Assembly (NCBI RefSeq): GCF_026000775.1
Contig: NZ_AP026830.1
Location: 953,056 to 1,017,055 of the forward strand
Length of the DNA stretch: 64,000 nt
Direction of reading: 5' to 3'
Source: Vulcanisaeta souniana JCM 11219
Lineage (GTDB): Archaea > Thermoproteota > Thermoprotei > Thermoproteales > Thermocladiaceae
The notes below the pieces were generated by a model that was not told the origin of the DNA, did not search any database, and saw only the letters and a list, made by a program, of their open reading frames with translations. Shown one piece after another: positions 1-64,000 of the stretch (positions are counted from its first letter, which is position 1; each line of letters opens with the position of its first letter). The position numbers and the translations under genes are program-made.

Positions 1-99
1 TTGTTTTAGTGATTACGTTCAATTATTAATTAATATATCTACGACTGATCCTCAGTTGATCTATGGGTATTGATCTAAACGAGAAGGTTATAATTAATT

Positions 100-131
100 T
101 GGCCTTTTCCCAGCCCAGAAGGGGTGAGGCC
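100..131. repeat. Imperfect inverted repeat (stem-loop)
   Basis: GGCCT at 100-104 pairs with AGGCC at 127-131, and the arms extend inward over TTTTCCC against GGGGTG with one mismatch, leaving a loop of about nine bases. It lies beyond the 3' end of the adenine methyltransferase gene, so it could be a transcript-end structure or part of a small RNA. No C/D boxes or tRNA pattern were found around it. The function is unknown. The rest of 1-172 shows nothing I can name. Confidence 0.35.
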
Positions 132-172
132 TGTTAGTTTTTGCCACCTTACTATTTAGTTGTTCTTAATTT

Positions 173-1738
173 TTACAGTTTATTAATTATAAAGTATTCA
201 TTTATAATATTGTTAATATTATTTATGTTATGCAAATCAATATTAATTATTTTTGATGGTATTGGTATTTCTAGGTAGTCCTCCTCCAGTAATCTTGTCC
301 ATGTTTGTGATATTTTCCTACCGAATACAGTCAGTATTTCCCTGAATATTGTTGAGTTGTACCAGGCCACGATCATTGGGTTATCAGTTCTTATTATGTA
401 GAAGTTCTTTGAGGCGCATAGGGGCTTGCTGCTGTAGTTGGCGATTATCTTGTGCCTTGCTAGGTCCACCTTATCGTGGATGAACACATGACCGAAGGGC
501 ATCTTAGACCTTAACTGCATCCACACATGCCGGTACCACTTATTGCCGAACTTCAGGGCTGGCACTTTCAACTCCTCACCCCACTTAACATACCTTAGCG
601 CGTCACCGCCTGGCTCATCGCTTATAGCGAACACGTAAAACCCAGGGTCCCGAATTAAGACCTCATCCTCGTAATACTCAGGTCTCCTAAGGCACGGTAT
701 CAAGTGTCTCCTTGGTAGCTCCAACTGCTCATTGTTATTGGCAATAACCACGTAGTCGCGGGACTCCTCAATAATCCTCCAGTACCTATTCGGTATGAAG
801 AAGAAGTCTGGGCCGTACATCTCAACGCCCCTGACTATTTCGTGTCTCCCTAGGTAACGTAGTAAACCGTTATCTAGAGCTTCCTCGATTATTGAAATAA
901 GCCTACTTGCTCTATCATAATTAAATAAACTAAGCCAATTCCTATCTGCAAAGGCAGGTAACTTATGTAGCTTCACAGTCCCTATCCTTCTTAAGCTTCC
1001 TTCATAATAGTAAATATTCGTCTCAATGCCTGAGCTATCAATGAAGCTTAATAATCCGTCTCTCTTTTTAATGAAGATTATTAATTCCTTAAAGCCACTA
1101 CCATCGCTAAACGATGGTCCCATCCTATTCTCCACAAGACCAATCACGTCATACCTCAACTTCAACAACCTCTTCACGCCCTCACCCTGCTCCGTGTAAA
1201 AGGTGGACGCTGGTATCACTAGGATTGCATAACCACCATCCCTGAGCACGTGGTCTATTAGGAAGAAGGATAGGACGTGAAGACCCGGGTCCCTTCTAAC
1301 AATGAGTTTTCCGTAACCCATCGAGTCCATCATACTCAGTAACTCATCCCTATTACGCACGAGGTGCCACCTAACGAAGGGTGGGTTCGTAACAATGACA
1401 TCGGCCTTATACCTCCATGCGACCTTAAACGCATCGCCGCAAATAACCTCGACATCGCTGTAGAGCGAGGATAAAATCCTACGGGTTAACTCGCAAGGGC
1501 CTTCATTAATCTCTATTGCCACGACCTTCCTGGGCTTAACAAGGTCATTAATAGCTGATAGGGTAACCCCTGAACCTGCGAAGGGATCCATAATGACACC
1601 CCTCCTATACTCCCCACCCAATTCCTGAAGAAAGTCCCTAATTACGGCTAGGCCGTCACGGTTCGTGTAATACGACGAAGTACCCTTCCTATCCACAGTC
1701 CTCTGAACCTCATATTGCCCATCAATCAAATACATCAA
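173..1738 (-). CDS. Adenine-specific DNA methyltransferase (gamma-class, TaqI-like), orphan
   Basis: Predicted S-adenosylmethionine-dependent DNA N6-adenine methyltransferase. The SAM-binding motif DPFAGSG is at residues 51-57 and the catalytic motif NPPF at 118-121. This order is that of gamma-class enzymes such as M.TaqI. The remaining ~400 residues would hold the target-recognition region. At 521 aa it is longer than a minimal methylase and resembles the large methylases of type IIG or BREX/DISARM-like systems, but no endonuclease motif is visible in it. No restriction gene lies beside it in this window (the window begins just past its 3' end, so a partner further out cannot be excluded). 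The start may be TTG at 1738 or, more likely, the adjacent ATG at 1735. Confidence 0.85.
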   Translation of the reverse strand: MMYLIDGQYEVQRTVDRKGTSSYYTNRDGLAVIRDFLQELGGEYRRGVIMDPFAGSGVTLSAINDLVKPRKVVAIEINEGPCELTRRILSSLYSDVEVICGDAFKVAWRYKADVIVTNPPFVRWHLVRNRDELLSMMDSMGYGKLIVRRDPGLHVLSFFLIDHVLRDGGYAILVIPASTFYTEQGEGVKRLLKLRYDVIGLVENRMGPSFSDGSGFKELIIFIKKRDGLLSFIDSSGIETNIYYYEGSLRRIGTVKLHKLPAFADRNWLSLFNYDRASRLISIIEEALDNGLLRYLGRHEIVRGVEMYGPDFFFIPNRYWRIIEESRDYVVIANNNEQLELPRRHLIPCLRRPEYYEDEVLIRDPGFYVFAISDEPGGDALRYVKWGEELKVPALKFGNKWYRHVWMQLRSKMPFGHVFIHDKVDLARHKIIANYSSKPLCASKNFYIIRTDNPMIVAWYNSTIFREILTVFGRKISQTWTRLLEEDYLEIPIPSKIINIDLHNINNINNIINEYFIINKL

Positions 1739-1879
1739 TCCACCCCATCCTCAGTTTTCCATAAAATCCTTAGGTTTAGTTTTATAGTTACATTGTATTT
1801 AAAGTCCATCCTTTAGGGCGTAATGGGGTCAGGGTAAAAATCTATTGAAATGAATTAACTCCATAACCTAGGCCATGGA

Positions 1880-2611
1880 CTACCCAAGGTTAAGTAACAT
1901 GAGTATATGGATGAAGTCAGTATTGCTCCTAGTAGCTTTATACCTCCTGATGGCGTTGCGTAATTCATCGAAGTTTATGTTCACGCCTATGACTGACCTA
2001 ACGCGACTCTGAATGAATCCTTTACCCATTATTAAGGCGTTTATTAATTGAGCAACATTACTAACCCTACTGTTCAGGCTGGCGCTTTCGAAGTCAATTA
2101 TGTACGCCTTACTGCCATTAATGATTATATGGTCCTGAGGCCTACTTAACTCATTATGTGCCAGGCCGATGGAGTCTAATTTACGGCATTGCCAAAGCAA
2201 GTCCCTGAGGATTACCCTTAATTCACCTGGGCTTGCCGTAATTACGTACTTTTGTATGGGCAGTCCATTTATTAGCTCCATGATCAACACATTGTCTGCG
2301 TAATCAATTATCCTAGGGCCAACACCTACGGAGTTGGCGAGCCTTAGGTAATTACCCTCATTTAGTAGGTTTGGTCTTGGTGAGTCAAAGCGCCTGATCT
2401 TGCAGGCGTAGTGGTCATAATCAATGCGGCACTTAAACACGAAGCTATTCTGGCCCTTGCCCAATAATCTAACGCCCATGAATTCAACGCCTCCGTCACT
2501 AAGGATCTCTGTAACGCCTAACTTCGATAACTCACTCAGTACTAGGTTTAGATAATTCCCTGGGCAATTAATACGTTCGCAAACCCTAACAAGAATATTG
2601 TAATTGTTCAT
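1880..2611 (-). CDS. Predicted serine/threonine protein kinase, RIO-like (COG2112 type)
   Basis: A compact 243-aa protein with recognisable kinase landmarks: a glycine-rich loop GKGQNSF near residues 51-57, a candidate ATP lysine K71, a hinge MELING at 111-116, a catalytic loop beginning HNEL at 152-155, and DFE at 173-175 in place of DFG. The usual HxD aspartate reads Glu, which I recall as typical of the archaeal COG2112 kinases rather than a sign of decay. About 45 N-terminal residues precede the kinase fold. The substrate is unknown. The gene stands alone, reading away from the small RNA candidate at 2648-2716. Confidence 0.7.
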   Translation of the reverse strand: MNNYNILVRVCERINCPGNYLNLVLSELSKLGVTEILSDGGVEFMGVRLLGKGQNSFVFKCRIDYDHYACKIRRFDSPRPNLLNEGNYLRLANSVGVGPRIIDYADNVLIMELINGLPIQKYVITASPGELRVILRDLLWQCRKLDSIGLAHNELSRPQDHIIINGSKAYIIDFESASLNSRVSNVAQLINALIMGKGFIQSRVRSVIGVNINFDELRNAIRRYKATRSNTDFIHILMLLNLG

Positions 2612-2647
2612 CTAAATAACTTAATTAATGCATTAAATATAAGCAAA

Positions 2648-2716
2648 CCCAGCTGATGAGTAAGACAGGCCTCTGAGACTAAGTAAATGATGAGGAACTC
2701 GGGTATTCCTGACGAT
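2648..2716 (+). ncRNA. Candidate C/D box sRNA
   Basis: Four boxes occur in correct order between two genes: box C as cTGATGA (TGATGA at 2654-2659), D' CTGA at 2673-2676, C' ATGATGA at 2687-2693 and D CTGA at 2709-2712. The intervals that would be guides are 13 nt (2660-2672) and 15 nt (2694-2708). The D'-C' spacer is 10 nt, longer than usual. A/T-rich TATA-like sequence lies at 2622-2641. Archaeal C/D sRNAs direct 2'-O-methylation of rRNA or tRNA; the targets were not determined. Confidence 0.6.
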
Positions 2717-2754
2717 TTTCCCTTAATAAACAAGCAACCAGCACTTAATGATTA

Positions 2755-3462
2755 ATGGATTTAATAATCTATGTACCAAGGATTGAGGCCTCAATGCCTA
2801 TGCTTAGGAATGTACTCATGATGGTTGTTAAACGCTATAAGTCCTTATCATTACCATTACCACGGGAATTCTGCAGATTGGCCGTAATAAATCCCAACGA
2901 TACCATTAAACTCCTCAGGGAGTTTGGGGGTTCATTCACTAGGCTTCTTGGTTGGGTACCCAAATTCCTACGGGAGATCATGGTCACTGAGCCGTCGGCA
3001 GTGCTTAACTGCTATGGTAGCATTGACAGGTTTAGGAGGTCTGTGGATATGGGTGTTAGCATCGCCAAGTTAATAATTAGGTATAGGTTGAGTGGTAAGG
3101 TTGATTATGGGGATTGGCTAAGGTTGTTTGAGGACATGGCCAGTACAGACCTTTTGGTTCAGCCTGATCAACCTGCCGTTGTAGTTGATGACTATGTACA
3201 ATTTCTGGAGAATACCGCCAAATCAAGTAATGTAGTTTTATTGGGTCCCTTGGTGCCGACCCCCATTGATTTAATGGTGCTTATATCAAGTGGTAGATTG
3301 AGTAATAATTACTTGGCAAGTGTTGTGAATTACATTATTAACTACATTGGGGATTACGTGGTCACGAGTAGGGACCTAACGGAGGCGCTTCTACGACTCA
3401 TTAGTGACCAGGAATATATCAATTTCGTGAGGTCGACAGGCCTTCCGATAATCATGAATTAG
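2755..3462 (+). CDS. Hypothetical cytoplasmic protein
   Basis: A 235-aa protein with no signal peptide or clear membrane segment. It alternates hydrophobic helices with short strands, and I recognise no catalytic motif. Leucine, isoleucine and valine are abundant, with an aspartate pair near residue 145. The last four bases overlap the end of the convergent ferredoxin gene, an arrangement seen repeatedly in this window. The reading frame has normal composition for the region, so it is probably a real lineage-specific gene, but no function can be given. Confidence 0.6.
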   Translation: MDLIIYVPRIEASMPMLRNVLMMVVKRYKSLSLPLPREFCRLAVINPNDTIKLLREFGGSFTRLLGWVPKFLREIMVTEPSAVLNCYGSIDRFRRSVDMGVSIAKLIIRYRLSGKVDYGDWLRLFEDMASTDLLVQPDQPAVVVDDYVQFLENTAKSSNVVLLGPLVPTPIDLMVLISSGRLSNNYLASVVNYIINYIGDYVVTSRDLTEALLRLISDQEYINFVRSTGLPIIMN

Positions 3463-3662
3463 TACTGAATAGGTATTACCTTAATTGCTGAGTATGGGCA
3501 GTTGTCTTGGCAGGAGTAGCATCCTGAACATAGGGATTCATTGAGGACATAGGCCCTTTCCCTTAATTTACCTGCCAACACGCCCTTTGGGCATGCCGTC
3601 CAGCATATACCGCATCCAATGCAGTTATTCAGGACTTCAATCTTCATCCTAAGCCTAATCAC
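3459..3662 (-). CDS. Small 2x[4Fe-4S] ferredoxin-type protein
   Basis: Two ferredoxin motifs are clear: CIGCGICWTACP followed by CSGCYSCQDNCP, each CxxCxxCxxxCP, so the protein should bind two [4Fe-4S] clusters and carry electrons in the cytoplasm. A longer frame exists up to 3716, but TTTAAA lies only about 26 nt upstream of a GTG at 3662, fitting a leaderless start there; the ATG at 3647 is the other choice. That gives about 63-68 aa, a normal size for archaeal polyferredoxin-like carriers. It overlaps the convergent 2755-3462 gene by four bases. The redox partner is unknown. Confidence 0.85.
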   Translation of the reverse strand: MIRLRMKIEVLNNCIGCGICWTACPKGVLAGKLRERAYVLNESLCSGCYSCQDNCPYSAIKVIPIQY

Positions 3663-3760
3663 GGGAAAAATACCATGGGCGTGGTTTAAATAATTATTTC
3701 GTTTGTTCATAGACACAATGCTTTTAAGACCTTACTTACTCAATCGTCGAGGGGATCTTT

Positions 3761-5230
3761 ATTGCCAGACTACAAGTCATTAAGTCTGGGGAAAGGAGAC
3801 CTAGAGAGAAGTGGAGGAACTTTACTGACTGGTTTAACTGGGTTATAATGGAGACTGAGGTTTATGACTTTAGGTACCCAGTGAAGGGTGCGTATGTCTG
3901 GAGACCATATGGTGTGAAAATCAGGAGGTTGGTTGAGTCCTACATTAGGTTTGTCCATGACGAGACGGGCCATCAGGAGGTCTTATTCCCTGTCTTTATA
4001 CCTTACGAGTTTCTCGCAAAGGAGAGCGAGCACATTAGGGGATTTGAGAGCGAGGTTTTCTGGGTTAGTAAGGGTGGTGCCAGTGAGGAGAGACTTGTGT
4101 TGAGACCGACCAGTGAGACTGCAATGATGCCCATGTTCAAGCTATGGATTAAGGACCACACGGATCTACCTTTCAAGGCATATCAGATAGTTAGTGTATT
4201 TAGAGCCGAGACTAAGGCCACAAGGCCCATGATTAGGCTCAGGGAAATATCAATGTTTAAGGAGGCACACACGGCGCATGCGGATAGGGAAGACGCAGAG
4301 AAACAAGTTAGAGAAGCGGTGGAGATCTACAGGAAAATCTTTGATTACTTGAGTGTACCTTACCTAATTAGCCAAAGGCCCGAGTGGGATAAGTTCGCTG
4401 GCGCAGTCTATACGATAGCCTTCGACACCGTGATGCCCGATGGTAAAACAATGCAGATAGGCACCGTTCATTACCTCGGCACCAACTTCTCAAGGGTTTT
4501 CGACGTTAAGTACCTAACGCCAAATGGTGATTGGGAGTATGTGCACACAACGAGTTATGGAATATCCGAGAGGGTCATTGCGGCAATGATCGCAATCCAC
4601 GGCGACGATAAGGGACTTGCGCTACCGCCCAACGTAGCGCCAATACAAGTGGTTATAGTCCCCATAATGTATAAGGGAAGTGAGGAGGCGATCCTAAGGG
4701 AGACCAAGGCGATACAGGAGGAACTCATTGCGTCAAGCGTCAGGGTTAAGGTCGATGATAGGATCGACAGGACGCCTGGATGGAAGTATAATTACTGGGA
4801 AATGATGGGTGTGCCCTTAAGGATAGAGATCGGCCCTAAGGACATAGAGAATAGGCAAGTTGTGCTTGCCAGGAGGGATACCCTGGAGAAATACGTGGTC
4901 CCACGTAACGAGCTCATCGAGTCCGTCAGGGAATTGCTAAGAAGAATTAACGATGATTTAAGGGAATCATCGTGGTCATACCTTAGGTCAATGACGACCA
5001 AGGCCACCACTATTGAGGAGGCCAAGAGGAGGCTTGATGAGGGTGGTGTTGTTGAGGTTCCATGGAGTGGTGATAATGATTGCGGGATGAGGATCCAGCA
5101 ATTACTTGATGCAGATGCATTGGGGAAACCCATGGATGAGGATGCGACTAGGGAAGTTGGTGGTTTAAGGGATCTGGCGTGTAATGATAAGCAGGCGAAT
5201 TATTGGTTAAGGGTCTCGAGAAGGTACTAA
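3761..5230 (+). CDS. proS: Prolyl-tRNA synthetase
   Basis: Class II synthetase that charges tRNA-Pro. The archaeal/eukaryotic-type core is plain: RPTSETAM (motif 2 region), the [15 protein letters not shown] block, the HGDDKGL and [10 protein letters not shown] segments that begin the anticodon-binding domain, and a C-terminal extension ending in Tyr. The first in-frame ATG is at 3848, but the frame is open upstream back to a stop at 3725-3727, and its translation continues the family's N-terminal helix ([10 protein letters not shown] just before that ATG, matching DFSEWYLEVI in Thermus ProRS). No in-frame ATG, GTG or TTG exists there; ATT at 3761, preceded by GAGGGGAT, is the best candidate. 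A TTG at 3762 is out of frame. The product is certain, the start is not. Confidence 0.96.
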
Positions 5231-5267
5231 GTTAAAACTTTTAATAATTCGCGAACTAAATGACTTG

Positions 5268-6023
5268 ATGAAGACCACGTTATTGATTGCTGTGATCCTC
5301 ATATTAATAGTGGTCGCTGTCGCAGTTACATACCTAGCGGTATCAATCAATGAAAGCCCTGAATCAGCACTCTTAAATGCTAAGAAATTATTGTCGAGGA
5401 ATGTCACGTTAACGTACAATTTCATGGCTAGTTCGATGTTTATAATTAATAACAATGTATTTCCAGGCATATCAGGTATTCCATTTCAGACAGGACCCTT
5501 GACGGGCACCATTACAATTTCCAGAACACCAATGAGCGATGCGACTGTGATAAACGGTACATTGACATTCAGGCATTTCATAGGGGGTATTAACTTTAAC
5601 TTGGTGCTTTGGAAGTACGATAATGAACTCTGTTATGCGACGGAATTTAACTTCATGGGACATCAAACAGCTACTCATTGTGCACCTTACGTAAACCTTA
5701 CTAAATACATTATGCTTACTCTGAATGAAAGTAAGTATGTAGGAAAGGGGGCCTGGCATGGTAAAACAACTTACTGCTTCACGGCATTAATAACATTAAC
5801 GTCAACCCAGGGTGAGTTGCAGGGAATACCCATTGCCATGAATGTTACTAAACTATGTGTCTTAAGTAATGGTGTACCAACCAACATAACAATATACCTA
5901 TACCCAATGTATCAGGGTAGGCTCAGTAACATGGTCATGAATATAAACATGACACTGCTTAGTTACTCATTTACATTCAATCAATATAGATTCTCACAAA
6001 TAACAAAGGGACTTATACCATGA
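5268..6023 (+). CDS. Exported single-anchor protein, four-cysteine family (paralogue of the gene at 34870-35649)
   Basis: An N-terminal hydrophobic segment (about residues 3-25) is followed by an extracellular domain rich in Asn-x-Thr/Ser sequons. Four cysteines fall in two pairs: one pair mid-protein (LCYATE and THC) and one near the C terminus (TYCF and LCVLSNGVP). The same pattern is present in the product of 34870-35649, so the two are probably paralogues with two disulfides. A TATA-like CTTTTAAT at 5238-5245 lies about 26 nt from the ATG at 5268, so a leaderless start there is chosen over the TTG at 5265. The function is unknown; a surface or solute-binding role is a guess. Confidence 0.7.
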   Translation: MKTTLLIAVILILIVVAVAVTYLAVSINESPESALLNAKKLLSRNVTLTYNFMASSMFIINNNVFPGISGIPFQTGPLTGTITISRTPMSDATVINGTLTFRHFIGGINFNLVLWKYDNELCYATEFNFMGHQTATHCAPYVNLTKYIMLTLNESKYVGKGAWHGKTTYCFTALITLTSTQGELQGIPIAMNVTKLCVLSNGVPTNITIYLYPMYQGRLSNMVMNINMTLLSYSFTFNQYRFSQITKGLIP

Positions 6024-6667
6024 ACCGCTATATCCTTCAATGAAGCCTCAAGGAATCACTGCATCGATCAAATTAATTCTCATTAAAGTGTCTTTCAATC
6101 ATGGGTATTGATATGTCAGTATGAATAAGAAGCTTTCCTCAACGCCATAGTTAGTCCTAATCACAGATCCGCCAAGGCGTGGGTGTATGGAGTAAAGGTT
6201 GGAGGCGGTATTGATGGCTATGGTGAAGGGGTAAAGCCTGCGCCGGAGGTATGTATTCAATGATACATGGATTAAAGCCTTCAATCCTCATACCGCAATC
6301 GTTACCATTTATACGACAGGAATGATACATAGCCATTATATATTACGAACTCCGTAATTAGGGGCCATACACCATTTAACTAATTTTATAACTCTACGTA
6401 GGCCATCATGAATATTATTAGAAAGAATAATTGAAAGACGGAGATAATTAATAATTATTAACCAAGCAACCTGACCCAGTAACATGTTCAGTGGAGGTTA
6501 CTGGCATTAACGTAGACGTCATAACGTTGAATAAAACCCAGGTTAGGACTATAATGAATAAAGTTATCATATAACCGGTAAGGTTTATGGGTGTAGATAT
6601 TAGTTTTAAGTATGGTTCGCCCAAGCATAGATCATTAAATAGGCCCCCTTTAAATAAGTGCTTTACA
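6024..6667. other. Gene-free region of ~640 bases, possible gene remnants
   Basis: No convincing gene was found. A 61-codon frame on the minus strand (6099-6284) has no recognisable features. Short stretches on the plus strand read like coding sequence: from GTG near 6492 for about 27 codons to a stop, and again near 6585-6660. Together they could be remains of a decayed gene, but the evidence is only their composition. No tRNA, C/D box or repeat pattern was seen. Confidence 0.3.
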
Positions 6668-7387
6668 TTAGGGTAATGAATTACCTTGGCTAAACTTATT
6701 ACTTATGGCCTTGAGTATCTTTGTTGTACTGCAAAGTGGGCAATCCACATAGTCATTAAACCTAATGACTTCCATATTGCCTAAACCCCTCTTTCTCAAT
6801 TCCTCCCTTAATGAATCTTCATTAAAGGGTTGATTTGGGCCAAGCAGTATTATGTTTGGTCTCTCCTCCTCAACAACCCTAAACATGTCATCCTCATAGC
6901 CAAGCCTAGCCTTATGGACATAAACAATGTTTCTCACAACCTCTAGCCTTTGGTCTTCGGGAATTACAATATCCCTACCCTTAATCCTCTTGACCGTTGA
7001 GTCACGGGCAATCACGGCAACGACTCGGCCAAGGGTCCAGGCATGCCTTAAATATGCTATATGTCCTGGATGGATTATTTCGAAGGTGCCGGCGACAAAT
7101 ACCTTATTTTGGGATTTCCTGATAAGATCACTGGTTTTGTCCCAGTTGAAGTGAGCAATACCAAGGATCCTCAGGGCATCCAGTAAGCCCTCTGCGTATG
7201 CTATTGTTGCTAGTGCATTAAATTGATCGCCCCTGGATAGGTGGTACATGGAGTCCTTTAGGTATGCCCTCGCTATATCGATAACCTCATTCTTAATGCC
7301 CTCCCTATCAATTTGGTCAAGTGCATTTGCCACATTCCTTATGTAGGCATCGATCTTGGCCATTGGGTCTATCGAATCCATGGTCAT
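6668..7387 (-). CDS. ribL: FAD synthetase-type nucleotidyltransferase with N-terminal DUF357 domain
   Basis: Two domains are visible. Residues ~10-80 match the helical DUF357 domain (SRGDQFNALATIAYAEGLLDALR). Residues ~95-235 form a cytidylyltransferase-fold domain with GTFEIIHPGH at 100-109 (the family's nucleotide-binding HxGH motif), and a C-terminal CPLCSTTKIL like that of archaeal RibL. RibL transfers AMP from ATP to FMN to make FAD. Free RibL is about 150 aa; the fusion with DUF357 explains the 239 aa. The gene stands alone. The substrate is inferred from the family; a glycerol-3-phosphate cytidylyltransferase is the main alternative. Confidence 0.82.
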   Translation of the reverse strand: MTMDSIDPMAKIDAYIRNVANALDQIDREGIKNEVIDIARAYLKDSMYHLSRGDQFNALATIAYAEGLLDALRILGIAHFNWDKTSDLIRKSQNKVFVAGTFEIIHPGHIAYLRHAWTLGRVVAVIARDSTVKRIKGRDIVIPEDQRLEVVRNIVYVHKARLGYEDDMFRVVEEERPNIILLGPNQPFNEDSLREELRKRGLGNMEVIRFNDYVDCPLCSTTKILKAISNKFSQGNSLP

Positions 7388-7486
7388 TACGTAGTGCTTA
7401 ATTCCCTTAGGTTAATAAGTCTTCTAATATGGTAGACGATGAGTTAAATGGTATGGTTTAACAGTAATGACCAAGAATAGTAAGTT

Positions 7487-7996
7487 TCATTCCCTAAGTG
7501 TTTCTAGGGATATGAAGGTTTTTGTGTCTTCAATGCCCTCCATTAGACTTAGTACGCGTAGTATGTCATTGACATTAACCTCCCTGGTTATCAGTATTAG
7601 GTCGTAGTCGCCGGAAACCCTGTAGGCCTTCTCGATAGGTAATTCCTTAACCTTTTCATATATTATCGTCCTATACCTAGGCTGCACCTTAACCAATATC
7701 ACGGCCTCATTGGAGCTCATCCTTAGTACCCTAAGTGCCTTATCCGTTACATCAACGAACTCACGGCCAGTCCTTATTAAGCCGAAGTCCTTGAGCTTCT
7801 TAAGGTGAACACTGAGTGCCTGTCTAGTCATTCCAAGCTCCCTGGCTAATTCATCCTGATCCGCGTATACCGTGTATACCTTAAGCGGGACAGCCTTCTT
7901 AAGTAGGTACTGAAGAACCTGGAGTTGTCTCTCTGTTAATTGCCTCTCAATTTCCGCAGGTGTAACCTCTCCACTTGATGTGGTTATGGAAGTCAT
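7487..7996 (-). CDS. Lrp/AsnC-family transcriptional regulator
   Basis: The N-terminal winged helix-turn-helix (about residues 17-75, with QDELARELGMTRQALSVHLKKLKDFGLI) is followed by a RAM/AsnC-type ligand domain (about 90-165, with VSGDYDLILITREVNVNDILR). Proteins of this kind form dimers or octamers and sense amino acids or related small molecules. It stands alone between the FAD synthetase and cobamide genes. The A/T-rich upstream gap (7997-8176) is where autoregulatory sites would lie, but no clear palindrome was identified. Confidence 0.88.
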   Translation of the reverse strand: MTSITTSSGEVTPAEIERQLTERQLQVLQYLLKKAVPLKVYTVYADQDELARELGMTRQALSVHLKKLKDFGLIRTGREFVDVTDKALRVLRMSSNEAVILVKVQPRYRTIIYEKVKELPIEKAYRVSGDYDLILITREVNVNDILRVLSLMEGIEDTKTFISLETLRE

Positions 7997-8176
7997 AGTA
8001 ATCTACCAAAATCAACATATAACACTAGTATAAAAAGGTTATTCCTAAATATTATATGTGGACCATCAAAAAACTTACCGTAAAAAATAAAGTCAATTAA
8101 TTACATAATAGTCAATAATCTGATCTTTACTTAATGTGGAATATAAAAATCAATTAATTAATTTAAGGAATCCCTC

Positions 8177-9169
8177 CTATATAAATAGAGATACTAGGAG
8201 TACTCTAATCGTCAATGTTATTAAAATTATTGCCAATGAGATGATTATCGATGCGTCAAATAATTTAATTGCCAGCCACAGTGAGGTGGCGCTGGGACTC
8301 TGCGCATTATTATTAACCCTGTATACACCGACCTTTTCCAATATTATGTTTAACGCACCTGCAAAGGACGCCATGGGCCAGCCTGAATTGGTGCTCCTAA
8401 CTCTATTGTGCTCAAGAATGGCTGTCTTCATACTGTCCTTCCAGTCTAGGCCGATTATTGCTGACGCAGTCATGATTATCACTGAGGATAACCTGGCCGG
8501 TACATAATTCACTATGGTATCCATTTTTGCGGAGAACCAACCAACGCGTTCATACGGCCATCCCTTATAACCCACCATTGAGTCCATGGTGTTAGAAAGC
8601 CTTTGTAGTAATGCACCAGGTAAGCCGAACAATGCGAAGTAGAATAGTGGTGAAAGGAAGCCGTCTACAAAGGACTCAGCAAGGCTTTCTATGACTGCCG
8701 ACACCAGGTGTTGGTAATCCAACTCCCAAACGTTTCTTCTAACTATCTCCTGGGTTAATGCACGGGCATCATTTAAGTTCCCTAACTCAACTTTCCTTAG
8801 TATTTCCCTGGCGTAGTTTCTCATGAGCTTTATTGAAAACGTTAATTTCAGAAAATATGCATAAATTACGATACCAATTATAGTGTTTACCATGATTAAT
8901 AAACGCGGTATTAAGTAGAAAGCGATCATAATTGGAATTACCGATATGAACCACAGAAAAATGCCATAAAATCTACCGTAAGGCCTAAATAACTTATAGG
9001 ATATCCTTCCACAGAGAATCACTGGGTGAATATTCATGAGAATGCCCTTAGGTTCACCAAACACTAAATCAATCAGTACCGAGGTCAGTAGTATGGCCGC
9101 GTAATACTGTATCAATACCTCAGCGCTCCCCATAGTCATCTCACAGGCCTTGTATTCCTCACTAACCAA
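8177..9169 (-). CDS. cbiB: Adenosylcobinamide-phosphate synthase (CbiB/CobD)
   Basis: Integral membrane enzyme that joins an aminopropanol phosphate to adenosylcobyric acid in cobamide synthesis. Family signatures are clear: DLVFGEPKG and HPVILCGR near the N terminus, then ESLAESFVDGFLSPLFYFALFGLPGALLQ interrupted by further membrane segments, NTMDSMVGYK, and AGWFSAK-like and SGWPMASFAGAL blocks. Its length (330 aa) and several hydrophobic helices are normal for the family. The 5' end overlaps the upstream chelatase-like gene by 34 bases, so the two are probably cotranscribed. Cobyric acid synthase, the preceding step, is at 22375-23880. Confidence 0.95.
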   Translation of the reverse strand: MVSEEYKACEMTMGSAEVLIQYYAAILLTSVLIDLVFGEPKGILMNIHPVILCGRISYKLFRPYGRFYGIFLWFISVIPIMIAFYLIPRLLIMVNTIIGIVIYAYFLKLTFSIKLMRNYAREILRKVELGNLNDARALTQEIVRRNVWELDYQHLVSAVIESLAESFVDGFLSPLFYFALFGLPGALLQRLSNTMDSMVGYKGWPYERVGWFSAKMDTIVNYVPARLSSVIIMTASAIIGLDWKDSMKTAILEHNRVRSTNSGWPMASFAGALNIILEKVGVYRVNNNAQSPSATSLWLAIKLFDASIIISLAIILITLTIRVLLVSLFI

Positions 9170-9738
9170 GACATTTTCTCCCTAAAGTAGGAGATAAATG
9201 TCTCAAGTTCAAATAACGGTCTAACCACCTCCGTGCCTGGGCATAACTCGTTGACAGTGCGCAGTATCTCCCTATAGATAACGCCGTGGGTTAGGACCAC
9301 GGGTATAACCTTACCCGGGCAGCGACTGCTCATGTAGTCCCTTAGTGTTGGTTTTATCTTTAGGAACGCTATATCCCGTAAACCAAGCCTATTGGTGTCC
9401 TCAAGAAACCTTGGGTCAGGATCACCGTGAAACACGTATAAACCAGGCCCTAGGCTTATTAAGAAGTCCTTAATTCGAGGCCACCTTAGTACTGGGGGTG
9501 TCTCAAAGCCCGTTATGGATACTGCCCTCTCGTAGTCCTTACCATATCCAATAAACAATGGTATATACACATCGCCTTCGGCTTCATTTACTGAAGGTCT
9601 GGATAACGAAACAAATGCATAGAGTACGCCAACTCTTTCAGCGAAATGCCTTACGCTATCCACGTACTCGCTATCCCGAGATCCATGAAGAACAATGACT
9701 ATTTTCGCATGAACACCCCAGCATACAATGTAACACAT
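9136..9738 (-). CDS. CbiX/SirB-like chelatase family protein
   Basis: Begins with a strand and VLHGSRDSEYVDSVR, the HGSR motif whose histidine binds metal in CbiX-type cobaltochelatases. A second THGVIYREIL occurs in the C-terminal half, as in two-lobe chelatases where each lobe begins with a His. The middle section is divergent. Given the overlap with cbiB, insertion of cobalt into sirohydrochlorin is a sensible role, but substrate is inferred. Start choices are ATG at 9738 or a longer one at 9759; neither has a clear ribosome-binding site. Confidence 0.65.
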   Translation of the reverse strand: MCYIVCWGVHAKIVIVLHGSRDSEYVDSVRHFAERVGVLYAFVSLSRPSVNEAEGDVYIPLFIGYGKDYERAVSITGFETPPVLRWPRIKDFLISLGPGLYVFHGDPDPRFLEDTNRLGLRDIAFLKIKPTLRDYMSSRCPGKVIPVVLTHGVIYREILRTVNELCPGTEVVRPLFELETFISYFREKMSWLVRNTRPVR

Positions 9739-9777
9739 ATTAAAGCTTAATACTAGCATAGGGTTGGAGGTTGTGCC

Positions 9778-10545
9778 ATGAGGATCAGAACCACTACATT
9801 GTTGCTTTATTATCCGACCGTCCTCATTATCGTGGCCATGGGAATGCTAATAGCCGTATTAATACCCAGTTACTACGCATTACTCCCTGAATTTATAATG
9901 TCCCTGCTTTTCATATACACTCTTGGTAAGTTACATGGTAAGTTGGGTATTGGTTATTCCTACGTGGTCACGATAATACTAATAGTACTGCTCAGCTATG
10001 CGTCAGTATTCTTAATAAGACCCAGTCTATTTCTCAATAAGGCTCTTATTGAAATGAAACAAAGCTTGTTTAGAGGATCCCTGTATTTGGTTACTTATTT
10101 GTTTCTTTCATTACTACCTGACAGCGCCACGGACCTCGTTGGGACACTACCAATCTTTCTTCTTGTGACTGCCATCGCCGTTCTAGAGCTTAGACTCAGG
10201 CATTATGTCCTGGCTGGAATACTGACGGGAATAGTCGGTATTGGTGTGTCCACGGTGGTTTTATCATTAATGTTCAATAGGGTCATCGTGACCTACGGCT
10301 TGTCGGCAATGACAATGGGCTTAATGGGGCTAACCCTAATGGCGTCATTAATAAATACCGTGAAAAGGCCAGGCAGGTTAATGCATTTTCTTAATTTCTT
10401 GATAATACTATACACGGTCTATGAGTCAATATGGCTGCTAATACCGATACCTCCAGTGCTCATTATTGGCGGTGTTGGTATAAACCGACTTGGTCATTTC
10501 ATTAGCATGCTTGCGGGTATCATTATTGCAATATTTATAACCTAA
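9778..10545 (+). CDS. Polytopic membrane protein of unknown function
   Basis: A 255-aa protein made almost wholly of hydrophobic segments; about eight membrane helices can be drawn, with short loops and no conserved charged motif that I recognise. It starts at ATG 9778 preceded by GGTTGGAGG, a plausible ribosome-binding site. It is followed after 20 bases by another small membrane protein, so the two may form an operon. A transporter, enzyme or structural role cannot be told apart from sequence alone. Confidence 0.6.
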   Translation: MRIRTTTLLLYYPTVLIIVAMGMLIAVLIPSYYALLPEFIMSLLFIYTLGKLHGKLGIGYSYVVTIILIVLLSYASVFLIRPSLFLNKALIEMKQSLFRGSLYLVTYLFLSLLPDSATDLVGTLPIFLLVTAIAVLELRLRHYVLAGILTGIVGIGVSTVVLSLMFNRVIVTYGLSAMTMGLMGLTLMASLINTVKRPGRLMHFLNFLIILYTVYESIWLLIPIPPVLIIGGVGINRLGHFISMLAGIIIAIFIT

Positions 10546-10565
10546 AAGTAGCAATATGCAATGCA

Positions 10566-10967
10566 ATGGGTGAGTCGAGGGGAGTTAGGGCATGGCACAT
10601 ACTCATGGGAATCAGCCTATTGCTGTATCTAGCAAATGCCTCGTTTCTAGTTTACCTGCAGTCCCTGTACTATGGAAATGCAGGTATTATAAATTCAATA
10701 ACATCCGTGTTACCCCAGACCTATGTATCACAGATCAATAAGTACCTTCAACTAGGCTTCATGGGAATAACGGGCGTAATATCAATAATACTAACCCTGG
10801 TAATGCTATATATAATAGTGAATGCTCTTCAGAGCAGGGGCCCTGGTGCAGGTAGAACCATGAAGATAGCCTTAGTTATTTTGCTGATTATTCAATTTTT
10901 CATGGGCAACGTCGGTTTTGTACTTGGTCTAATAATTGGTTTAATCGGGTCATTACTAATGAGGTGA
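10566..10967 (+). CDS. Small membrane protein of unknown function
   Basis: A 133-aa protein with about three to four membrane helices (residues ~10-30, 66-88, 100-130) and a short extracytoplasmic loop rich in polar residues between the first two. The last helices are glycine and leucine rich. It lies between the 9778-10545 membrane protein and the galE-like gene, whose start codon is only five bases downstream, so all three may be transcribed together. No family was recognised. Confidence 0.55.
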   Translation: MGESRGVRAWHILMGISLLLYLANASFLVYLQSLYYGNAGIINSITSVLPQTYVSQINKYLQLGFMGITGVISIILTLVMLYIIVNALQSRGPGAGRTMKIALVILLIIQFFMGNVGFVLGLIIGLIGSLLMR

Positions 10968-10972
10968 TTTAA

Positions 10973-11938
10973 ATGAGGATCTTGATAACAGGTGGCGCGG
11001 GCTTCATTGGTTCCTTCTTAACCGAGAGGCTCGTCTCGTTGGGATACAGCGTGGTTGTAATTGACAACCTAAGTTCCGGCGACTTAGGTAGGCTTGGGCA
11101 GGTAATTGATAGAATTACCTTTGTCAAGGATGACCTGAAGAACCCGAGAAATCCTGAGGCATTCCAGGGCATTGACTCGGTATTTCACCTGGCAGCTAAT
11201 CCGGAGGTTAGGCTCTCAGTGACTGAACCAAGGATACACTTCGACGAAAACATCGTAGCCACATTCAATGTTCTTGAATTATCCCGCAAGTATGGCGTTA
11301 AAAACATAGTCTATGCATCATCGAGTACGGTATATGGTGATGCCAAGGTACTACCAACCCCAGAGGACCACCCAATACAACCAATCAGTGTCTATGGAGC
11401 TGCCAAGACAGCCGGTGAAATAATGTGCGGAACCTACACTAGGCTTTACGGAATTAATTGTGTGGCCCTTAGGTACGCGAATATTGTTGGGCCCAGGCTT
11501 AGGCACGGCATAATCTACGATCTATTAATGAAACTTAAGAGGGATCCAAACGAGCTAGAGGTCCTCGGTGACGGCACTCAAGAGAAGTCATATATATACA
11601 TAACGGATACAATAAATGCCACATTAATGGCTTGGGAACATGCAGCGAGGAATAGTGGCATTTATGTGTATAATGTGGGTAATTGGGATTTAATAAACGT
11701 TAGGGAGATTGTCAATATTATCGTTAAAGTGTCAGGTTTTAATCCGAGGATTACGTACAGACCAGCGACACCAGATGGCAGAGGATGGCCAGGAGATGTT
11801 AAACGAATGTTATTATCCATAGATAAGATAGTGAGGGAAGTTGGTTGGAGACCAAGCATGAGTAGTAAGGATGCCATTGAGACAACAGCTAAGGCTTTAT
11901 CACAGGAGCTTGGTGTTGGTAAATGGTTAAAGTCCTAG
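10973..11938 (+). CDS. NAD-dependent nucleotide-sugar epimerase (GalE-like)
   Basis: Extended short-chain dehydrogenase/reductase. It shows the Rossmann motif TGGAGFIG (residues 6-13), the catalytic YxxxK as Y141 and K145 with a SSS stretch at 116-118, and the downstream RYANIVGP and GDGTQEKSYIYI blocks found in UDP-glucose 4-epimerases. It would interconvert UDP-glucose and UDP-galactose or related sugars for glycan synthesis; exported proteins in this window carry many N-glycosylation sequons. Length (321 aa) is normal. The 3' end overlaps hemD by 16 bases. Exact sugar specificity is not readable. Confidence 0.88.
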   Translation: MRILITGGAGFIGSFLTERLVSLGYSVVVIDNLSSGDLGRLGQVIDRITFVKDDLKNPRNPEAFQGIDSVFHLAANPEVRLSVTEPRIHFDENIVATFNVLELSRKYGVKNIVYASSSTVYGDAKVLPTPEDHPIQPISVYGAAKTAGEIMCGTYTRLYGINCVALRYANIVGPRLRHGIIYDLLMKLKRDPNELEVLGDGTQEKSYIYITDTINATLMAWEHAARNSGIYVYNVGNWDLINVREIVNIIVKVSGFNPRITYRPATPDGRGWPGDVKRMLLSIDKIVREVGWRPSMSSKDAIETTAKALSQELGVGKWLKS

Positions 11939-12627
11939 TTCTTAGAGCGTCAGGAAAGATAAGGCCAATCTCGATAGATGACGTTGATATTATACAAATA
12001 CCTGTCATTAAAATCACGCCTAATGAGAACGTGATTAATAAGATATCCCTTGAGGATGCTAATTACATGGTCATAATGAGTACGACAGTGGTAAAGTACC
12101 TAAGGAGCACCTTAGAGAAGTTGGGTGATAGCGTAAGAGTCATTGGTGTAGGACCACAAACATGCAATGAGATGGAGAAGTTGGGTGTCAAGTGCGAGGT
12201 ACCCAGTGAATTCTCAAGCTATGGCATTATTGAAATGATGAAGAAATTACCACGAGGAAAAGTGGTAATACTGAGGTCGTTAAGGGGCAATGACTATGTG
12301 AAAAATGAGCTTCAGCGAATTGGTTATTACGTAGTTGAGTACGGTATTTATGACCTGACACCTGACCCAATTAGTGTTGATATTGCATGTAGGCTCATTA
12401 ACTACGTCGACTACGTGGTCTTCATGAGCTCCATGACTTATGAAACAATGAAGGATTGCGCTAAAAACGTGCTTAAGGGTAAGACTGTGATAGCCATTGG
12501 TAGGGTTACGGCGAATCGAATGAAGAGCGATGGTATAAATGCATTAATGCCAGGTGAATATACGCTTAACGGTGTTTTAAGAATACTAATTAATCACTTA
12601 ATGATAAGTAGTGAATCACTTGGTTGA
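11923..12627 (+). CDS. hemD: Uroporphyrinogen-III synthase
   Basis: Low-identity but recognisable HemD fold: two lobes, with conserved-type segments such as IMSTTVVKYL, VIGVGPQTCNEMEKLGVKCEVPSE, VVILRSLRGNDYV and VVFMSSMTYETM, then VIAIGRVTANRMKSDG. The enzyme cyclises hydroxymethylbilane to uroporphyrinogen III, the branch point to siroheme, heme and cobamides. At 234 aa it has normal length. It overlaps the galE-like gene upstream and ends inside the 3' end of the convergent K+ channel gene (34-base overlap). Other hem genes are not in this window. Confidence 0.85.
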   Translation: MVKVLVLRASGKIRPISIDDVDIIQIPVIKITPNENVINKISLEDANYMVIMSTTVVKYLRSTLEKLGDSVRVIGVGPQTCNEMEKLGVKCEVPSEFSSYGIIEMMKKLPRGKVVILRSLRGNDYVKNELQRIGYYVVEYGIYDLTPDPISVDIACRLINYVDYVVFMSSMTYETMKDCAKNVLKGKTVIAIGRVTANRMKSDGINALMPGEYTLNGVLRILINHLMISSESLG

Positions 12628-13619
12628 ATTACGAAATCATTACCTGGATTGAGAATAACCTCATTACCCCTAACTATGCCAATGACTAGGTAATTCAGCT
12701 TTGACTTAACCACTTGCATGATATCTATGAAACGCGATCCAACATATTCATCGGCCTTAATTAGGCCCAGGTTACCCTTATTAATTATGTTCATTAGTAC
12801 TGATGATAAACCACGATCAAAGACTTCATTAGCTATCATAATGGTTGTGAAGGAACCCAGTGAAATCACGGAATTAGCACCAGCCCTCAACGCATAATCC
12901 CTATCAACTTCATTAAGAACCTCGGCAATCACATGGGCATCAATATTCAGCTTCCTAACACTCATGATTAATAATATAACCTTCGCATCGGCTGTCTTAA
13001 CATCAGAATCATTAAATGGAAGTATCACTACCGTAGAGGCCTTATCAACACCAGCCCTTAGCAAGTCATTAGTATTGAATGGATCCCCATGAATAAACTC
13101 AACATCAGCAGGTAATGATGACGGCTTATCACTATTATTTAAGTAAAGAATATCAACGATCTCACCCTTCCTATTCATTAAATCGATAACGACATTAATA
13201 ACCCTCAAGGCTCTATCGACATCACCGATCACAACAATATGCTTGCCCTTTGAGGTTGTGTGTTGACCCATGCTCCTCATTATCGCAACATTAGTTAATT
13301 CAGTGGCTATCGAGGCCGTCAGCAGGCTTATTACGGCAATACCCACGGGCATGATCACCATATCAACCACCTTACCAAGGAATGTGTTAGGTACGATGTC
13401 GCCATAACCAACGGTTGTTATGGTCTCCATCACAAACCAAACAGCATTAAAATAATTGTTAAATTCAGGATTCTTACCATACTCAATTACATACATAACA
13501 AAAGCACCAATGAATAAAATAACCAAGAACAGAATTAATGAGTAAAATATAACGCTTCGGACAATCCTACGAAATCTTTTCAAAATCCTCAAAACAGTAA
13601 TAGGTATGACCATAAACAA
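12594..13619 (-). CDS. Two-transmembrane potassium channel with RCK (TrkA-N) domain
   Basis: MthK-type channel. Two membrane helices (about residues 22-45 and 82-105) flank a pore loop carrying the selectivity filter TVGYGD at 69-74. A cytoplasmic RCK domain begins near residue 127 (HIVVIGDVDRALRVI, a Rossmann-type fold) and is followed by a TrkA-C-like end. Such channels gate K+ flow in response to Ca2+, nucleotide or NAD(H) binding. Length (341 aa) fits the family. The last 34 bases overlap hemD on the other strand. Confidence 0.92.
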   Translation of the reverse strand: MFMVIPITVLRILKRFRRIVRSVIFYSLILFLVILFIGAFVMYVIEYGKNPEFNNYFNAVWFVMETITTVGYGDIVPNTFLGKVVDMVIMPVGIAVISLLTASIATELTNVAIMRSMGQHTTSKGKHIVVIGDVDRALRVINVVIDLMNRKGEIVDILYLNNSDKPSSLPADVEFIHGDPFNTNDLLRAGVDKASTVVILPFNDSDVKTADAKVILLIMSVRKLNIDAHVIAEVLNEVDRDYALRAGANSVISLGSFTTIMIANEVFDRGLSSVLMNIINKGNLGLIKADEYVGSRFIDIMQVVKSKLNYLVIGIVRGNEVILNPGNDFVIQPSDSLLIIK

Positions 13620-13723
13620 TTACCATGAGTTAACGACCTATTAAAAGATTACTTAATTTCTAATATATCATTATTTATTATTCGCAATTTAAAGTGAAAA
13701 CACATGTCATTATATTAAAATCA

Positions 13724-14896
13724 CTATATCTCATTAATCTTTTCCTTACTAAAGTAGTCTTTATATTGATCTCTAAGCACTTTCTTATCGAATTTTCCAG
13801 TGCTCGTCTTTGGTATTGACTCAACAAATAATATCTCTGGCAGCTGCCATTTTGCAAACCTACTTGACAAGTGATCTAGTAACTCCTTCCTTAATGCATT
13901 CTTATTCTTATCCTTATACTCAGGTTTTAGGACCACGAAAGTCAATGGTCTCTCGCCCCACCTTGGATAAGGCACTCCAATTACTGTAGTCTCATAAACT
14001 GCTGGGTGCGCCATTAGGTAATTTTCCATATCAATACTTGATACCCATTCACCACCGCTTTTTATTAAATCCTTGAGCCTATCTACGATCTTCATATACC
14101 CATCCTCATCAATAACAACCGCATTGCCGCTTCTCCACCAAATATCAAATCCCTCGCCATGGAATGAGTCAAACGTCCTCTTATCGTTAAAGTATTCTCT
14201 AATGGCCCAGGGACCTCTCTCAAGTAATTCGCCAGGTGTCTTTCCATCCCAAGGAACATCATGTCCATACTCATTAACAACCTTACGTTCCATGGGAAAT
14301 ATGGGCAAGCCCTGTTTAGCCCTATGCGGCCAATACTCATCATTCCTCATCCTACTAAGTACCTTGGGCTTAATTACGTAGATATGGGTAAGCGGAGAGG
14401 TCTCTGTGGATCCATATGCATGTATAACCTCAATACCAAGTTCACTTAAGTCGCGCATCATAGCCACTGGCGGCTCTGAGCCGCCACTCACGACCTTCAT
14501 ATTAAAGTGTGGTTTAGGATCTATAGCTCTTAAGTAATTAAGGATTGATATCCATATACTGGGAACGCCGTTCGACCGCGTAACCTTCTCATTAATCATT
14601 AAGTCAATAATGGGTTTAGGATCATTAGTGCTCCACATACCAGGAAAGACCAGTTTTGCACCAACCATTGTAGCTGCAAAGGACATACCCCAACCATTAA
14701 CGTGATATAACGGAACAAGTTGTAAGAGTGGGTCGCTCGGGTTCATGGGAAATACCTGGTGAATAGCCATGGTATGTAACACAAAGGATCTATGGGAATA
14801 ATAAACGCCCTTCGGCATGCCCGTAGTACCTGATGTATAGCATGCACCGCATGCAGATCTTTCATCAATAAACGGGAAATCATACTTTATCACCAC
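13724..14896 (-). CDS. AMP-forming acyl-CoA synthetase, C-terminal part (frame-disrupted)
   Basis: This segment starts just before the ATP-binding loop YTSGTTGMPKG and runs through the AMP-binding motifs (HAYGSTETSP, GWGMSFAA) to the C-terminal lid with the essential lysine region SIPKTSTGKFDKK. It adenylates a carboxylic acid and transfers it to CoA. Its own 5' end lacks the N-terminal third, which is in the overlapping ORF at 14880-15410 in another frame. Dropping one A from the AAA run at 14886-14888 would read SGDKYDFPFIDERSA without a break, as expected for the family. So this is one gene split by a single base: a real pseudogene, recoding, or a sequencing error. Confidence 0.88.
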   Translation of the reverse strand: MVIKYDFPFIDERSACGACYTSGTTGMPKGVYYSHRSFVLHTMAIHQVFPMNPSDPLLQLVPLYHVNGWGMSFAATMVGAKLVFPGMWSTNDPKPIIDLMINEKVTRSNGVPSIWISILNYLRAIDPKPHFNMKVVSGGSEPPVAMMRDLSELGIEVIHAYGSTETSPLTHIYVIKPKVLSRMRNDEYWPHRAKQGLPIFPMERKVVNEYGHDVPWDGKTPGELLERGPWAIREYFNDKRTFDSFHGEGFDIWWRSGNAVVIDEDGYMKIVDRLKDLIKSGGEWVSSIDMENYLMAHPAVYETTVIGVPYPRWGERPLTFVVLKPEYKDKNKNALRKELLDHLSSRFAKWQLPEILFVESIPKTSTGKFDKKVLRDQYKDYFSKEKINEI

Positions 14897-15410
14897 TCCT
14901 TATTAAGTCCTCATAGTCATAAACCCTTAACCCACCTAGCTCAAAAGGCTCATTAGTTTTACCCATTACCACGACCTTCTCAACATATCCAAACTGCGGA
15001 ATCACACCCTTAAATTGAGCTAGAAGTGGAGCATCTATAAAGAGCACCTTAACCTTTGAGTGATTAGCCACATGCACTATCTCAACAGGTGATAACCTAA
15101 AATTCATCTCAACGAAAACAGCACCAACTCCTGATACGGCGTAGTATAATTCATAATACCTATGAGTATTAACACCAAGGGCACCAACTCTATCGCCAGG
15201 TTTTATACCAAGTTCATTCTCAAGTACATAAGATATTCTCTGAACCCTATCATAAACATCACGATATGTTAACCTAACAATACTACCATCAACATCTCTA
15301 GACACAACCTCATTCTCACCAAAGTATAAAGCGGCATGCCTTATTATTGCATGAACATTCAACGGATAATCATCCATCATGGTTGACGGAAACCCCCTAA
15401 TAAAACGCAT
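14880..15410 (-). CDS. AMP-forming acyl-CoA synthetase, N-terminal part (frame-disrupted)
   Basis: N-terminal 176 residues of the acyl-CoA synthetase whose remainder is at 13724-14896. It carries the typical start of fatty-acid CoA ligases (LNVHAIIRHAALYFGENEVV, RLTYRDVYDRV, KPGDRVGALGVNTHRYYELYYAV, EMNFRLSPVEIVHV) and ends at a premature stop immediately after LIRSGDKV. The two reading frames overlap by 17 bases. Intact, the enzyme would have about 560 aa, the normal length for medium-chain acyl-CoA synthetases. Codon use on both sides of the break looks undamaged, which argues for a recent change or a read error. Confidence 0.85.
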   Translation of the reverse strand: MRFIRGFPSTMMDDYPLNVHAIIRHAALYFGENEVVSRDVDGSIVRLTYRDVYDRVQRISYVLENELGIKPGDRVGALGVNTHRYYELYYAVSGVGAVFVEMNFRLSPVEIVHVANHSKVKVLFIDAPLLAQFKGVIPQFGYVEKVVVMGKTNEPFELGGLRVYDYEDLIRSGDKV

Positions 15411-15796
15411 AATACTATATCACATTCTTATTTATAGGTTTTATCTATGAGCCTAACCTAGGATATTACATATAAAATATTATGCGTATAAAAGAATTAG
15501 TAATATCTAAACTTAAGTAAAACGCTACGGTTAATAGACAAGAATCCCCAGCCACTTTAAGAATAATGACTTAAGCAAGGCGAAAGGTGGGTCTTCTACA
15601 ATGCATTTCAAATCCTCAATACCGTGATTAATATGATCATGCTAGGGATGAAATTAAATTAACGATACCATACCATGACAAACTTACCCAGCAACAACCT
15701 TAAGAAGAAAATACAATGGAATTAAGTATGGGAAAATGCCATGAATTTAAGGGGATGAGGTGGACTTAATACGGCGTGGCACTACGTATATCGTTA
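15411..15796. other. Intergenic region of ~385 bases, no gene seen
   Basis: It holds the upstream promoter region of the acyl-CoA synthetase (A/T-rich sequence such as TTATTTATAG near 15428) and the 3' flank of the exported protein at 15797-17359. No tRNA, C/D box pair, repeat array or coding frame of note was found on either strand. Confidence 0.4.
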
Positions 15797-17359
15797 CTAA
15801 GGACAACTAGACGTGTACGCCGTTACATAGAACCCACTTGGTGATGACATGCTTGGTCCGGAGGTTCCAATGTTTATTGCTTGAAACTGCGTATTGGGTG
15901 GTGATGGGTAAAATATGAACCATTGAATATCATATATGACTGATTCATAATTACATGAGGAACCACCACCGCTATATAGCACGGCTTGAACGCCGGCAGG
16001 CACGTTGATCTGGGTCGTTAGGAATGGGTAAATAACCATAGGCCCAAGGATCTCAGTAGCCAATTGATTCTGCTGGGCAGCGGCCGTTGGGTTTGTTGGT
16101 GCCAATACCCAGGTCTCATTGGGGACAGGGCCTCCATTGGGTGCACTAGTATAGTGAGGAGCCGTTAAGTTTATCTCAATCGGTGGATCAGTAACTGTGT
16201 AACCTTCCGTAATTGCGTTACCGAATTGTCCAGTGGGTCCGGTGGCCGAGAAGCCAAGGGCAATACTTACTTGATAGCTCACGCTTGTCGATGTTGATGG
16301 GCTTATTGGGCCAGGGTCATCGCCAGCCCAGGAGAACCAACCAACCGGCGTATTTCTATACGAGCACGTAAATACACCAGGTTCCATGACACCTTGTGTG
16401 CACATGTATGATGCGTACTGATCAGTGAACGATAATAGGCTACTAACATACGCACCAGGCGCTGGTGTTGATGCGATAAAGTTCCACTCATACCCAGGGA
16501 TGTAGTAATATCCATTCTCCTCATTAATGTTTTGGCCAATTTCAACGCAGAAATCAACGGTTTCATAGCCATAACTATCACTATAAGTCTGCTGGCCATA
16601 CCAGAAGAAGTAGCCATTATTTACATTGGTTGTTTGTTGGGTTGGTGCTGAGAGGGAACTAGCCATTGCGTAGCAGGGATCGTCTGGGTCTACCTGATTC
16701 TGCATGGTGGAAATTACGCCATATAATAATTCCAATGCTGTGATGAGTCTCTCATTAAGGCCGGCAGTGTTGGCAGGCCCGATCATTAATGCCCTACTGC
16801 CTATTGGCACGGCTAATACATACCTCATACTATTGATGCTGTACCTCGGCATGGGCACGGCAACGGCACTCGCATTATACGCCTTGGCCCATGCCTTGGC
16901 CAGTATTAATTCCGCAGTGATTAATTGGCTAACATTACTTATGCCGATCACTATGATATCCCTATTAATGAGTAGGTGCTTCAGTATCCCAGTGGTAATC
17001 GTCATGTTATTGCCCGTGTAATTAAACAGGTATGTCCAGTCAATGGCTATGACCGACTGAGACGGCGCATTGATTATGTTGGAAGTGTTTATGAGGGTTA
17101 TGATGCCCTGTGGAATGCCGGCGTTGACAATACCCTGGATGAACCCTGGAGGACCAACAGCAAAAACTTCAACACCTCTAGGTATGGGTATGGGCTCGAT
17201 CATCTGCAACACCCCTGGGTAACCACGTGTAAGGCCCCCTGCATGTTTTATTCCAATGAACGCCTTATAAGTTGGTAAGACTATTATTGATGCCACGGCT
17301 ATGATTGCTAGGATCAGTACGGTGAATAGCAATTTATTGAACCTAATCCCCATAATCAT
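15797..17359 (-). CDS. Large exported single-anchor protein
   Basis: A basic N terminus and one hydrophobic segment (about residues 8-30) are followed by a ~480-residue extracytoplasmic domain rich in Ser, Thr, Tyr, Asn and Pro, with scattered cysteines and N-x-S/T sequons. The first ~150 residues after the anchor look like an alpha/beta unit. The end (TAYTSSCP) places a cysteine at the C terminus. I do not recognise a family. A TATA box at 17381-17390 sits 26 nt from ATG 17359, so a leaderless start is chosen, and it shares a 13-nt upstream element with the exported protein gene at 30380-31339. Confidence 0.7.
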   Translation of the reverse strand: MIMGIRFNKLLFTVLILAIIAVASIIVLPTYKAFIGIKHAGGLTRGYPGVLQMIEPIPIPRGVEVFAVGPPGFIQGIVNAGIPQGIITLINTSNIINAPSQSVIAIDWTYLFNYTGNNMTITTGILKHLLINRDIIVIGISNVSQLITAELILAKAWAKAYNASAVAVPMPRYSINSMRYVLAVPIGSRALMIGPANTAGLNERLITALELLYGVISTMQNQVDPDDPCYAMASSLSAPTQQTTNVNNGYFFWYGQQTYSDSYGYETVDFCVEIGQNINEENGYYYIPGYEWNFIASTPAPGAYVSSLLSFTDQYASYMCTQGVMEPGVFTCSYRNTPVGWFSWAGDDPGPISPSTSTSVSYQVSIALGFSATGPTGQFGNAITEGYTVTDPPIEINLTAPHYTSAPNGGPVPNETWVLAPTNPTAAAQQNQLATEILGPMVIYPFLTTQINVPAGVQAVLYSGGGSSCNYESVIYDIQWFIFYPSPPNTQFQAINIGTSGPSMSSPSGFYVTAYTSSCP

Positions 17360-17380
17360 CAACTAGCATCGCACAACGGA

Positions 17381-17403
17381 TTTTTTAATACTCCGGCTGT
17401 TCA
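17381..17403 (-). promoter_or_regulatory. Promoter with conserved 13-nt upstream element (copy 1)
   Basis: Read on the minus strand, TGAACAGCCGGAG (17391-17403) lies directly upstream of TATTAAAAAA (17381-17390), whose centre is ~26 nt from the start codon at 17359. The same 13 bases lie in the same position before the gene at 30380-31339. The element occupies the place of the BRE plus upstream flank, so it may be an activator or repressor site shared by the two exported-protein genes. Confidence 0.75.
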
Positions 17404-17494
17404 GTAAAAGTGATTCGAGTGAGTTTGAATTTGTTTACGGACATGCATCCTGAGTAAGGAGTGACGTCAAGAATGTCTAATGTTTAAGATGCCT

Positions 17495-17592
17495 TGGTGG
17501 GCCCGCCGGGACTTGAACCCGGGATCTCCCGCGCGTCAGGCTTGTACGGGGCATCAGCCCCTGGGCATCCTACCAAGCTAGACTACGGGCCC
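17495..17592 (-). tRNA. tRNA-Val (GAC) with a 21-nt intron at a non-canonical position
   Basis: On the minus strand the acceptor arm GGGCCCG pairs with CGGGCCC, followed by discriminator A and an encoded CCA (17495-17497). The D stem GTCT/GGAT, T stem CCGGG/CCCGG and T loop TTCAAGT are intact. The anticodon stem only forms (CCCGC/GCGGG, loop CTGACGC) if 21 nt at 17542-17562 are removed, which places the intron between nucleotides 29 and 30 rather than at 37/38. The intron can form a short GGGG/CCCC helix, as expected for a bulge-helix-bulge substrate of the tRNA splicing endonuclease. Confidence 0.93.
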
Positions 17593-17665
17593 GTTGATTC
17601 ATTAACTGTGTTGTTTTTAAGGTTTTAGCTTCCCGTTTTTATTGAGGGTAATTCCTTTATAGTGA

Positions 17666-18649
17666 ATGGTTGGTATGGTTTTAATGCCTGAGGTTGTGGC
17701 TTTGGGTGAGTCTCTGGTTCAGTTTAATGCCGTTACTGATGGGCCGCTTAGGCACGTTACTTACTTTGAGAAGCATGCAACAGGTAGTGAGGCTAATGTT
17801 TGTGTTGCCTTGGTTAGGCTTGGTGTTAGTTGTGGGTTGATAACTAGGCTTGGGACTGATGAGTTTGGGCTATTCATTTATGATTGGCTTAGGGGTGAAG
17901 GCGTTGATGTTGGTCATATTAGGTTTGACCCTGAGAGGCCTACGGGCATTTACTTTGTGCAGAGGAATTACCCAATACCTGGTGTTAGTGATGTGCTTTA
18001 TTACAGGAGGGGTTCCGCGGCCTCGGCACTGAGCCCCGATGATGTTGACCCTGACTATGTGGGTGGCGCCAGAGTTTTCCACACGACAGGTATAACCATG
18101 GCCATTAGCGATACCGCTAGGTCAGCGGCACTTAAGGGTTTAGAGATTGCCCGTGGTAAGGGCATCATCACATCATTCGATGTTAATTATAGGAAGAAAT
18201 TGTGGGCCAACATTGACGACGCAATTAATGTATTGTCAAAAGCCCTTGGTTTTGCAGATGTGGTGTTTCTCGATGAGGATGAGGCTAACCTACTACTTGG
18301 TGTGTCTGCTGTTGATGATGTCTTTAGGGAGTTGCGTTCGAGGTTTGGGATTAACAGGGTTGTGCTTAAGCTTGGTATTAAGGGTTCAATGGCATATTGG
18401 GAGGGCAGGGTTATTAAGGTGAATGCCTTTAGGGTCCCTGTTAAGGATCCAATAGGTGCCGGTGATGCCTACGCTGGGGTTTTTCTCGCGTCAATACTTA
18501 GGGGTCACGACGTGGAGAGCGCCATGAGGAGGGCCTCTGCTGCAGCCGCCATGGTCGTAATGGTTAGGGGTGATGAGGAGAACCTGCCCAGGGAGGATGA
18601 TTTGAGGAGGTTTCTTGATGGTTATGGTAGGCAGGTTGACCTTAGGTGA
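17666..18649 (+). CDS. kdgK: 2-keto-3-deoxygluconate kinase (PfkB family)
   Basis: PfkB/ribokinase-fold sugar kinase. The N terminus ALGESLVQFNAV with GSEANVCVALVRLG is that of archaeal KDG kinases. The C-terminal PIGAGDAYAGVF supplies the anion hole and catalytic Asp of the GAGD motif. In the semi-phosphorylative Entner-Doudoroff pathway it phosphorylates KDG to KDPG. Length (327 aa) is slightly above the Sulfolobus enzyme. A TATA-like GTTTTTATT near 17637 lies ~26 nt before ATG 17666, supporting this start. No other pathway gene lies nearby. Confidence 0.88.
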   Translation: MVGMVLMPEVVALGESLVQFNAVTDGPLRHVTYFEKHATGSEANVCVALVRLGVSCGLITRLGTDEFGLFIYDWLRGEGVDVGHIRFDPERPTGIYFVQRNYPIPGVSDVLYYRRGSAASALSPDDVDPDYVGGARVFHTTGITMAISDTARSAALKGLEIARGKGIITSFDVNYRKKLWANIDDAINVLSKALGFADVVFLDEDEANLLLGVSAVDDVFRELRSRFGINRVVLKLGIKGSMAYWEGRVIKVNAFRVPVKDPIGAGDAYAGVFLASILRGHDVESAMRRASAAAAMVVMVRGDEENLPREDDLRRFLDGYGRQVDLR

Positions 18650-18676
18650 TTCGGTTTTTAAACACTGCCCTGCCTA

Positions 18677-19324
18677 ATGCATGTGCGTAAGGCATTGGTG
18701 GTTGGGATCAATGATGTTAGTATTATGGTTGCCAGGTTATTGGTTAGTAATGGCTATGATGTGAGTATGATTGCGGGTAATGAGGATGAGGCAAGGCTGG
18801 GGAGGGGCATTCCTGCCTATGTTTATGTTGGTGATCCAAGGAATGAGGGTTTCCTTAGGGATGCTGGCATTGATGAGAGTGAGGTTGTCATGCTTTTCAT
18901 GGATGATGCAATGAATCTTGAGGTCGCTAGGGTAGCTAAGTCTAGGGGTGTTCCTGTGATAATAGCATTGATTAGCAATAAGGAGAAGTATCTGGATGCT
19001 TTCATTGAGTTGGGTGTTTACGCCATACCTATTGTTGATGCGGTTTTGTCAAAGGTTGCCCATTACCTAAGGTTGCCGTTTAAGCAATTACTCTACTCTG
19101 ATGATAAGGTGCAGGCATACTATGTCGTGATCAGTTCGGAGTCGCCATACATAAATCAGGAGGTGAAGGATGTGGCTAGGAGGTGCGGTGCGGCAATACC
19201 ACTGGTTATAAGGGGTGATGAGGTTGTGATCAGCAATGGGGAGCTTAGGATCGAGGCTGGTGATAAACTATTACTTGTTGGTGCTGCGGACTCTGTTATT
19301 AAGTGTGTTGAGAGGATTTATTAA
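18677..19324 (+). CDS. TrkA-type NAD-binding regulatory protein (RCK domain)
   Basis: The N-terminal Rossmann-type RCK_N domain (VVGINDVSIMVARLLVSNGYDV, then DPRNEGFLRDAGIDESEVVMLFMDD) is followed by an RCK_C/TrkA-C domain (about residues 135-215, ending with IEAGDKLLLVGA). Such proteins gate K+ or other ion and amino-acid transporters by binding nucleotides. It has no membrane part. Its 3' end overlaps by 26 bases the convergent APC-family permease at 19299-20627, which could be its partner, although this is only suggested by position. Confidence 0.88.
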   Translation: MHVRKALVVGINDVSIMVARLLVSNGYDVSMIAGNEDEARLGRGIPAYVYVGDPRNEGFLRDAGIDESEVVMLFMDDAMNLEVARVAKSRGVPVIIALISNKEKYLDAFIELGVYAIPIVDAVLSKVAHYLRLPFKQLLYSDDKVQAYYVVISSESPYINQEVKDVARRCGAAIPLVIRGDEVVISNGELRIEAGDKLLLVGAADSVIKCVERIY

Positions 19325-20627
19325 CGAGGTATATTAATAGGCCTATGAGTAACCACGTTAATACTACCAGTACATATATTGACTTGATTAGGACTATGAG
19401 GACAATGGAGAGTACGTAAACGATAATACCAATTATTGACACAACAGGCACCTTCATTTGTCTCACGGTTATGCCTGGCGTTCTAAAGTAACGAACTAAG
19501 TGCGTCTCCTTATTTCTAAATGCTATTAATGCTATCATGGTCATTAAGTACACGATCGTCGAGGCTATTGCGTAGGAGTCCGCAATAAGTTGAACGCTTC
19601 CCGGTGCCGTGAACAGCATTGCTGTTAGTGATGAGGTTATTATCGCCAAGTGTGGCGTTCTATACCTACCATTGACACTACTTAACCTCCTCGGTAGTAA
19701 TCCGTCCTCGCTCATTGCATAAATGCTCCTTGAGAAGTCCACAATACCCGCATTTACTGATATTAGGAGCACTATAGCTATTGACGCCGAGATATAGATG
19801 GATAAATATATGTTGTGAAGTAGGTATTCAGCCAGCGCGCCTATGGGGTCACCAACGTTAGTAGAGACTATGGTCAATGCACCTGATAATGTTGTTAATA
19901 ACGATAATAATAGCGCGACTACTGTTGATAACGCGGACACGCCGATTATAGCCCTTGGAATGGATAAAGACGGTGACACGGCTTCTCCCGTTGATTGCGC
20001 TATCACGTCAATACCAGTGTAACCCCTAAGTGAGTATGTTAATCCGTGGGTTAGGTAATTGTAATTGAATGGTAACCTAGGCATAATAACTCCGTGGCTA
20101 ATTACCATGTAATAACCAAGCACCAATAGCGTCATTATACCAAGTAGATCAATTATTAATAGGGTTAGGTTAAATCGCGCCGATGCCTTTACCCCTAGTA
20201 TGTTTATTATCATTATCATTACTATGATTAGGATTGATAATACGGAGTTCATGGGCCATCGGGAGGCCGTGGGAATAATTATGCTGAGGTAGTTAACTGT
20301 GCCTAAGGCGCCGTAGGCAATCATTAGTATTTGATCAAAACTCAGTAACCAACCTGTGATGAAACCCCAGGTATTGCCCAATTCACGGCGGATGTAGTAA
20401 TAGGCACCACCGGTTCTTGGTATTGCGCTACCGAACTCAGTGTACGCTAAGCCAACTAGCCATAGGGATAGGGATCCCAGGAGCATTGTTATCGGCAGTA
20501 AAGGTCCTGAATTGAGCGCCACTATGCCGAGTGTGAAGTAGTAGGTTGATGACACGTCTGAGTAACCAAGCGCCAACAACTCCAGGGTGCCTAGGTCCCT
20601 CTTCAACCAAGTGACCTTCTCGGTCAT
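19299..20627 (-). CDS. APC-superfamily amino acid permease
   Basis: About twelve membrane helices over 442 aa. The first helices carry the AIPRTGGAYYYIRRELG motif typical of APC transporters (unwound TM1 and TM2), and later RTPHLAIITSSLTA and YFRTPG match the family. It should move amino acids or polyamines across the cytoplasmic membrane with H+ or Na+. The substrate cannot be told. Its 3' end overlaps the TrkA-type gene. The upstream region has an A/T-rich TTTTTAAAC near 20671. Confidence 0.92.
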   Translation of the reverse strand: MTEKVTWLKRDLGTLELLALGYSDVSSTYYFTLGIVALNSGPLLPITMLLGSLSLWLVGLAYTEFGSAIPRTGGAYYYIRRELGNTWGFITGWLLSFDQILMIAYGALGTVNYLSIIIPTASRWPMNSVLSILIIVMIMIINILGVKASARFNLTLLIIDLLGIMTLLVLGYYMVISHGVIMPRLPFNYNYLTHGLTYSLRGYTGIDVIAQSTGEAVSPSLSIPRAIIGVSALSTVVALLLSLLTTLSGALTIVSTNVGDPIGALAEYLLHNIYLSIYISASIAIVLLISVNAGIVDFSRSIYAMSEDGLLPRRLSSVNGRYRTPHLAIITSSLTAMLFTAPGSVQLIADSYAIASTIVYLMTMIALIAFRNKETHLVRYFRTPGITVRQMKVPVVSIIGIIVYVLSIVLIVLIKSIYVLVVLTWLLIGLLIYLVNKSSQHT

Positions 20628-20757
20628 TATGGGAAGACTAACTTTACCTGGGTTTCAATGGTTTTTAAACAATAAATAGCGCCTTCCACGGAAATTCCAT
20701 GAAGGTTTTATCGATACATCTTTTAAATAACAGAGACAATGTACATTGGTGATTTAA

Positions 20758-21315
20758 ATGAAGGGTTGGGTTGTGGGGACTATAGTAGTGATAATAGTGA
20801 TAGGAGCAATTGTATACCTAATGCTCAGTAGTCATGGCATAGGCATAACACCTGGCGGACCAACAAGTCCGGCGAGTCAAGTCTATGTTTACTTAACCGA
20901 TAAAACCATGAAAGTTGATCACTTGTACGTAATAATTAATGAGATTGCCTTTCACAATGAGGGTGGTGGCAATAATACCTGGATAACCTGCAGTCTGACC
21001 AAGACAAGCTTTGATCTAGCTCAGCTCGTTAATACCAGTCAATTAGCCGCCCAGTGCTCATTAACTAATGGTACGTACAACATAATACGCCTATACGTTA
21101 CTGGTGTTCAAGCTGTGGTCAATGGACAGACCTACAACTGCACATTACCAAGCGGTAGGTTTGAAGTGCCGCTTGGGCCAAGTCCTATGGTTGTTAATGG
21201 AACTAGCTACGATGTCACAGTTGACTTTGGTGCTGTAAATAGTGTCGTTATTACTGGCAATGGTAAGTGCGTCGTAGTCCCGGTTATTCATGTGTCTGTT
21301 AAGAGACATTCATAG
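20758..21315 (+). CDS. Exported DUF4382-like protein
   Basis: One N-terminal membrane segment (residues ~4-23) is followed by a Gly/Pro/Ser linker and a beta-rich domain matching DUF4382 in pattern: VYVYLTDKTMKVDHLYVIINEIAFH, WITC..SFDLAQL, a Tyr-Asn-Ile-Ile-Arg-Leu strand and VTVDFGAVNSVVI. DUF4382 proteins are surface-exposed, possibly carbohydrate-binding-like domains. Four cysteines in the external part could form disulfides. Between this gene and the next is an inverted and direct repeat cluster (21364-21412). Confidence 0.75.
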   Translation: MKGWVVGTIVVIIVIGAIVYLMLSSHGIGITPGGPTSPASQVYVYLTDKTMKVDHLYVIINEIAFHNEGGGNNTWITCSLTKTSFDLAQLVNTSQLAAQCSLTNGTYNIIRLYVTGVQAVVNGQTYNCTLPSGRFEVPLGPSPMVVNGTSYDVTVDFGAVNSVVITGNGKCVVVPVIHVSVKRHS

Positions 21316-21363
21316 AAGGTCTTCCTTGAGGTCCCGGTACCATTAAAATCAGTCTTCGTGTTT

Positions 21364-21412
21364 TTGCAACCGCTTCTAAAGGTTGCAATAGAGTTGCCGT
21401 TTAGTTGCCTGT
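21364..21412. repeat. Inverted repeat plus direct repeats, possible operator
   Basis: A perfect 8-bp inverted repeat TTGCAACC / GGTTGCAA (21364-21371 and 21381-21388, nine bases apart) is followed closely by two copies of AGTTGCC (about 21391 and 21402). The cluster sits between the DUF4382 gene and the small winged-helix regulator starting near 21460, so it may be that regulator's operator, or a transcript-end hairpin of the upstream gene. Confidence 0.45.
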
Positions 21413-21459
21413 GCGCCTTTACGATATGGTTAAAGACTGTTGCAGTGTTATCCTTATCA

Positions 21460-21762
21460 ATGATGTATAGGAAGAGACCTAGGACTAGGATTGAGATATA
21501 TGCGGACATAATGCTATCCCTAGACAGGATGGGGAATTGTGATAGGTTGAGTAGGCTTGCGATGATGGTCGGCGTGCCCTATGATAGGTTAATACGTTAC
21601 TTAAATGAGCTAAAGAGCCTTGGCTTAATTAGGTGGGATTCATCAAGCGTTTACCTCAGTAAGAAGGGGATGGAGTTGCTGGTTAATTCCCGTGGTGCTA
21701 GGGATGAATTAGTCCTTGCCCTTACCGGCCTTATTCAGGGTAGCATTAAAACCATTACGTAG
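21460..21762 (+). CDS. Small winged helix-turn-helix regulator (HTH_45-like)
   Basis: About 100 aa from ATG 21460 or 21463: MYRKRPRTRIEIYADIMLSL, then LSRLAMMVGVPYDRLIRYLNELKSLGLI and a wing VYLSKKGMELL. This is the pattern of archaeal HTH_45 single-domain regulators. A longer frame from 21358 exists, but GGTTAAAG near 21428 places a leaderless start at 21460. It overlaps the convergent membrane-bound HTH gene by 54 bases. The repeat cluster upstream may be its binding site. Confidence 0.78.
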   Translation: MMYRKRPRTRIEIYADIMLSLDRMGNCDRLSRLAMMVGVPYDRLIRYLNELKSLGLIRWDSSSVYLSKKGMELLVNSRGARDELVLALTGLIQGSIKTIT

Positions 21763-22296
21763 GATTAAAACATTAGTTACACCAGCCCTCTTTCTTTCAA
21801 TAACACCCTTAGTCTCAAGTCTCTTGACAAGCCTGGAAACCTGGTACTTACTTAAGCCAAGTTCACGACCGAGTTCTGCCTGGGTCATCATACCACCCCT
21901 CCTCTGAATCAACAGCAATGCCCTCTTCTCAAGACTAGTCAGTGTAATGCTTCTTATTACTACATTACCGTCATTGCCTATTACGCTACCCTGTATGTTA
22001 TTATCTGCATGCTTATATCTAGCGATTATGGATGAGTATATTAGTACGGACGCTATTGATGATAATACGGATGTCAATATCATGGTCATTATGATATCGT
22101 ATGCAAGGACAGGACTTGTGAATGGCTGTATTGAACCAATTACCTTAAGTGCGCCGTCAGGGCCTACGGCAACCACAGGAACCCTCAAGTTTAGGAATAG
22201 GTTATTGTATAACTTGATTACTAGGTATACTGATAATGCCATGAGCGCTATGCCGGCCCATAACCTGTGGTTTCTCATCGATGGAATGTCGACCAT
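21709..22296 (-). CDS. Membrane-anchored winged-HTH regulator
   Basis: Two hydrophobic segments (about residues 13-32 and 66-88) are followed by a MarR-like winged helix at 115-190: LEKRALLLIQRRGGMMTQAELGRELGLSKYQVSRLVKRLETKGVIERKR. The region between the helices (~35-60) would face outside. Architectures with a C-terminal HTH behind membrane helices are common in archaea and are thought to pass membrane signals to DNA. It converges on the small HTH gene at 21460-21762, overlapping by 54 bases. The signal and targets are unknown. Confidence 0.8.
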   Translation of the reverse strand: MVDIPSMRNHRLWAGIALMALSVYLVIKLYNNLFLNLRVPVVAVGPDGALKVIGSIQPFTSPVLAYDIIMTMILTSVLSSIASVLIYSSIIARYKHADNNIQGSVIGNDGNVVIRSITLTSLEKRALLLIQRRGGMMTQAELGRELGLSKYQVSRLVKRLETKGVIERKRAGVTNVLILRNGFNATLNKAGKGKD

Positions 22297-22374
22297 AGCA
22301 ACCCCAAATCATTAATTATTACTTAGTACTTAAATTTTCTTTCTTTCCTTAGGGCAAAGATTATTTTTACCCCA

Positions 22375-23880
22375 ATGAGCATCAAGACTGCAGTGAATCT
22401 GTACATAGTGTCAACAATGAGTGATTCAGGAAAAACCGCAATAGTAAGCGCATTACTTAGGGTACTGAGTAGGAGGAGCCTTCACGTGACGCCATTTAAG
22501 GCGCAGAACATGTCACTCAATAGCTACCCATCCATTGAGGGCGGCGAAATAGCGCTGGCCCAGGCAATGCAGGCATACGTGGCTGGCCTAATGCCTAGTG
22601 TCCATCACAATCCAATCCTAATAAAACCAATGACTAGCGATAGAGCTGAGTACATAATACTCGGTAAACCAAGGGCCCAATTATCCTTCAATGAATATCT
22701 TAATGATGACGCAATCAGGCACCTGGCAATTAATGCCGTTAAGTCGAGTATACGTAGACTTAAGGATGAGTTTGACCTAGTGGTTGGTGAGGGTGCTGGG
22801 TCGGCCTACGAACCCAACCTGGCAAGTAGGGACCTTGCTAACTTTAGGCCGGCGGAGTGGCTTGATGCCGGTGTATTTGTGGTTCTCGATATCGATAGGG
22901 GTGGTTCATTCATTCAGGGTCTTGGTCTAATTAAGTCACTACCGCCTGGATGGAGGAAACTGGTTAAGGGGTTTATTATTAATAAATTCAGGGGTGATGA
23001 GAAGTTACTGAGTACCGCCATAAAGTGGCTTGAGAAGAAGACTGGGAAGCCTGTTCTTGGTGTTTTGCCGTATGTAGATGATTTATGGCTATGGCCTGAG
23101 GACTCAATGGACCTAAGGCCAATTGGTAATGGTCCGCTTAACATAGCCTTAATAGCATACCCATACATATCCAACTTTAATGATGTATACCCATTGATCC
23201 TTGAGGACGATGTTACCGTGAGGATAGTCAGGGATCCCAGGGAGCTCGGTGATCCGCACCTCATTATCCTGCCTGGCTCTAAGAATGTAGTTGCGAGCCT
23301 TGATTGGATGAGGAGGACAGGTATGGATAAGGAATTGGCTAGGATAAGAGGCTCGGCAGTCATTCTGGGCATATGCGGTGGTTTTCAAGCCATGGGTAAG
23401 TTGTTAAGTGATCCTTATGGCGTTGAGGCCGGGATTCCAGGGGATTATCGTGGACTTGGTTTCGTTGACACCAACACAATTTACGGCATTGATAAGGTGG
23501 TATCATTATCAAGGGCTGTTGGTTTGAGGGGTGAATTGGAGAATGTGGGTATCAGGGGTTATGAAATACATAGGGGTGTTCCACAGTATGCTGGTGATGA
23601 ACCACTTATAATGATAACGGAAAGAAATGGAAAGACAACTAAGCAGTTGGATGGCGTGCTTAGGGAGAAGGAATTAATTGTGGGTATTACGCTACATGAT
23701 TCACTTGGTGATCCCAACTTTAGGAGTTTTGTGCTGAACATGGCGAGGGAACTGGCTGGATTACCTAGGCGTAATTCCTCGGCTTCATCAAGCATTGAGT
23801 TATTATTAAGTCAAGTTGATAGATTAGCATCAATAATTGAAGATAAGTTAGATATTGACTTTATGGTTAATGATAACTGA
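22375..23880 (+). CDS. cbiP: Cobyric acid synthase
   Basis: Amidates four carboxylates of adenosylcobyrinic acid a,c-diamide with glutamine and ATP. The N-terminal synthetase has the P-loop variant STMSDSGKTAI and the signature PFKAQNMSLNS; the C-terminal class I amidotransferase has nucleophile Cys in GICGGFQAMG and the His in GYEIHRG. Length (501 aa) is normal. It is ~13 kb from cbiB and the chelatase-like gene, so cobamide genes are scattered here. No cobalamin riboswitch pattern was seen upstream. Confidence 0.96.
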   Translation: MSIKTAVNLYIVSTMSDSGKTAIVSALLRVLSRRSLHVTPFKAQNMSLNSYPSIEGGEIALAQAMQAYVAGLMPSVHHNPILIKPMTSDRAEYIILGKPRAQLSFNEYLNDDAIRHLAINAVKSSIRRLKDEFDLVVGEGAGSAYEPNLASRDLANFRPAEWLDAGVFVVLDIDRGGSFIQGLGLIKSLPPGWRKLVKGFIINKFRGDEKLLSTAIKWLEKKTGKPVLGVLPYVDDLWLWPEDSMDLRPIGNGPLNIALIAYPYISNFNDVYPLILEDDVTVRIVRDPRELGDPHLIILPGSKNVVASLDWMRRTGMDKELARIRGSAVILGICGGFQAMGKLLSDPYGVEAGIPGDYRGLGFVDTNTIYGIDKVVSLSRAVGLRGELENVGIRGYEIHRGVPQYAGDEPLIMITERNGKTTKQLDGVLREKELIVGITLHDSLGDPNFRSFVLNMARELAGLPRRNSSASSSIELLLSQVDRLASIIEDKLDIDFMVNDN

Positions 23881-23957
23881 ATTTACTATTTTATGCGGGT
23901 ATTTATTGTTAATTATTAAGGTATACTTAAAAGTGATGCCTATTTTAGCAGTACCAT

Positions 23958-25031
23958 ATGGATAAGCAACCAGAGAGGAGGGAACCATACTTCCACCCAT
24001 CCATCTTAGAGTTCGAAAAAATGGCCTCGGACCAGGACAAGTACCTGGAGTTCCTTAAAGAATGGCTTTCCCACTCATGGAAGTGGGCCAGGGAGGATAA
24101 GTATAAGCTCGTCTTTAAGGTTCAGGCAGAGGTAATAGATTCGCTCCGTGAGTTCCTCAATTCTAGGGGCTTTACTGAGGTCCTTGCGCCAATAATTGGC
24201 CCGGTGACTGACCCAGGGATTAGGGGTGCGAAGCAAGCTACCGTGGATTTCTACGGCATGGAGTATAAGGTCATGTCCAGCGCCATACTCTATAAGCAGT
24301 ACATGGCTGCGTCACTTGGTAAGATATACTTCCTAAGCCCAAACATTAGGTTTGAACCAAACGATAGCGTCTTCACCGGCAGGCATCTAGTTGAGTTCTA
24401 TCAACTTGACCTTGAGGTTTATGATGCAACTTACGACCAAGTTATTGATTTAGCCGAGGACATGATCATATACGTGGTTAAGCGAGTTAAGGAGAGTTAT
24501 GGCAAGGAACTCGAGACAAAACTCAATAGGCAGCTCCCAGACTTCAAGAAACCGCTCAGGAGATATACGCATAGGGAGGCTGTGGAACTCGTTAATAAGC
24601 TAGGCTGTAAGAATCCACAGAACACTGAAATTAGGTGGGAGTGTGAGAAGCTTCTTTCTGCTTACCATGAGAATCCGCTCTTCATAATTGACTACCCAAA
24701 GGGCGCCAGGGGATTCTACGACAGGGAGGATCCACAGAAACCTGGTATACTCAGGGACTTCGACATGCTATACCCAGAGGGCTTTGGCGAGGCAATTAGC
24801 GGTGCTGAGCGTGAGTATGAGCCGGCTAGAGTCATTGCAAGGATGAGGGAAAGCGGTGAGGACCCAAATAAGTATAGGTGGTACCTTGAGATGCTTAGGG
24901 AGTCATACCCATTGAAGACCGCTGGCTTCGGTATAGGCGTGGAGAGACTGACCAGGTACGTATGCGGCTTAAGGGCTGTTTGGGAGGCTAGACCATACCC
25001 CAAGTTGGCCGGTTTAGGGCCAGCACCATAA
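23958..25031 (+). CDS. Archaeal asparagine synthetase A-type (class II aaRS-like, no anticodon domain)
   Basis: Resembles the catalytic domain of aspartyl/asparaginyl-tRNA synthetases, with motif 2 as FEPNDSVFTGRHLVEFYQLDLEV and motif 3 as GFGIGVERLTRYVCGL, but it starts directly at the catalytic core without the OB-fold anticodon-binding domain. Archaeal proteins of this form (as in Pyrococcus) act as ammonia-dependent asparagine synthetases. Length (357 aa) agrees. It follows cbiP by 77 bases with its own TATA-like element. A residual role in tRNA charging is the alternative. Confidence 0.85.
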   Translation: MDKQPERREPYFHPSILEFEKMASDQDKYLEFLKEWLSHSWKWAREDKYKLVFKVQAEVIDSLREFLNSRGFTEVLAPIIGPVTDPGIRGAKQATVDFYGMEYKVMSSAILYKQYMAASLGKIYFLSPNIRFEPNDSVFTGRHLVEFYQLDLEVYDATYDQVIDLAEDMIIYVVKRVKESYGKELETKLNRQLPDFKKPLRRYTHREAVELVNKLGCKNPQNTEIRWECEKLLSAYHENPLFIIDYPKGARGFYDREDPQKPGILRDFDMLYPEGFGEAISGAEREYEPARVIARMRESGEDPNKYRWYLEMLRESYPLKTAGFGIGVERLTRYVCGLRAVWEARPYPKLAGLGPAP

Positions 25032-25149
25032 TTTTGGCTAAGAAATAAGGAGCTCGTTGATCACCACTTATTGAGAACCCTATATACCGAGTAGGTACAT
25101 GGGGTGGGTTGGCGTAATACTTTATAAACTAAGTAGTTCAGGGAGAGTA

Positions 25150-26301
25150 ATGCAGGGGTTGACCTTCACAACATCCGTGGTTGGTAGTTTCCCAAGGCCA
25201 AGGTGGTTAATCGAGAATTTTGACAAGTACAGCAAGGGTGAGATCAGTAAGGAGGAACTTGATGAGTACCTGGATGATGCTGTCAAGTTGACGGTTAAGG
25301 AGGAGGAGTTGGCAGGACTTGATGTGTTAACTGACGGTGAGCAAAGGAGAACCAGTTTTGTTGCATTCGTGGGGCAGAAGATACCTGGGTTTAAGTTAAT
25401 TTACGTGACTGACATAAACCCAAGGGCAATAGAAATAATGAAACAATACAAGGCCCAGTTAACCTACTGGAGAGCTGTGGCTGTTGAGCAGATCAGGGAC
25501 TCCGTAATAGCCCTTGATGAATTCAAGTTCACTAGGTCCGTCACAGACAGGGGAGTTAAGATCACATTACCAAGTCCATACCTAATCATGTGGGAGACCT
25601 GGGATGCCAAGTACTCAAGGCAAGTATACCCACAACCCGAGGATTTAGCCAAGGACTACAGCAAGGTACTTAGGCAGGAAATAATTAGGCTTAGGGACGC
25701 CGGCGTGGACTTCATCCAACTCGATGAACCAATGCTTGGCGACTTAACGGAGGCAAAGGAGAACGAACCTGATAGATATAGAAAGGTCATTGAGGCAATA
25801 CATGGACAGAAGTACAGGGGCTTCAAGAATGAACTCTACCTTGCCAGGGATTTGGTAAATGAGACAATTAAAGGAATTGACGGAGTGAGGATCGGGATGC
25901 ACATGGATAGGTGGCCAAACCCAGACTCACCATTCTATGGAATAGGCTTCGAGAGACTGGCACCCGAGGTTTATGACATAAAGGTTAAGCAATACGTGCT
26001 TGAGTACGCAAGCCCAGGCAGTGGCGACCCCGCAGTATTTGCTAAGGATTTACCCAGCGATAAGGAGCTTGGGCTCGGCGTCATTGACGTCAGGAATCCG
26101 CAGATTGAGGATCCGCAAATCGTTGTCCAAAGGGCTGAGAGAGTTGTGAAGGTTCTTGATCCGAGGAGAATATGGCTAAATCCAGACTGTGGTTTTGCAC
26201 CTGGTATGTATAGGAAGTTTGAGAGGAGGATAGCCTTCTCCAAGATTCGTTCAATGACCGAGGCAGCAAGAATATTAAGGAAGAAGTATGGTGATAAGTA
26301 G
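25150..26301 (+). CDS. MetE-type (cobalamin-independent) methionine synthase core, with altered zinc motif
   Basis: The C-terminal catalytic half of MetE stands alone here, as in other archaea: FTTSVVGSFPRPRWL at the start, then LTDGEQRR, FIQLDEPML and NPDCGFAPGMYRKF near the end. It would methylate homocysteine. In MetE the zinc is held by His-x-Cys, Glu and Cys; here the first motif reads HMD (codons at 25900-25908), so the first cysteine is Asp, while the last Cys (NPDCGF) is kept. CTTTATAAAC at 25118-25127 is ~27 nt from ATG 25150, so this start is chosen over 25099. Confidence 0.82.
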   Translation: MQGLTFTTSVVGSFPRPRWLIENFDKYSKGEISKEELDEYLDDAVKLTVKEEELAGLDVLTDGEQRRTSFVAFVGQKIPGFKLIYVTDINPRAIEIMKQYKAQLTYWRAVAVEQIRDSVIALDEFKFTRSVTDRGVKITLPSPYLIMWETWDAKYSRQVYPQPEDLAKDYSKVLRQEIIRLRDAGVDFIQLDEPMLGDLTEAKENEPDRYRKVIEAIHGQKYRGFKNELYLARDLVNETIKGIDGVRIGMHMDRWPNPDSPFYGIGFERLAPEVYDIKVKQYVLEYASPGSGDPAVFAKDLPSDKELGLGVIDVRNPQIEDPQIVVQRAERVVKVLDPRRIWLNPDCGFAPGMYRKFERRIAFSKIRSMTEAARILRKKYGDK

Positions 26302-26381
26302 AGTATTTCTTCGTGATGAGTACGAACCGGCTTGATAAAATGAAGAACGTCATCCTTACTGATCAAAATAAACCCCAGGCA

Positions 26382-26441
26382 TGGGTCAGTTAGGATACTC
26401 ATCGTCACTAGTCAGTTCCCAGTTCATCATCACCCTGCTAC
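26382..26441 (-). ncRNA. Candidate C/D box sRNA
   Basis: On the minus strand: box C GTGATGA (26427-26433), 11-nt guide, D' CTGA (26412-26415), 3-nt spacer, C' GTGACGA (26402-26408), 12-nt guide, D CTGA (26386-26389). Spacing is that of classical archaeal dual-guide C/D sRNAs. A TATA-like TAAAAACC at 26463-26470 lies ~26 nt before the predicted 5' end near 26441. The rest of the 284-base gap (26302-26585) holds the promoter of the marC-like gene. Confidence 0.78.
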
Positions 26442-26585
26442 AATACCACAAGGCTCCTAAGTGGTTTTTACGCTTTAATGCCATTATTGATTAGATTATC
26501 GCCTTATCCCACCGAGTTTAATGGCAATATATTCCTTGGAATATATTAGTGAAAGGTTATTATAGTTATTAGGCGTTGACTCACC

Positions 26586-27197
26586 GTGTCTGGAGCCCTA
26601 ATAGACATTTTAAACATGACTGGCCAGTTAATAGCCATCCTCAACCCAATAGGTGCCATACCAACACTATCTATATACATAATAAACATGGAACGGGAAC
26701 AATTAAGGAGGGTTTATCGATTAGTTGGTATTAGCATACCACTGCTGATGGTGATATTCGCGGTTGGCGGTAGGTACATACTGCAGGCCTTCGGTGTAAA
26801 CCTCGATGCCTTCAGGATCGCCGGCGGCGTATTGCTCATGGGCATTGCTATGGAGACCCTCATGGTCGGCGGGCCCAGGGCTATTGGTGCCGTTAAGGAG
26901 CCTGAGGAATTCGTGTTAGTGCCAATAGTGACGCCACTACTTGTTGGACCTGGTACAATAACCGAATTAATACTCTTCTCGGCACTATACCCAATCTACG
27001 AGGTCATAATAGCCGCATTAATAAGCTCAGCCTTCACGTACCTAGTGATTAGGTTCTCACAACCACTACTAAAGAGACTAGGTAGCAACACACTTAAGGT
27101 GTTGGGTAGGTTCATGAGCCTAATAATAGCCGCACTAGCCATAGGAATGATACTAACCGGAGTAACAAACTACATAGAATCACTGCACATAACGTGA
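26586..27197 (+). CDS. MarC/UPF0056-family membrane protein
   Basis: A 203-aa polytopic protein with six membrane helices. The MarC landmarks are present: ILNPIGAIPTL near the N terminus, an AFGVNLDAFRIAGGVLLMGIAMETL block, and VPIVTPLLVGPGTITELILF. Despite the name MarC (multiple antibiotic resistance) the transported substrate is unsettled. The start is GTG at 26586. It is followed by the convergent exported protein gene at 27234. Confidence 0.92.
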   Translation: MSGALIDILNMTGQLIAILNPIGAIPTLSIYIINMEREQLRRVYRLVGISIPLLMVIFAVGGRYILQAFGVNLDAFRIAGGVLLMGIAMETLMVGGPRAIGAVKEPEEFVLVPIVTPLLVGPGTITELILFSALYPIYEVIIAALISSAFTYLVIRFSQPLLKRLGSNTLKVLGRFMSLIIAALAIGMILTGVTNYIESLHIT

Positions 27198-27233
27198 TTT
27201 TAACTCTAAACTCCACTAATCCTAACTCAACCG

Positions 27234-28952
27234 TTAGCAGGGCGTTGCCTGCACGTTGGTGTATATAATCGCCGGTCCTGAGGAATAAAACGTAATTGTA
27301 CCCTCCTGAGTTATATAGCCGTTGTAGTAAAACTCAATTTTATATTGACCAGGCGGTAATGATATACTTAGCTGAGCCGTTTGGTGGAAAGGCACGTTAA
27401 TCGTGCCCGAGGCAGCTAATTGCCCATTGACCTCATTATAAACGTAGTACGTAATCGTACCTCCCGGCACAAGTAGTGGAGAATTATCAATATAGACATT
27501 AACGTCATAGGTAACTGTCGGTGGAGGTAAGCAATCAGGCGCCGAAACAGTGCTAGGACCCCATGCAACCACATTCGTCGATGCGGAATAACTGCCTGGC
27601 GGTTCAACATAAAAGCCACTAAGTACCGGGTAGAAGTTCTGACCATTGTATTCATAATGAACATTAGCGCCTATCCCCAATAAGTCGCCATAAACTAGCT
27701 CATTTTGATGATTAATAATTGCAATAAGGCTATACGTAACACTTACTGATTGCGTCTGCACCTCAGCGAATAACGAAGCCTCAATAACTGAGTTAAATGG
27801 TATGGTTTCAGGACTTAACAAATCAAGTATCATGGCGCCAACGGGTATTGCATAGAGGAATGGATAGTCCTGTGAGTATTCTTGCATGTAGAGATAACTG
27901 TACTCATATTCTTGCCCAGCGGATGATAGGTCAAACTCATCAAATGGTACCGTAACTATACCTACGTATTGATTCAGGAAGTTCAACGCATTACTAATGT
28001 ACTGCGTACCGACTTGATGCGTCGTATAGAGCGTACTTAAATTTGCACTTTGAACATAGGCTTCATAAGCATAATAATTGGGGTTACATGAATCCACGAA
28101 CTCAGCCGTACCTAGTGTGCCCTGCACGTAAATAGCGGCTATAGGCCATTCGTAATTAAATCCATCACCAGTATAGCTGTAACTGAAGGATTGATAAAAC
28201 GATTCACCGCCAATTTCATACATTAACTCAGTAGTTTCTATTCCCACTGACGCGTAAAAGTATAGCGTTGTTGATGATGACTGCGCAACGCCAGCATTAA
28301 CAGTACCGTCAAAGTTTGTATTACTAGTGTATTGGTCCACGGCAAATATGAGCGGTATATAAGTCGTATTAGTTTGTTTGCTCCAGACACGTTCCCATTG
28401 GCAAAATGGGTAGCCCGGTGGTCCTGGCGGTGTTGGGATATTAAAGGTTGTGCCGCTATTCACGTTAATAGTCCCCAACCTCTCAAGCCTTATACTCATA
28501 GATTTATAGTTTAGGAATGGTATTGATAGAGATGCCGTGCTGAGCAGGTCGCTGGGATTGTACGTTGTGAAGTAGAATCGTGAGTATAGCGTTGTCCCAT
28601 TAACATAGGTTACTATAATCTCAAGGCCAACGCCGGCATTACCGAAGCCCTTCTTAACCCACTCCCTGGCTATTGGGGCTATACTGCTTAACGGTACGTA
28701 GGCCTGCCCAAGTGAATTAGTCGTACCATTCCACACCTCCACCAACGACTCCTCATAACCCGGCGGTAATAACGCAAAGACCTGCACATAGGCATTCGCC
28801 ACAGTACTATTTCGCGGGGTCAAGACCGTTATCGTTATGTGCGGCGCGGCGGGTACGCCTATACTCAATAACGTACCTACTAGGGATGTGATAAATACCA
28901 AGACAAACATGGGTATTAAGTACATTACACCCTTCCTCATTATTTGAGGCAT
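27234..28952 (-). CDS. Large exported protein with N-terminal anchor and C-terminal beta-sandwich-like repeat
   Basis: A 572-aa protein with one N-terminal hydrophobic segment (about residues 10-32) and a large external part rich in Tyr, Ser, Thr and Asn. Just after the anchor, residues ~37-75 (ITITVLTPRNSTVANAYVQV) look like a carboxypeptidase-regulatory-like fold, and residues ~490-560 (VNVYIDNSPLLVPGGTITYYV ... LPPGQYKIEFYYNG) resemble a second such domain. It ends in Cys (ATPC), as the 15797-17359 protein nearly does. Function unknown; cell-surface adhesion or sheath structure is a guess. A near-palindrome CTGATATATATATCGG (28969-28984) lies in the upstream region. Confidence 0.65.
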   Translation of the reverse strand: MPQIMRKGVMYLIPMFVLVFITSLVGTLLSIGVPAAPHITITVLTPRNSTVANAYVQVFALLPPGYEESLVEVWNGTTNSLGQAYVPLSSIAPIAREWVKKGFGNAGVGLEIIVTYVNGTTLYSRFYFTTYNPSDLLSTASLSIPFLNYKSMSIRLERLGTINVNSGTTFNIPTPPGPPGYPFCQWERVWSKQTNTTYIPLIFAVDQYTSNTNFDGTVNAGVAQSSSTTLYFYASVGIETTELMYEIGGESFYQSFSYSYTGDGFNYEWPIAAIYVQGTLGTAEFVDSCNPNYYAYEAYVQSANLSTLYTTHQVGTQYISNALNFLNQYVGIVTVPFDEFDLSSAGQEYEYSYLYMQEYSQDYPFLYAIPVGAMILDLLSPETIPFNSVIEASLFAEVQTQSVSVTYSLIAIINHQNELVYGDLLGIGANVHYEYNGQNFYPVLSGFYVEPPGSYSASTNVVAWGPSTVSAPDCLPPPTVTYDVNVYIDNSPLLVPGGTITYYVYNEVNGQLAASGTINVPFHQTAQLSISLPPGQYKIEFYYNGYITQEGTITFYSSGPAIIYTNVQATPC

Positions 28953-29140
28953 AATTAGCCTAGGTTTAACTGATATATATATCGGTTCAAGTAACCGTGA
29001 AACTCATACAACATAATACATTGACTAAAGTAAACACTAATATTACATGAATATTAATTATTTCCTAAAAGTACTTATAAATATACTTAAGCACATATTC
29101 ATGAAGTCCATTTATGCCATTAGGGGTGGATCGTCGAGGA

Positions 29141-29737
29141 TTACCACGACTTAATAATACGAAGGTGTCTCCAGTCATTGCTGTTGCTTTTCTTTCCGTA
29201 CAATTTATACGCCCTTACTATACTCGCCACTTGAAAGACCTTGAAGGCTATTTCGGAATTGTCCTCCCACCAACGCTTTGCGATCTCAATGACCCTCTCA
29301 AGCTCCTCAATACTCATTTGATCAGGGTCCTTGGAGAACACGGACTTTATGAACTCGAGCTCCTCCTTACTGATTGAGTTAGCCCTAACCATGCCAACGA
29401 CCCTACCCACCTCATTAGTCAACACCCTAACCTCGTCCTGGGAGAACAAGCCCTTAAGCCCCATATACTCGATAAGGAGTGAATTAACGTTAATAAGTGC
29501 TGACTTAAGACCGCTCTCTAGGCTGTTTATTCTATTTTCCAAATCATTAATCCTCCCATCTAATCTAATCTCCGTCTCCCTAATTTTATTACTCAACCTC
29601 TCCTCCAAATCCCTAAACCTCCAATCAATACCCTCAAACCTTCGGCCCAACCAATACGTGAATGCCGCCAGGTAGGCTATTATCGTAATCAATAGGCCAA
29701 TCACGTAAATAAGCTCATCCACAGAAGTAATTAGCAA
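29141..29737 (-). CDS. Membrane-anchored coiled-coil protein
   Basis: One membrane helix (residues ~8-30) is followed by a long heptad-rich coiled coil (about residues 33-90: RFEGIDWRFRDLEERLSNKIRE and onward) and a helical C-terminal domain (~100-180). Orientation puts the coiled coil in the cytoplasm if the short N terminus is external. Proteins of this form recur in Thermoproteales, but their role is not known to me. It reads away from the exported protein gene at 27234-28952, with ~190 A/T-rich bases between them. Confidence 0.7.
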   Translation of the reverse strand: MLITSVDELIYVIGLLITIIAYLAAFTYWLGRRFEGIDWRFRDLEERLSNKIRETEIRLDGRINDLENRINSLESGLKSALINVNSLLIEYMGLKGLFSQDEVRVLTNEVGRVVGMVRANSISKEELEFIKSVFSKDPDQMSIEELERVIEIAKRWWEDNSEIAFKVFQVASIVRAYKLYGKKSNSNDWRHLRIIKSW

Positions 29738-29816
29738 TCAAGCCATTAATAAATCCTATTTAGGCCCTGGTAAAAACCATGGCAAGGCTTTTGAGCCTGA
29801 GGGCAATTTAACCCTA

Positions 29817-30341
29817 ATGAGTGAGCCGGTGCCAATACACGCCGAGGGAATATTCACGATGGGAGTTGATGGTGGTATTTGGGAGAGTTTAATCTTTGAG
29901 TACCTGGATAAGGATCGTTATTACAAGAATCTGCTTAGGGATAGGGAGGGTTTACTCAATGAGTTGAGGACCGTCATGGAGAATATGCAGGGTTTTCTGG
30001 ATGAGGAGACGATTAAGATTAACGGTGAGGTTGTTAAGGCTAGGGTTATTGACGTAAGCCTCGGCTTCAGGGGTTCCTTCGATAGGCCCTACCTCGAGTT
30101 TTACATATACTTCAAGGGTAATTTGAGGCGTGGTGTTAATAGGTATGAGGATTATTATGAGGAGGAGGTTGCTGAGTATGATTATGAGATTGTTTGGCTC
30201 TTTCCACCGGGCTTTAGGATCATTGAGTATGAATTCGCCGGGGAGGGCTCCATACTGGGTGGTGGGAATATACTGAGGTTAACGGTTAAGAAGGGCCTTA
30301 AAGTTGGTAGTTACGAGAGTATAACGTTTGAGGCCCCTTAA
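29817..30341 (+). CDS. Hypothetical acidic protein
   Basis: A 174-aa soluble protein with no signal or membrane helix. It starts MSEPVPIHAEGIFTMGVDGGIW and contains a strongly acidic patch with many Tyr and Glu (about residues 110-130), then a beta-rich end. No motif was recognised. It lies between two minus-strand genes with its own start at ATG 29817. Codon use matches its neighbours, so it is probably a real lineage-specific gene. Confidence 0.6.
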   Translation: MSEPVPIHAEGIFTMGVDGGIWESLIFEYLDKDRYYKNLLRDREGLLNELRTVMENMQGFLDEETIKINGEVVKARVIDVSLGFRGSFDRPYLEFYIYFKGNLRRGVNRYEDYYEEEVAEYDYEIVWLFPPGFRIIEYEFAGEGSILGGGNILRLTVKKGLKVGSYESITFEAP

Positions 30342-30379
30342 ACTTTAATATTTTTAATGCTTTATTAAATATTAAGTAA

Positions 30380-31339
30380 TTAACCCTCGCCAGGTAAAGG
30401 CGGTGGTAATTGGAAGTAAAATGATGCACCAGTGCATATGCATGCAGCTTCTATGGACTTAGCGCCTGGGAATGATGTTGGGTAGTAAACATTGCCGTTA
30501 GCGTCCATGCCAACCCAAGGCCAGTTATCCAATACAACGGTGAATCCGCAATCATAAAACGCATAACCTGCATCGGTCTGCGTTTGCGCAGCGATAGATC
30601 CAACGTCATAATTAGTCCCTGGCGCATTTGTCGTACATAGTGCATAGCCAAATCCCGGCTGGGCATGACCATCATCTAATATGCTCTCAACGGAAACTCC
30701 TGGGTTTATGAAGAACCAGCCAGCGGCCGTAGTATTAGCAGCAAGCTGACTATTAATGTACCATAAGGCCTCATAATATTCAAAATACACCTCCGGATCA
30801 TCAGCACTGTTTAATCCAGGCAATGGGACGGAGAACTTCTCAACCCCTAATACGCCAACGGGTGTGAAGTTTCCCTCACGTGGGTAAATAATTTCTATCT
30901 TCACGCTGGCTATTGGGCGTCTTACAATAGCGTATAACTTATAATTATTCGCATTATTCCATAAGTACACGTATAAGGTATCGTTATGAACCACGATTGA
31001 TGCATATCGATACCTATAATTGCTGGGTAGTTGGAACGTGACCAACGTATTTTTGAAGAGCTTAACATTAACTACTGGGTAGGGTGGCTTATTTAAGGTA
31101 ATGAACCCACGTAGTGCACTATTGACAGTGTTCCTAATCATTTCCTGCATCATCGTCTGGTTAATACCTCCATCGCTGAAGTTTGCGACTACGTTAAATA
31201 CATATGCCGGTGTTAAGGAGTTATATGCCTGCACCGGGTTCATAGTATATGCTGCCAGTATTGTAATCATTACTATAGCGAGCACCGCCGGTATCGTTAT
31301 AATGCCTATCTTCTTCCATTTTAAGTCCATGCCCATCAT
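30380..31339 (-). CDS. Exported single-anchor protein sharing its promoter element with 15797-17359
   Basis: A short basic N terminus (MMGMDLKWKK) precedes one hydrophobic segment (about residues 12-31) and a ~285-residue external domain rich in Asn, Tyr and Pro with several cysteines (near 240-310) that could form disulfides. It ends with a Pro/Gly-rich tail. No family was recognised. TTAAAAAA at 31361-31368 lies ~26 nt from ATG 31339, so the start is leaderless. The conserved 13-nt element upstream suggests common control with the other exported protein. Confidence 0.7.
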   Translation of the reverse strand: MMGMDLKWKKIGIITIPAVLAIVMITILAAYTMNPVQAYNSLTPAYVFNVVANFSDGGINQTMMQEMIRNTVNSALRGFITLNKPPYPVVNVKLFKNTLVTFQLPSNYRYRYASIVVHNDTLYVYLWNNANNYKLYAIVRRPIASVKIEIIYPREGNFTPVGVLGVEKFSVPLPGLNSADDPEVYFEYYEALWYINSQLAANTTAAGWFFINPGVSVESILDDGHAQPGFGYALCTTNAPGTNYDVGSIAAQTQTDAGYAFYDCGFTVVLDNWPWVGMDANGNVYYPTSFPGAKSIEAACICTGASFYFQLPPPLPGEG

Positions 31340-31360
31340 TACTAAGTTTCATTGTGGATC

Positions 31361-31381
31361 TTTTTTAACTCCGGCTGTTCA
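31361..31381 (-). promoter_or_regulatory. Promoter with conserved 13-nt upstream element (copy 2)
   Basis: On the minus strand TGAACAGCCGGAG (31369-31381) directly precedes TTAAAAAA (31361-31368), ~26 nt from ATG 31339. It is identical to the element at 17391-17403 and in the same place relative to TATA box and start codon, while the flanking sequence differs. Confidence 0.75.
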
Positions 31382-31400
31382 CTTAAAATACTCATTACCA

Positions 31401-31829
31401 TTAATCAATAATCGGCCTCTCAGGTATTGTCCACCAACCACCAATCCTCCTAATGATACCCTCATTAACGGCTTTCCTAAATACTTCCCTCAGCTTCTCA
31501 AAGGTTCCATCATCGTAAATCACGATACCGTAGTCCAACGCATCGTATAATGCAATAGATCCCTTATTCATTAACCTCTTAATCTCATCGATTGTGTACG
31601 GGAAGACCTCGAGGGCTATTCCCAAGTTCCAACAAGTCGTGAATTCGCGGACCCTCTCTAGGAAGCTCTTTTCTGAATTCAGGATTATAATTAATAAATC
31701 AATGTCGCTATTAATCAGCCAATCATCCCTTGCGCGTGAACCGAAGAGTACGGCTGAGTTAATCCTATGGCCGTGTTCAATTAGGCATCGAATGTACCTC
31801 CTTAACTCATGAATAACCTCCTCACCCAT
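31401..31829 (-). CDS. MNT-type nucleotidyltransferase (HEPN-MNT module)
   Basis: Minimal nucleotidyltransferase fold: VLFGSRARDDWL at residues 28-38 and the metal-binding SDIDLL (D42, D44). In HEPN-MNT modules the MNT protein acts as antitoxin, in characterised cases by AMPylating the HEPN partner. The 142-aa length includes a C-terminal extension beyond the usual ~100 aa. Its start codon lies within the 3' end of the HEPN gene (28-base overlap), so the pair is cotranslated. Confidence 0.88.
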   Translation of the reverse strand: MGEEVIHELRRYIRCLIEHGHRINSAVLFGSRARDDWLINSDIDLLIIILNSEKSFLERVREFTTCWNLGIALEVFPYTIDEIKRLMNKGSIALYDALDYGIVIYDDGTFEKLREVFRKAVNEGIIRRIGGWWTIPERPIID

Positions 31830-32197
31830 TCGACCACCTTAGATGCGGACTCAACACAATGCTGAGCTTCCCTCCTTGAATAAACCTCACTGGGTACGCC
31901 ATTAGCCGCATCTGGATAACGAGCAACTAGGTAATGCGGGTTTAAATCCCTCAGATCATCAAGTACATCATCAATCGCAATACCACCATTCCTCAATTTC
32001 TCAGCTAGTTCCAGTAAGTTATGGGTCTTTGGCGGTAACATTCTAAGCCTTACAATTATCAACGCCTTCAATGCCTTCTCAGCAGCTTGATGTGAATGGA
32101 ATGCCGCGTAGTTCAGGTAGCCTATTTCAAGTAAGTGCCGTGCTAACTCGAGCTCCCTGATAGCCTCCTTGAACCACTGCTCTGCCTCCTCACGCAT
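31802..32197 (-). CDS. HEPN-domain protein (likely toxin partner)
   Basis: A 131-aa all-helical HEPN domain: WFKEAIRELELARHLLEIGYLNYAAFHSHQAAEKALKALI and KTHNLLELAEKL. The RMLPPKTH stretch fits the Rx4-6H pattern of the HEPN RNase site. HEPN proteins of this kind cut RNA and are held inactive by the paired MNT protein. The gene order HEPN then MNT with overlap is typical of archaeal toxin-antitoxin pairs. The toxic activity itself is inferred from the family. Confidence 0.88.
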   Translation of the reverse strand: MREEAEQWFKEAIRELELARHLLEIGYLNYAAFHSHQAAEKALKALIIVRLRMLPPKTHNLLELAEKLRNGGIAIDDVLDDLRDLNPHYLVARYPDAANGVPSEVYSRREAQHCVESASKVVEWVRRLFMS

Positions 32198-32248
32198 TTC
32201 CTCAATTTTATTTAGTAATAAAGACCTTTTATAACTGTTAGTAAGGAC

Positions 32249-33988
32249 TTATAATGCCAGGTACTTAATCAATTCCTGATTACCACCTATTATGCTCTTC
32301 AATTGCTCATAACTTCTTATTGGTCTTGCCGCAATTATCCTATTTAGTACGTCTCTGCTCATGCTCGGTACGTACTTGAGTAATCGCTTTGGCGCCTTAT
32401 TGACGTTAACTGGGTATGGCACACCAATCACGGACCTAAAGCCATGCTCCGACACCACAATGTCGATCCACCTCCCAAGCTCTATCTTGGTGGGTATGTA
32501 GATCAATAGTGGGTATGAACCAACCTGCCTTGCATACGTCCCATTCCCATAATGAACTTCCGTAAACACCCTCCTCAATACCGCACCCCTCGGCACAACC
32601 CTCCTAAGCATCTCATGGTCGAAGTACCTCCTAACCCAATACTTAAAGGCTAGGAAGTACCTCCTATGCTCCCTCAGCAGTTGCTTAATGTCGTCGGCCT
32701 GGCTCCATAGTGGTGTTGGTGGTAGTACGAGGACCTGCCTGATGTTGACCCTCCTAACCCAAACATCGTTATCCAGCAATTTCTTAAGGAACTCAATATT
32801 CAACCTGAAGGTCTCCCTGGTCTCACCAGGCAAACCAATGACGAAGTTTATACCGGGCAATAACTCGGGCATGCCGTTCCAACCCCTAACCCTCCCCAAT
32901 TCACTTATCGTCTTAACCGCGAAGTAGGTCTCGTCAGGCATCACCTTGAGGTTATTCAACTTAACAACCCTCGGGTCAGCAGTCTCGATACCCATTGCCG
33001 CAACATCACCCGGCGTGTGGTACTTCATCAGTATTTTCGTAACTCTCAGACTCTCCATGGGCCAACGAACTATGGTGCCCGGGTTAACATTATCGATGTG
33101 TAGGGTTTCTAACTCTGGCGCCGCATTTCTAATGCCGACGAGTAGGCTCTCAATGGCCTCCGGATTAGGTCTTGGGAAGTCCAGTTTGCCGGTGTCATGG
33201 GCCATGTAGGTGTAGAAGTCGGCCTGTCTACCAAGCCTGAAGTGCCTAACGCCAAGGCTGTACAATGCCTTAACCTCCTCAACAATCGCCTTAGCATCCC
33301 TATACTTAACTGGGCCATACCTAACGGTGGCGCAGAAGGAACACCCACCACTGATGTACCTTGGGCAGGACTTATATGTCTCAAGCTCGATGATTAGGTT
33401 TCCGCCATAATTAGGATGTTGAGTGACTATGCGGGCGCCAAGCACGGCGAATTTATTAATTAATCCATAGTCAATATGCGTAAGTGCAGGTGAGACCTTT
33501 GATGATTGATAATTATTCCTCAGTAACTCGTAGGTGACCAGGTCCACGTCGCCCGTGACCACCAGATCATAGTACCTCTGAAACCTACTCCTTGGTATTG
33601 CTATTGTACCACCTGCTGAACCATAGCCAAACCTGGCCACTGGGCCTCCGAGGATTTTTATGGGCCCAGTAATTATGTTGGCGATTCTTTCAGTCTCCTC
33701 AAGCCTTATGGGTTCACCACCGAGGTACTTACCCGGTGTTACGATGCCGGCTATGACAATGAGTACCCTGGCCTCATTGGCAATCTTAACAAAGCCTGCC
33801 CAATCACCCCTGACTTGGTCTATCGTGAAGTACCTAACATCAATGGACTTGTCCACGCTCCACACGGCGCCAGCGACATAACGTGAATAAACGTCTAAGT
33901 AAGGTGGTACACCCAGCCCCGCCGGCTCATCTGTATAGCCGTCAAGTATTACTACCCGCTCCATGTTTCTGGTGAGTCTCTGGGTCAC
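32249..33988 (-). CDS. Radical SAM protein (COG1031 type) with C-terminal helix-hairpin-helix
   Basis: The N-terminal third (residues ~10-160) looks like a B12-binding-type alpha/beta domain. The radical SAM cluster motif is C208-x7-C216-x2-C219 (CPRYISGGCSFC), not the common Cx3Cx2C, which fits the COG1031 family. A core of strands and a C-terminal helix-hairpin-helix (about 540-575, YVPSMSRDVLNRIIAARP) follow. The reaction is unknown. GTG at 33988 overlaps the stop of the upstream thioredoxin-like gene; ATG nine codons in (33964) is the alternative start. The pair is probably cotranslated. Confidence 0.83.
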   Translation of the reverse strand: MTQRLTRNMERVVILDGYTDEPAGLGVPPYLDVYSRYVAGAVWSVDKSIDVRYFTIDQVRGDWAGFVKIANEARVLIVIAGIVTPGKYLGGEPIRLEETERIANIITGPIKILGGPVARFGYGSAGGTIAIPRSRFQRYYDLVVTGDVDLVTYELLRNNYQSSKVSPALTHIDYGLINKFAVLGARIVTQHPNYGGNLIIELETYKSCPRYISGGCSFCATVRYGPVKYRDAKAIVEEVKALYSLGVRHFRLGRQADFYTYMAHDTGKLDFPRPNPEAIESLLVGIRNAAPELETLHIDNVNPGTIVRWPMESLRVTKILMKYHTPGDVAAMGIETADPRVVKLNNLKVMPDETYFAVKTISELGRVRGWNGMPELLPGINFVIGLPGETRETFRLNIEFLKKLLDNDVWVRRVNIRQVLVLPPTPLWSQADDIKQLLREHRRYFLAFKYWVRRYFDHEMLRRVVPRGAVLRRVFTEVHYGNGTYARQVGSYPLLIYIPTKIELGRWIDIVVSEHGFRSVIGVPYPVNVNKAPKRLLKYVPSMSRDVLNRIIAARPIRSYEQLKSIIGGNQELIKYLAL

Positions 33989-34812
33989 TATTTCTTTATG
34001 TTTTTCATTACATTATCAATGACCTCAACATATTCTAGATCACTGAATATATTCGTCTGTTCATCAATGACCTGCCTCATGGATTCCTCAAAAGCGTGGC
34101 TCATGTATATGCGGACCTTCTCAACCTTTTCACTGAACCTCTCATTACTAATCGGGTATGCCCTAAGACCAACCCTACCGAGTGCACTACGTATGATCAT
34201 CCAGTGGGCAATAACTTCCCTACTGTATAATTTGGAAACCTCGTTCCAATTAAGGAACCTGTTATGCAGCCAGTAAATCTCCCTTGCGAAGTTCCTGGTG
34301 ATCACGGCCAGGAACTTGTCCTCCCTGTTCCTTATGGCTTCTTTGCACGTATTAGCATTGCTTAGGTACTTACGTAGCTCATTGTATAGCTCCTCACGAT
34401 CACTATACACCGATAGGTTCGTTATTGCCATTACGAATTCCTTATCCCTGAGAAAGGCATCGCAGTCCTCATTAACGTATAGCCATAACGCCGTTGCTAC
34501 GCTATCGAGGATACCCCTGAAGAATCTCTCCTCAAGCTCCCTTAAATCACCCTCAAACCTCTGACTTAAGTACTCGCCGTCAAGTAATGCCTTGAGTTTC
34601 TTGAAATCAACGATTCCTGCAAACACTAACTCACCGTTAATGAACACGCTCGGTACTGACCTAACGCCTCTTTCCATGGCAGTGTAGGGATCCTTCGACG
34701 TGTCTATCACCTTAACCTTATCCAAGTAACCCCACTGCTTGAGTAGTCTGGTTAGTGTGTGGCATGTGCTACAGGTGGGGTGTATGAAAATCTCGATATT
34801 AGGCGTACTCAC
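33988..34812 (-). CDS. Glutaredoxin/thioredoxin-like protein with C-terminal helical domain
   Basis: Residues ~5-75 form a glutaredoxin-type fold with the redox pair CSTC at 14-17 and the cis-proline loop SVPSVFINGELV. About 190 further residues are helical and unlike any family I recognise. This size (274 aa) is unusual for a glutaredoxin. Its stop overlaps the GTG start of the radical SAM gene, which suggests a functional link, for example delivering electrons or handling a disulfide in the partner's substrate. The link is inferred from gene order only. Confidence 0.75.
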   Translation of the reverse strand: MSTPNIEIFIHPTCSTCHTLTRLLKQWGYLDKVKVIDTSKDPYTAMERGVRSVPSVFINGELVFAGIVDFKKLKALLDGEYLSQRFEGDLRELEERFFRGILDSVATALWLYVNEDCDAFLRDKEFVMAITNLSVYSDREELYNELRKYLSNANTCKEAIRNREDKFLAVITRNFAREIYWLHNRFLNWNEVSKLYSREVIAHWMIIRSALGRVGLRAYPISNERFSEKVEKVRIYMSHAFEESMRQVIDEQTNIFSDLEYVEVIDNVMKNIKK

Positions 34813-34869
34813 AGTTCTGCGACCAATTAAGCTTTGTTTTTAAGGTAGTTGCTGTTGTTAATTAATTTT

Positions 34870-35649
34870 TCAGCCTGTCATGTTTACGCCCAACTTACCG
34901 AGTAGTAATGTAGCATTGCTACTTAGGTAGGTTCCGTCTTGAACATTGGTTGCTTGTAACATCTGTGTCATGTTTATGGGTGCCGAGTAACCACTGACGC
35001 TTAATGACCCGAATATACTTAGTTTTACCAGGAGTGGTACTCCATCCTGTGTCATGCATACCTCACTCGTTATATTCACCGGTAATGAGCCAAGGCCTGA
35101 CTCTATTGCGCTGGGCATTATGGAGCCTAGTGTTGTTGTATTCCTTGATGCGTAACAGTAGGTATTGTAACCAAGTATTTTTTGCGTGCCTGTAAATGTG
35201 AACCTTGATGAGTTAATTACAGGTAATGCGAGGTTAACTAGGTTGAAGGTTTGGTTAACAGCGGAGCAGCCAGCGCCTATGGGTTCTACTATGCACTGCA
35301 GTATTGTTCCATTGCTTAGTTGCGTGGTTACTATGTAAAGGCTCGTTTGTGGGTAACTCGTTGTGGTAACAAAGATATACCTGTCAGTGGTCCCCCTCTG
35401 GCTATACGTAAAGAGATAATTCTCAGTATTTGATTGACCAGCTATATTTGAGTAAATATAATAGTTGTAATTAACCGTGTAGGTGTTACTATTTGTTAGT
35501 GTAAGTAATTCATTGAAGCTTGGGCCGGTTGTTCTAGGCATGTAAAGCATGAGGGCAACGCCTATTACTACTATTACCACTACCACAACGGCTATTACTA
35601 CGTACCTTAAGTTCATAATCAATGACCAAAGCCTTCCATGCCTGCCCAT
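34870..35649 (-). CDS. Exported single-anchor protein, four-cysteine family (paralogue of 5268-6023)
   Basis: One N-terminal membrane helix (VVIAVVVVVIVVIGVALML) is followed by a ~230-residue external domain with many N-x-S/T sequons. Cysteines match the paralogue at 5268-6023: a QC and GC pair mid-protein, then TYCY and EVCMTQDGVP near the C terminus. The frame is open to 35745, but that would overlap the divergent NurA gene; starts at ATG 35649 or 35616 are more likely. A/T-rich sequence near 35650 may hold the promoter. Function unknown. Confidence 0.7.
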   Translation of the reverse strand: MGRHGRLWSLIMNLRYVVIAVVVVVIVVIGVALMLYMPRTTGPSFNELLTLTNSNTYTVNYNYYIYSNIAGQSNTENYLFTYSQRGTTDRYIFVTTTSYPQTSLYIVTTQLSNGTILQCIVEPIGAGCSAVNQTFNLVNLALPVINSSRFTFTGTQKILGYNTYCYASRNTTTLGSIMPSAIESGLGSLPVNITSEVCMTQDGVPLLVKLSIFGSLSVSGYSAPINMTQMLQATNVQDGTYLSSNATLLLGKLGVNMTG

Positions 35650-35727
35650 TAATAAATGTTTACTCAACACAACACTAAAACTTACGCTGTACCCAGCAGT
35701 ATGTGAGTAAGCAAAAATTATTATAGT

Positions 35728-37164
35728 GTGATGCAGGGTAGGCACTTAGTGGCTGATATATTTTATGACATTTACTACAAAAGACTTACGGAGTTGGGTA
35801 ATGACCGTGGATTAGGAAGGGCAGGTACCATGCATAACGCTTTGAGTAAATTCATTGAAGCCAGCGACATTAAGGATCTATGGAAACCATTACCAACACC
35901 TAGTAGGCACAGTGAGACTAAGGCCACAGCCGTTGATGGCGGAGTTAGGGAACTTGAGCTTAGGGATGGTAGCGCCATCATAATTGCTAGGGCGATAGCC
36001 GTCAATAACACCGGTGAGCAACCCATAAAGGATGTCGTTGTTAATTGGGTTCCAGTATTCACACCAGCCATCAAGTGGGTGCTATTGTCATACGTGGAGG
36101 GCGAAGTCGCCTTGAGAGCCATTGAGAGGGGTAAATACGACTTTTTACTACTGGATGGCAGTTTATACGCAAAGATTACGGCATTGATCCACGAACTCAT
36201 CCTAACAAAGGGATTCCTAGACCTTTACTATATACCTGAGGTTATTAGGGCCTTGGAGAACCTATATAACGTTCTTGATAGGGCTAGGGAACTCGGCGTT
36301 AATGTTATTTTTATGTCTAAAGATTCTAAATTGAAGATTTATAAGGATTACATATTATTTAAGGCCCTAAAGGAAATAATACTTAGCGACGTGCCCTTTG
36401 TTAATATTAACAAGGAACTCCTTGATATACTTAATAGAGGTATTGATTGGTATAGCGTTGTATGGATTAGAAACTATAGAAACAAGTTAATAGCATTGGC
36501 TAAGAATTACAACGGTTCCCACAGGGATTTAATAAGGGTGGGTATTAGAATGGCGTTAAGCCAATCAATATCTGACATGATGCTTCTTGAGGAGTTAATT
36601 AGGATGCAGGGTGTTAGGGTTGGGATAACTAGGAAGTTATTAATAGGTGCAATGGACGCCTACCTAAATCACAAATCACTGATTCAAATAGACAATTTGC
36701 TTAAGTTCATTAGGGATAGGATAGAGGATAGCGCTGGATTAAGGACTGTCGATGATTACGGAAACCTAAACATTGATGAGGAACTCGGTATCGTTAGGCG
36801 CGCATTAACGGAGTTCCCAAGGATATTAATGATGTATGTTAAGTTTCATGATAATGATGCCCCAATGGCCGTTGAAATACCTTACTACGACTGGCCATTA
36901 TTTAATCATAGTGTTCCCTGGAAATTATTTTATGATAAGATCGATATTAGTGAGCACCTAGCCCTGCTTATGGATATGTATAGGGATCCCATACATTACA
37001 ACAAGTTATTATGGCTTGCTCATGAGTATGCTAATTTCGGCGAGGATCAATTTCTAGAATATACCATGGCGGCTGTGAATAAGTTAAGGATCCAAACAAA
37101 GAGGAGGTTTGGTATGGCGTTTAACATTGACTTGAGTCCTCAATCGGAGGATGCCCAGGAATAA
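35728..37164 (+). CDS. nurA: NurA-domain 5'-3' nuclease
   Basis: NurA is the nuclease partner of the HerA translocase in DNA end resection with Mre11-Rad50. The NurA core is visible as VDGG with D70 (KATAVDGGVRELEL) and LLDGSLYAKI with D143, the acidic metal-binding residues; further conserved-type blocks follow. At 478 aa it is longer than the usual 330-400 aa, with extra helical sequence in the C-terminal half. No herA, mre11 or rad50 is adjacent; a HerA-type gene is 27 kb away at the window end. Start is GTG 35728 or ATG 35731. Confidence 0.85.
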   Translation: MMQGRHLVADIFYDIYYKRLTELGNDRGLGRAGTMHNALSKFIEASDIKDLWKPLPTPSRHSETKATAVDGGVRELELRDGSAIIIARAIAVNNTGEQPIKDVVVNWVPVFTPAIKWVLLSYVEGEVALRAIERGKYDFLLLDGSLYAKITALIHELILTKGFLDLYYIPEVIRALENLYNVLDRARELGVNVIFMSKDSKLKIYKDYILFKALKEIILSDVPFVNINKELLDILNRGIDWYSVVWIRNYRNKLIALAKNYNGSHRDLIRVGIRMALSQSISDMMLLEELIRMQGVRVGITRKLLIGAMDAYLNHKSLIQIDNLLKFIRDRIEDSAGLRTVDDYGNLNIDEELGIVRRALTEFPRILMMYVKFHDNDAPMAVEIPYYDWPLFNHSVPWKLFYDKIDISEHLALLMDMYRDPIHYNKLLWLAHEYANFGEDQFLEYTMAAVNKLRIQTKRRFGMAFNIDLSPQSEDAQE

Positions 37165-37181
37165 AGTCACCTTTGATTAAT

Positions 37182-37643
37182 TCAGAAATGCACTAAGTAT
37201 CTAATAACTCCTTGGTAACCTGCCAATCTGACAATATTTATCTCTATGTAGCTTACGTACTTAAAGGCAACTATTTTCAGGAAATTCTTTATATCATTAA
37301 CATGGATATACGCTGAAAACACAATATTACCCCTGCCCTCCAGCGATGTGCCATCAACCTCATTATTTACTAAGTCAGGTAGTTCGAGTTCATTGTATTG
37401 CCATGGTTCCGTATCAAGCCTTATGGCATATAACTTCTCTATGGTTTTTCTGCCAAGCTTTAACTCATTTATTTTATTGATGAGGATCTTCTCATCAATG
37501 TTCAGAGGCAGGGATAGGTATGCCAATTCCTCATTAACGAAAAACTTATGTGGAGGTACCTTAAATGAATTGATCTCTACGCCGTTGACGATCTCCTTAA
37601 CTTTAATTGACGATCTTAGGTACTCAGGAATCGATGACGACAT
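37182..37643 (-). CDS. Hypothetical protein
   Basis: About 153 aa from ATG 37643; CTTTTTAACC near 37665-37675 lies ~26 nt upstream, supporting that start over 37652. The protein is soluble, with an Ile/Val-rich beta pattern and a lysine-rich middle (LNIDEKILINKINELKLGRKTIEKLYAI). No family was recognised. It converges on nurA with only 17 bases between stops. Confidence 0.6.
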   Translation of the reverse strand: MSSSIPEYLRSSIKVKEIVNGVEINSFKVPPHKFFVNEELAYLSLPLNIDEKILINKINELKLGRKTIEKLYAIRLDTEPWQYNELELPDLVNNEVDGTSLEGRGNIVFSAYIHVNDIKNFLKIVAFKYVSYIEINIVRLAGYQGVIRYLVHF

Positions 37644-37679
37644 TACCTTCAAGGCTAGGTAACGGGTTAAAAAGCTATC

Positions 37680-38945
37680 TTATTGTGGTTTTTCAATAAA
37701 CAATGGCCTGTTCAGAATGACCTCCACCTCATCACCCTCATCAAACCCTTCCCTATTTTCAGGGATTACGAGGATACCGTTACCCCTAACTAACGTGCTT
37801 AACACCCCGCTTCCCGTCAATGCCAGTGGTTCTACGTATACCTTGCCGTCTTTACCCATGTAAGCCATAACTCTCACAAAGGACCTGGTATTTACAGGCG
37901 TTGACACTCTCCTTGTAAGAATGCCCCTAACGGTGGGTTTAGGATCATCAGTAGCGTTCATCATATGGAGCAGCACTGGTCTCACGAGAACATCAAACCC
38001 AGTTGCGGCGGCAACAGGGAATCCGCTGAGCATGAATACTGGCTTACCATTAACCACCGCGATACTATTTGGTTTTCCGGGCCTAATTGAAAGGCCGTGG
38101 CTTATGTACTCAGGGTTTAATCTCATCACTGCCTTTATTGTATAGTCAACCTTACCTACCGACACACCCCCCGTAGTTATCACGGCATCGTGATCCCCAA
38201 GGGCATTACCCACGATCCTAGCGATCCCATCCTCATCATCACCCACAATACCCAGATACATTGGTTCGCAACCAAGGGATCTGAGCAATCCATCTATTAC
38301 GAACCTAGAGCTATTAATTACCTTACCAGGCGGTGGCCCATTTATTGGTGCATCAACTACCTCGATTAACTCATTACCAGTGCTTATTATCGCGATCCTC
38401 GGTGAAAATACCCTAACTTTATAAATGCCCATTGACGCCAACACCCCTAGGTCCCAGGGGAGCAATTTCATACCCCTCCTAAGCATTGTTTCATTAGCCC
38501 TGACGTCCTCCCCCCTCCTTGATACATTACCCATTGGCGGCGCAGGTCTTAATACCTCAACTAGGTTCCCTGATCTACGTGAATCCTCATACATCACTAC
38601 TGCATCAGCATTAATTGGCAATGGGGCACCCGTGCTAATTTCAACGGCTTCACCGGGATTCAGGACATACTTGCTTGGGTCATCGCCAACCGCCATGAAT
38701 CCAATTACCCTTAGTGTTATTGGATTGGTTGGTGACGCCCCAAAGGTGTCCACGCTCCTGACCGCATAACCATCAACCGCTGATCTATTAAATCCAGGTA
38801 CATCAAACCTAGCCGTTACATCCTCAGCTAAGTACTTATTAAGCGCCTCGGTTATTGCCATCTCAATAATCCTAGGCACGTGCCTAATGTACTTAATCAC
38901 TTCATTAAGGACCTGGTCCACAGTCATTGTCTCCTTAAAGCCCAT
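37680..38945 (-). CDS. moeA: Molybdopterin molybdenumtransferase (MoeA)
   Basis: Inserts molybdate (or tungstate) into adenylylated molybdopterin. The family's four domains are visible, with VPGFNRSAVDGYAV at residues ~48-61, GNELIEV near 185, the MoCF motif TTGGVSVGKVDYT near 255, and LSGFPVAA near 304. Length (421 aa) is that of archaeal MoeA. Tungsten enzymes are common in hyperthermophilic crenarchaea. No other moa/moe gene is nearby. Confidence 0.95.
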   Translation of the reverse strand: MGFKETMTVDQVLNEVIKYIRHVPRIIEMAITEALNKYLAEDVTARFDVPGFNRSAVDGYAVRSVDTFGASPTNPITLRVIGFMAVGDDPSKYVLNPGEAVEISTGAPLPINADAVVMYEDSRRSGNLVEVLRPAPPMGNVSRRGEDVRANETMLRRGMKLLPWDLGVLASMGIYKVRVFSPRIAIISTGNELIEVVDAPINGPPPGKVINSSRFVIDGLLRSLGCEPMYLGIVGDDEDGIARIVGNALGDHDAVITTGGVSVGKVDYTIKAVMRLNPEYISHGLSIRPGKPNSIAVVNGKPVFMLSGFPVAAATGFDVLVRPVLLHMMNATDDPKPTVRGILTRRVSTPVNTRSFVRVMAYMGKDGKVYVEPLALTGSGVLSTLVRGNGILVIPENREGFDEGDEVEVILNRPLFIEKPQ

Positions 38946-39029
38946 GTTGAGTACCTAGTGCCGTGGTGTCATATAATTTTAACCAGGTTGTTAAAATGAC
39001 TTAAAAATGAGGCAATCATTGAAATCCAT

Positions 39030-39494
39030 GTGAGTTCAACAATCCTCAGGGCACCACCCAGGATTAAGGTTCTTGAGGCCCTTGGGGCCATTGCTGATGG
39101 CAGGATTGAGGTAGTTAACGAGAATGAGGCGCTGGTTCGATCATCGGATGGAACCAGGACATATAAAGTCTATGTGGATGTCTCTAGAAGGGAGGTCGAC
39201 AGTACAGATAATGGGACTGTGTATAGGGGTTACGTTGGTTATCCAATAGTCTCATTCCTAATGATTAAGAAGTTATTACCGATTAATGAGAATTTAATGC
39301 AGTCACTGAGGGGTATACCCTGGAAGAAACTAAATGAGGAATATAAGAACTATGCCAAGGTTATGGAGGTAATAATTAGGGATAGGAGATTAAACGAGAT
39401 CGAGGTGAATAAATACATTGATCAAGTATTATCAGTATTAAGGCGTATGAACCTTAAGCGTATTCAGAGATATAACGAGGTCGCTGAGGAGTAG
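39030..39494 (+). CDS. Hypothetical conserved-looking protein
   Basis: A 154-aa soluble basic protein starting at GTG 39030. It has a beta-rich first half (ADGRIEVVNENEALVRSSDGTRTYKVYVDV with a wing-like turn) and a helical second half rich in Lys, Arg and Asn. TTAAAAATG near 39001 could be its TATA region. It faces the convergent Cas4-like gene (stops 9 bases apart). No function recognised; DNA or RNA binding is possible from the basic helical end. Confidence 0.6.
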   Translation: MSSTILRAPPRIKVLEALGAIADGRIEVVNENEALVRSSDGTRTYKVYVDVSRREVDSTDNGTVYRGYVGYPIVSFLMIKKLLPINENLMQSLRGIPWKKLNEEYKNYAKVMEVIIRDRRLNEIEVNKYIDQVLSVLRRMNLKRIQRYNEVAEE

Positions 39495-39502
39495 CATAGG
39501 GC

Positions 39503-40270
39503 CTAGGTCCTATCCCGTACATCCGCATTACTAGGCGTGTAAACCCTGAATGGGCATCTATCGTTAAATTCACACGTAGCGCATTTACCAATTGTCGGCG
39601 ATGCCCCTGGCTCTCTATGCATTAGCCAGTAATCCAAGGCCCATTTAAGATGGGCCTCTATTGACCTATCAAACCCATTAATATAGATCACGAAATCCCT
39701 AAACTTAACCTTGGCAGGAACCTCCATGGTGCTCACTAAATACTTAATTGCTGCGGAGTATATGTTTTTGCGCAACTTCTCTGTGGCACTAGAATCGCGT
39801 TTTGTCTTTATTACCATGACCAGGGGATCCACACCTAAACCCAGCTTATTTACTAGGTACGCGTATAATTGCGCCTGCACGTACTCACTATCAAATAGTC
39901 TATCCAGCCATCTATTACTTGTCTTTAACTCAATAACAGCCTTGGCAACTCCCTTCATGAACAACACGGCGTCTGGTATACCTATTACGGTGATTTCATT
40001 AATATTGACCATTAATGGCAATGTTGCTATTACGAGCTCGTTGTTCCTAACCGCATTCACCAGCCCCTCCACGCTAACCCTACTTCCCTTAAAAACCTCA
40101 TCGTGAATTATTATCCCCATTTCCATGGCTGGGGTTTGAATTTTACCCTCAATAATCGATAGGTGTAGCTTATACTCACAATATAGTTGTTGGGCTATTT
40201 CGGAAACAGTTATGTAATTCCTACCAAACCTAATTACAGGGCCACTCACCAAGGCAATACTAATCAACAT
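39503..40270 (-). CDS. Cas4/RecB-like PD-(D/E)xK nuclease with Fe-S cluster, solitary
   Basis: RecB-family nuclease core: C31 in the N-terminal helix, H56 (HDEVF), D100 (IGIPDAVLF), E114-x-K116 (ELKTS) and QAQLYAY at 132-138. The C terminus has CATCEFNDRCP, completing the four cysteines of a [4Fe-4S] cluster as in Cas4. No cas1, cas2, other cas gene or CRISPR array occurs in the window, so this is a stand-alone Cas4-like protein, a group also found in viruses and in archaeal DNA repair contexts. Function beyond nuclease activity is unknown. Confidence 0.85.
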   Translation of the reverse strand: MLISIALVSGPVIRFGRNYITVSEIAQQLYCEYKLHLSIIEGKIQTPAMEMGIIIHDEVFKGSRVSVEGLVNAVRNNELVIATLPLMVNINEITVIGIPDAVLFMKGVAKAVIELKTSNRWLDRLFDSEYVQAQLYAYLVNKLGLGVDPLVMVIKTKRDSSATEKLRKNIYSAAIKYLVSTMEVPAKVKFRDFVIYINGFDRSIEAHLKWALDYWLMHREPGASPTIGKCATCEFNDRCPFRVYTPSNADVRDRT

Positions 40271-40306
40271 GTAATCATTAATAAGAATAGCGTGTGTTCA
40301 CTATTT

Positions 40307-40696
40307 TCAATCACCCTTAACTGCTATGAGGGATATCTCTATCAATGCGCCGCTAGGTAAGTTACTCACCTCAACAGTAATACGCGCCGGTGGGTTCTCC
40401 TTGAAATACCTTGAATAAACCTCATTGAACTCTGAGAACCTACTTAAGTCCTTGAGTGCCACGAATACCCAAGCCACGTCAACCAGGGAATAACCCGCAG
40501 TCTCAAGTATGGCTTTGATATTCTCGAGAATTCTCTCGGTCTGTTCCCTAATACCGCCTTTAATTAATTGCCCCGTGAATGGGTCGATGGGTATCTGTCC
40601 ACTAACGAAGAGGGTATTACCAACACGCACTGCCTGCGAGTAAGGACCTATTGGTTTGGGGGCTTTGTCTGTGAACACTGTTGTCCTCGGCATTAC
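40307..40696 (-). CDS. ridA: RidA-family enamine/imine deaminase
   Basis: YjgF/YER057c/UK114 protein. The signature [21 protein letters not shown] is followed by the conserved Arg of [14 protein letters not shown]. RidA hydrolyses the reactive enamine/imine products released by PLP dehydratases. It lies 18 bases downstream of the threonine dehydratase gene on the same strand, so the two form an operon with matched roles. The upstream Met at 40708 is possible but MPRTTVF at 40696 fits the family. Confidence 0.95.
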
Positions 40697-40725
40697 TAAT
40701 GAATACAATCACGTCCTTTAAAGCA

Positions 40726-41964
40726 TTACGGCTTTTCAATATTAAAGGTAAAGCCGAGTTCCCTAAGCCTACTAATGACCTTGTTCGCGGCATCCTCCTC
40801 GGGTGGTAGTTCCACGATGAATGATACCTCGGCGTAACCCGGCGTTATTGTTGGATCAAACCTCTCATGAAAAACATCAAGCACATTAACCCCTAGTTCA
40901 CCCAGGGTTGTAGTGACTTTACCAAGCATGCCCGGCCTATCCGGTAATAAACCACTTATCTTCACGATCCTGCCCTCGAGAGCCAATGCCTTACTAATGA
41001 CCCTAAACAACATACTCATGTCTATATTACCTCCGCTCACGACAACCACCGCATTGCCACTGACCTTGACCTTATTACTAATTAACGCAGCCACGCTAGC
41101 CGCACCTGCGCCCTCAGCAATTACCTTAGTGCTTTCCGCGATTGTCAGGATCGCCTTAGCGATCTCTAGGTCATTGACTAGCGTGATATCATCGAGTAAC
41201 TCACTCATTAGCTTAAAGGTTAGGTCGCCGATCCTCTTGACAGCAATACCATCCGCTATCGTATCAACCCTCTCTACGGAGATAATCCTACCGTTCCTGA
41301 GACTTAGGTAGGCTCCTGGTGCGCCCTCACTTTGGACACCGATCACCCTAACCTTCGGATTTACGGTCTTAATTACCGAGGCAATACCGGAAATTAAGCC
41401 CCCACCACCAATAGGCACTATTACATAATCAACATTACTTAGGTCCTCGAGGATCTCAAACCCGATAGTACCCTGGCCCGCAACTACGTCTATGTCATTG
41501 TAGGCATGTACGTAGTATGCGCCTAATTCCTTGGCTAGTTTTGTTGCGTATTCCTCGGCCTCACTATAGGACTCCCCATGGAGTATTACGTCCGCCCCAT
41601 ACCTCTTGGTTCTGGCTATCTTGATCCAGGGGGTGTATTGGGGCATGACTACGGTTGCCTTTATACCAACGAGGCTTGCCGAGTAAGCTACTCCTTGGGC
41701 GTGATTACCAGCCGATGCCGTGATAACGTGGCCAACACCAAGCCTCTTAACGATATTATTTATTGCGAAATAAGCGCCCCTAACTTTGAAGGAGCCTGTT
41801 TTCTGAAGAGACTCAAGTTTCAACCAAACATTTGCGCCGGCCACATTACTCAGGGTCTCTGACCTGATCAATGGTGTCCTATGTACAAGGCCCTTTGATT
41901 GCGCATCCTTAATAATCCTCAATGCCTCAAGGGCTCTTTCGTATACCTCACGTGGGGTTACCAC
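40726..41964 (-). CDS. ilvA: Threonine dehydratase (threonine ammonia-lyase) with ACT domain
   Basis: PLP enzyme converting threonine to 2-oxobutanoate, the first step towards isoleucine, or serine to pyruvate. KLESLQKTGSFKVRGA supplies the PLP lysine, VPIGGGGLISGIA binds the phosphate, and the C-terminal ~80 residues are an ACT domain (VKISGLLPDRPGMLGKVTTTL), typically the site of isoleucine or valine control. Length 412 aa is that of the TdcB/IlvA short form. It is followed by ridA and has a divergent HypE-like gene upstream. Confidence 0.95.
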   Translation of the reverse strand: MVTPREVYERALEALRIIKDAQSKGLVHRTPLIRSETLSNVAGANVWLKLESLQKTGSFKVRGAYFAINNIVKRLGVGHVITASAGNHAQGVAYSASLVGIKATVVMPQYTPWIKIARTKRYGADVILHGESYSEAEEYATKLAKELGAYYVHAYNDIDVVAGQGTIGFEILEDLSNVDYVIVPIGGGGLISGIASVIKTVNPKVRVIGVQSEGAPGAYLSLRNGRIISVERVDTIADGIAVKRIGDLTFKLMSELLDDITLVNDLEIAKAILTIAESTKVIAEGAGAASVAALISNKVKVSGNAVVVVSGGNIDMSMLFRVISKALALEGRIVKISGLLPDRPGMLGKVTTTLGELGVNVLDVFHERFDPTITPGYAEVSFIVELPPEEDAANKVISRLRELGFTFNIEKP

Positions 41965-42049
41965 GGCTTAACAGCACGATTACTGTTGTAATAAGCCTTT
42001 CCTCGTCATTACTAATGACTTTAATATAGACCGGGTAGCTGGTTTCTTG

Positions 42050-43048
42050 ATGGTTAAGTTGAGTAATGATGTTTTGAGGAGGATTGTTTTTACGAACCTG
42101 GGTGTTGAGGATCATGATGTGATCATTGGCCCTAGGGTGGGTGAGGACGCGGCCATAGTTAGGATCGGCAATGGGTATATGGCGATACACACGGATCCAA
42201 TAACAGGTGCAGTTGAAGGTATTGGTTGGCTAGCGATAAACATTGTGGCGAATGACATTGCGGTCAGAGGTATTAAGCCAAGGTGGTTCTTACTGACGCT
42301 ATTACTACCCCATGGCATTAATGAGGGTGATATTGAGAAAATAATGATTGATGTCAATAGGGCTTTGGCGGAATTGAATGGTTCATTAATTGGTGGGCAC
42401 ACGGAAATAACGCCAGGTATTGATAGAGTCATTGCATCAACAACCGCCATAGGCGTTGGTGAGCACTACGTAACTACCTCAGGGGCTAAACCCGGTGATT
42501 TAGTGCTTGTGACTAAGTACATAGCCCTGGAGGGCACTGCGGTCTTAGCCACCGACTTTGAGAATGAGTTAGTGAGGAGGGGCGTGCCTAGGGAAGTTAT
42601 TAACAGGGCGAAGGGATTTGTTAAAGAGGTAAGTGTTGTTAGGGAGGCCCTTGAGATTGCCGACCTTGCCAGTGCAATGCATGATCCGACAGAGGGAGGC
42701 CTGCTCCAAGGCTTGCTTGAGATCGCGGAGGCCAGTGATGTTAAGCTAAGAATCGATATTGATAAGGTACCCATACTCCCTGAGACACGGCAAATATTTA
42801 GTGCATTAAACATGGATCCACTTGCATCACTCAGCTCAGGCGCTCTGGTGGCTACAATACCAAGGGAACGCATACACACAGCTGGCGTTAAACTGAGCAA
42901 ACTGGGCATTAATTATTCAATAATTGGTGAAGTGGTGGAGGGTAAGCCCAGTATTGAGGTTGTTAAGGATGACAGAATAGTTAATGAGGTCAATGGGTTC
43001 ATTGAGGACGATGTGATGGGACTATGGCACAGAAAATACGGTGGGTAA
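42050..43048 (+). CDS. AIR synthase-related protein (HypE/ThiL-like)
   Basis: Two-domain PurM-fold protein. The N-terminal domain has GPRVGEDAAIVRIGNGYMAIHTDPI and the C-terminal one has MHDPTEGGLLQGLLEIAEAS, the signature of the HypE/SelD/PurM group. It looks most like HypE but lacks the C-terminal Cys of hydrogenase maturation HypE (the protein ends LWHRKYGG), so its role is uncertain. CTTTAATATA near 42019-42029 lies ~26 nt from ATG 42050, favouring it over TTG 42047. The substrate is unknown; no hydrogenase genes are visible. Confidence 0.78.
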   Translation: MVKLSNDVLRRIVFTNLGVEDHDVIIGPRVGEDAAIVRIGNGYMAIHTDPITGAVEGIGWLAINIVANDIAVRGIKPRWFLLTLLLPHGINEGDIEKIMIDVNRALAELNGSLIGGHTEITPGIDRVIASTTAIGVGEHYVTTSGAKPGDLVLVTKYIALEGTAVLATDFENELVRRGVPREVINRAKGFVKEVSVVREALEIADLASAMHDPTEGGLLQGLLEIAEASDVKLRIDIDKVPILPETRQIFSALNMDPLASLSSGALVATIPRERIHTAGVKLSKLGINYSIIGEVVEGKPSIEVVKDDRIVNEVNGFIEDDVMGLWHRKYGG

Positions 43049-43103
43049 ATACATTGTGGTTAGATTTCATATTTAAATACATGAATTAAAAGTATATACC
43101 AAT

Positions 43104-44267
43104 ATGGAGGTCTTGGCGCCACCGAATTGGGACGTCGCAATAAATAGGGCGAAGTTAGCCAACGTATCGGTTTTCGAAATACTAAAGAAACACCCATACC
43201 TACTGGACCTAGCTAAGGAGCTTAGGAAGGCGAAGGAGGAGGTAATTAAGAACTTCGATTATTACATAGACTTGACCAGGAAGTCTGTGGAAAAAATAGG
43301 CGGTAGGTTTTACCTCGCTGAAACGCCTGATGAGGCTAAGGAAATCGTGGGAAAAATCGTGGGTAATAGCAAGGTTATTGTTATGAGCAAGAATAACGTG
43401 GCTACTGAGACGGGGCTTAGGCCATACCTGGAGAAGCTGGGTAATGAGGTTTGGGAGACCGACCTTGGAGAATTCCTGGTGCAGGTGGCTAATGAGGAAC
43501 CAAGTCATATACTTGCTCCAGCTCTTCACATGACCAAGGAGAGGATTGCCGAGGTAATGAAGGAGAAACTTGGAATCGAAGTTCCACCGGATCCAGTGGC
43601 AGTTGCGCAGAGGGCCAGGGAGTTCCTTAGGGATAAGTTCCTCAGGGCTAATGTGGGCATCACTGGGGCAAACGCCATAGCGGCTGACACGGGTGCCGTA
43701 TTGCTCGTTGAAAATGAGGGTAACATAAGGATGACAAGCGTATTACCCCCAGTGCATATTGTGTATGACGGTATCGAGAAAATCGTACCCACACTATACT
43801 ACGCAATGGTTGAGACACTCGTGCAGTCGGCATATGCTGGACTTTACCCGCCGACCTATGTGAATTTAACCGCTGGACCAAGTAGCACAGCTGATGTGGA
43901 GATGTTCAGGGTCTCTCCTGCCCAGGGACCCAAGGAGTTTTACATGATCCTACTTGACAATGGAAGAATGAAGGCAGCGAAGGATCCCGTGCTTTGGGAG
44001 ATACTACTATGTGTAAGGTGCGGTCGATGCAGCATGCATTGTCCCACATACTGGGCCATAGGACCAAGATTTGGTAAGCCACCATACACAGGGCCGATGG
44101 GCATTCCATGGACTGCAGTAACTAGGGGCGTAACAGAAGCCGGCCCCGCAGCCATGTTATGCGCTCATTCAGGTAACTGCAAGGATGTTTGTCCAATGGG
44201 GATTAACCTACCTAAATTAATACTTCACGTTAAGGGTGAATACCTAAAACAAGTAATGAAGAAATAA
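43104..44267 (+). CDS. LutB-like iron-sulfur protein (lactate utilisation family)
   Basis: N-terminal LUD domain (about residues 60-290; AADTGAVLLVENEGN and VHIVYDGIEKIVPT are family-like) and a C-terminal dicluster ferredoxin region: CVRCGRCSMHCP near 312 and CAHSGNCKDVCP near 360. LutB acts with LutA and LutC in oxidation of L-lactate. At 387 aa it is shorter than bacterial LutB (~470 aa). No LutA or LutC neighbours are seen. ATTTAAATAC near 43070 places a leaderless start at ATG 43104. Confidence 0.82.
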   Translation: MEVLAPPNWDVAINRAKLANVSVFEILKKHPYLLDLAKELRKAKEEVIKNFDYYIDLTRKSVEKIGGRFYLAETPDEAKEIVGKIVGNSKVIVMSKNNVATETGLRPYLEKLGNEVWETDLGEFLVQVANEEPSHILAPALHMTKERIAEVMKEKLGIEVPPDPVAVAQRAREFLRDKFLRANVGITGANAIAADTGAVLLVENEGNIRMTSVLPPVHIVYDGIEKIVPTLYYAMVETLVQSAYAGLYPPTYVNLTAGPSSTADVEMFRVSPAQGPKEFYMILLDNGRMKAAKDPVLWEILLCVRCGRCSMHCPTYWAIGPRFGKPPYTGPMGIPWTAVTRGVTEAGPAAMLCAHSGNCKDVCPMGINLPKLILHVKGEYLKQVMKK

Positions 44268-44291
44268 TATTAAGTTAAATTACATTTAAAC

Positions 44292-46316
44292 TTAAAGTAA
44301 TGTAATTATTATTAGTATTATCAGAATCACCACGGCTAATGTCAAGAGAAGAACCTCAAGGTATGTCCTCAAGTAACCCCTCTGTATTGACCTTATGTAC
44401 CTCGATAACACAATTGTTGCATCAGGTATTATAAAGTTGAAGAACGCATCAATACCCTTGTATATGTAAAACGCGACCAGTGTTAGTATGGAACCAAAGC
44501 CCGCCAGAACCACATCCATGAAGGCCTGCAGGTAATACCTTCTCTCAAAGATCCTTGTAATTATTCCAAGGTTACCCACCCTGGGCTTTATCAATGCCGC
44601 TGCGAATATTATCCATAGAATTACACCAATGGCCATCACCGTACTATCAATACCGGCGGATATAAACACAGGAGCAGCGGGCTTAATCACAAATGGCAGT
44701 GCTAATGTGGCTAAAGCAGCGGTGCCGGTTATCGTGTAAGCAGCCACCATAAGTGGATACCTACCATGCTCCTCATGGGTATGTGGAGTCTCGCCTTTAA
44801 TGAAGTTTAGGGACGTGAACCTAGCAAGGAAGGCAACGTAAGCCAGAGTAGTTAGTATCATTAATGCATACGTGCCATAACCAACCACGGAAATAGACGC
44901 CGTGGTTACTTCATCCATTGCAGCGTGTACCCAATAACCGGCTAAAGGTGGAACACCACCGAGGGTTATTGCCGCAGCTAATGTTGCGTAGAAGGCAAGC
45001 TTCATTCTCCTACCAAGCTCTAGGTTACCCATGTTGAATCTTGTGTGTGTTACATGAATTAAGTGGCCGCTTACCAAGAATAGGGTTGCCTTTGATAATG
45101 CGTGCACTATTAAGTACGAGAATGCCACCAGAACCGCCAAAGGCACTACGTATTGACCAATGGTTATTGTTACAAATGGTGATTGCGGTATAAACGGTGT
45201 TAATGCGGTCACACCCATCATGAAGCCTAGGGAGGACATTGTAGACCCTGCCAGTATTACCTTCCTCTCATCGATCATCATTGCAAACAATGCACCAAGT
45301 AAGGCCGTTAGGAGCCCTATGTATACCGTGGCTAGGTACATAATCTCAACGCCTGGGTAAGTAATGACGCCAGCTGTATAGAGGGACTCGGTTAATCTCA
45401 TGAATATGTAAACGCCTGCGGCAACCATTGTCGCTGAGTGAAGTAGTGCTGAGACTGATGTGGGGCCTGTCATTGCCGTGAGCAACCAATCATTGAATGG
45501 AACCTGGGCGCTCTTGGTGTAGGGGCCAAGCATGAACGCCAGTAGTAGGGCTACGGTACCACCAACACCCAGTGTTGAGATTATGCTCGACCAATTTATG
45601 GCTGGGACGCCATTTACTGGCGTCAGTATTAGGGAACCACCTAGTATGCCTATTGCGGCTATTGCGCCGAGCATTGGCATATCACCAAACCTTATCGTGG
45701 CTATTGCCCTATAGGCTGCATATGATGGTGTCGTCCAAGCTGGTTTATCAAGTACTAATTTATCGCCGACCCTCCCAACGTAGGATAACTCATCATCATC
45801 CTTATACCAATGCCCTATCAATGCCCATGAACTGAAGCCAAGTCCCTCCCAACCTATGAACATGAATAGTAAGTCATTTGCGTATACCGTGAGTAACATG
45901 GATGCCGTGAAGAGGTTGAAGAAGAACCAGAACCAACCGAGCCTATAGTCATTGGCTAGGTAATCAAGGCTGTAAACACCAATTATGAAGGCTAGCCAGG
46001 CTGTTAGTAGGCCCATGTTTCGGCTAAGGAAATCTACTATGAATGACACGTATATGGTGATACTGCTGCTTGAGGATGGTAAGATCATCCATGGCATGTT
46101 ATAGGCTATGTTTTCCCATGGAAATGCGGCTTCTATGTACGTGGCTGTTACTGCGGAAATGCCAAGGCCGATAACCGCTAAGTAAGCCAGTGGTCTTGCT
46201 TTTCTCGGGTCCTGATTGAACAACCAGTAGATGGCTATTGGTGATGCGAGTATTATGGGTGATAGTAGCATTAATCCCATTAGTTCACCGAGTAGGCTTG
46301 AGAACATGCCCATCAC
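44292..46316 (-). CDS. nuoL: NADH-quinone oxidoreductase subunit L-like (NuoL/antiporter family)
   Basis: About sixteen membrane helices in 674 aa. The pore/proton-path signature GPYTKSAQVPFNDWLLTAMTGPTSVSALLHSATMVAAGVY is broken across helices 7-8, and the long amphipathic lateral helix is expected near the C terminus. It pumps protons or Na+ in complex I or related membrane hydrogenases. Its start overlaps the end of the NuoM-like gene by four bases (46313-46316). The peripheral subunits are not in this window. Confidence 0.92.
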   Translation of the reverse strand: MMGMFSSLLGELMGLMLLSPIILASPIAIYWLFNQDPRKARPLAYLAVIGLGISAVTATYIEAAFPWENIAYNMPWMILPSSSSSITIYVSFIVDFLSRNMGLLTAWLAFIIGVYSLDYLANDYRLGWFWFFFNLFTASMLLTVYANDLLFMFIGWEGLGFSSWALIGHWYKDDDELSYVGRVGDKLVLDKPAWTTPSYAAYRAIATIRFGDMPMLGAIAAIGILGGSLILTPVNGVPAINWSSIISTLGVGGTVALLLAFMLGPYTKSAQVPFNDWLLTAMTGPTSVSALLHSATMVAAGVYIFMRLTESLYTAGVITYPGVEIMYLATVYIGLLTALLGALFAMMIDERKVILAGSTMSSLGFMMGVTALTPFIPQSPFVTITIGQYVVPLAVLVAFSYLIVHALSKATLFLVSGHLIHVTHTRFNMGNLELGRRMKLAFYATLAAAITLGGVPPLAGYWVHAAMDEVTTASISVVGYGTYALMILTTLAYVAFLARFTSLNFIKGETPHTHEEHGRYPLMVAAYTITGTAALATLALPFVIKPAAPVFISAGIDSTVMAIGVILWIIFAAALIKPRVGNLGIITRIFERRYYLQAFMDVVLAGFGSILTLVAFYIYKGIDAFFNFIIPDATIVLSRYIRSIQRGYLRTYLEVLLLTLAVVILIILIIITLL

Positions 46317-47803
46317 CCCATTATTGTGCTGATACCCATTAGTATTGAATGCACGAGGTATGTGGATGCTGGTGAGAATAAAAGTATTATCGCAGCTAGA
46401 CCAAGCACGTATAGTGGTACTACGAGCTTAGGATCAACATTAACCTTGTGATAATTACCCCTGGGCTGTCCATAAAACACCTGCTTTAGTGTCCAGAAGC
46501 CGTAGTATCCCGTTAATATGAATATTATGGCTAGGCCAACGGCTAAGCCTAAGAATACCCAAAGTCCATACAGCGGCAGCACAACATTCACAAGGCCAAG
46601 GAATAGGTAGAACTCAGCAAGTAACGAGAGAGTCAGCACTCCGGAAAGGGCCATCCAGCCGAGTACGGCAGCCGCGCCGACAGATGGCATGTAGGTCTGA
46701 AGGCCGCCCATCTTCCTTATATCAAACTCCTCGTAGTAAACGATTATGGAGGCCGCGGTCATAAAGAGGACGGTTTTACCGAATAGGTGCGATATGTAAT
46801 GCATGGTTAGTCCAAGTATTCCATAAGTGCCCAGCGCCAGCCCTATTAGTAGGTATGTGGAGTTGGCTGCCGTTGAGTATGCCAACAACCACTTATAGTG
46901 ATACTGGTGCCTAATTACACCAAGGCTTATTATGATGCCACCGATTATTGCATAGATGAGTATTGGCAGCCTGAATTCATTAATGAAGTATGGGGAGATT
47001 AGGTATAACCTGGCCAGTACGTAGGCCATTAAGCCAACTAGGCCCGATATCAAGGCCGCCACTGGAGTTGGGTGAGAACCGTGAACCCAAGGTATCCACA
47101 CGTGTGGGCCAAAGCTTGGTAACTTTATTAATAATCCAATGAACATCAGCGCCCATGCTATTAGGGATATATTCTTTACTGCGGCGAGGTCCATAGTGTT
47201 GTTCTCCAGAGCCACCATTACTGCGCCTATTAGGAACAATGTGCTTGCCAGCATTCCGTATACGAAGTATAGAAGTGCTATCCAACGCCTTGTTTTACCC
47301 TGAGTGTCATAACCGTAGTAATAAATCAATATTACGGGCGTTATTAACGAAATCTCAAGGGCAATGTACATTAGCAATAGGTTATATGCATATATCAGCA
47401 GTTCCATACTGGCAGCGCATAATGTGAAGAGTAGGTAATACACGTCGAATTGCTCGGGTAACTCAAGTACGTGGAACCTATGCTTCATGTACGGGTAGGA
47501 GGCGATCTCCAGCGTTATTCCAACGAGTGCTATTGCCAGTCCAAAGGCATTGCTTAGGCCGTCGCTCATTAAGTACATCATACCTAGTGGTCTTGGTAAG
47601 GGACCACCAAGGGGTACCAGGTAGGATCCACCAAGTACTAGTAAGTACGATGCGTATATGAATAATGGTATGAATGATACCGATGTAAGGACCATAGCTG
47701 CCTTGCTGTATTTTCTACCTATTATTCCAGCTATTATTGAGGCTATGAAGGGTAGGGTAAGCGATGCTATTAATATGGGGTCACTGTGTATGGGTAGGTT
47801 CAT
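46313..47803 (-). CDS. nuoM: NADH-quinone oxidoreductase subunit M-like (NuoM/antiporter family)
   Basis: Polytopic protein of 496 aa with about fourteen helices. LIKLPSFGPHVWIPWVHGSHPTPVAALISG is the helix 7-8 signature of the NuoM/N/MrpD family (the family Lys is kept; the residue runs Pro-rich as usual). The end is a hydrophobic helix without the lateral arm. It lies upstream of NuoL with a four-base overlap, in the same operon. Which complex the pair belongs to cannot be seen; no other nuo or hydrogenase gene is adjacent. Confidence 0.9.
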   Translation of the reverse strand: MNLPIHSDPILIASLTLPFIASIIAGIIGRKYSKAAMVLTSVSFIPLFIYASYLLVLGGSYLVPLGGPLPRPLGMMYLMSDGLSNAFGLAIALVGITLEIASYPYMKHRFHVLELPEQFDVYYLLFTLCAASMELLIYAYNLLLMYIALEISLITPVILIYYYGYDTQGKTRRWIALLYFVYGMLASTLFLIGAVMVALENNTMDLAAVKNISLIAWALMFIGLLIKLPSFGPHVWIPWVHGSHPTPVAALISGLVGLMAYVLARLYLISPYFINEFRLPILIYAIIGGIIISLGVIRHQYHYKWLLAYSTAANSTYLLIGLALGTYGILGLTMHYISHLFGKTVLFMTAASIIVYYEEFDIRKMGGLQTYMPSVGAAAVLGWMALSGVLTLSLLAEFYLFLGLVNVVLPLYGLWVFLGLAVGLAIIFILTGYYGFWTLKQVFYGQPRGNYHKVNVDPKLVVPLYVLGLAAIILLFSPASTYLVHSILMGISTIMG

Positions 47804-47976
47804 GGCTTCTCACCTATTTGCTATTGTTTTTGCAGTTATCCCATCTTTACATAATCGTATTAAATAATACCTTTGTAATTTGGCGCTATTCATTAGCATA
47901 CGTGCCTTAGGGAGAGACCGTATTTTTAAGTACTACCTCTATCATCTGTCAATGCTTAAGAGTAAAAGGAGTTACG

Positions 47977-48546
47977 GTGAATCCGAAAATGCAGGTGTTT
48001 AGGCCATATATTGATCATGGAAAATCTGCAGGGTTTTTAGATGATTTAAGGCTTGGCAAGCAGAGAGTTGAGACTAAGCAGGTCATACTTGCAATACTTA
48101 GGAAACTCAATGTACTCAAAGATGGCAAAACTGGTTGGCTTAATCATCCAGTAGTCGTTATGTACTTCAATAATGGACGCCCATATTTAGATGACCTCAT
48201 TAGGTATTTCTACTCCGTTATTGATGAGTGGGAACGTAGGGGGTTTGTGAATAATATTTCCATAGGTGATATTGAGCCCTTGCTCAACAATGTCGAACAT
48301 GAGGATGGGACACCGGTGACTGAGGTTATTGCTAGGGAGTACCGCAGAGTACTATTGCTGAAGGATCCCTGCTATTACATAAATAAGCTGAGTACTGATG
48401 AGTTGCTTGAGTTATTGAATACGGAGCCCGTGTATTTCAGGGGCATTAATACATGGATTAGGGATGTCTATGATACATACATTGAGTTCATGAATACTCT
48501 TAGGAACGGGCGGATACCCTGTGAGTCAATATTCCCAAGGAGGTGA
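47977..48546 (+). CDS. Pyrimidine dimer DNA glycosylase-like protein (Pyr_excise/MSMEG_6728-like)
   Basis: The first ~80 residues match the pattern MQVFRPYIDHGKSAGFLDDLRLGKQRVETKQ and GWLNHPVVVMY, YSVIDEWERRGF, of a family annotated as pyrimidine dimer DNA glycosylase/T4 endonuclease V-like. The C-terminal half (~100 aa) is helical and divergent. It would work in base excision of UV damage if active. Start is GTG 47977 with AAGGAG five bases upstream; ATG 47989, the family's usual start, is the alternative. Activity is not proven by the sequence. Confidence 0.6.
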   Translation: MNPKMQVFRPYIDHGKSAGFLDDLRLGKQRVETKQVILAILRKLNVLKDGKTGWLNHPVVVMYFNNGRPYLDDLIRYFYSVIDEWERRGFVNNISIGDIEPLLNNVEHEDGTPVTEVIAREYRRVLLLKDPCYYINKLSTDELLELLNTEPVYFRGINTWIRDVYDTYIEFMNTLRNGRIPCESIFPRR

Positions 48547-48604
48547 GTCATCCTTCTCGCCCGTCTCTCATCACTTCTCAGAACCAACGCGCCTAATCAT
48601 TAAT
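48546..48604 (-). ncRNA. Candidate C/D box sRNA with weak D box
   Basis: On the minus strand: box C ATGATTA (48594-48600), 13-nt guide-like interval, D' CTGA (48578-48581), 3-nt spacer, C' GTGATGA (48568-48574), then a 16-nt interval and ATGA (48548-48551) where D should be CTGA. GTTTATAAG at 48626-48634 lies ~26 nt from the predicted 5' end (it may also serve tmcA on the plus strand). The C/D' half is convincing, the C'/D half is not. The 3' edge touches the end of the 47977-48546 gene. Confidence 0.45.
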
Positions 48605-48661
48605 AGTACGCATTACTTGTATTATGTTTATAAGTACTTGTTCATACAGTGTTATTGATCA

Positions 48662-51073
48662 GTGGGTATGGGCTGGAGTGATCTGTTGCGGGAATTGGTT
48701 AAGGAGGGTTTATCTTCCAATCATAGGAGGCTCATTGTACTTGTGGGAATTAATGAGGAGAAATTAGCTAGGTATGCCGCTGACTCACTTAGGGTGTTTT
48801 CATCATTAGTTAAGGGTGCGCGTGGCTTGTACATGTATCAACCAGAGTATGCAGATGCCCAGAGGAGAATGAGTAGGTTTAAGGGATTTATTAATGGTGT
48901 CCCGGTGGTTATTGATTACAAGCCGTATAAGGAGACCGACAAGTTGCTTGGTACCACTGTGGATTTCACAATACTTGACCTGGTAAATGACCTGAAGCCA
49001 AATGATGTGGGTAGGTTGGGAGGCATTGTTAGGGGTGGTGGTATTTACGTGTTTATGATACCCCCATTAAGTGAATGGGTGAAACAATTAACAAAATTTC
49101 AACAAAGCATCCTCGTTCCTCAGTACGGTCCTGACCACGTCAGGCACTTCCTGAAGGTTAGGTTTTGGAACAAGTTGATGAATATGAATAAGGCATTAGC
49201 CATTAATGTGGACTCTGACGAGGTAGTAAAGGAGCCAGTTCTTGGTAATGTACAGCCTTGGAAGCCCAAGGAAATAGTAATACCTGAAAAGGCAAGGTTC
49301 TCTAGGGCAATTTACGAATTGGCTAAGACTCAGGACCAGGTTGAGGCTCTTAGGGCAATGGAGGTACTGATGGAGAGACCGCCTAGGGGTAAGAAGGTTA
49401 ATGTGGTGCTGATTGCGGATAGAGGCAGGGGTAAGTCGGCGATTATTGGTTTAGCTCTGGCTGCCCTGGCCCATAGGCTTAGGAAGGTTAAGGGTAGGGT
49501 TAGGCTTGCGGTTACTGCTATGAATCCCAGCAATGTATCAACTCTCATGGAGTTCGTGGTTAAGGGCCTTAAGGCGTTGAACTATGATGTTGACCTGAGT
49601 TACTGGGGCAGTGATGTGGTGTCGGTTAAGGTAGGTGTCTCCATCTTCATAGACTACATAAGGCCCTATGATATGCTCAGTGAGGAGGGTAGGGACATTG
49701 TTGTGGTTGATGAGGCTGCGATGATACCGTTGCCGGTGCTTTATGGGATCCATGGCAGGTTTAGTAGGGTTATTTATGCATCCACAATACATGGTTATGA
49801 AGGCGCAGGCAGAGGCTTTAGTCTCAGGTTCCTTAAGTTTCTGCGTGAAGATAGGGATACGAGGGTTATTGAGTATGAACTTAAGGAGCCAATCAGGTAT
49901 GCACTCGGCGATCCCGTTGAGCATTGGCTATTTGACACATTGCTACTTGATGCAGAGCCCGCTAAAATAACGAATGAGGATTATGACTTGATAAACAAAC
50001 GCGGGTTTAACTACGTAATACCTGATCTAAAGGAGTTCTTCTTAACTAATGAGGATCAACTAAGGCAGTTCTTCGGTATATATGTCCAGGCTCATTACAG
50101 GAATGAGCCAGATGACTTGGGTATGATGATGGACGCGCCGCATCACTTCATTAGGGCCCTATCGCTTAATAATGGTAAGATAGTGGTGTCCGTGGAACTG
50201 GCTGAGGAGGGTGGAATAAACGATGAGTTAATAGACCTGGTGGTAAGGGGCCTAAAGTTACCTGGTAATATATTACCTGACAGGATAATTAAGTATTGGG
50301 GGCTCACGGAATTCGCTAAGTTAAGGGGTTGGAGAATAATTAGGATCGCCACGCATCCTGAGCTTCAGGATAAGGGACTGGGTACTGAGATGCTTAGGAA
50401 AATTGAGGAGGAGGCCAGGGAGAGAGGTATTGACTGGATTGGGGTTGGTTTTGGCGTTAACGCCAAGTTACTGAATTTCTGGATCAGGAATGGTTACATG
50501 CCGGTTCACATAAGTCCGGAGAGGAATCCAATAAGCGGTGAGTACAGTGTGTTGCTTGCTAAACCCATTAATGAAGCAGCAGGGGACACAATAATATATG
50601 CCAATAAGGAGTTTAGACTAAGGCTACTTAATTCATTGCAAGGGCCATTCCATGACATGGAGCCTGACGTGGTCAGGATGCTATTAACCGACTGGGGCCA
50701 ACCACTAGACCCTAGTTATAGCCCGAGACTTACTGATGCACAGGTTAGGCGTTTAGTTGCATATTCATGGGGCCCAATGACATATGAAAACACTACTGAC
50801 GCAATAACCGAATTAGTAAGAACGTATTATCTAAGGAAGGGTGCTGATTCTATTGAGCTTCCCTTGTTCTATGAAGAGGTTATTATATGTAAGGTTCTTC
50901 AGGCAAGGCCTTGGAAGGAAGCAGCAAGGGTCCTTGGTCTTAGGAAATCGACGTTAATGTTGCTGCTCAGGGAAGTAGTTAAGCTCCTTATTCAGTATTA
51001 CATTAAGTATACCGAAATACCCGAATTTATGATAAGCGTTACTAAATCCCAAAGAAAAGGACAATCGAGGTAG
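48662..51073 (+). CDS. tmcA: tRNA(Met) cytidine acetyltransferase TmcA
   Basis: Forms N4-acetylcytidine in RNA using acetyl-CoA and ATP. Domains in order: an N-terminal DUF1726-like part, an RNA helicase-like ATPase with Walker A DRGRGKSAIIGLAL and Walker B VVVDEAAMIPLPVL, a GNAT domain with IATHPELQDKGLGTEML (acetyl-CoA loop), and a C-terminal tRNA-binding helical domain. Length 803 aa fits archaeal TmcA/Nat10. The start is GTG 48662; ATG two codons on is also possible. Archaea of this group carry many ac4C sites in rRNA and tRNA. Confidence 0.97.
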   Translation: MGMGWSDLLRELVKEGLSSNHRRLIVLVGINEEKLARYAADSLRVFSSLVKGARGLYMYQPEYADAQRRMSRFKGFINGVPVVIDYKPYKETDKLLGTTVDFTILDLVNDLKPNDVGRLGGIVRGGGIYVFMIPPLSEWVKQLTKFQQSILVPQYGPDHVRHFLKVRFWNKLMNMNKALAINVDSDEVVKEPVLGNVQPWKPKEIVIPEKARFSRAIYELAKTQDQVEALRAMEVLMERPPRGKKVNVVLIADRGRGKSAIIGLALAALAHRLRKVKGRVRLAVTAMNPSNVSTLMEFVVKGLKALNYDVDLSYWGSDVVSVKVGVSIFIDYIRPYDMLSEEGRDIVVVDEAAMIPLPVLYGIHGRFSRVIYASTIHGYEGAGRGFSLRFLKFLREDRDTRVIEYELKEPIRYALGDPVEHWLFDTLLLDAEPAKITNEDYDLINKRGFNYVIPDLKEFFLTNEDQLRQFFGIYVQAHYRNEPDDLGMMMDAPHHFIRALSLNNGKIVVSVELAEEGGINDELIDLVVRGLKLPGNILPDRIIKYWGLTEFAKLRGWRIIRIATHPELQDKGLGTEMLRKIEEEARERGIDWIGVGFGVNAKLLNFWIRNGYMPVHISPERNPISGEYSVLLAKPINEAAGDTIIYANKEFRLRLLNSLQGPFHDMEPDVVRMLLTDWGQPLDPSYSPRLTDAQVRRLVAYSWGPMTYENTTDAITELVRTYYLRKGADSIELPLFYEEVIICKVLQARPWKEAARVLGLRKSTLMLLLREVVKLLIQYYIKYTEIPEFMISVTKSQRKGQSR

Positions 51074-51113
51074 AGGGATTCCTTTAAAATAGGTTCTTTA
51101 TTTATTAAGGCGC

Positions 51114-51344
51114 ATGGCTAAAAATGGAAAGAGAAGAATTGTAATAGAGATAGATGAGAGTCAATATGAAGCACTAAAAAGGCTTAAGCAAGCGTTTCAT
51201 TCCCGTAGTTGGGCCGACCTTCTTCTAAGGTGCCTGGATAATTCTCTCGTTATTAATGAGATAGTGGAAATGCACAATGACATCAAAGACCTGGGCAGAA
51301 CCATTGATGAACTAGCTAGACTAATCAGGGAGGAGGGGAAGTAA
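51114..51344 (+). CDS. Small ribbon-helix-helix-like protein
   Basis: A 76-aa basic-then-acidic protein. KRRIVIEIDESQYEALKRLKQAFHSRSWADLLLRCL fits a beta strand and two helices as in RHH repressors; the C-terminal ~30 residues are a short coiled coil (NEIVEMHNDIKDLGRTIDELARLIREE). It lies between tmcA and the operon starting at 51427. It may control that operon, but this is inferred from position only. ATG at 51114 follows a TATA-like TCTTTATTTATT. Confidence 0.65.
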   Translation: MAKNGKRRIVIEIDESQYEALKRLKQAFHSRSWADLLLRCLDNSLVINEIVEMHNDIKDLGRTIDELARLIREEGK

Positions 51345-51426
51345 TTTGTTCATTGTTTCTGAGTATCATTTCTCGTAATTATCAAGCAAGTAAAGAATAA
51401 ATATAACTCAACTAATGAGAATCTGA

Positions 51427-51822
51427 ATGCTAATAATGCTATTCAGCACGATTGAGGAAGCTATTAATAAATTAAGTACTTTCAAGGAACAATTAATACA
51501 ATTAAAAGGAAAATATGATAAGATTAATGAGGCACTAAGGGCAAATGCCAATATCGAGGAGATAATCATGAAATCAGGACCTCAACCATCACATAGGGTA
51601 ATAATTATGACAACAATACCATATCCAATAAACATGCATATTGCGCCCCACTATGCATGGTTGGTGAATAAAATAAGCGCGTTGAATGATAATATTAGTT
51701 ACATAATTAATGAAATTGATAAAGTAAATAACTACTTAAATAATACCAAGTTTAGAGATGCTTCAGTGGCAATAATTATTGATCATGAAAGTAAGAAGAC
51801 GAAGTTGGTGATCATGCCATGA
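51427..51822 (+). CDS. Helix-hairpin array protein 1 (unknown system)
   Basis: 131 aa, soluble, no signal. Layout: helix ~8-45 (STIEEAINKLSTFKEQLIQL), strand pair ~56-75 (HRVIIMTTIPYPINMHI), long helix ~78-112, strand pair ~117-131 ending KTKLVIMP. The same order recurs in the following genes, although identity is low. AATAAATATAAC near 51393-51404 lies ~26 nt from ATG 51427, so this gene opens the operon. Its stop overlaps the next start by four bases (ATGA). No known family; function unknown. Confidence 0.72.
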   Translation: MLIMLFSTIEEAINKLSTFKEQLIQLKGKYDKINEALRANANIEEIIMKSGPQPSHRVIIMTTIPYPINMHIAPHYAWLVNKISALNDNISYIINEIDKVNNYLNNTKFRDASVAIIIDHESKKTKLVIMP

Positions 51823-52211
51823 CCGCCAACGTAGATATTAGTATTAATGTGGATGAGCTATATAGAAGAATATTAGAAGGTAAAAAGAAACTTGTTGAGT
51901 ATGTCAAGAACCTATCCCTTGTTTATGACAAGGCAAATGAACAACTAGACCTACCTGATAAAAGTGAAAAGATGATCATTGATATATCTAATTCAGTACC
52001 GATAGTAATATACAAGGAACCATCTAAGGAGGCATACAGGGAATTATTCTCCAGGGCATTACTATTCCTTAAGCTGGAATATGCGATTTACGAATCCATT
52101 GAGACCAGGTTAGGTAAACTTAAAGGGCTAGGTTTTAAAGCAATGGTTAGGTACTTCAGTGACGTACCCTCCGTGGTGGTGATAAACCTTGATAGTGCTA
52201 AGGAGCAGTAA
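51819..52211 (+). CDS. Helix-hairpin array protein 2 (unknown system)
   Basis: 130 aa. Helix ~9-47, strand pair ~52-66 (MIIDISNSVPIVIYKEP), helix ~69-104, strand pair ~108-125 (MVRYFSDVPSVVVINLD). This is the same layout as protein 1, and the hairpin turn SNSVP/SDVP matches turns in proteins 4, 5 and 6. It is soluble and lacks cysteine. Start overlaps the previous stop by four bases, which implies translational coupling. Function unknown. Confidence 0.72.
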   Translation: MTANVDISINVDELYRRILEGKKKLVEYVKNLSLVYDKANEQLDLPDKSEKMIIDISNSVPIVIYKEPSKEAYRELFSRALLFLKLEYAIYESIETRLGKLKGLGFKAMVRYFSDVPSVVVINLDSAKEQ

Positions 52212-52215
52212 GTTG

Positions 52216-52830
52216 ATGGATATAGTTGCGGAATTCGGCAATAAGCTCAACGAGGTACTTCGGACTATTGAGGAGAATCATGCGTATAATCCTGATAATG
52301 ATCTTATGAACAGGATAATTAGGGAGTTAAGGAGCAAGGGCGCAGCCACACTGGTCAAGGGTAACGCAAGTATTGTGTCCAAGGTTAATGGTATTGAGGT
52401 GACCTTCGTATTAACGGCTGATGGTTATAAGAATATAATGCGCGATATTGTTAATTACTATACCAATATTTTAATGTCTATTAAGCAAGTACTGGAACTT
52501 ACTAATAAGTTAGGTGTGTCTGATGAATATACAGTGATCATAAGTGATTCAGCCATCGATATCCTGATAGGCTACTCATTACCTGACCTGTCAGAAACTC
52601 CATTACTAAGTATACCAAGTGTTAAGGAGACCATTGAGATACCCAGTGTTTTGAGTAATGTCACTAAGATGACTGCCGATGAGGTTGCCAAGATCATGGT
52701 TCAAATTGATAATGTGATCTCATCATTAGGCAACATCTCAAGTCGCATAGAGACTGTAATTAAGTTGGACGACATTGAATACCCAGAGCCGTTCAAGGTT
52801 ATTGAGAAAAAGGTGGGTGGTGTATCATGA
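52216..52830 (+). CDS. Helix-hairpin array protein 3 (unknown system)
   Basis: About 204 aa from ATG 52216 (the upstream frame to 52189 overlaps the previous gene). Helix ~4-40, strand pair ~54-70 (SIVSKVNGIEVTFVLT), helix ~74-103, strand pair ~108-122 (YTVIISDSAIDILIGYSLP), then a Pro/Ser/Thr-rich linker and another amphipathic helix (~155-195). It is the longest of the plus-strand set, with an extra C-terminal helical part. Stop overlaps the next start by four bases. Function unknown. Confidence 0.7.
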   Translation: MDIVAEFGNKLNEVLRTIEENHAYNPDNDLMNRIIRELRSKGAATLVKGNASIVSKVNGIEVTFVLTADGYKNIMRDIVNYYTNILMSIKQVLELTNKLGVSDEYTVIISDSAIDILIGYSLPDLSETPLLSIPSVKETIEIPSVLSNVTKMTADEVAKIMVQIDNVISSLGNISSRIETVIKLDDIEYPEPFKVIEKKVGGVS

Positions 52831-53231
52831 TCATTGAAATTAAGAAATTTAATTCATTGAATGAATTAATTCAGTCCCTAAAAAACGAGTTAAGCAATTC
52901 GAATGTATTTATGTATATATTAAGGCAGAATTGGAACGAATTACTGGGTTCTGAAAATAACGTTGTTTTAGCCAATGAGATATCTGAAATTATAAAATTT
53001 ATCGATGGTGGTACAGAGGTTTTCTCCCTGAAGTTTATTTACAAATCAGGTACCAACACAAAGAGTAATGTTATTAATGAAGCCGCCGGTTATGAACAGT
53101 TGAAGACCGCAATAATAAAGTCTATAATATACAAGCTGGAAAGTCTCAGTAATATTAACAAGGATAAACCATTAATTGCATTACTCGTAGACTCAATACC
53201 AATAATGATAATAATGCAGGGCTCAGGTTAG
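52827..53231 (+). CDS. Helix-hairpin array protein 4 (unknown system)
   Basis: 134 aa. Short N-terminal strand (MIIEIKKF), helix ~10-30, helix/strand with KFIYKSGTN, helix ~90-105 and a terminal strand pair LIALLVDSIPIMIIMQ. The VDSIP turn matches the ANGIP and DNGMP turns of proteins 5 and 6. It is the last gene of the plus-strand operon and its last four bases overlap the convergent gene at 53228-54100. Function unknown. Confidence 0.7.
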   Translation: MIIEIKKFNSLNELIQSLKNELSNSNVFMYILRQNWNELLGSENNVVLANEISEIIKFIDGGTEVFSLKFIYKSGTNTKSNVINEAAGYEQLKTAIIKSIIYKLESLSNINKDKPLIALLVDSIPIMIIMQGSG

Positions 53232-54100
53232 GTACTTCTATTACGGAGAACTATTAGCACTTTGGGTATTCCGTTGGCATAGAACACCAAGATCTCTGAA
53301 TTATACATGTACTGCGGGATCTCTGGATTATGTGTTAATCGTTCCAGTACATTATCGAACTCCTTAATGTAATTACTCAATATTTGTGAACTTGCTATTA
53401 AATCATTGGCTATTTCCTCGGGCTTTACATAAATTATCAACCTATCTACATACTCGGTCTTAGTCTTGGCTTTTTTCTGTTTCTTGAAGACAGACTCCTC
53501 GCCAACTGCAAAACCTAAGGTCATGGCGTTGTCTTCATACTTCCTAATTCTGGACAGTATAGAGGCTTCCTCATTAATTATCTCCACATTATTCTTAATG
53601 TCCATGTAATTCCTTGAGATGCTTAATATGGCATCTGACCAACTGTCGTAATACTCAGCCCAATTGCCCAGTAGCTCGCTGGTTTTTGAGCTCTGCCTAA
53701 GCGTTTTAATGGATTCATTGATGAGCTTGTCCAAATCCTCTGGTTTAATTTGCTGCCCCCTTTCAGCTTTTAATTTAGGCTTAGCCCTACTGTTTTTTCT
53801 TAATACCTTAGGTTGCCCACTCGTTTTAAGGCCGAATATTGAACGAACCTCTATATTCATGTACTTGCTTACGATTAAGGATATTCCATAACCAATAACA
53901 AAGCCTATTATTGGGAGCAATATGTATCGTATGTTCAGGTATTGGTTAATAACCAGGTTAGGTATTATGTATGGTATTAACATGAGTATTGTGTAAATAC
54001 CCAATAGGGGTATTATTACGGTCAATGGTGGCCTAATTAGGCCTAGTATTATCATTCCAATCATTATTGCAATGATTAATACTGGGATTAGTATTATCAT
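53228..54100 (-). CDS. Helix-hairpin array protein 5 with N-terminal membrane domain
   Basis: 290 aa. About three or four membrane helices lie within the first ~85 residues, followed by a lysine-rich linker (~100-115), a long helical region (~120-230) and the array's ending: strand YVDRLIIYVK, helix ~233-260, and strand pair EILVFYANGIPKVLIVL. So it would tether the array architecture to the membrane with its bulk in the cytoplasm. It follows protein 6 with a four-base overlap. It does not resemble TadC/FlaJ. Function unknown. Confidence 0.72.
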   Translation of the reverse strand: MIILIPVLIIAIMIGMIILGLIRPPLTVIIPLLGIYTILMLIPYIIPNLVINQYLNIRYILLPIIGFVIGYGISLIVSKYMNIEVRSIFGLKTSGQPKVLRKNSRAKPKLKAERGQQIKPEDLDKLINESIKTLRQSSKTSELLGNWAEYYDSWSDAILSISRNYMDIKNNVEIINEEASILSRIRKYEDNAMTLGFAVGEESVFKKQKKAKTKTEYVDRLIIYVKPEEIANDLIASSQILSNYIKEFDNVLERLTHNPEIPQYMYNSEILVFYANGIPKVLIVLRNRST

Positions 54101-54465
54101 GGAACTTCACCCTTTAGTACCAATGATTGTGAAAGCAGTACCCTGTGAGGCATACCGTTATCGAACTCGAGTAGTACCATGCCCGTAAAATTATTATCAT
54201 TAAATTCGCTCTTTATTTCCTCCAGTAATGAGTTTATAGATTCAATCCTTGTATTAATATTATCTAGGATATCCTTAATTTCGGTTATTCTTTCTCTCCT
54301 AATATCTATGTTGTTATCCTTTATTTCAATTACATCTACAAGGGAGCCCTTGTTTATCTCCTCTTCTAGTCTTTTCTTGGCGATCAGTAATTTATTCAGT
54401 TCCTCGCCTAAGTACCTATTCAACGACGTAAGATCTTTAAATCTGAGCAATACTCTCAACTTCAC
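54097..54465 (-). CDS. Helix-hairpin array protein 6 (unknown system)
   Basis: 122 aa. N-terminal strand MKLRVLLRF, helices ~14-40 and ~54-90 predicted to form a coiled coil (INTRIESINSLLEEIKSE), and a terminal strand pair GMVLLEFDNGMPHRVLLSQ. It starts at GTG 54465 inside the last codons of the ATPase gene, preceded by a strong ribosome-binding sequence GGGGGTGA. Its 3' end overlaps protein 5. The coupling to the ATPase is the main link between the array and a secretion motor. Confidence 0.72.
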   Translation of the reverse strand: MKLRVLLRFKDLTSLNRYLGEELNKLLIAKKRLEEEINKGSLVDVIEIKDNNIDIRRERITEIKDILDNINTRIESINSLLEEIKSEFNDNNFTGMVLLEFDNGMPHRVLLSQSLVLKGEVP

Positions 54466-55975
54466 TCACCCCCTTCCCAATTATCTTGTTAATTATCGCA
54501 TCTGGATTTGTGTAGTAGGTCTGTACATACGTGGAGACGTCCTCGAAGTTAAATACGTTGTTTTCAACTAGCCAATTAACAACCTTTGCCCTAGTATCGA
54601 TCTCCCTGAGCAATTCATCAATGTCCTTACCAGTCATGTCACTTATCTGCCTAATTAGGACGCTCTTGTCCACATACGACTCATGGGTATCATTCCTCGG
54701 GTTCCACCTAAATACCGTGTTGAACCTTATCCTATCACCATCCATGTAGACCTCACCAACCTCAGTGACCCTCCTCGTTAACCTACCACCAATCTTAACC
54801 CTCTTAATCATGACGAATATGTTCATGGCAGGTATATAGGCTGGTGGTATGTTCATTGGTGGGCTCATTAACCTATTAACGGCTGCTTCGAAGGATTCAG
54901 CGTGCATCGTGGATATGCCACTGTGTCCCGTGTTTACTGCTTGGAATAGAACATAGGCCTCCTCACCCCTTATCTCGCCCACAATTAGGTAATCAGGCCT
55001 CATTCTGAGCGTAGCCTTGACCAGGTCAAATAACGTGATTTCGTTTATTTTTTCAGAACCGTAGCTCTGCCTAGTGACCAGCCTAACCCAGTTCTTATGC
55101 TGTAGATTTATTTCGGGTACTTCCTCAACCGTTATTATCTTCATGTGTGGTTTGATGAATGTTGCCATGGCATTGAGGAAACTTGTCTTACCAGCACCGG
55201 TAACACCGAGGACTAGGAATGACCTGCCATTATCCAGCATTACCCAGAAGTAACCCGCAATCTCCGGGCTAATGTTTCCGGACTTAACAAGCTCGGTGAA
55301 CGTTAGCGGGTTCTTCCTGAATCTCCTTATTGTAAACGTGGAACCACCCGGCGAGACCTCCTTCCTATATGTAACGGCTATTCTAGAGCCATCAGGTAAT
55401 TGCGCATCAACTATGGGTGTAGCAACAGAGACATGCCTGCCTGATAGGTGTATTAACTTTACGACCAAGTCATCAAGGGCTTGCTCAGTCTTTGGAATTA
55501 TGTTTGTGGGTATTGACTCATACCTCCTGTGAAATACATAAACAGGCCTATCAACGCCATCGCATGAAATATCCTCAATGTTCTCATCCCTCATTAGGGC
55601 ATCTATAGGTCCATAACCGAGCAAGTCCCTCTCTATGTAGTATAGGAATTTGGCGAAGGATGATGGTGGCACATTCCTGAACAACCTCCTATACTTCCCA
55701 ACGATCTTCTTTAATTCGTTAAGAAGATAATTCTTAACATCACCTATCTTAGTTAGTTCCTCGGGCGGTGGTAATTCAAGCATGACTATCCTTGTTAATT
55801 CCCTATAGACCTTCTGTTCCGTTGAATCGAGTTCTATCTCCTCAAGGTGGTACATTACGTCTCCCGTCGTTTCATCCTGAATTATAGTGGCGTAAGCGAA
55901 TGGTTCGTATAATGGGTATCTCTCCAGTTCTTTAAACTGCCCAATGGGTTTTATTAGTTGGAATTCCAGGCTCAT
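54437..55975 (-). CDS. Secretion/pilus ATPase of the VirB11-GspE-FlaI class
   Basis: Hexameric motor ATPase. The N-terminal domain (~1-160) is followed by the core with Walker A GVTGAGKT (265-272), the Asp box region near EEVPEINLQHK (~292-302), Walker B YLIVGE (337-342) and His box GHSGISTMHA (358-367), numbered from GTG 55999. ATG 55975 is taken as start because TATTTTTTAAGG at 56001-56012 is ~27 nt upstream of it. Such motors drive assembly of archaella, pili or DNA transfer with a membrane platform, which is not found here. The 3' end overlaps array protein 6 by 29 bases. Confidence 0.9.
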   Translation of the reverse strand: MSLEFQLIKPIGQFKELERYPLYEPFAYATIIQDETTGDVMYHLEEIELDSTEQKVYRELTRIVMLELPPPEELTKIGDVKNYLLNELKKIVGKYRRLFRNVPPSSFAKFLYYIERDLLGYGPIDALMRDENIEDISCDGVDRPVYVFHRRYESIPTNIIPKTEQALDDLVVKLIHLSGRHVSVATPIVDAQLPDGSRIAVTYRKEVSPGGSTFTIRRFRKNPLTFTELVKSGNISPEIAGYFWVMLDNGRSFLVLGVTGAGKTSFLNAMATFIKPHMKIITVEEVPEINLQHKNWVRLVTRQSYGSEKINEITLFDLVKATLRMRPDYLIVGEIRGEEAYVLFQAVNTGHSGISTMHAESFEAAVNRLMSPPMNIPPAYIPAMNIFVMIKRVKIGGRLTRRVTEVGEVYMDGDRIRFNTVFRWNPRNDTHESYVDKSVLIRQISDMTGKDIDELLREIDTRAKVVNWLVENNVFNFEDVSTYVQTYYTNPDAIINKIIGKGVSEVESIAQI

Positions 55976-56000
55976 TTTCAATTTATTAAATAAATACACC

Positions 56001-56012
56001 CTTAAAAAATAC
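56001..56012. promoter_or_regulatory. Shared divergent TATA region
   Basis: CTTAAAAAATAC here, read on the plus strand, is ~27 nt from GTG 56032; read on the minus strand it is ~27 nt from ATG 55975. One A/T tract therefore seems to serve both the secretion ATPase operon and the divergent exported protein, linking their expression. Confidence 0.55.
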
Positions 56013-56031
56013 TTTCTGTCTCATAATTTCA

Positions 56032-57453
56032 GTGTCTCTTCATGATGAGAAACCTTTATATAATTATTTTGTAAGTATCATGGTAATGATTACTAATAAA
56101 TGGGTATTATTTATTGCGATTCCATTGATTATTTTTGCATATATAACATTAACTACATATGCAGATACAATGTACGGACCAGCACCCATACCCACAGTAT
56201 ACACGGTATACTCAATAAGTATGAACCTCACTGACTCAAGGCCAACGACTCAGACCTTAACGAACATTTCCAGTAATTACCCACTTACCTATCGCGAGGA
56301 TTCATTGGTAGTGAACACAACGCCAGTGTGGATAGCAACCGCCGGCCAGGAATTCACACTATACATTACGAATGCGTCAGACACGACGGCGCAACAGGAA
56401 ATTACACTTAATTCAACAGCCATTGCCAATGGTACTGGCGGTATTAAATGGACAATTAGGGTTCCATGGAGCCTACTAAGCCCACAACCTGTTTATGCTA
56501 ATTGGTATGTGATAATAACGGAGAACATAGACGGTATAAATTATGTGAGTTTCACCTTTGAAACAGCCAATGAAAGCATAATCCAACTACTGACGGAATT
56601 AAGTAATGTTGGCGGCTACTTAATGTCAAACAACGGGAAACCATACCACCTATGGAATTACTACAATGGTTTTAACCCAACAACCCAAAGCGTTAGTAGA
56701 TACTATGAGGTGGGGTTACCTGGGTTAAGTGTATACTATGCGTGGGTTGGTCAGGGCGAGAACGCAAGTTCATGGCAAAGCCAGGGATTCCAAGAAGTAC
56801 TTAATGTGTTTAGGTATGTGTTTATTGAATACGTTAACTCAACAATCATAGAGAATGCTGAACTTACCTATAATGCATCAATAGGTGAGTTAACGAATTA
56901 TGGATATTCCATATACCAAAGGCCAAACCTAATACCCTATGGACCCATAGTATACCCATCACCAGTACTCCTACTTCCAAATGGTACGATCATAAACCCA
57001 ACATGCTTACCAAACACATATTACCTGCTTGAGACTAATTACGTGACGTCATTTGGCTCTTCAATAACCGTTTATGAAACAGAGAATAATCCAATGGGCT
57101 TATACATGCTTAACGGTTCACTGTTATTTGGTGGATACCTGCAGGCCTATGACTTCTTCAACAAATCTATGGTACCAATAACGCCAGTGCAGTACCTATT
57201 ACCGGCATACCAATCACAGGTAACTAAATTAACCTCATGCAAAATCCAGGTATTTAGCAATGAAGATAAACCATTAGCTAATGCTAATAATGCCCTAAGC
57301 GTAAATGGAACTGTCATAATAACCAACAATACAAGGAATCAAAATGCACAATTACAGGGGCAATACGGTCATGAAGGTAATGAAACATCCAAGAAATTAC
57401 CTTACTACATTGTGGGTAAGTCCTTCATTGGATTAAGGGTTACGCCTCAGTGA
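56032..57453 (+). CDS. Large exported single-anchor protein beside the secretion ATPase
   Basis: 473 aa with one N-terminal membrane helix (about residues 24-42, WVLFIAIPLIIFAYITLTTYA) and a ~425-residue external part rich in Asn, Tyr and Thr, with many N-x-S/T sequons and few cysteines. Residues ~95-180 look like an immunoglobulin-like beta domain. No family recognised; the sequence lacks a type III (prepilin-like) signal with a processing site before the hydrophobic stretch. Start is GTG 56032; ATG 56080 is the alternative. It may be a surface component of the neighbouring system. Confidence 0.7.
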   Translation: MSLHDEKPLYNYFVSIMVMITNKWVLFIAIPLIIFAYITLTTYADTMYGPAPIPTVYTVYSISMNLTDSRPTTQTLTNISSNYPLTYREDSLVVNTTPVWIATAGQEFTLYITNASDTTAQQEITLNSTAIANGTGGIKWTIRVPWSLLSPQPVYANWYVIITENIDGINYVSFTFETANESIIQLLTELSNVGGYLMSNNGKPYHLWNYYNGFNPTTQSVSRYYEVGLPGLSVYYAWVGQGENASSWQSQGFQEVLNVFRYVFIEYVNSTIIENAELTYNASIGELTNYGYSIYQRPNLIPYGPIVYPSPVLLLPNGTIINPTCLPNTYYLLETNYVTSFGSSITVYETENNPMGLYMLNGSLLFGGYLQAYDFFNKSMVPITPVQYLLPAYQSQVTKLTSCKIQVFSNEDKPLANANNALSVNGTVIITNNTRNQNAQLQGQYGHEGNETSKKLPYYIVGKSFIGLRVTPQ

Positions 57454-57472
57454 GCTTTTCAGTGGGCATTAA

Positions 57473-58474
57473 TCAAATTGTTACTCTTGTTGATTTATCA
57501 CCAAGTTTCTGCTCTATATTATTCAACGCCTTTATTAGCAATGTATTGGTATTAATCTTTGCCTTAATACTCAGGGCAGCAGCCATTGCATGCCCGCCTC
57601 CCTCCCCATTGAAGTATTGCGCTAATCCATTGAAGACCTCGGCTAGGGATAATTTCTCCAGGATTCTCTTGTTGCTTCTACCAATCAACCTGACCTCATT
57701 TTCATGCTCTGAGGCCACCAGCGCCACGTCGCAACCTGACCTAATCATTGTGTCGGCCAGTGAGGATTCATAGGCATTTACATTGCTTAGGCATATTATG
57801 TAGTCATTGATTCTGTAAGCTTTCATCCTCAGTAGTCCCTTGATCCTGGCCATCCTCTCGGAAAAGGATATTTCCTCAGTCATTGCATTAATTATGTCCC
57901 TATAATCCCTACCTGATAACTTGAGTAGCCAAGCCATCACCTCAAAGGTCTCAGGTCTAGCCCTACTCAATCTACCACTATCGCTTAGGATGCCACCAAT
58001 CAGCAGTGTCGCGGTGTCACTACTCAATGCGACTCCCAACCCCCTAGACACCTCTGCGATGACCTCGGAGCAGCTCGTGGCGCTTGGGTTAATTACGGCT
58101 AATGCGGGGCTTATGTTATGTACTTCATGATGATCGAAAATAACCACAGTTTTGCCGCCAATCACCTCCCTATACTCATTTAGTTGGGCATATGTACTTA
58201 CATCAACCAAGATTATTAGATCTGATGATGCATCGCAATTGTTTGAATTATCATAATTAATGTTGAGCTTATTTAGGAAGGTCTTAACCTCGTGGGATAA
58301 TCCCTCGGGTATGGTGAGAAACGCTTGCAGACCTAGTTTGTTCATTAATTCCTTGGCTGCAAAGCCACATGCAAATGCATCCAGGTCGGCATGTCTATGC
58401 GTTATTACGCAGGCTCTTTGCGTACTCCTCAGCAACTCTTTCAATTTCTCCAATTGATAAACCAACCAATTCAC
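57473..58474 (-). CDS. DHH-family phosphoesterase (RecJ/NrnA-like)
   Basis: DHH phosphoesterase with the N-terminal metal motifs THRHADLDA (near residues 26-34) and the DHHEVHN motif (~113-119), then a C-terminal DHHA1 domain ending in GGGHAMAAALS. It could cleave nanoRNA, cyclic dinucleotides or polyphosphate; the archaeal homologues in this gene context have been linked to RNA/DNA processing. The GTG start at 58474 gives an 80-base overlap with the DUF3194 gene, so a later TTG may be used. Length 333 aa is typical. Confidence 0.88.
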   Translation of the reverse strand: MNWLVYQLEKLKELLRSTQRACVITHRHADLDAFACGFAAKELMNKLGLQAFLTIPEGLSHEVKTFLNKLNINYDNSNNCDASSDLIILVDVSTYAQLNEYREVIGGKTVVIFDHHEVHNISPALAVINPSATSCSEVIAEVSRGLGVALSSDTATLLIGGILSDSGRLSRARPETFEVMAWLLKLSGRDYRDIINAMTEEISFSERMARIKGLLRMKAYRINDYIICLSNVNAYESSLADTMIRSGCDVALVASEHENEVRLIGRSNKRILEKLSLAEVFNGLAQYFNGEGGGHAMAAALSIKAKINTNTLLIKALNNIEQKLGDKSTRVTI

Positions 58475-58736
58475 CCCTCTTAAACTTATCCATTAGGTAA
58501 TCCGCTATTTTAAACCCAAACTCAATGGCACTATTTATAATACTATCAAGACCACTCAGTAATGGGTTTGCGGAGACATCAATACTTATCTCCAGCGTGT
58601 AATTAGTAGGGTCCGTGAAGCCCACGTTAATAACAACATCCTCGAGCAATCTATCAGGAAGCTTATGCATTAAGTATCTATATACCTCCTCTGCAACTAC
58701 ATTGGCTATTTCATTAAGTGCTTCACTGGTGCTCAT
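58395..58736 (-). CDS. DUF3194-family protein
   Basis: 113 aa: a helical protein with a central beta hairpin (DVVINVGFTDPTNYTLEISIDVSANP). It matches the archaeal family DUF3194, which recurs between prefoldin beta and DHH genes in the archaeal ribosome/exosome cluster. Biochemical role unknown. It follows the prefoldin gene by six bases on the same strand and overlaps the DHH gene. Confidence 0.82.
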   Translation of the reverse strand: MSTSEALNEIANVVAEEVYRYLMHKLPDRLLEDVVINVGFTDPTNYTLEISIDVSANPLLSGLDSIINSAIEFGFKIADYLMDKFKRGELVGLSIGEIERVAEEYAKSLRNNA

Positions 58737-58742
58737 TATTCA

Positions 58743-59123
58743 TTAACCACCGCCCTTAGCCACTCCGCCGGCGCCTCCCTGCAACTTAGCCAGTGCATCA
58801 TTGATCTGGGTCTTTAAGTCCTCTATCTGCTTCATTAACATGCTTTCCTGCCTTGACAGCGTCTTTATGTGAAGCTCAAGTAGTTCCTTCCTATCCTTAA
58901 GTTCCTGAAGCGCCTGGTCCTTAGTGACCAAAACAAGGAAGGAACCAACTATCTTATAGACCTTGTTCTCCGCAGGGACTTTCTCAATTTCAGAAATAGC
59001 TCTCTCAATTTCCTTAAGTTCGCCCTCGAACTGTTGCTTCCTAACCCTAACGCCATTTAACTGATCCTGCAGTGCCTGCAATTTCTCCAGGTCCGACTGA
59101 AGTGATGGCGGTAATGAACTCAT
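58743..59123 (-). CDS. pfdB: Prefoldin beta subunit
   Basis: 126 aa with the prefoldin beta layout: an N-terminal coiled-coil helix (LQSDLEKLQALQDQLNGVRVRKQQ), a beta hairpin pair (VYKIVGSFLVLVTKDQALQEL), then the second coiled-coil helix, and a Gly-rich tail. Six subunits (two alpha, four beta) form a jellyfish-shaped chaperone that passes unfolded proteins to the thermosome. It is part of the conserved cluster with Pcc1, Brix and L37Ae. Confidence 0.95.
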   Translation of the reverse strand: MSSLPPSLQSDLEKLQALQDQLNGVRVRKQQFEGELKEIERAISEIEKVPAENKVYKIVGSFLVLVTKDQALQELKDRKELLELHIKTLSRQESMLMKQIEDLKTQINDALAKLQGGAGGVAKGGG

Positions 59124-59213
59124 TAAATTGCCAACTTGAGCTAAGCCTTAATAAATATTAATCCACACGTAAGTATTCAAAAACACGCCATAGGGAATTT
59201 CAAACAACTAACC

Positions 59214-59459
59214 TCAAGCGCCTAGGTTAACGGCCTCGAAAATTAAATACAGCGACTTCATAACTCCATTAACTAAGCTCCTTAGGCTTGACAAATCCCT
59301 AGCGCACACTACTATGGTTACGCCATCGTCATCGGCACCAATACTTACAAAACCTCTGCTAAACCTCATCTCCCTCTCCAATGTCTTGAATGATTTAATG
59401 ATTAAATCCTTATCGGTATCCCTCAATGAAAACACGGCCCTAAACAAGCACTCACTCAA
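59214..59459 (-). CDS. pcc1: KEOPS complex subunit Pcc1
   Basis: 81 aa, the normal size of archaeal Pcc1, with an N-terminal strand (CLFRAVFSLRD), helix, and the family-like VCARDLSSLRSLVNGVMKSLYL. Pcc1 dimerises KEOPS, which makes t6A37 in ANN-decoding tRNAs with Kae1, Bud32 and Cgi121 (the other subunits are not in this window). The start overlaps the end of the Brix gene by eight bases. Confidence 0.88.
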   Translation of the reverse strand: MSECLFRAVFSLRDTDKDLIIKSFKTLEREMRFSRGFVSIGADDDGVTIVVCARDLSSLRSLVNGVMKSLYLIFEAVNLGA

Positions 59460-60027
59460 GCTTAATCACCCTAGGCTTCGTATAAGCGACATCACCCACA
59501 CTAACAAAAGGCCCATAGGGGCCCAAATCCCTACCATTAAGTACCTGGATCTCATAACCGTTTATTAACCCACGCACCAGGAAAATAGCATCATACATAC
59601 CCCTAACGCTCTCAAAATCATTCACCCTAATACTCGGCAACTCAAGTTGTTCACTAAGTATATCCGCAATCTCCATGTACTCGCCTAGGGAGACAATAAT
59701 GCCGCTCTGCGCCTTCCTCACGCTCTTCACGCCCACAGGCATATCCACCAGAAGCTTTACACCCAGTATTTTTATGAAGTATGGCATTACCTCAATTAAT
59801 CCATTCCTAATTCTCAAAAAACGTATAAAACCTGGGTTGCCACCCCTCGAACCAATGTACAGTATCTTATCAGCGCCTAGGCTAAACGCCCTGCCCGCAA
59901 CCTCCACGATTGATAGCCTGCCCCTATTAACCTTGACGGCATTGGGTATCACCACCTCTAGCTCGTTGAGAAACTGCCTCATTCTAGTACCGGCATTACG
60001 TGATGATGTTAACACCACTATGCCCAT
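59452..60027 (-). CDS. Brix-domain rRNA-processing protein (Imp4-like)
   Basis: 191 aa: VLTSSRNAGTRMRQFLNELEVVIPNAVKVNRG then LSIVEVAGRAFSLGADKILYIGSRGGNPGFIRFL, the Brix fold. Archaeal Imp4-like Brix proteins bind rRNA in ribosome assembly. The ATG overlaps the stop of L37Ae by one base (TAATG), so it is translationally coupled. Pcc1 follows with a small overlap. Confidence 0.93.
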   Translation of the reverse strand: MGIVVLTSSRNAGTRMRQFLNELEVVIPNAVKVNRGRLSIVEVAGRAFSLGADKILYIGSRGGNPGFIRFLRIRNGLIEVMPYFIKILGVKLLVDMPVGVKSVRKAQSGIIVSLGEYMEIADILSEQLELPSIRVNDFESVRGMYDAIFLVRGLINGYEIQVLNGRDLGPYGPFVSVGDVAYTKPRVIKLE

Positions 60028-60320
60028 TACAACCTAGTACCTACCCTAGTACCCTGCTTAGCCGCGGTCTCTGTGGCCAGTGTTTTACCCATTATCGTCT
60101 GCGGAGCCCAGGCGCCACCAGCGAAGGTATAGCCACACTTGGGGCACTTCCATATGCCGAAGGCAATCCTCTCCATCTTAACTAGGGACTTACACCTTGG
60201 GCATCTATGTCTACCCTTTTGCTTAACCTCTATTTGAAGCACCTTCTTCCTAATGCCCATTCCATACCTTGCCCCATACCTTCCAGTGGGTCCTACAATC
60301 TTCGTATGGCTAAATGGCAT
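60027..60320 (-). CDS. rpl37ae: 50S ribosomal protein L37Ae
   Basis: 97 aa from ATG 60320. A leaderless start there is supported by GCTTTTATTT at 60342-60352, ~26 nt upstream. The zinc ribbon is CPRCKSLVKMERIAFGIW and CPKCGYTFAGGAWAPQT (two CxxC). It binds the 23S rRNA in the large subunit. It opens the cluster with Brix, Pcc1, prefoldin, DUF3194 and DHH on the same strand. Confidence 0.96.
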   Translation of the reverse strand: MPFSHTKIVGPTGRYGARYGMGIRKKVLQIEVKQKGRHRCPRCKSLVKMERIAFGIWKCPKCGYTFAGGAWAPQTIMGKTLATETAAKQGTRVGTRL

Positions 60321-60378
60321 CAATAACCACCATACCTAACTAAATAAAAGCATTTCTATGAACGATAACCGTGATAGA

Positions 60379-60837
60379 TCAAATAATAACGTTACCCTGC
60401 CCCCTGGAGACGCTTGGCAATGGCAGTAGCTCTATGTCGGAATTCATAAAAACTCTAAAAAGAAGTAATAACTTCTCTCTGTCCTTGTTCATTTCCTCCT
60501 TTGCCCTATACATTCTCAGCACTGTGCCTCCTAGGTCTAGGACAACCCCTATGAAGTTAATGCCGTTTATTTTGTTCATTAGCTCCCTAGATGTCCTTAT
60601 TCGGATTAGGGGCATTAGTGGTGAGTAATGTATTGAGATCTCGGTTTCACCATCCATGGACTTCACAAATATCGGTATCTCAGGCTTGATGCTTTGGGCT
60701 AGGGCTGGAGGTATTGACGCCATTAACCCTATTAAATTATTCAACATAAGTCTTAGGTAGTCAAGTGCATCATCGGCATTGGGTATTGAGAGCCTTATCT
60801 CTGATACTAAGCCTAACCTAGTTATTTCCGAAATCAT
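60379..60837 (-). CDS. Hypothetical protein upstream of the L37Ae cluster
   Basis: 152 aa, soluble, no family recognised. It has a helix (DDALDYLRLMLNNLIGLM), a strand pair (TEISIHYSPLMPLIRIRTS), helix, strand pair (FIGVVLDLGGTVLRMY) and a helical end. The alternation of helices and hairpins is loosely like the array proteins at 51.4-54.5 kb, but the resemblance is weak. It reads in the same direction as L37Ae with 58 bases between, and may belong to the same transcript. Confidence 0.6.
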   Translation of the reverse strand: MISEITRLGLVSEIRLSIPNADDALDYLRLMLNNLIGLMASIPPALAQSIKPEIPIFVKSMDGETEISIHYSPLMPLIRIRTSRELMNKINGINFIGVVLDLGGTVLRMYRAKEEMNKDREKLLLLFRVFMNSDIELLPLPSVSRGQGNVII

Positions 60838-60949
60838 CTTGGTTATATCGCCTTTAGTGTTTATTAGTATTTCCGCCGCCTAATAAATCTTTGAGCAGGT
60901 AGAACCAAAAATTTAATAAGGTGATTAATTTATAAACCAGAGTTCGTCT

Positions 60950-61627
60950 ATGCATAGACTTAATGTAACAATTGAACTCAAGAATGGTAATGAAAGAGAT
61001 ATTGAAATAGCCGTTAGCGACCTAGTAATATTCGTATGGACGGGGAGGAACACGGACATCATTAAGAAGGAAGTTGAGGAACTAAGCAGGATAGGCATTA
61101 GCGGCCCTAAGAACATACCGGAAATATACGTATTACAGCCATACCTAGTCACAACAAGTAACTACATTAGGAGGGTTAGCGACCTACACAGCGGCGAGGT
61201 TGAATATGTACTGCTGGTTAAGAATGAGGATGAGATCTACGTAACTGTCGGAAGTGACCACACTGACAGGGAGGCCGAGAGATGCAGTGTACTTGCCGGT
61301 AAGCACATGTACCCCAAAATAGTCGCTAGAAGAGCGTGGCCGCTCAGGGATATTAAGGATCACTGGGATGAATTGGTACTGAGGAGCTGGATACTTGAGG
61401 ATGATAAGAAGACGCTTTACCAGGAGGGAACAACGAAGTTCCTACTTACCCCCGAGAAGCTTGTTGACTTGATACGAGAGGTTGTGCCGGATTTAAAGAA
61501 CGTGGTTGTTTTCTCAGGAACAATACCAACAATAAAGGGACAAATAAAGCCCAGTGGTTACTTCGAGATTGAACTGCACGATCCCGTACTCAACAGATCA
61601 ATCAATCATTATTACTGGATTGAATAA
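60950..61627 (+). CDS. DUF2848-family protein
   Basis: 225 aa. It opens with a beta-rich section and contains VTVGSDHTDREAE near residues 98-110, the signature of DUF2848, thought to be related to the fumarylacetoacetate hydrolase fold and hence metal-dependent hydrolases or isomerases of keto acids. No neighbour suggests a substrate. The ATG at 60950 follows an A/T-rich TTTATAAACC by ~20 nt. Confidence 0.82.
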   Translation: MHRLNVTIELKNGNERDIEIAVSDLVIFVWTGRNTDIIKKEVEELSRIGISGPKNIPEIYVLQPYLVTTSNYIRRVSDLHSGEVEYVLLVKNEDEIYVTVGSDHTDREAERCSVLAGKHMYPKIVARRAWPLRDIKDHWDELVLRSWILEDDKKTLYQEGTTKFLLTPEKLVDLIREVVPDLKNVVVFSGTIPTIKGQIKPSGYFEIELHDPVLNRSINHYYWIE

Positions 61628-61767
61628 TCAAGTAGTTTTCATCATCCCTAGTATTTCCTGACAATTACCTGGGTAATGGCTTAATGACCATAATTATGTA
61701 GGTACCTTATTACGTTTAATCATGAAATTAGAAGGGCAAAGTTAAAAACTGGATCGGGCAGTCCCTA

Positions 61768-61823
61768 GGTAGTGATGTTGCTTGCAAGGTCTGAGCAGTG
61801 ATGTGCTGGGCTAAGCTGACTAT
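61768..61823 (+). ncRNA. Candidate C/D box sRNA
   Basis: Box C GTGATGT (61772-61778), 12-nt guide, D' CTGA (61791-61794), 3-nt spacer, C' GTGATGT (61798-61804), 11-nt guide, D CTGA (61816-61819). The only departure is T for A in the last base of both C boxes, a place that tolerates change in K-turns. GTTAAAAAC at 61741-61749 lies ~26 nt upstream of the predicted 5' end. It ends at the 3' edge of the minus-strand gene at 61820. The rest of the 61628-61819 gap shows nothing else. Confidence 0.78.
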
Positions 61824-62167
61824 TTCATTTTTTCATAATCAATACCCGCTGGTAGATCAATTGTCGATAGCACGCTGTAACTATCGCAACCACTAAATAT
61901 ATTCTTATTAAGTTCATTAAATACTGCGTTCAAATCATCGAGTTCATAAACAAAGATCGTAACCGAGAAGTTATTGGCTACTACGGAATTCAATTCCCTG
62001 ACATAGTTATTGAAATCCAATTCCCTGCACCTATAAACAAGGATCCTTAGTGCACCGCCAAACCCAGCCCTCTTAATTGCAGTATTTAGGGCACCCTTGA
62101 ACTTATTCAGCGAATCATTACAAACATCCACAACTAAGGTAATGCAATTCTTCTGAACCCTCTTCAC
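61820..62167 (-). CDS. Hypothetical protein beside the TGT-like gene
   Basis: 115 aa, soluble, alternating strands and helices (CITLVVDVCNDSLNKFKGAL, RILVYRCRELD, VTIFVYELDDLNAVFNEL). No motif recognised. It lies 40 bases downstream of the TGT-like gene on the same strand, so the two may be cotranscribed. Four cysteines are present but not in a metal-binding pattern. Confidence 0.6.
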   Translation of the reverse strand: MKRVQKNCITLVVDVCNDSLNKFKGALNTAIKRAGFGGALRILVYRCRELDFNNYVRELNSVVANNFSVTIFVYELDDLNAVFNELNKNIFSGCDSYSVLSTIDLPAGIDYEKMK

Positions 62168-62207
62168 GGTACCCTAGAAGACATCAAGCATTAATAAATA
62201 TAATCCT

Positions 62208-63173
62208 TCAGTATGCTCTCTCAAGTACTTCCTTAGCTAATTCATTTGTCACTTCATCATAGATGTTCCTAAACACACCGGAGCCAGGCTTCTCGAAGCT
62301 GTTAAGTACTACCCAAGCATTGACCAATGCTCTGTACTCAAAACTGAGTTTAATATCATCGAATCTATCAAGCACAGGAAAACCAGTGCTCCTAAGGAAC
62401 TCATAAAGCCTAGCCAAGTCATCACTTGTCGCCTTCTTCCCACCGAAATTAATTGCCCTGCCGCTCACATGCCTCTCACCACCGCCTGGCATGACAACCT
62501 TTCCATAGGCCGCCTTAACCCTCCAGGTACTCGTGTCAGTGCTATCAATATTAATCATGCTTAGTATGGGGTTAATTACAGGCGAGCCTAGGCCAAGTAC
62601 GTGGATACACAAATCCGTTTCCCGCTTAATCTTCAGTAAAAAACCCAATGCTGTTCTTCGCGAGTTCTTAGGGGCACCCCTACTAATTAATACATAAGGC
62701 ACCAAGCCACCTATGGCTATGCACTTGGGGTTGAAGTTTAGGTACTTGAGTAGGTATCTCATTATTATGTCGGTCTTCCAGTGGTAATGGAGGACCGGTA
62801 ATACATTATCAAATTTCTTAATCAAATGTTCATAATTATCCAGGGATCTCCTCAACTTAGTCTCTAGATCATGCTCCGAGTCAGTGGGGCTTGGTGGGTA
62901 GTCCAGGTTTAGGAAGTACCTGGCGTCCCAAACTTGGTCATAGATCCTGGCTAGTTCTTCTATGTCAGGTATCTTACCGTACCTTAGGAATTGAAAACCA
63001 CCACTATCCATCCACACCTCACCATCATACTGCAGTGAATTCTTTATTGAATGATCCTCTTCGTAAATCCCGCTCCTCAATATATCGAAGGCGTTCACCA
63101 TAAGGGCGGGTACACGAAAGTAAAGCCAAGGCTTCGGCCTCGAATTAATCGGCGTGCCCAGAATTATCCTCAC
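62208..63173 (-). CDS. tRNA-guanine transglycosylase-like protein without zinc site (DpdA-like)
   Basis: TIM-barrel base-exchange fold: MDSGGFQF with D56 (substrate-recognition aspartate of TGT), IGGL at 154-157 (base pocket), GLGSP at 194-198 and INIDSTDTSTW with D210 and D213 where TGT has its nucleophile. The CxCxxC...H zinc motif of TGTs and the PUA part of archaeal TGT are absent; the protein is only 321 aa. This combination matches DpdA-type proteins, which exchange guanine in DNA for a 7-deazaguanine. No preQ0 synthesis gene is in the window. RNA as substrate remains possible. Confidence 0.72.
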   Translation of the reverse strand: MRIILGTPINSRPKPWLYFRVPALMVNAFDILRSGIYEEDHSIKNSLQYDGEVWMDSGGFQFLRYGKIPDIEELARIYDQVWDARYFLNLDYPPSPTDSEHDLETKLRRSLDNYEHLIKKFDNVLPVLHYHWKTDIIMRYLLKYLNFNPKCIAIGGLVPYVLISRGAPKNSRRTALGFLLKIKRETDLCIHVLGLGSPVINPILSMINIDSTDTSTWRVKAAYGKVVMPGGGERHVSGRAINFGGKKATSDDLARLYEFLRSTGFPVLDRFDDIKLSFEYRALVNAWVVLNSFEKPGSGVFRNIYDEVTNELAKEVLERAY

Positions 63174-63240
63174 GCCCCCATTCCACGAGAGTACAATAAA
63201 AGTTTTACCTGGCTTTACATATATACAAATTATACTTGAG

Positions 63241-64000
63241 TTACACCGTAATATTACCCCTCGGCGTAAGCGTAGGTGTCACACCGCCATGTTCCGTTAA
63301 CCTATCCCTCACCTTAATGGGTAATGGCATTGGGACAGCCAATCCAGTTACCAAGGCATCATCCTCATTGAGTACTCTAACTTCCCATAGGTCTTCATCG
63401 GAGATGAACTCCACAATGTTCCTAACGTATTTGAGATCGATGGGGTTTATTATTCTCTTGAAGACCTGGGTTAAGCATTGGCTAAGGACGTCAGGGTGGA
63501 CCTTGGATGGTCTTTGACTGATTATGCAGAGACCGACGCCAAACTTGCGGCCCTCTCTGGCGATCTTTACTAATGTCGATGTGCTCAGTGATGATCCGAC
63601 GGACGGCGCGTAGTTATGGGCTTCCTCAACTACAATGAAGACAGGCTTATTCCTCCTTGTGGCTGATGTGGTAAATACCTTATTCAACACCAAGGCCACT
63701 AGGGCCTGTTGGTCTATTAGGTCTAAACCACTTAAGTCGAGTACGTGTATTCCATATTCCATGAGTTCCTTGATTTCCAGTAGCCTTATCGGTTCATTAC
63801 CATAGAACTCCCCGGGCCTGGTTATGAAAAATGGCCTATTCTCCACTAACATCCTGACCTTAGTCATTAATGTGGATAGAGCTAATTCATTTCCGTAGCC
63901 CCTGACGACCCTACCGCCATTCTTCTCCAGGTCGCTTAGGAACTCCTCCATGCTTGTTAACTCATTATTGCTTATGCTCATGTATTGCCAAGCCTCCTCT
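63241..64000 (-). CDS. HerA-type ATPase, C-terminal part (cut by window edge)
   Basis: The visible ~250 residues hold the Walker B strand FIVVEEAHNYAP and the sensor-like IAREGRKFGVGLCIISQRPSKVHPDVLSQC, hallmarks of HerA/FtsK-type translocases. The frame is open through the Met at 63981 to the window end, so the Walker A half lies beyond it. HerA with NurA pumps DNA for end resection; here the NurA gene is 27 kb away. A role with the adjacent TGT-like gene, or a different HerA-family member, is possible. Confidence 0.88.
   Translation of the reverse strand, partial: EEAWQYMSISNNELTSMEEFLSDLEKNGGRVVRGYGNELALSTLMTKVRMLVENRPFFITRPGEFYGNEPIRLLEIKELMEYGIHVLDLSGLDLIDQQALVALVLNKVFTTSATRRNKPVFIVVEEAHNYAPSVGSSLSTSTLVKIAREGRKFGVGLCIISQRPSKVHPDVLSQCLTQVFKRIINPIDLKYVRNIVEFISDEDLWEVRVLNEDDALVTGLAVPMPLPIKVRDRLTEHGGVTPTLTPRGNITV

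Follow-up and report, generated by a model that had tools for sequence, protein, structure and literature searches.

Pilus systems of the Thermoproteales are extremely diverse, and many of their cytoplasmic components are uncharacterised, according to the main text of Makarova et al. 2016 (PMC4858521). In the subclades 4A and 4E described there, the archaeal type IV pilus has an ATPase of the same class as the one analysed here, lying beside a cytoplasmic and a membrane protein, and the platform and pilins may be encoded elsewhere, as in Vulcanisaeta. For Vulcanisaeta, the same text lists a type IV pilus ATPase next to one cytoplasmic and one membrane protein and suggests that it serves pilins encoded at a different locus. 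This entry is very probably our ATPase with its neighbours p6 and p5; paralogy of the cytoplasmic and membrane proteins, the p1-p4 set, the family U defined below and a specific orphan platform are not reported in that main text. The archaellum motor (ArlI/ArlJ with ArlX or ArlCDE) likewise contains a FlaI/ArlI-type ATPase, and ArlX or ArlCDE is thought to act as a cytoplasmic scaffold or adaptor at this motor (PMC8978795).

Two further kinds of system are comparable. Pyrobaculum-type loci have an analogous layout, with a platform, an ATPase, a 71-aa protein that starts inside the ATPase gene and a 170-aa protein with three TM helices; shared ancestry with these small proteins is not demonstrated, because neither gives a profile match to U. 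The second kind comprises the Sulfolobales Ups and bindosome systems (UpsF, BasE/BasF): of all NCBIfam models, the orphan platform of Vulcanisaeta matches only UpsF (89 bits) and BasF (87 bits), and the ATPase matches BasE, all far below the cut-offs. We know of no counterparts of p1-p6 in the Ups and bindosome systems.

Here we analyse a window, a 64,000-nucleotide stretch (C1:953056-1017055) of the V. souniana genome (G000), a single contig (C1) of 2.43 Mb. Other genera of the same family as Vulcanisaeta are referred to as g2, g3 and g4. The arrangement found in the window is confirmed and conserved, and part of it is new for what is otherwise a familiar kind of system. The original prediction of an undescribed machine was too strong, since the main text of Makarova et al. 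2016 (PMC4858521) already lists the Vulcanisaeta ATPase with two neighbours; what is new is a six-member paralogy and a class-wide family U. We favour, with some reservation, a reading in which the window encodes one part of a dispersed type IV pilus-like machine, namely its motor and an accessory module of cytoplasmic and membrane proteins, with the paralogs acting as a scaffold or adaptor at the motor.

Organization of the locus

ORF coordinates confirm the gene map and strands read from the DNA, with p1-p4 on the plus strand meeting p5 and p6 on the minus strand tail to tail (Table 1). The four-base overlaps noted at the outset are present at p1/p2, p3/p4 and p5/p6 and at the tail-to-tail junction p4/p5, but p2 and p3 overlap by 23 bp, and the residues encoded there are conserved. 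The description of all six proteins as small suits p5 (290 aa) and p3 (213 aa) less well. In line with the first reading, p5 has three predicted membrane helices at its N-terminus, and p6 starts inside the ATPase gene, 29 bp from its end and behind GGGGGTGA. Two starts of p6, GTG 54465 and the in-frame TTG 54459, are both compatible with the aligned starts of congeners. For the ATPase we prefer the likely start in Table 1 because congeners begin MSLxFQ there. In the same-genus loci compared, the complete set is kept in the same order and with the same flanking neighbours, including p8 and p0, with fragments and frameshifts in draft genomes; relatives of p5 are found in Vulcanisaeta sp. UBA163, V. 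distributa JCM 11216 and Vulcanisaeta sp. JCM 16159.

Table 1 Genes of the window locus (window positions) and related loci elsewhere in the V. souniana genome (C1 positions)
Feature	Position	Strand	Description
p0	51114-51344	+	Small VapB/ribbon-helix-helix-like protein upstream of p1; PF02697 E 0.0012, below cut-off; conserved in genus
p1	51427-51822	+	Small accessory protein; g4 ortholog 96.9%, E 1.3e-10; U match 38.2%, E 3e-4
p2	51819-52211	+	Small accessory protein; AlphaFold2 pLDDT 84.9; U match 92.5%, E 4.8e-7; its g4 ortholog 95.8%, E 8e-9
p3	52189-52830	+	Accessory protein, TTG start; common domain and C-terminal extension; g4 ortholog 96.9%, E 1.3e-10; U match 45.5%, E 2e-4
p4	52827-53231	+	Small accessory protein, of the six closest to family U; U match 98.7%, E 3.5e-16, also in single-sequence mode
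p5	53228-54100	-	Membrane-anchored accessory protein: 3 predicted TM helices and p6-like domain; g4 homolog 96.8%, E 2.3e-10; C-domain vs U 92.9%, E 3.7e-7
p6	54097-54465	-	Small cytoplasmic accessory protein; AlphaFold2 pLDDT 85.6; U match 96.5%, E 9e-10; g4 ortholog directly behind ATPase
ATPase	54437-55999	-	Secretion/pilus-assembly ATPase, FlaI/TadA/archaeal GspE class; likely true start ATG 55975
p8	56032-57453	+	Secreted protein, divergent from ATPase gene; probable start ATG 56080 (signal-peptide-like); kept beside ATPase in same-genus loci
U copy	C1:207154-207594		Family U member besides p4
Orphan platform	C1:1708770-1710626		FlaJ/TadC-type platform, 619 aa, ~0.7 Mb from window locus
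Prepilin-like operon	C1:2187023-2194076		Candidate operon of five genes, ~1.2 Mb from window locus

The ATPase is a pilus-class ATPase. It matches PF00437 with E 5.8e-35 (121 bits against a cut-off of 24.9), its Walker A motif GVTGAGKT is intact in the translation, and among solved structures it is closest to the archaeal type II secretion ATPase 2oap (E 4.5e-102). Unlike an archaellum locus, that of Vulcanisaeta has no ArlH, ArlJ or ArlF/G among the neighbouring genes of the ATPase. The ATPase scores 388 bits against the NCBIfam FlaI model (NF058587), below the cut-off of 550 for the FlaI/ArlI equivalog, and p1-p6 are without a sequence match to known families, with no family above the cut-off in Pfam and NCBIfam scans of p1-p6 or in a Pfam scan of U members.

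Relationship of p1-p6 to one another and to family U

Using a profile built from p4 and two relatives, we found a family of proteins of ~145 aa, which we call U, in 68 of 81 Thermoproteia genomes. Its members share the layout of p1-p6 and usually occur as one copy per genome; V. souniana has one besides p4. Homology among the six proteins had been put forward as a hypothesis, and the profile-profile search takes it further. On this evidence we regard p2, p4, the C-domain of p5 and p6 as established homologs of one another and of U, p3 as a probable member of the same family, and p1 as a likely but tentative one. The matches to U, whose E-values in Table 1 are those of single comparisons, span 93-137 columns and reach 92-99% for p2, p4, the p5 C-domain and p6, and are weaker for p3 (45%) and p1 (38%). 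All six outscore 25 unrelated conserved families (at most 5.2% over 27 columns), one of which is the coiled-coil prefoldin-like protein of the window. Reversed profiles reach at most 24.9%. When 39 genes of the window are compared with U as single sequences, the top two are p6 and p4. Swapping query and template gives lower figures for p1 (3.0%), p2 (86.5%) and p3 (34.4%), and p1 above all stays tentative for this reason. Alignments from the genus alone suggested only p4-p6 (47%) and, through g4 homologs, p5/p6, and genus-only profiles did not link p1, p2 and p3 to the rest; their link to the family emerged only when g4 orthologs and the U family were added.

Conservation next to the ATPase, part of the original prediction, differs between the two operons. 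The p5/p6 linkage is operonic, and that of p6 extends to g4, which also has a p5 homolog; a p6 search over 300 genomes of the phylum gives clear matches only in Vulcanisaeta and g4. By comparison, p1-p4 adjoin the ATPase only in Vulcanisaeta. In g4, p1-p2-p3 form an operon far from the ATPase and p4 lies at yet another place. These observations bear on a reading in which only the ATPase, p6 and p5 belong to a pilus system, while p1-p4 are a distinct operon of U paralogs that performs some other cytoplasmic task and just happens to adjoin it in Vulcanisaeta. Besides the dispersal in g4, this reading draws on the opposite strand of p1-p4, on their own promoter side with the ribbon-helix-helix-like p0, and on the presence of U in f3-family genomes without the window-type ATPase, from which we conclude that the family has some wider role. 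Against it stand the tail-to-tail linkage kept in Vulcanisaeta genomes, the homology of p1-p4 to p5 and p6, and the restriction of p1 and p3, beyond Vulcanisaeta, to g4, which is also the one other genus with p5/p6. We consider it possible, though on the unlikely side, and prefer to assign all six proteins to the accessory module of the motor.

Proteins matching U also lie near such motors in other genomes. A 132-138-aa protein near the ATPase of G037 and G009 matches U at 88.5-94.9%, and in G005 the sole U copy is just upstream of the ATPase and platform. A U gene near the pilin operon in G038 might have been taken as a functional link. We rejected this, since in several genomes U neighbours a sugar-phosphate synthase-type gene, and in G041 it is on one contig and the pilins are on another.

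A probable distant platform and a candidate prepilin-like operon

The platform and prepilins, reported as not visible in the sequence, are indeed absent from the locus, but candidates for both are encoded elsewhere in the genome (Table 1). The window has no match to PF00482, the FlaJ/TadC platform family. Among the platforms of V. souniana above the PF00482 cut-off, those at 777 kb and 1059 kb adjoin ATPases of their own, and only the one at 1.709 Mb has no ATPase nearby. The genome holds seven other PF00437 ATPases, and all except the PIN-domain one have a multi-TM gene nearby. Among 43 genomes that are at least 90% complete and at most 5% contaminated, 24 have both the window-type ATPase and this platform and 19 have neither, with no discordant case. 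The ATPase type was assigned by identity, neighbours and, where sampled, the tree (by a fragment in G026), and we attach no p-value to the co-occurrence since species are not independent. By elimination and co-occurrence, the orphan platform is the probable membrane platform of the ATPase.

Outgroup genomes show the two genes together. ATPase and platform are adjacent in G005, G008, G014-G016, G033 and others, and the ATPase is beside a two-domain platform in f5, f6, f10, f13 and f14 genomes, followed by pilin-like genes in f6 and f10. In the ATPase tree, the window ATPase groups with those of G037 and G009 (support 100), where ATPase and platform share one locus. These two loci are complete, with prepilin-like genes, a two-domain platform, the U-matching protein, a multi-TM protein and secreted proteins. 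The main groups of the ATPase tree appear in the platform tree as well. Where the Vulcanisaeta group falls at depth differs between the two trees; a clade uniting the platforms of the Vulcanisaeta family with those of G037/G009 is not rejected (p-AU 0.08) but not demonstrated either.

In f6/f10 genomes, ATPase and platform are followed by a gene for a 403-aa pilin-like protein, whose profile hits C1:2187089 (E 2.7e-9) and matches all four Vulcanisaeta genomes searched, g2 and g4. The large secreted protein of the G037/G009 loci gave no match in Vulcanisaeta. The operon at C1:2187089 encodes secreted products of 501, 728, 596, 250 and 280 aa, all of which have a single hydrophobic helix at the N-terminus, and is kept in the genus, in g2 and, as far as contigs reach, in g4. 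We propose it, again from elimination and co-occurrence, as a candidate substrate set of the ATPase.

The original prediction had allowed for an undescribed secretion, pilus-like or membrane-remodelling machine. On this rival reading, a pilus-derived ATPase would have given up its platform and would act in a new secretion or membrane-remodelling device. A locus without platform or prepilin genes and the multi-TM p5 in the ATPase operon would suit such a device, and the main text of Makarova et al. 2016 considers repurposing of this sort possible for clade 4D ATPases (PMC4858521). We judge it quite improbable in view of the strict co-occurrence of ATPase and orphan platform, the prepilin-like operon elsewhere in the genome and the complete pilus loci of the nearest outgroups. 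A dispersed pilus-like machine accounts for the locus better in our view.

Predicted fold of the small proteins

The AlphaFold2 models of p6 (E4-9 H12-39 E42-49 E52-59 H60-88 E96-102 E105-112) and p2 (E5-10 H11-41 E51-54 E62-65 H70-101 E107-113 E116-123), both from shallow alignments, share a strand-helix-hairpin-helix-hairpin topology. For these two modelled members, the topology agrees with the helix-hairpin-helix-hairpin layout first read from the translations, plus one strand before the first helix. Searches of PDB sequences with the p4/U and p5 profiles found nothing. A role as prefoldin-like chaperones or co-chaperones for the machine is very improbable: the best PDB matches of the p2 model in Foldseek are prefoldin beta subunits (E 0.085, probability 0.99, TM 0.48/0.57), with weaker ones and nothing meaningful for p6, but no match reaches E 0.001, p1-p6 have no Pfam prefoldin hit, the window's own coiled-coil prefoldin-like protein matches U at only 1.8%, and the resemblance, which we rejected as homology, is that of a generic helix-hairpin-helix shape.

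A proposed motor and accessory module

In the dispersed pilus-like machine that we favour, the ATPase would drive pilin assembly through the 1.709-Mb platform, a step suggested by co-occurrence and elimination. The three helices of p5 would fix it in the membrane with its p6-like domain in the cytoplasm. There p6, made with the ATPase, and the soluble p1-p4 may assemble with p5 through edge strands and paired helices, so that a hetero-oligomeric scaffold or adaptor made of p1-p6 would surround the hexameric ATPase together with the platform. This role is suggested by their topology, operon structure and paralogy. Such a scaffold might hold, position or gate the motor; the part played by ArlX or ArlCDE in the archaellum (PMC8978795) would fall in Vulcanisaeta to a membrane-anchored and soluble accessory layer, a likeness of role that implies no common ancestry. 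The window-type ATPase, the platform and the pilin operon are present in g2 without detectable p1-p3, p5 or p6, indicating that machines of this kind do not all require the paralog set.

A bolder version, which we think unlikely, is that U, an ancestral protein of 145 aa retained as one copy in most Thermoproteia, serves pilus-type motors as a core cytoplasmic partner. In Vulcanisaeta it would have expanded into six distinct paralogs, one of them membrane-anchored, which build a six-part hetero-oligomeric ring around the hexameric ATPase, a type of scaffold not described before. Should the paralogs indeed encircle the motor, they would represent one more independently evolved way to meet the need for a scaffold, which ArlX and ArlCDE fill in archaella. 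The analysis gives a concrete inventory of one dispersed system, with motor, platform, pilins and accessory set as proposed here. It traces seemingly unrelated small proteins around a motor to what appears to be one ancestor and points to the class-wide conserved U, whose role could now be tested.

Two conserved neighbours lie outside the set originally described. On one side is p0, a possible regulator; on the other is p8, whose position suggests that it may be a member of the pilus-type system.

Genes around the ATPase locus

The small gene p0 is conserved within the genus Vulcanisaeta, and its product is a possible regulator of p1-p4, the accessory proteins encoded on the plus strand. The divergent position of p8 is kept genus-wide; p8 itself gave no family match and is a candidate extracellular component.

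Locations of the flanking genes and the family U member
Feature	Position	Description
p0	window 51114-51344	small VapB/RHH-like gene, immediately upstream of p1
p8	window 56032-57453	secreted protein, divergent from ATPase gene
Family U member	G000:C1:207154-207594 (= L256:7154-7594)	~145 aa; conserved class-wide, also in other Thermoproteia genomes

Related loci

In g4, another genus of the same family, the window-type ATPase has as direct neighbours a further ATPase of the PF00437 type together with a TadC-like protein (L069:1657-3938, L070:12261-14551). In both Vulcanisaeta and g4, the orphan platform (FlaJ/TadC) gene is flanked by a gene for a MinD/ParA-like ATPase, accompanied by one for a small TM protein (L123:10146-11356, L129:7273-8344). 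A further locus (L087:8523-11727) combines an ATPase, its 4-TM partner and a TFIIB-like gene; it resembles the clade 4D systems of Makarova et al. 2016 (PMC4858521), which have no pilins.

Family U, which matches p2, p4, the C-terminal domain of p5 and p6 by profile, and p3 and p1 more weakly, has no Pfam name. Its gene frequently neighbours a CCA-adding-enzyme-like or sugar-phosphate synthase-type gene and, in other lineages, adjoins undecaprenyl-diphosphate-synthase-like or secreted-protein genes.
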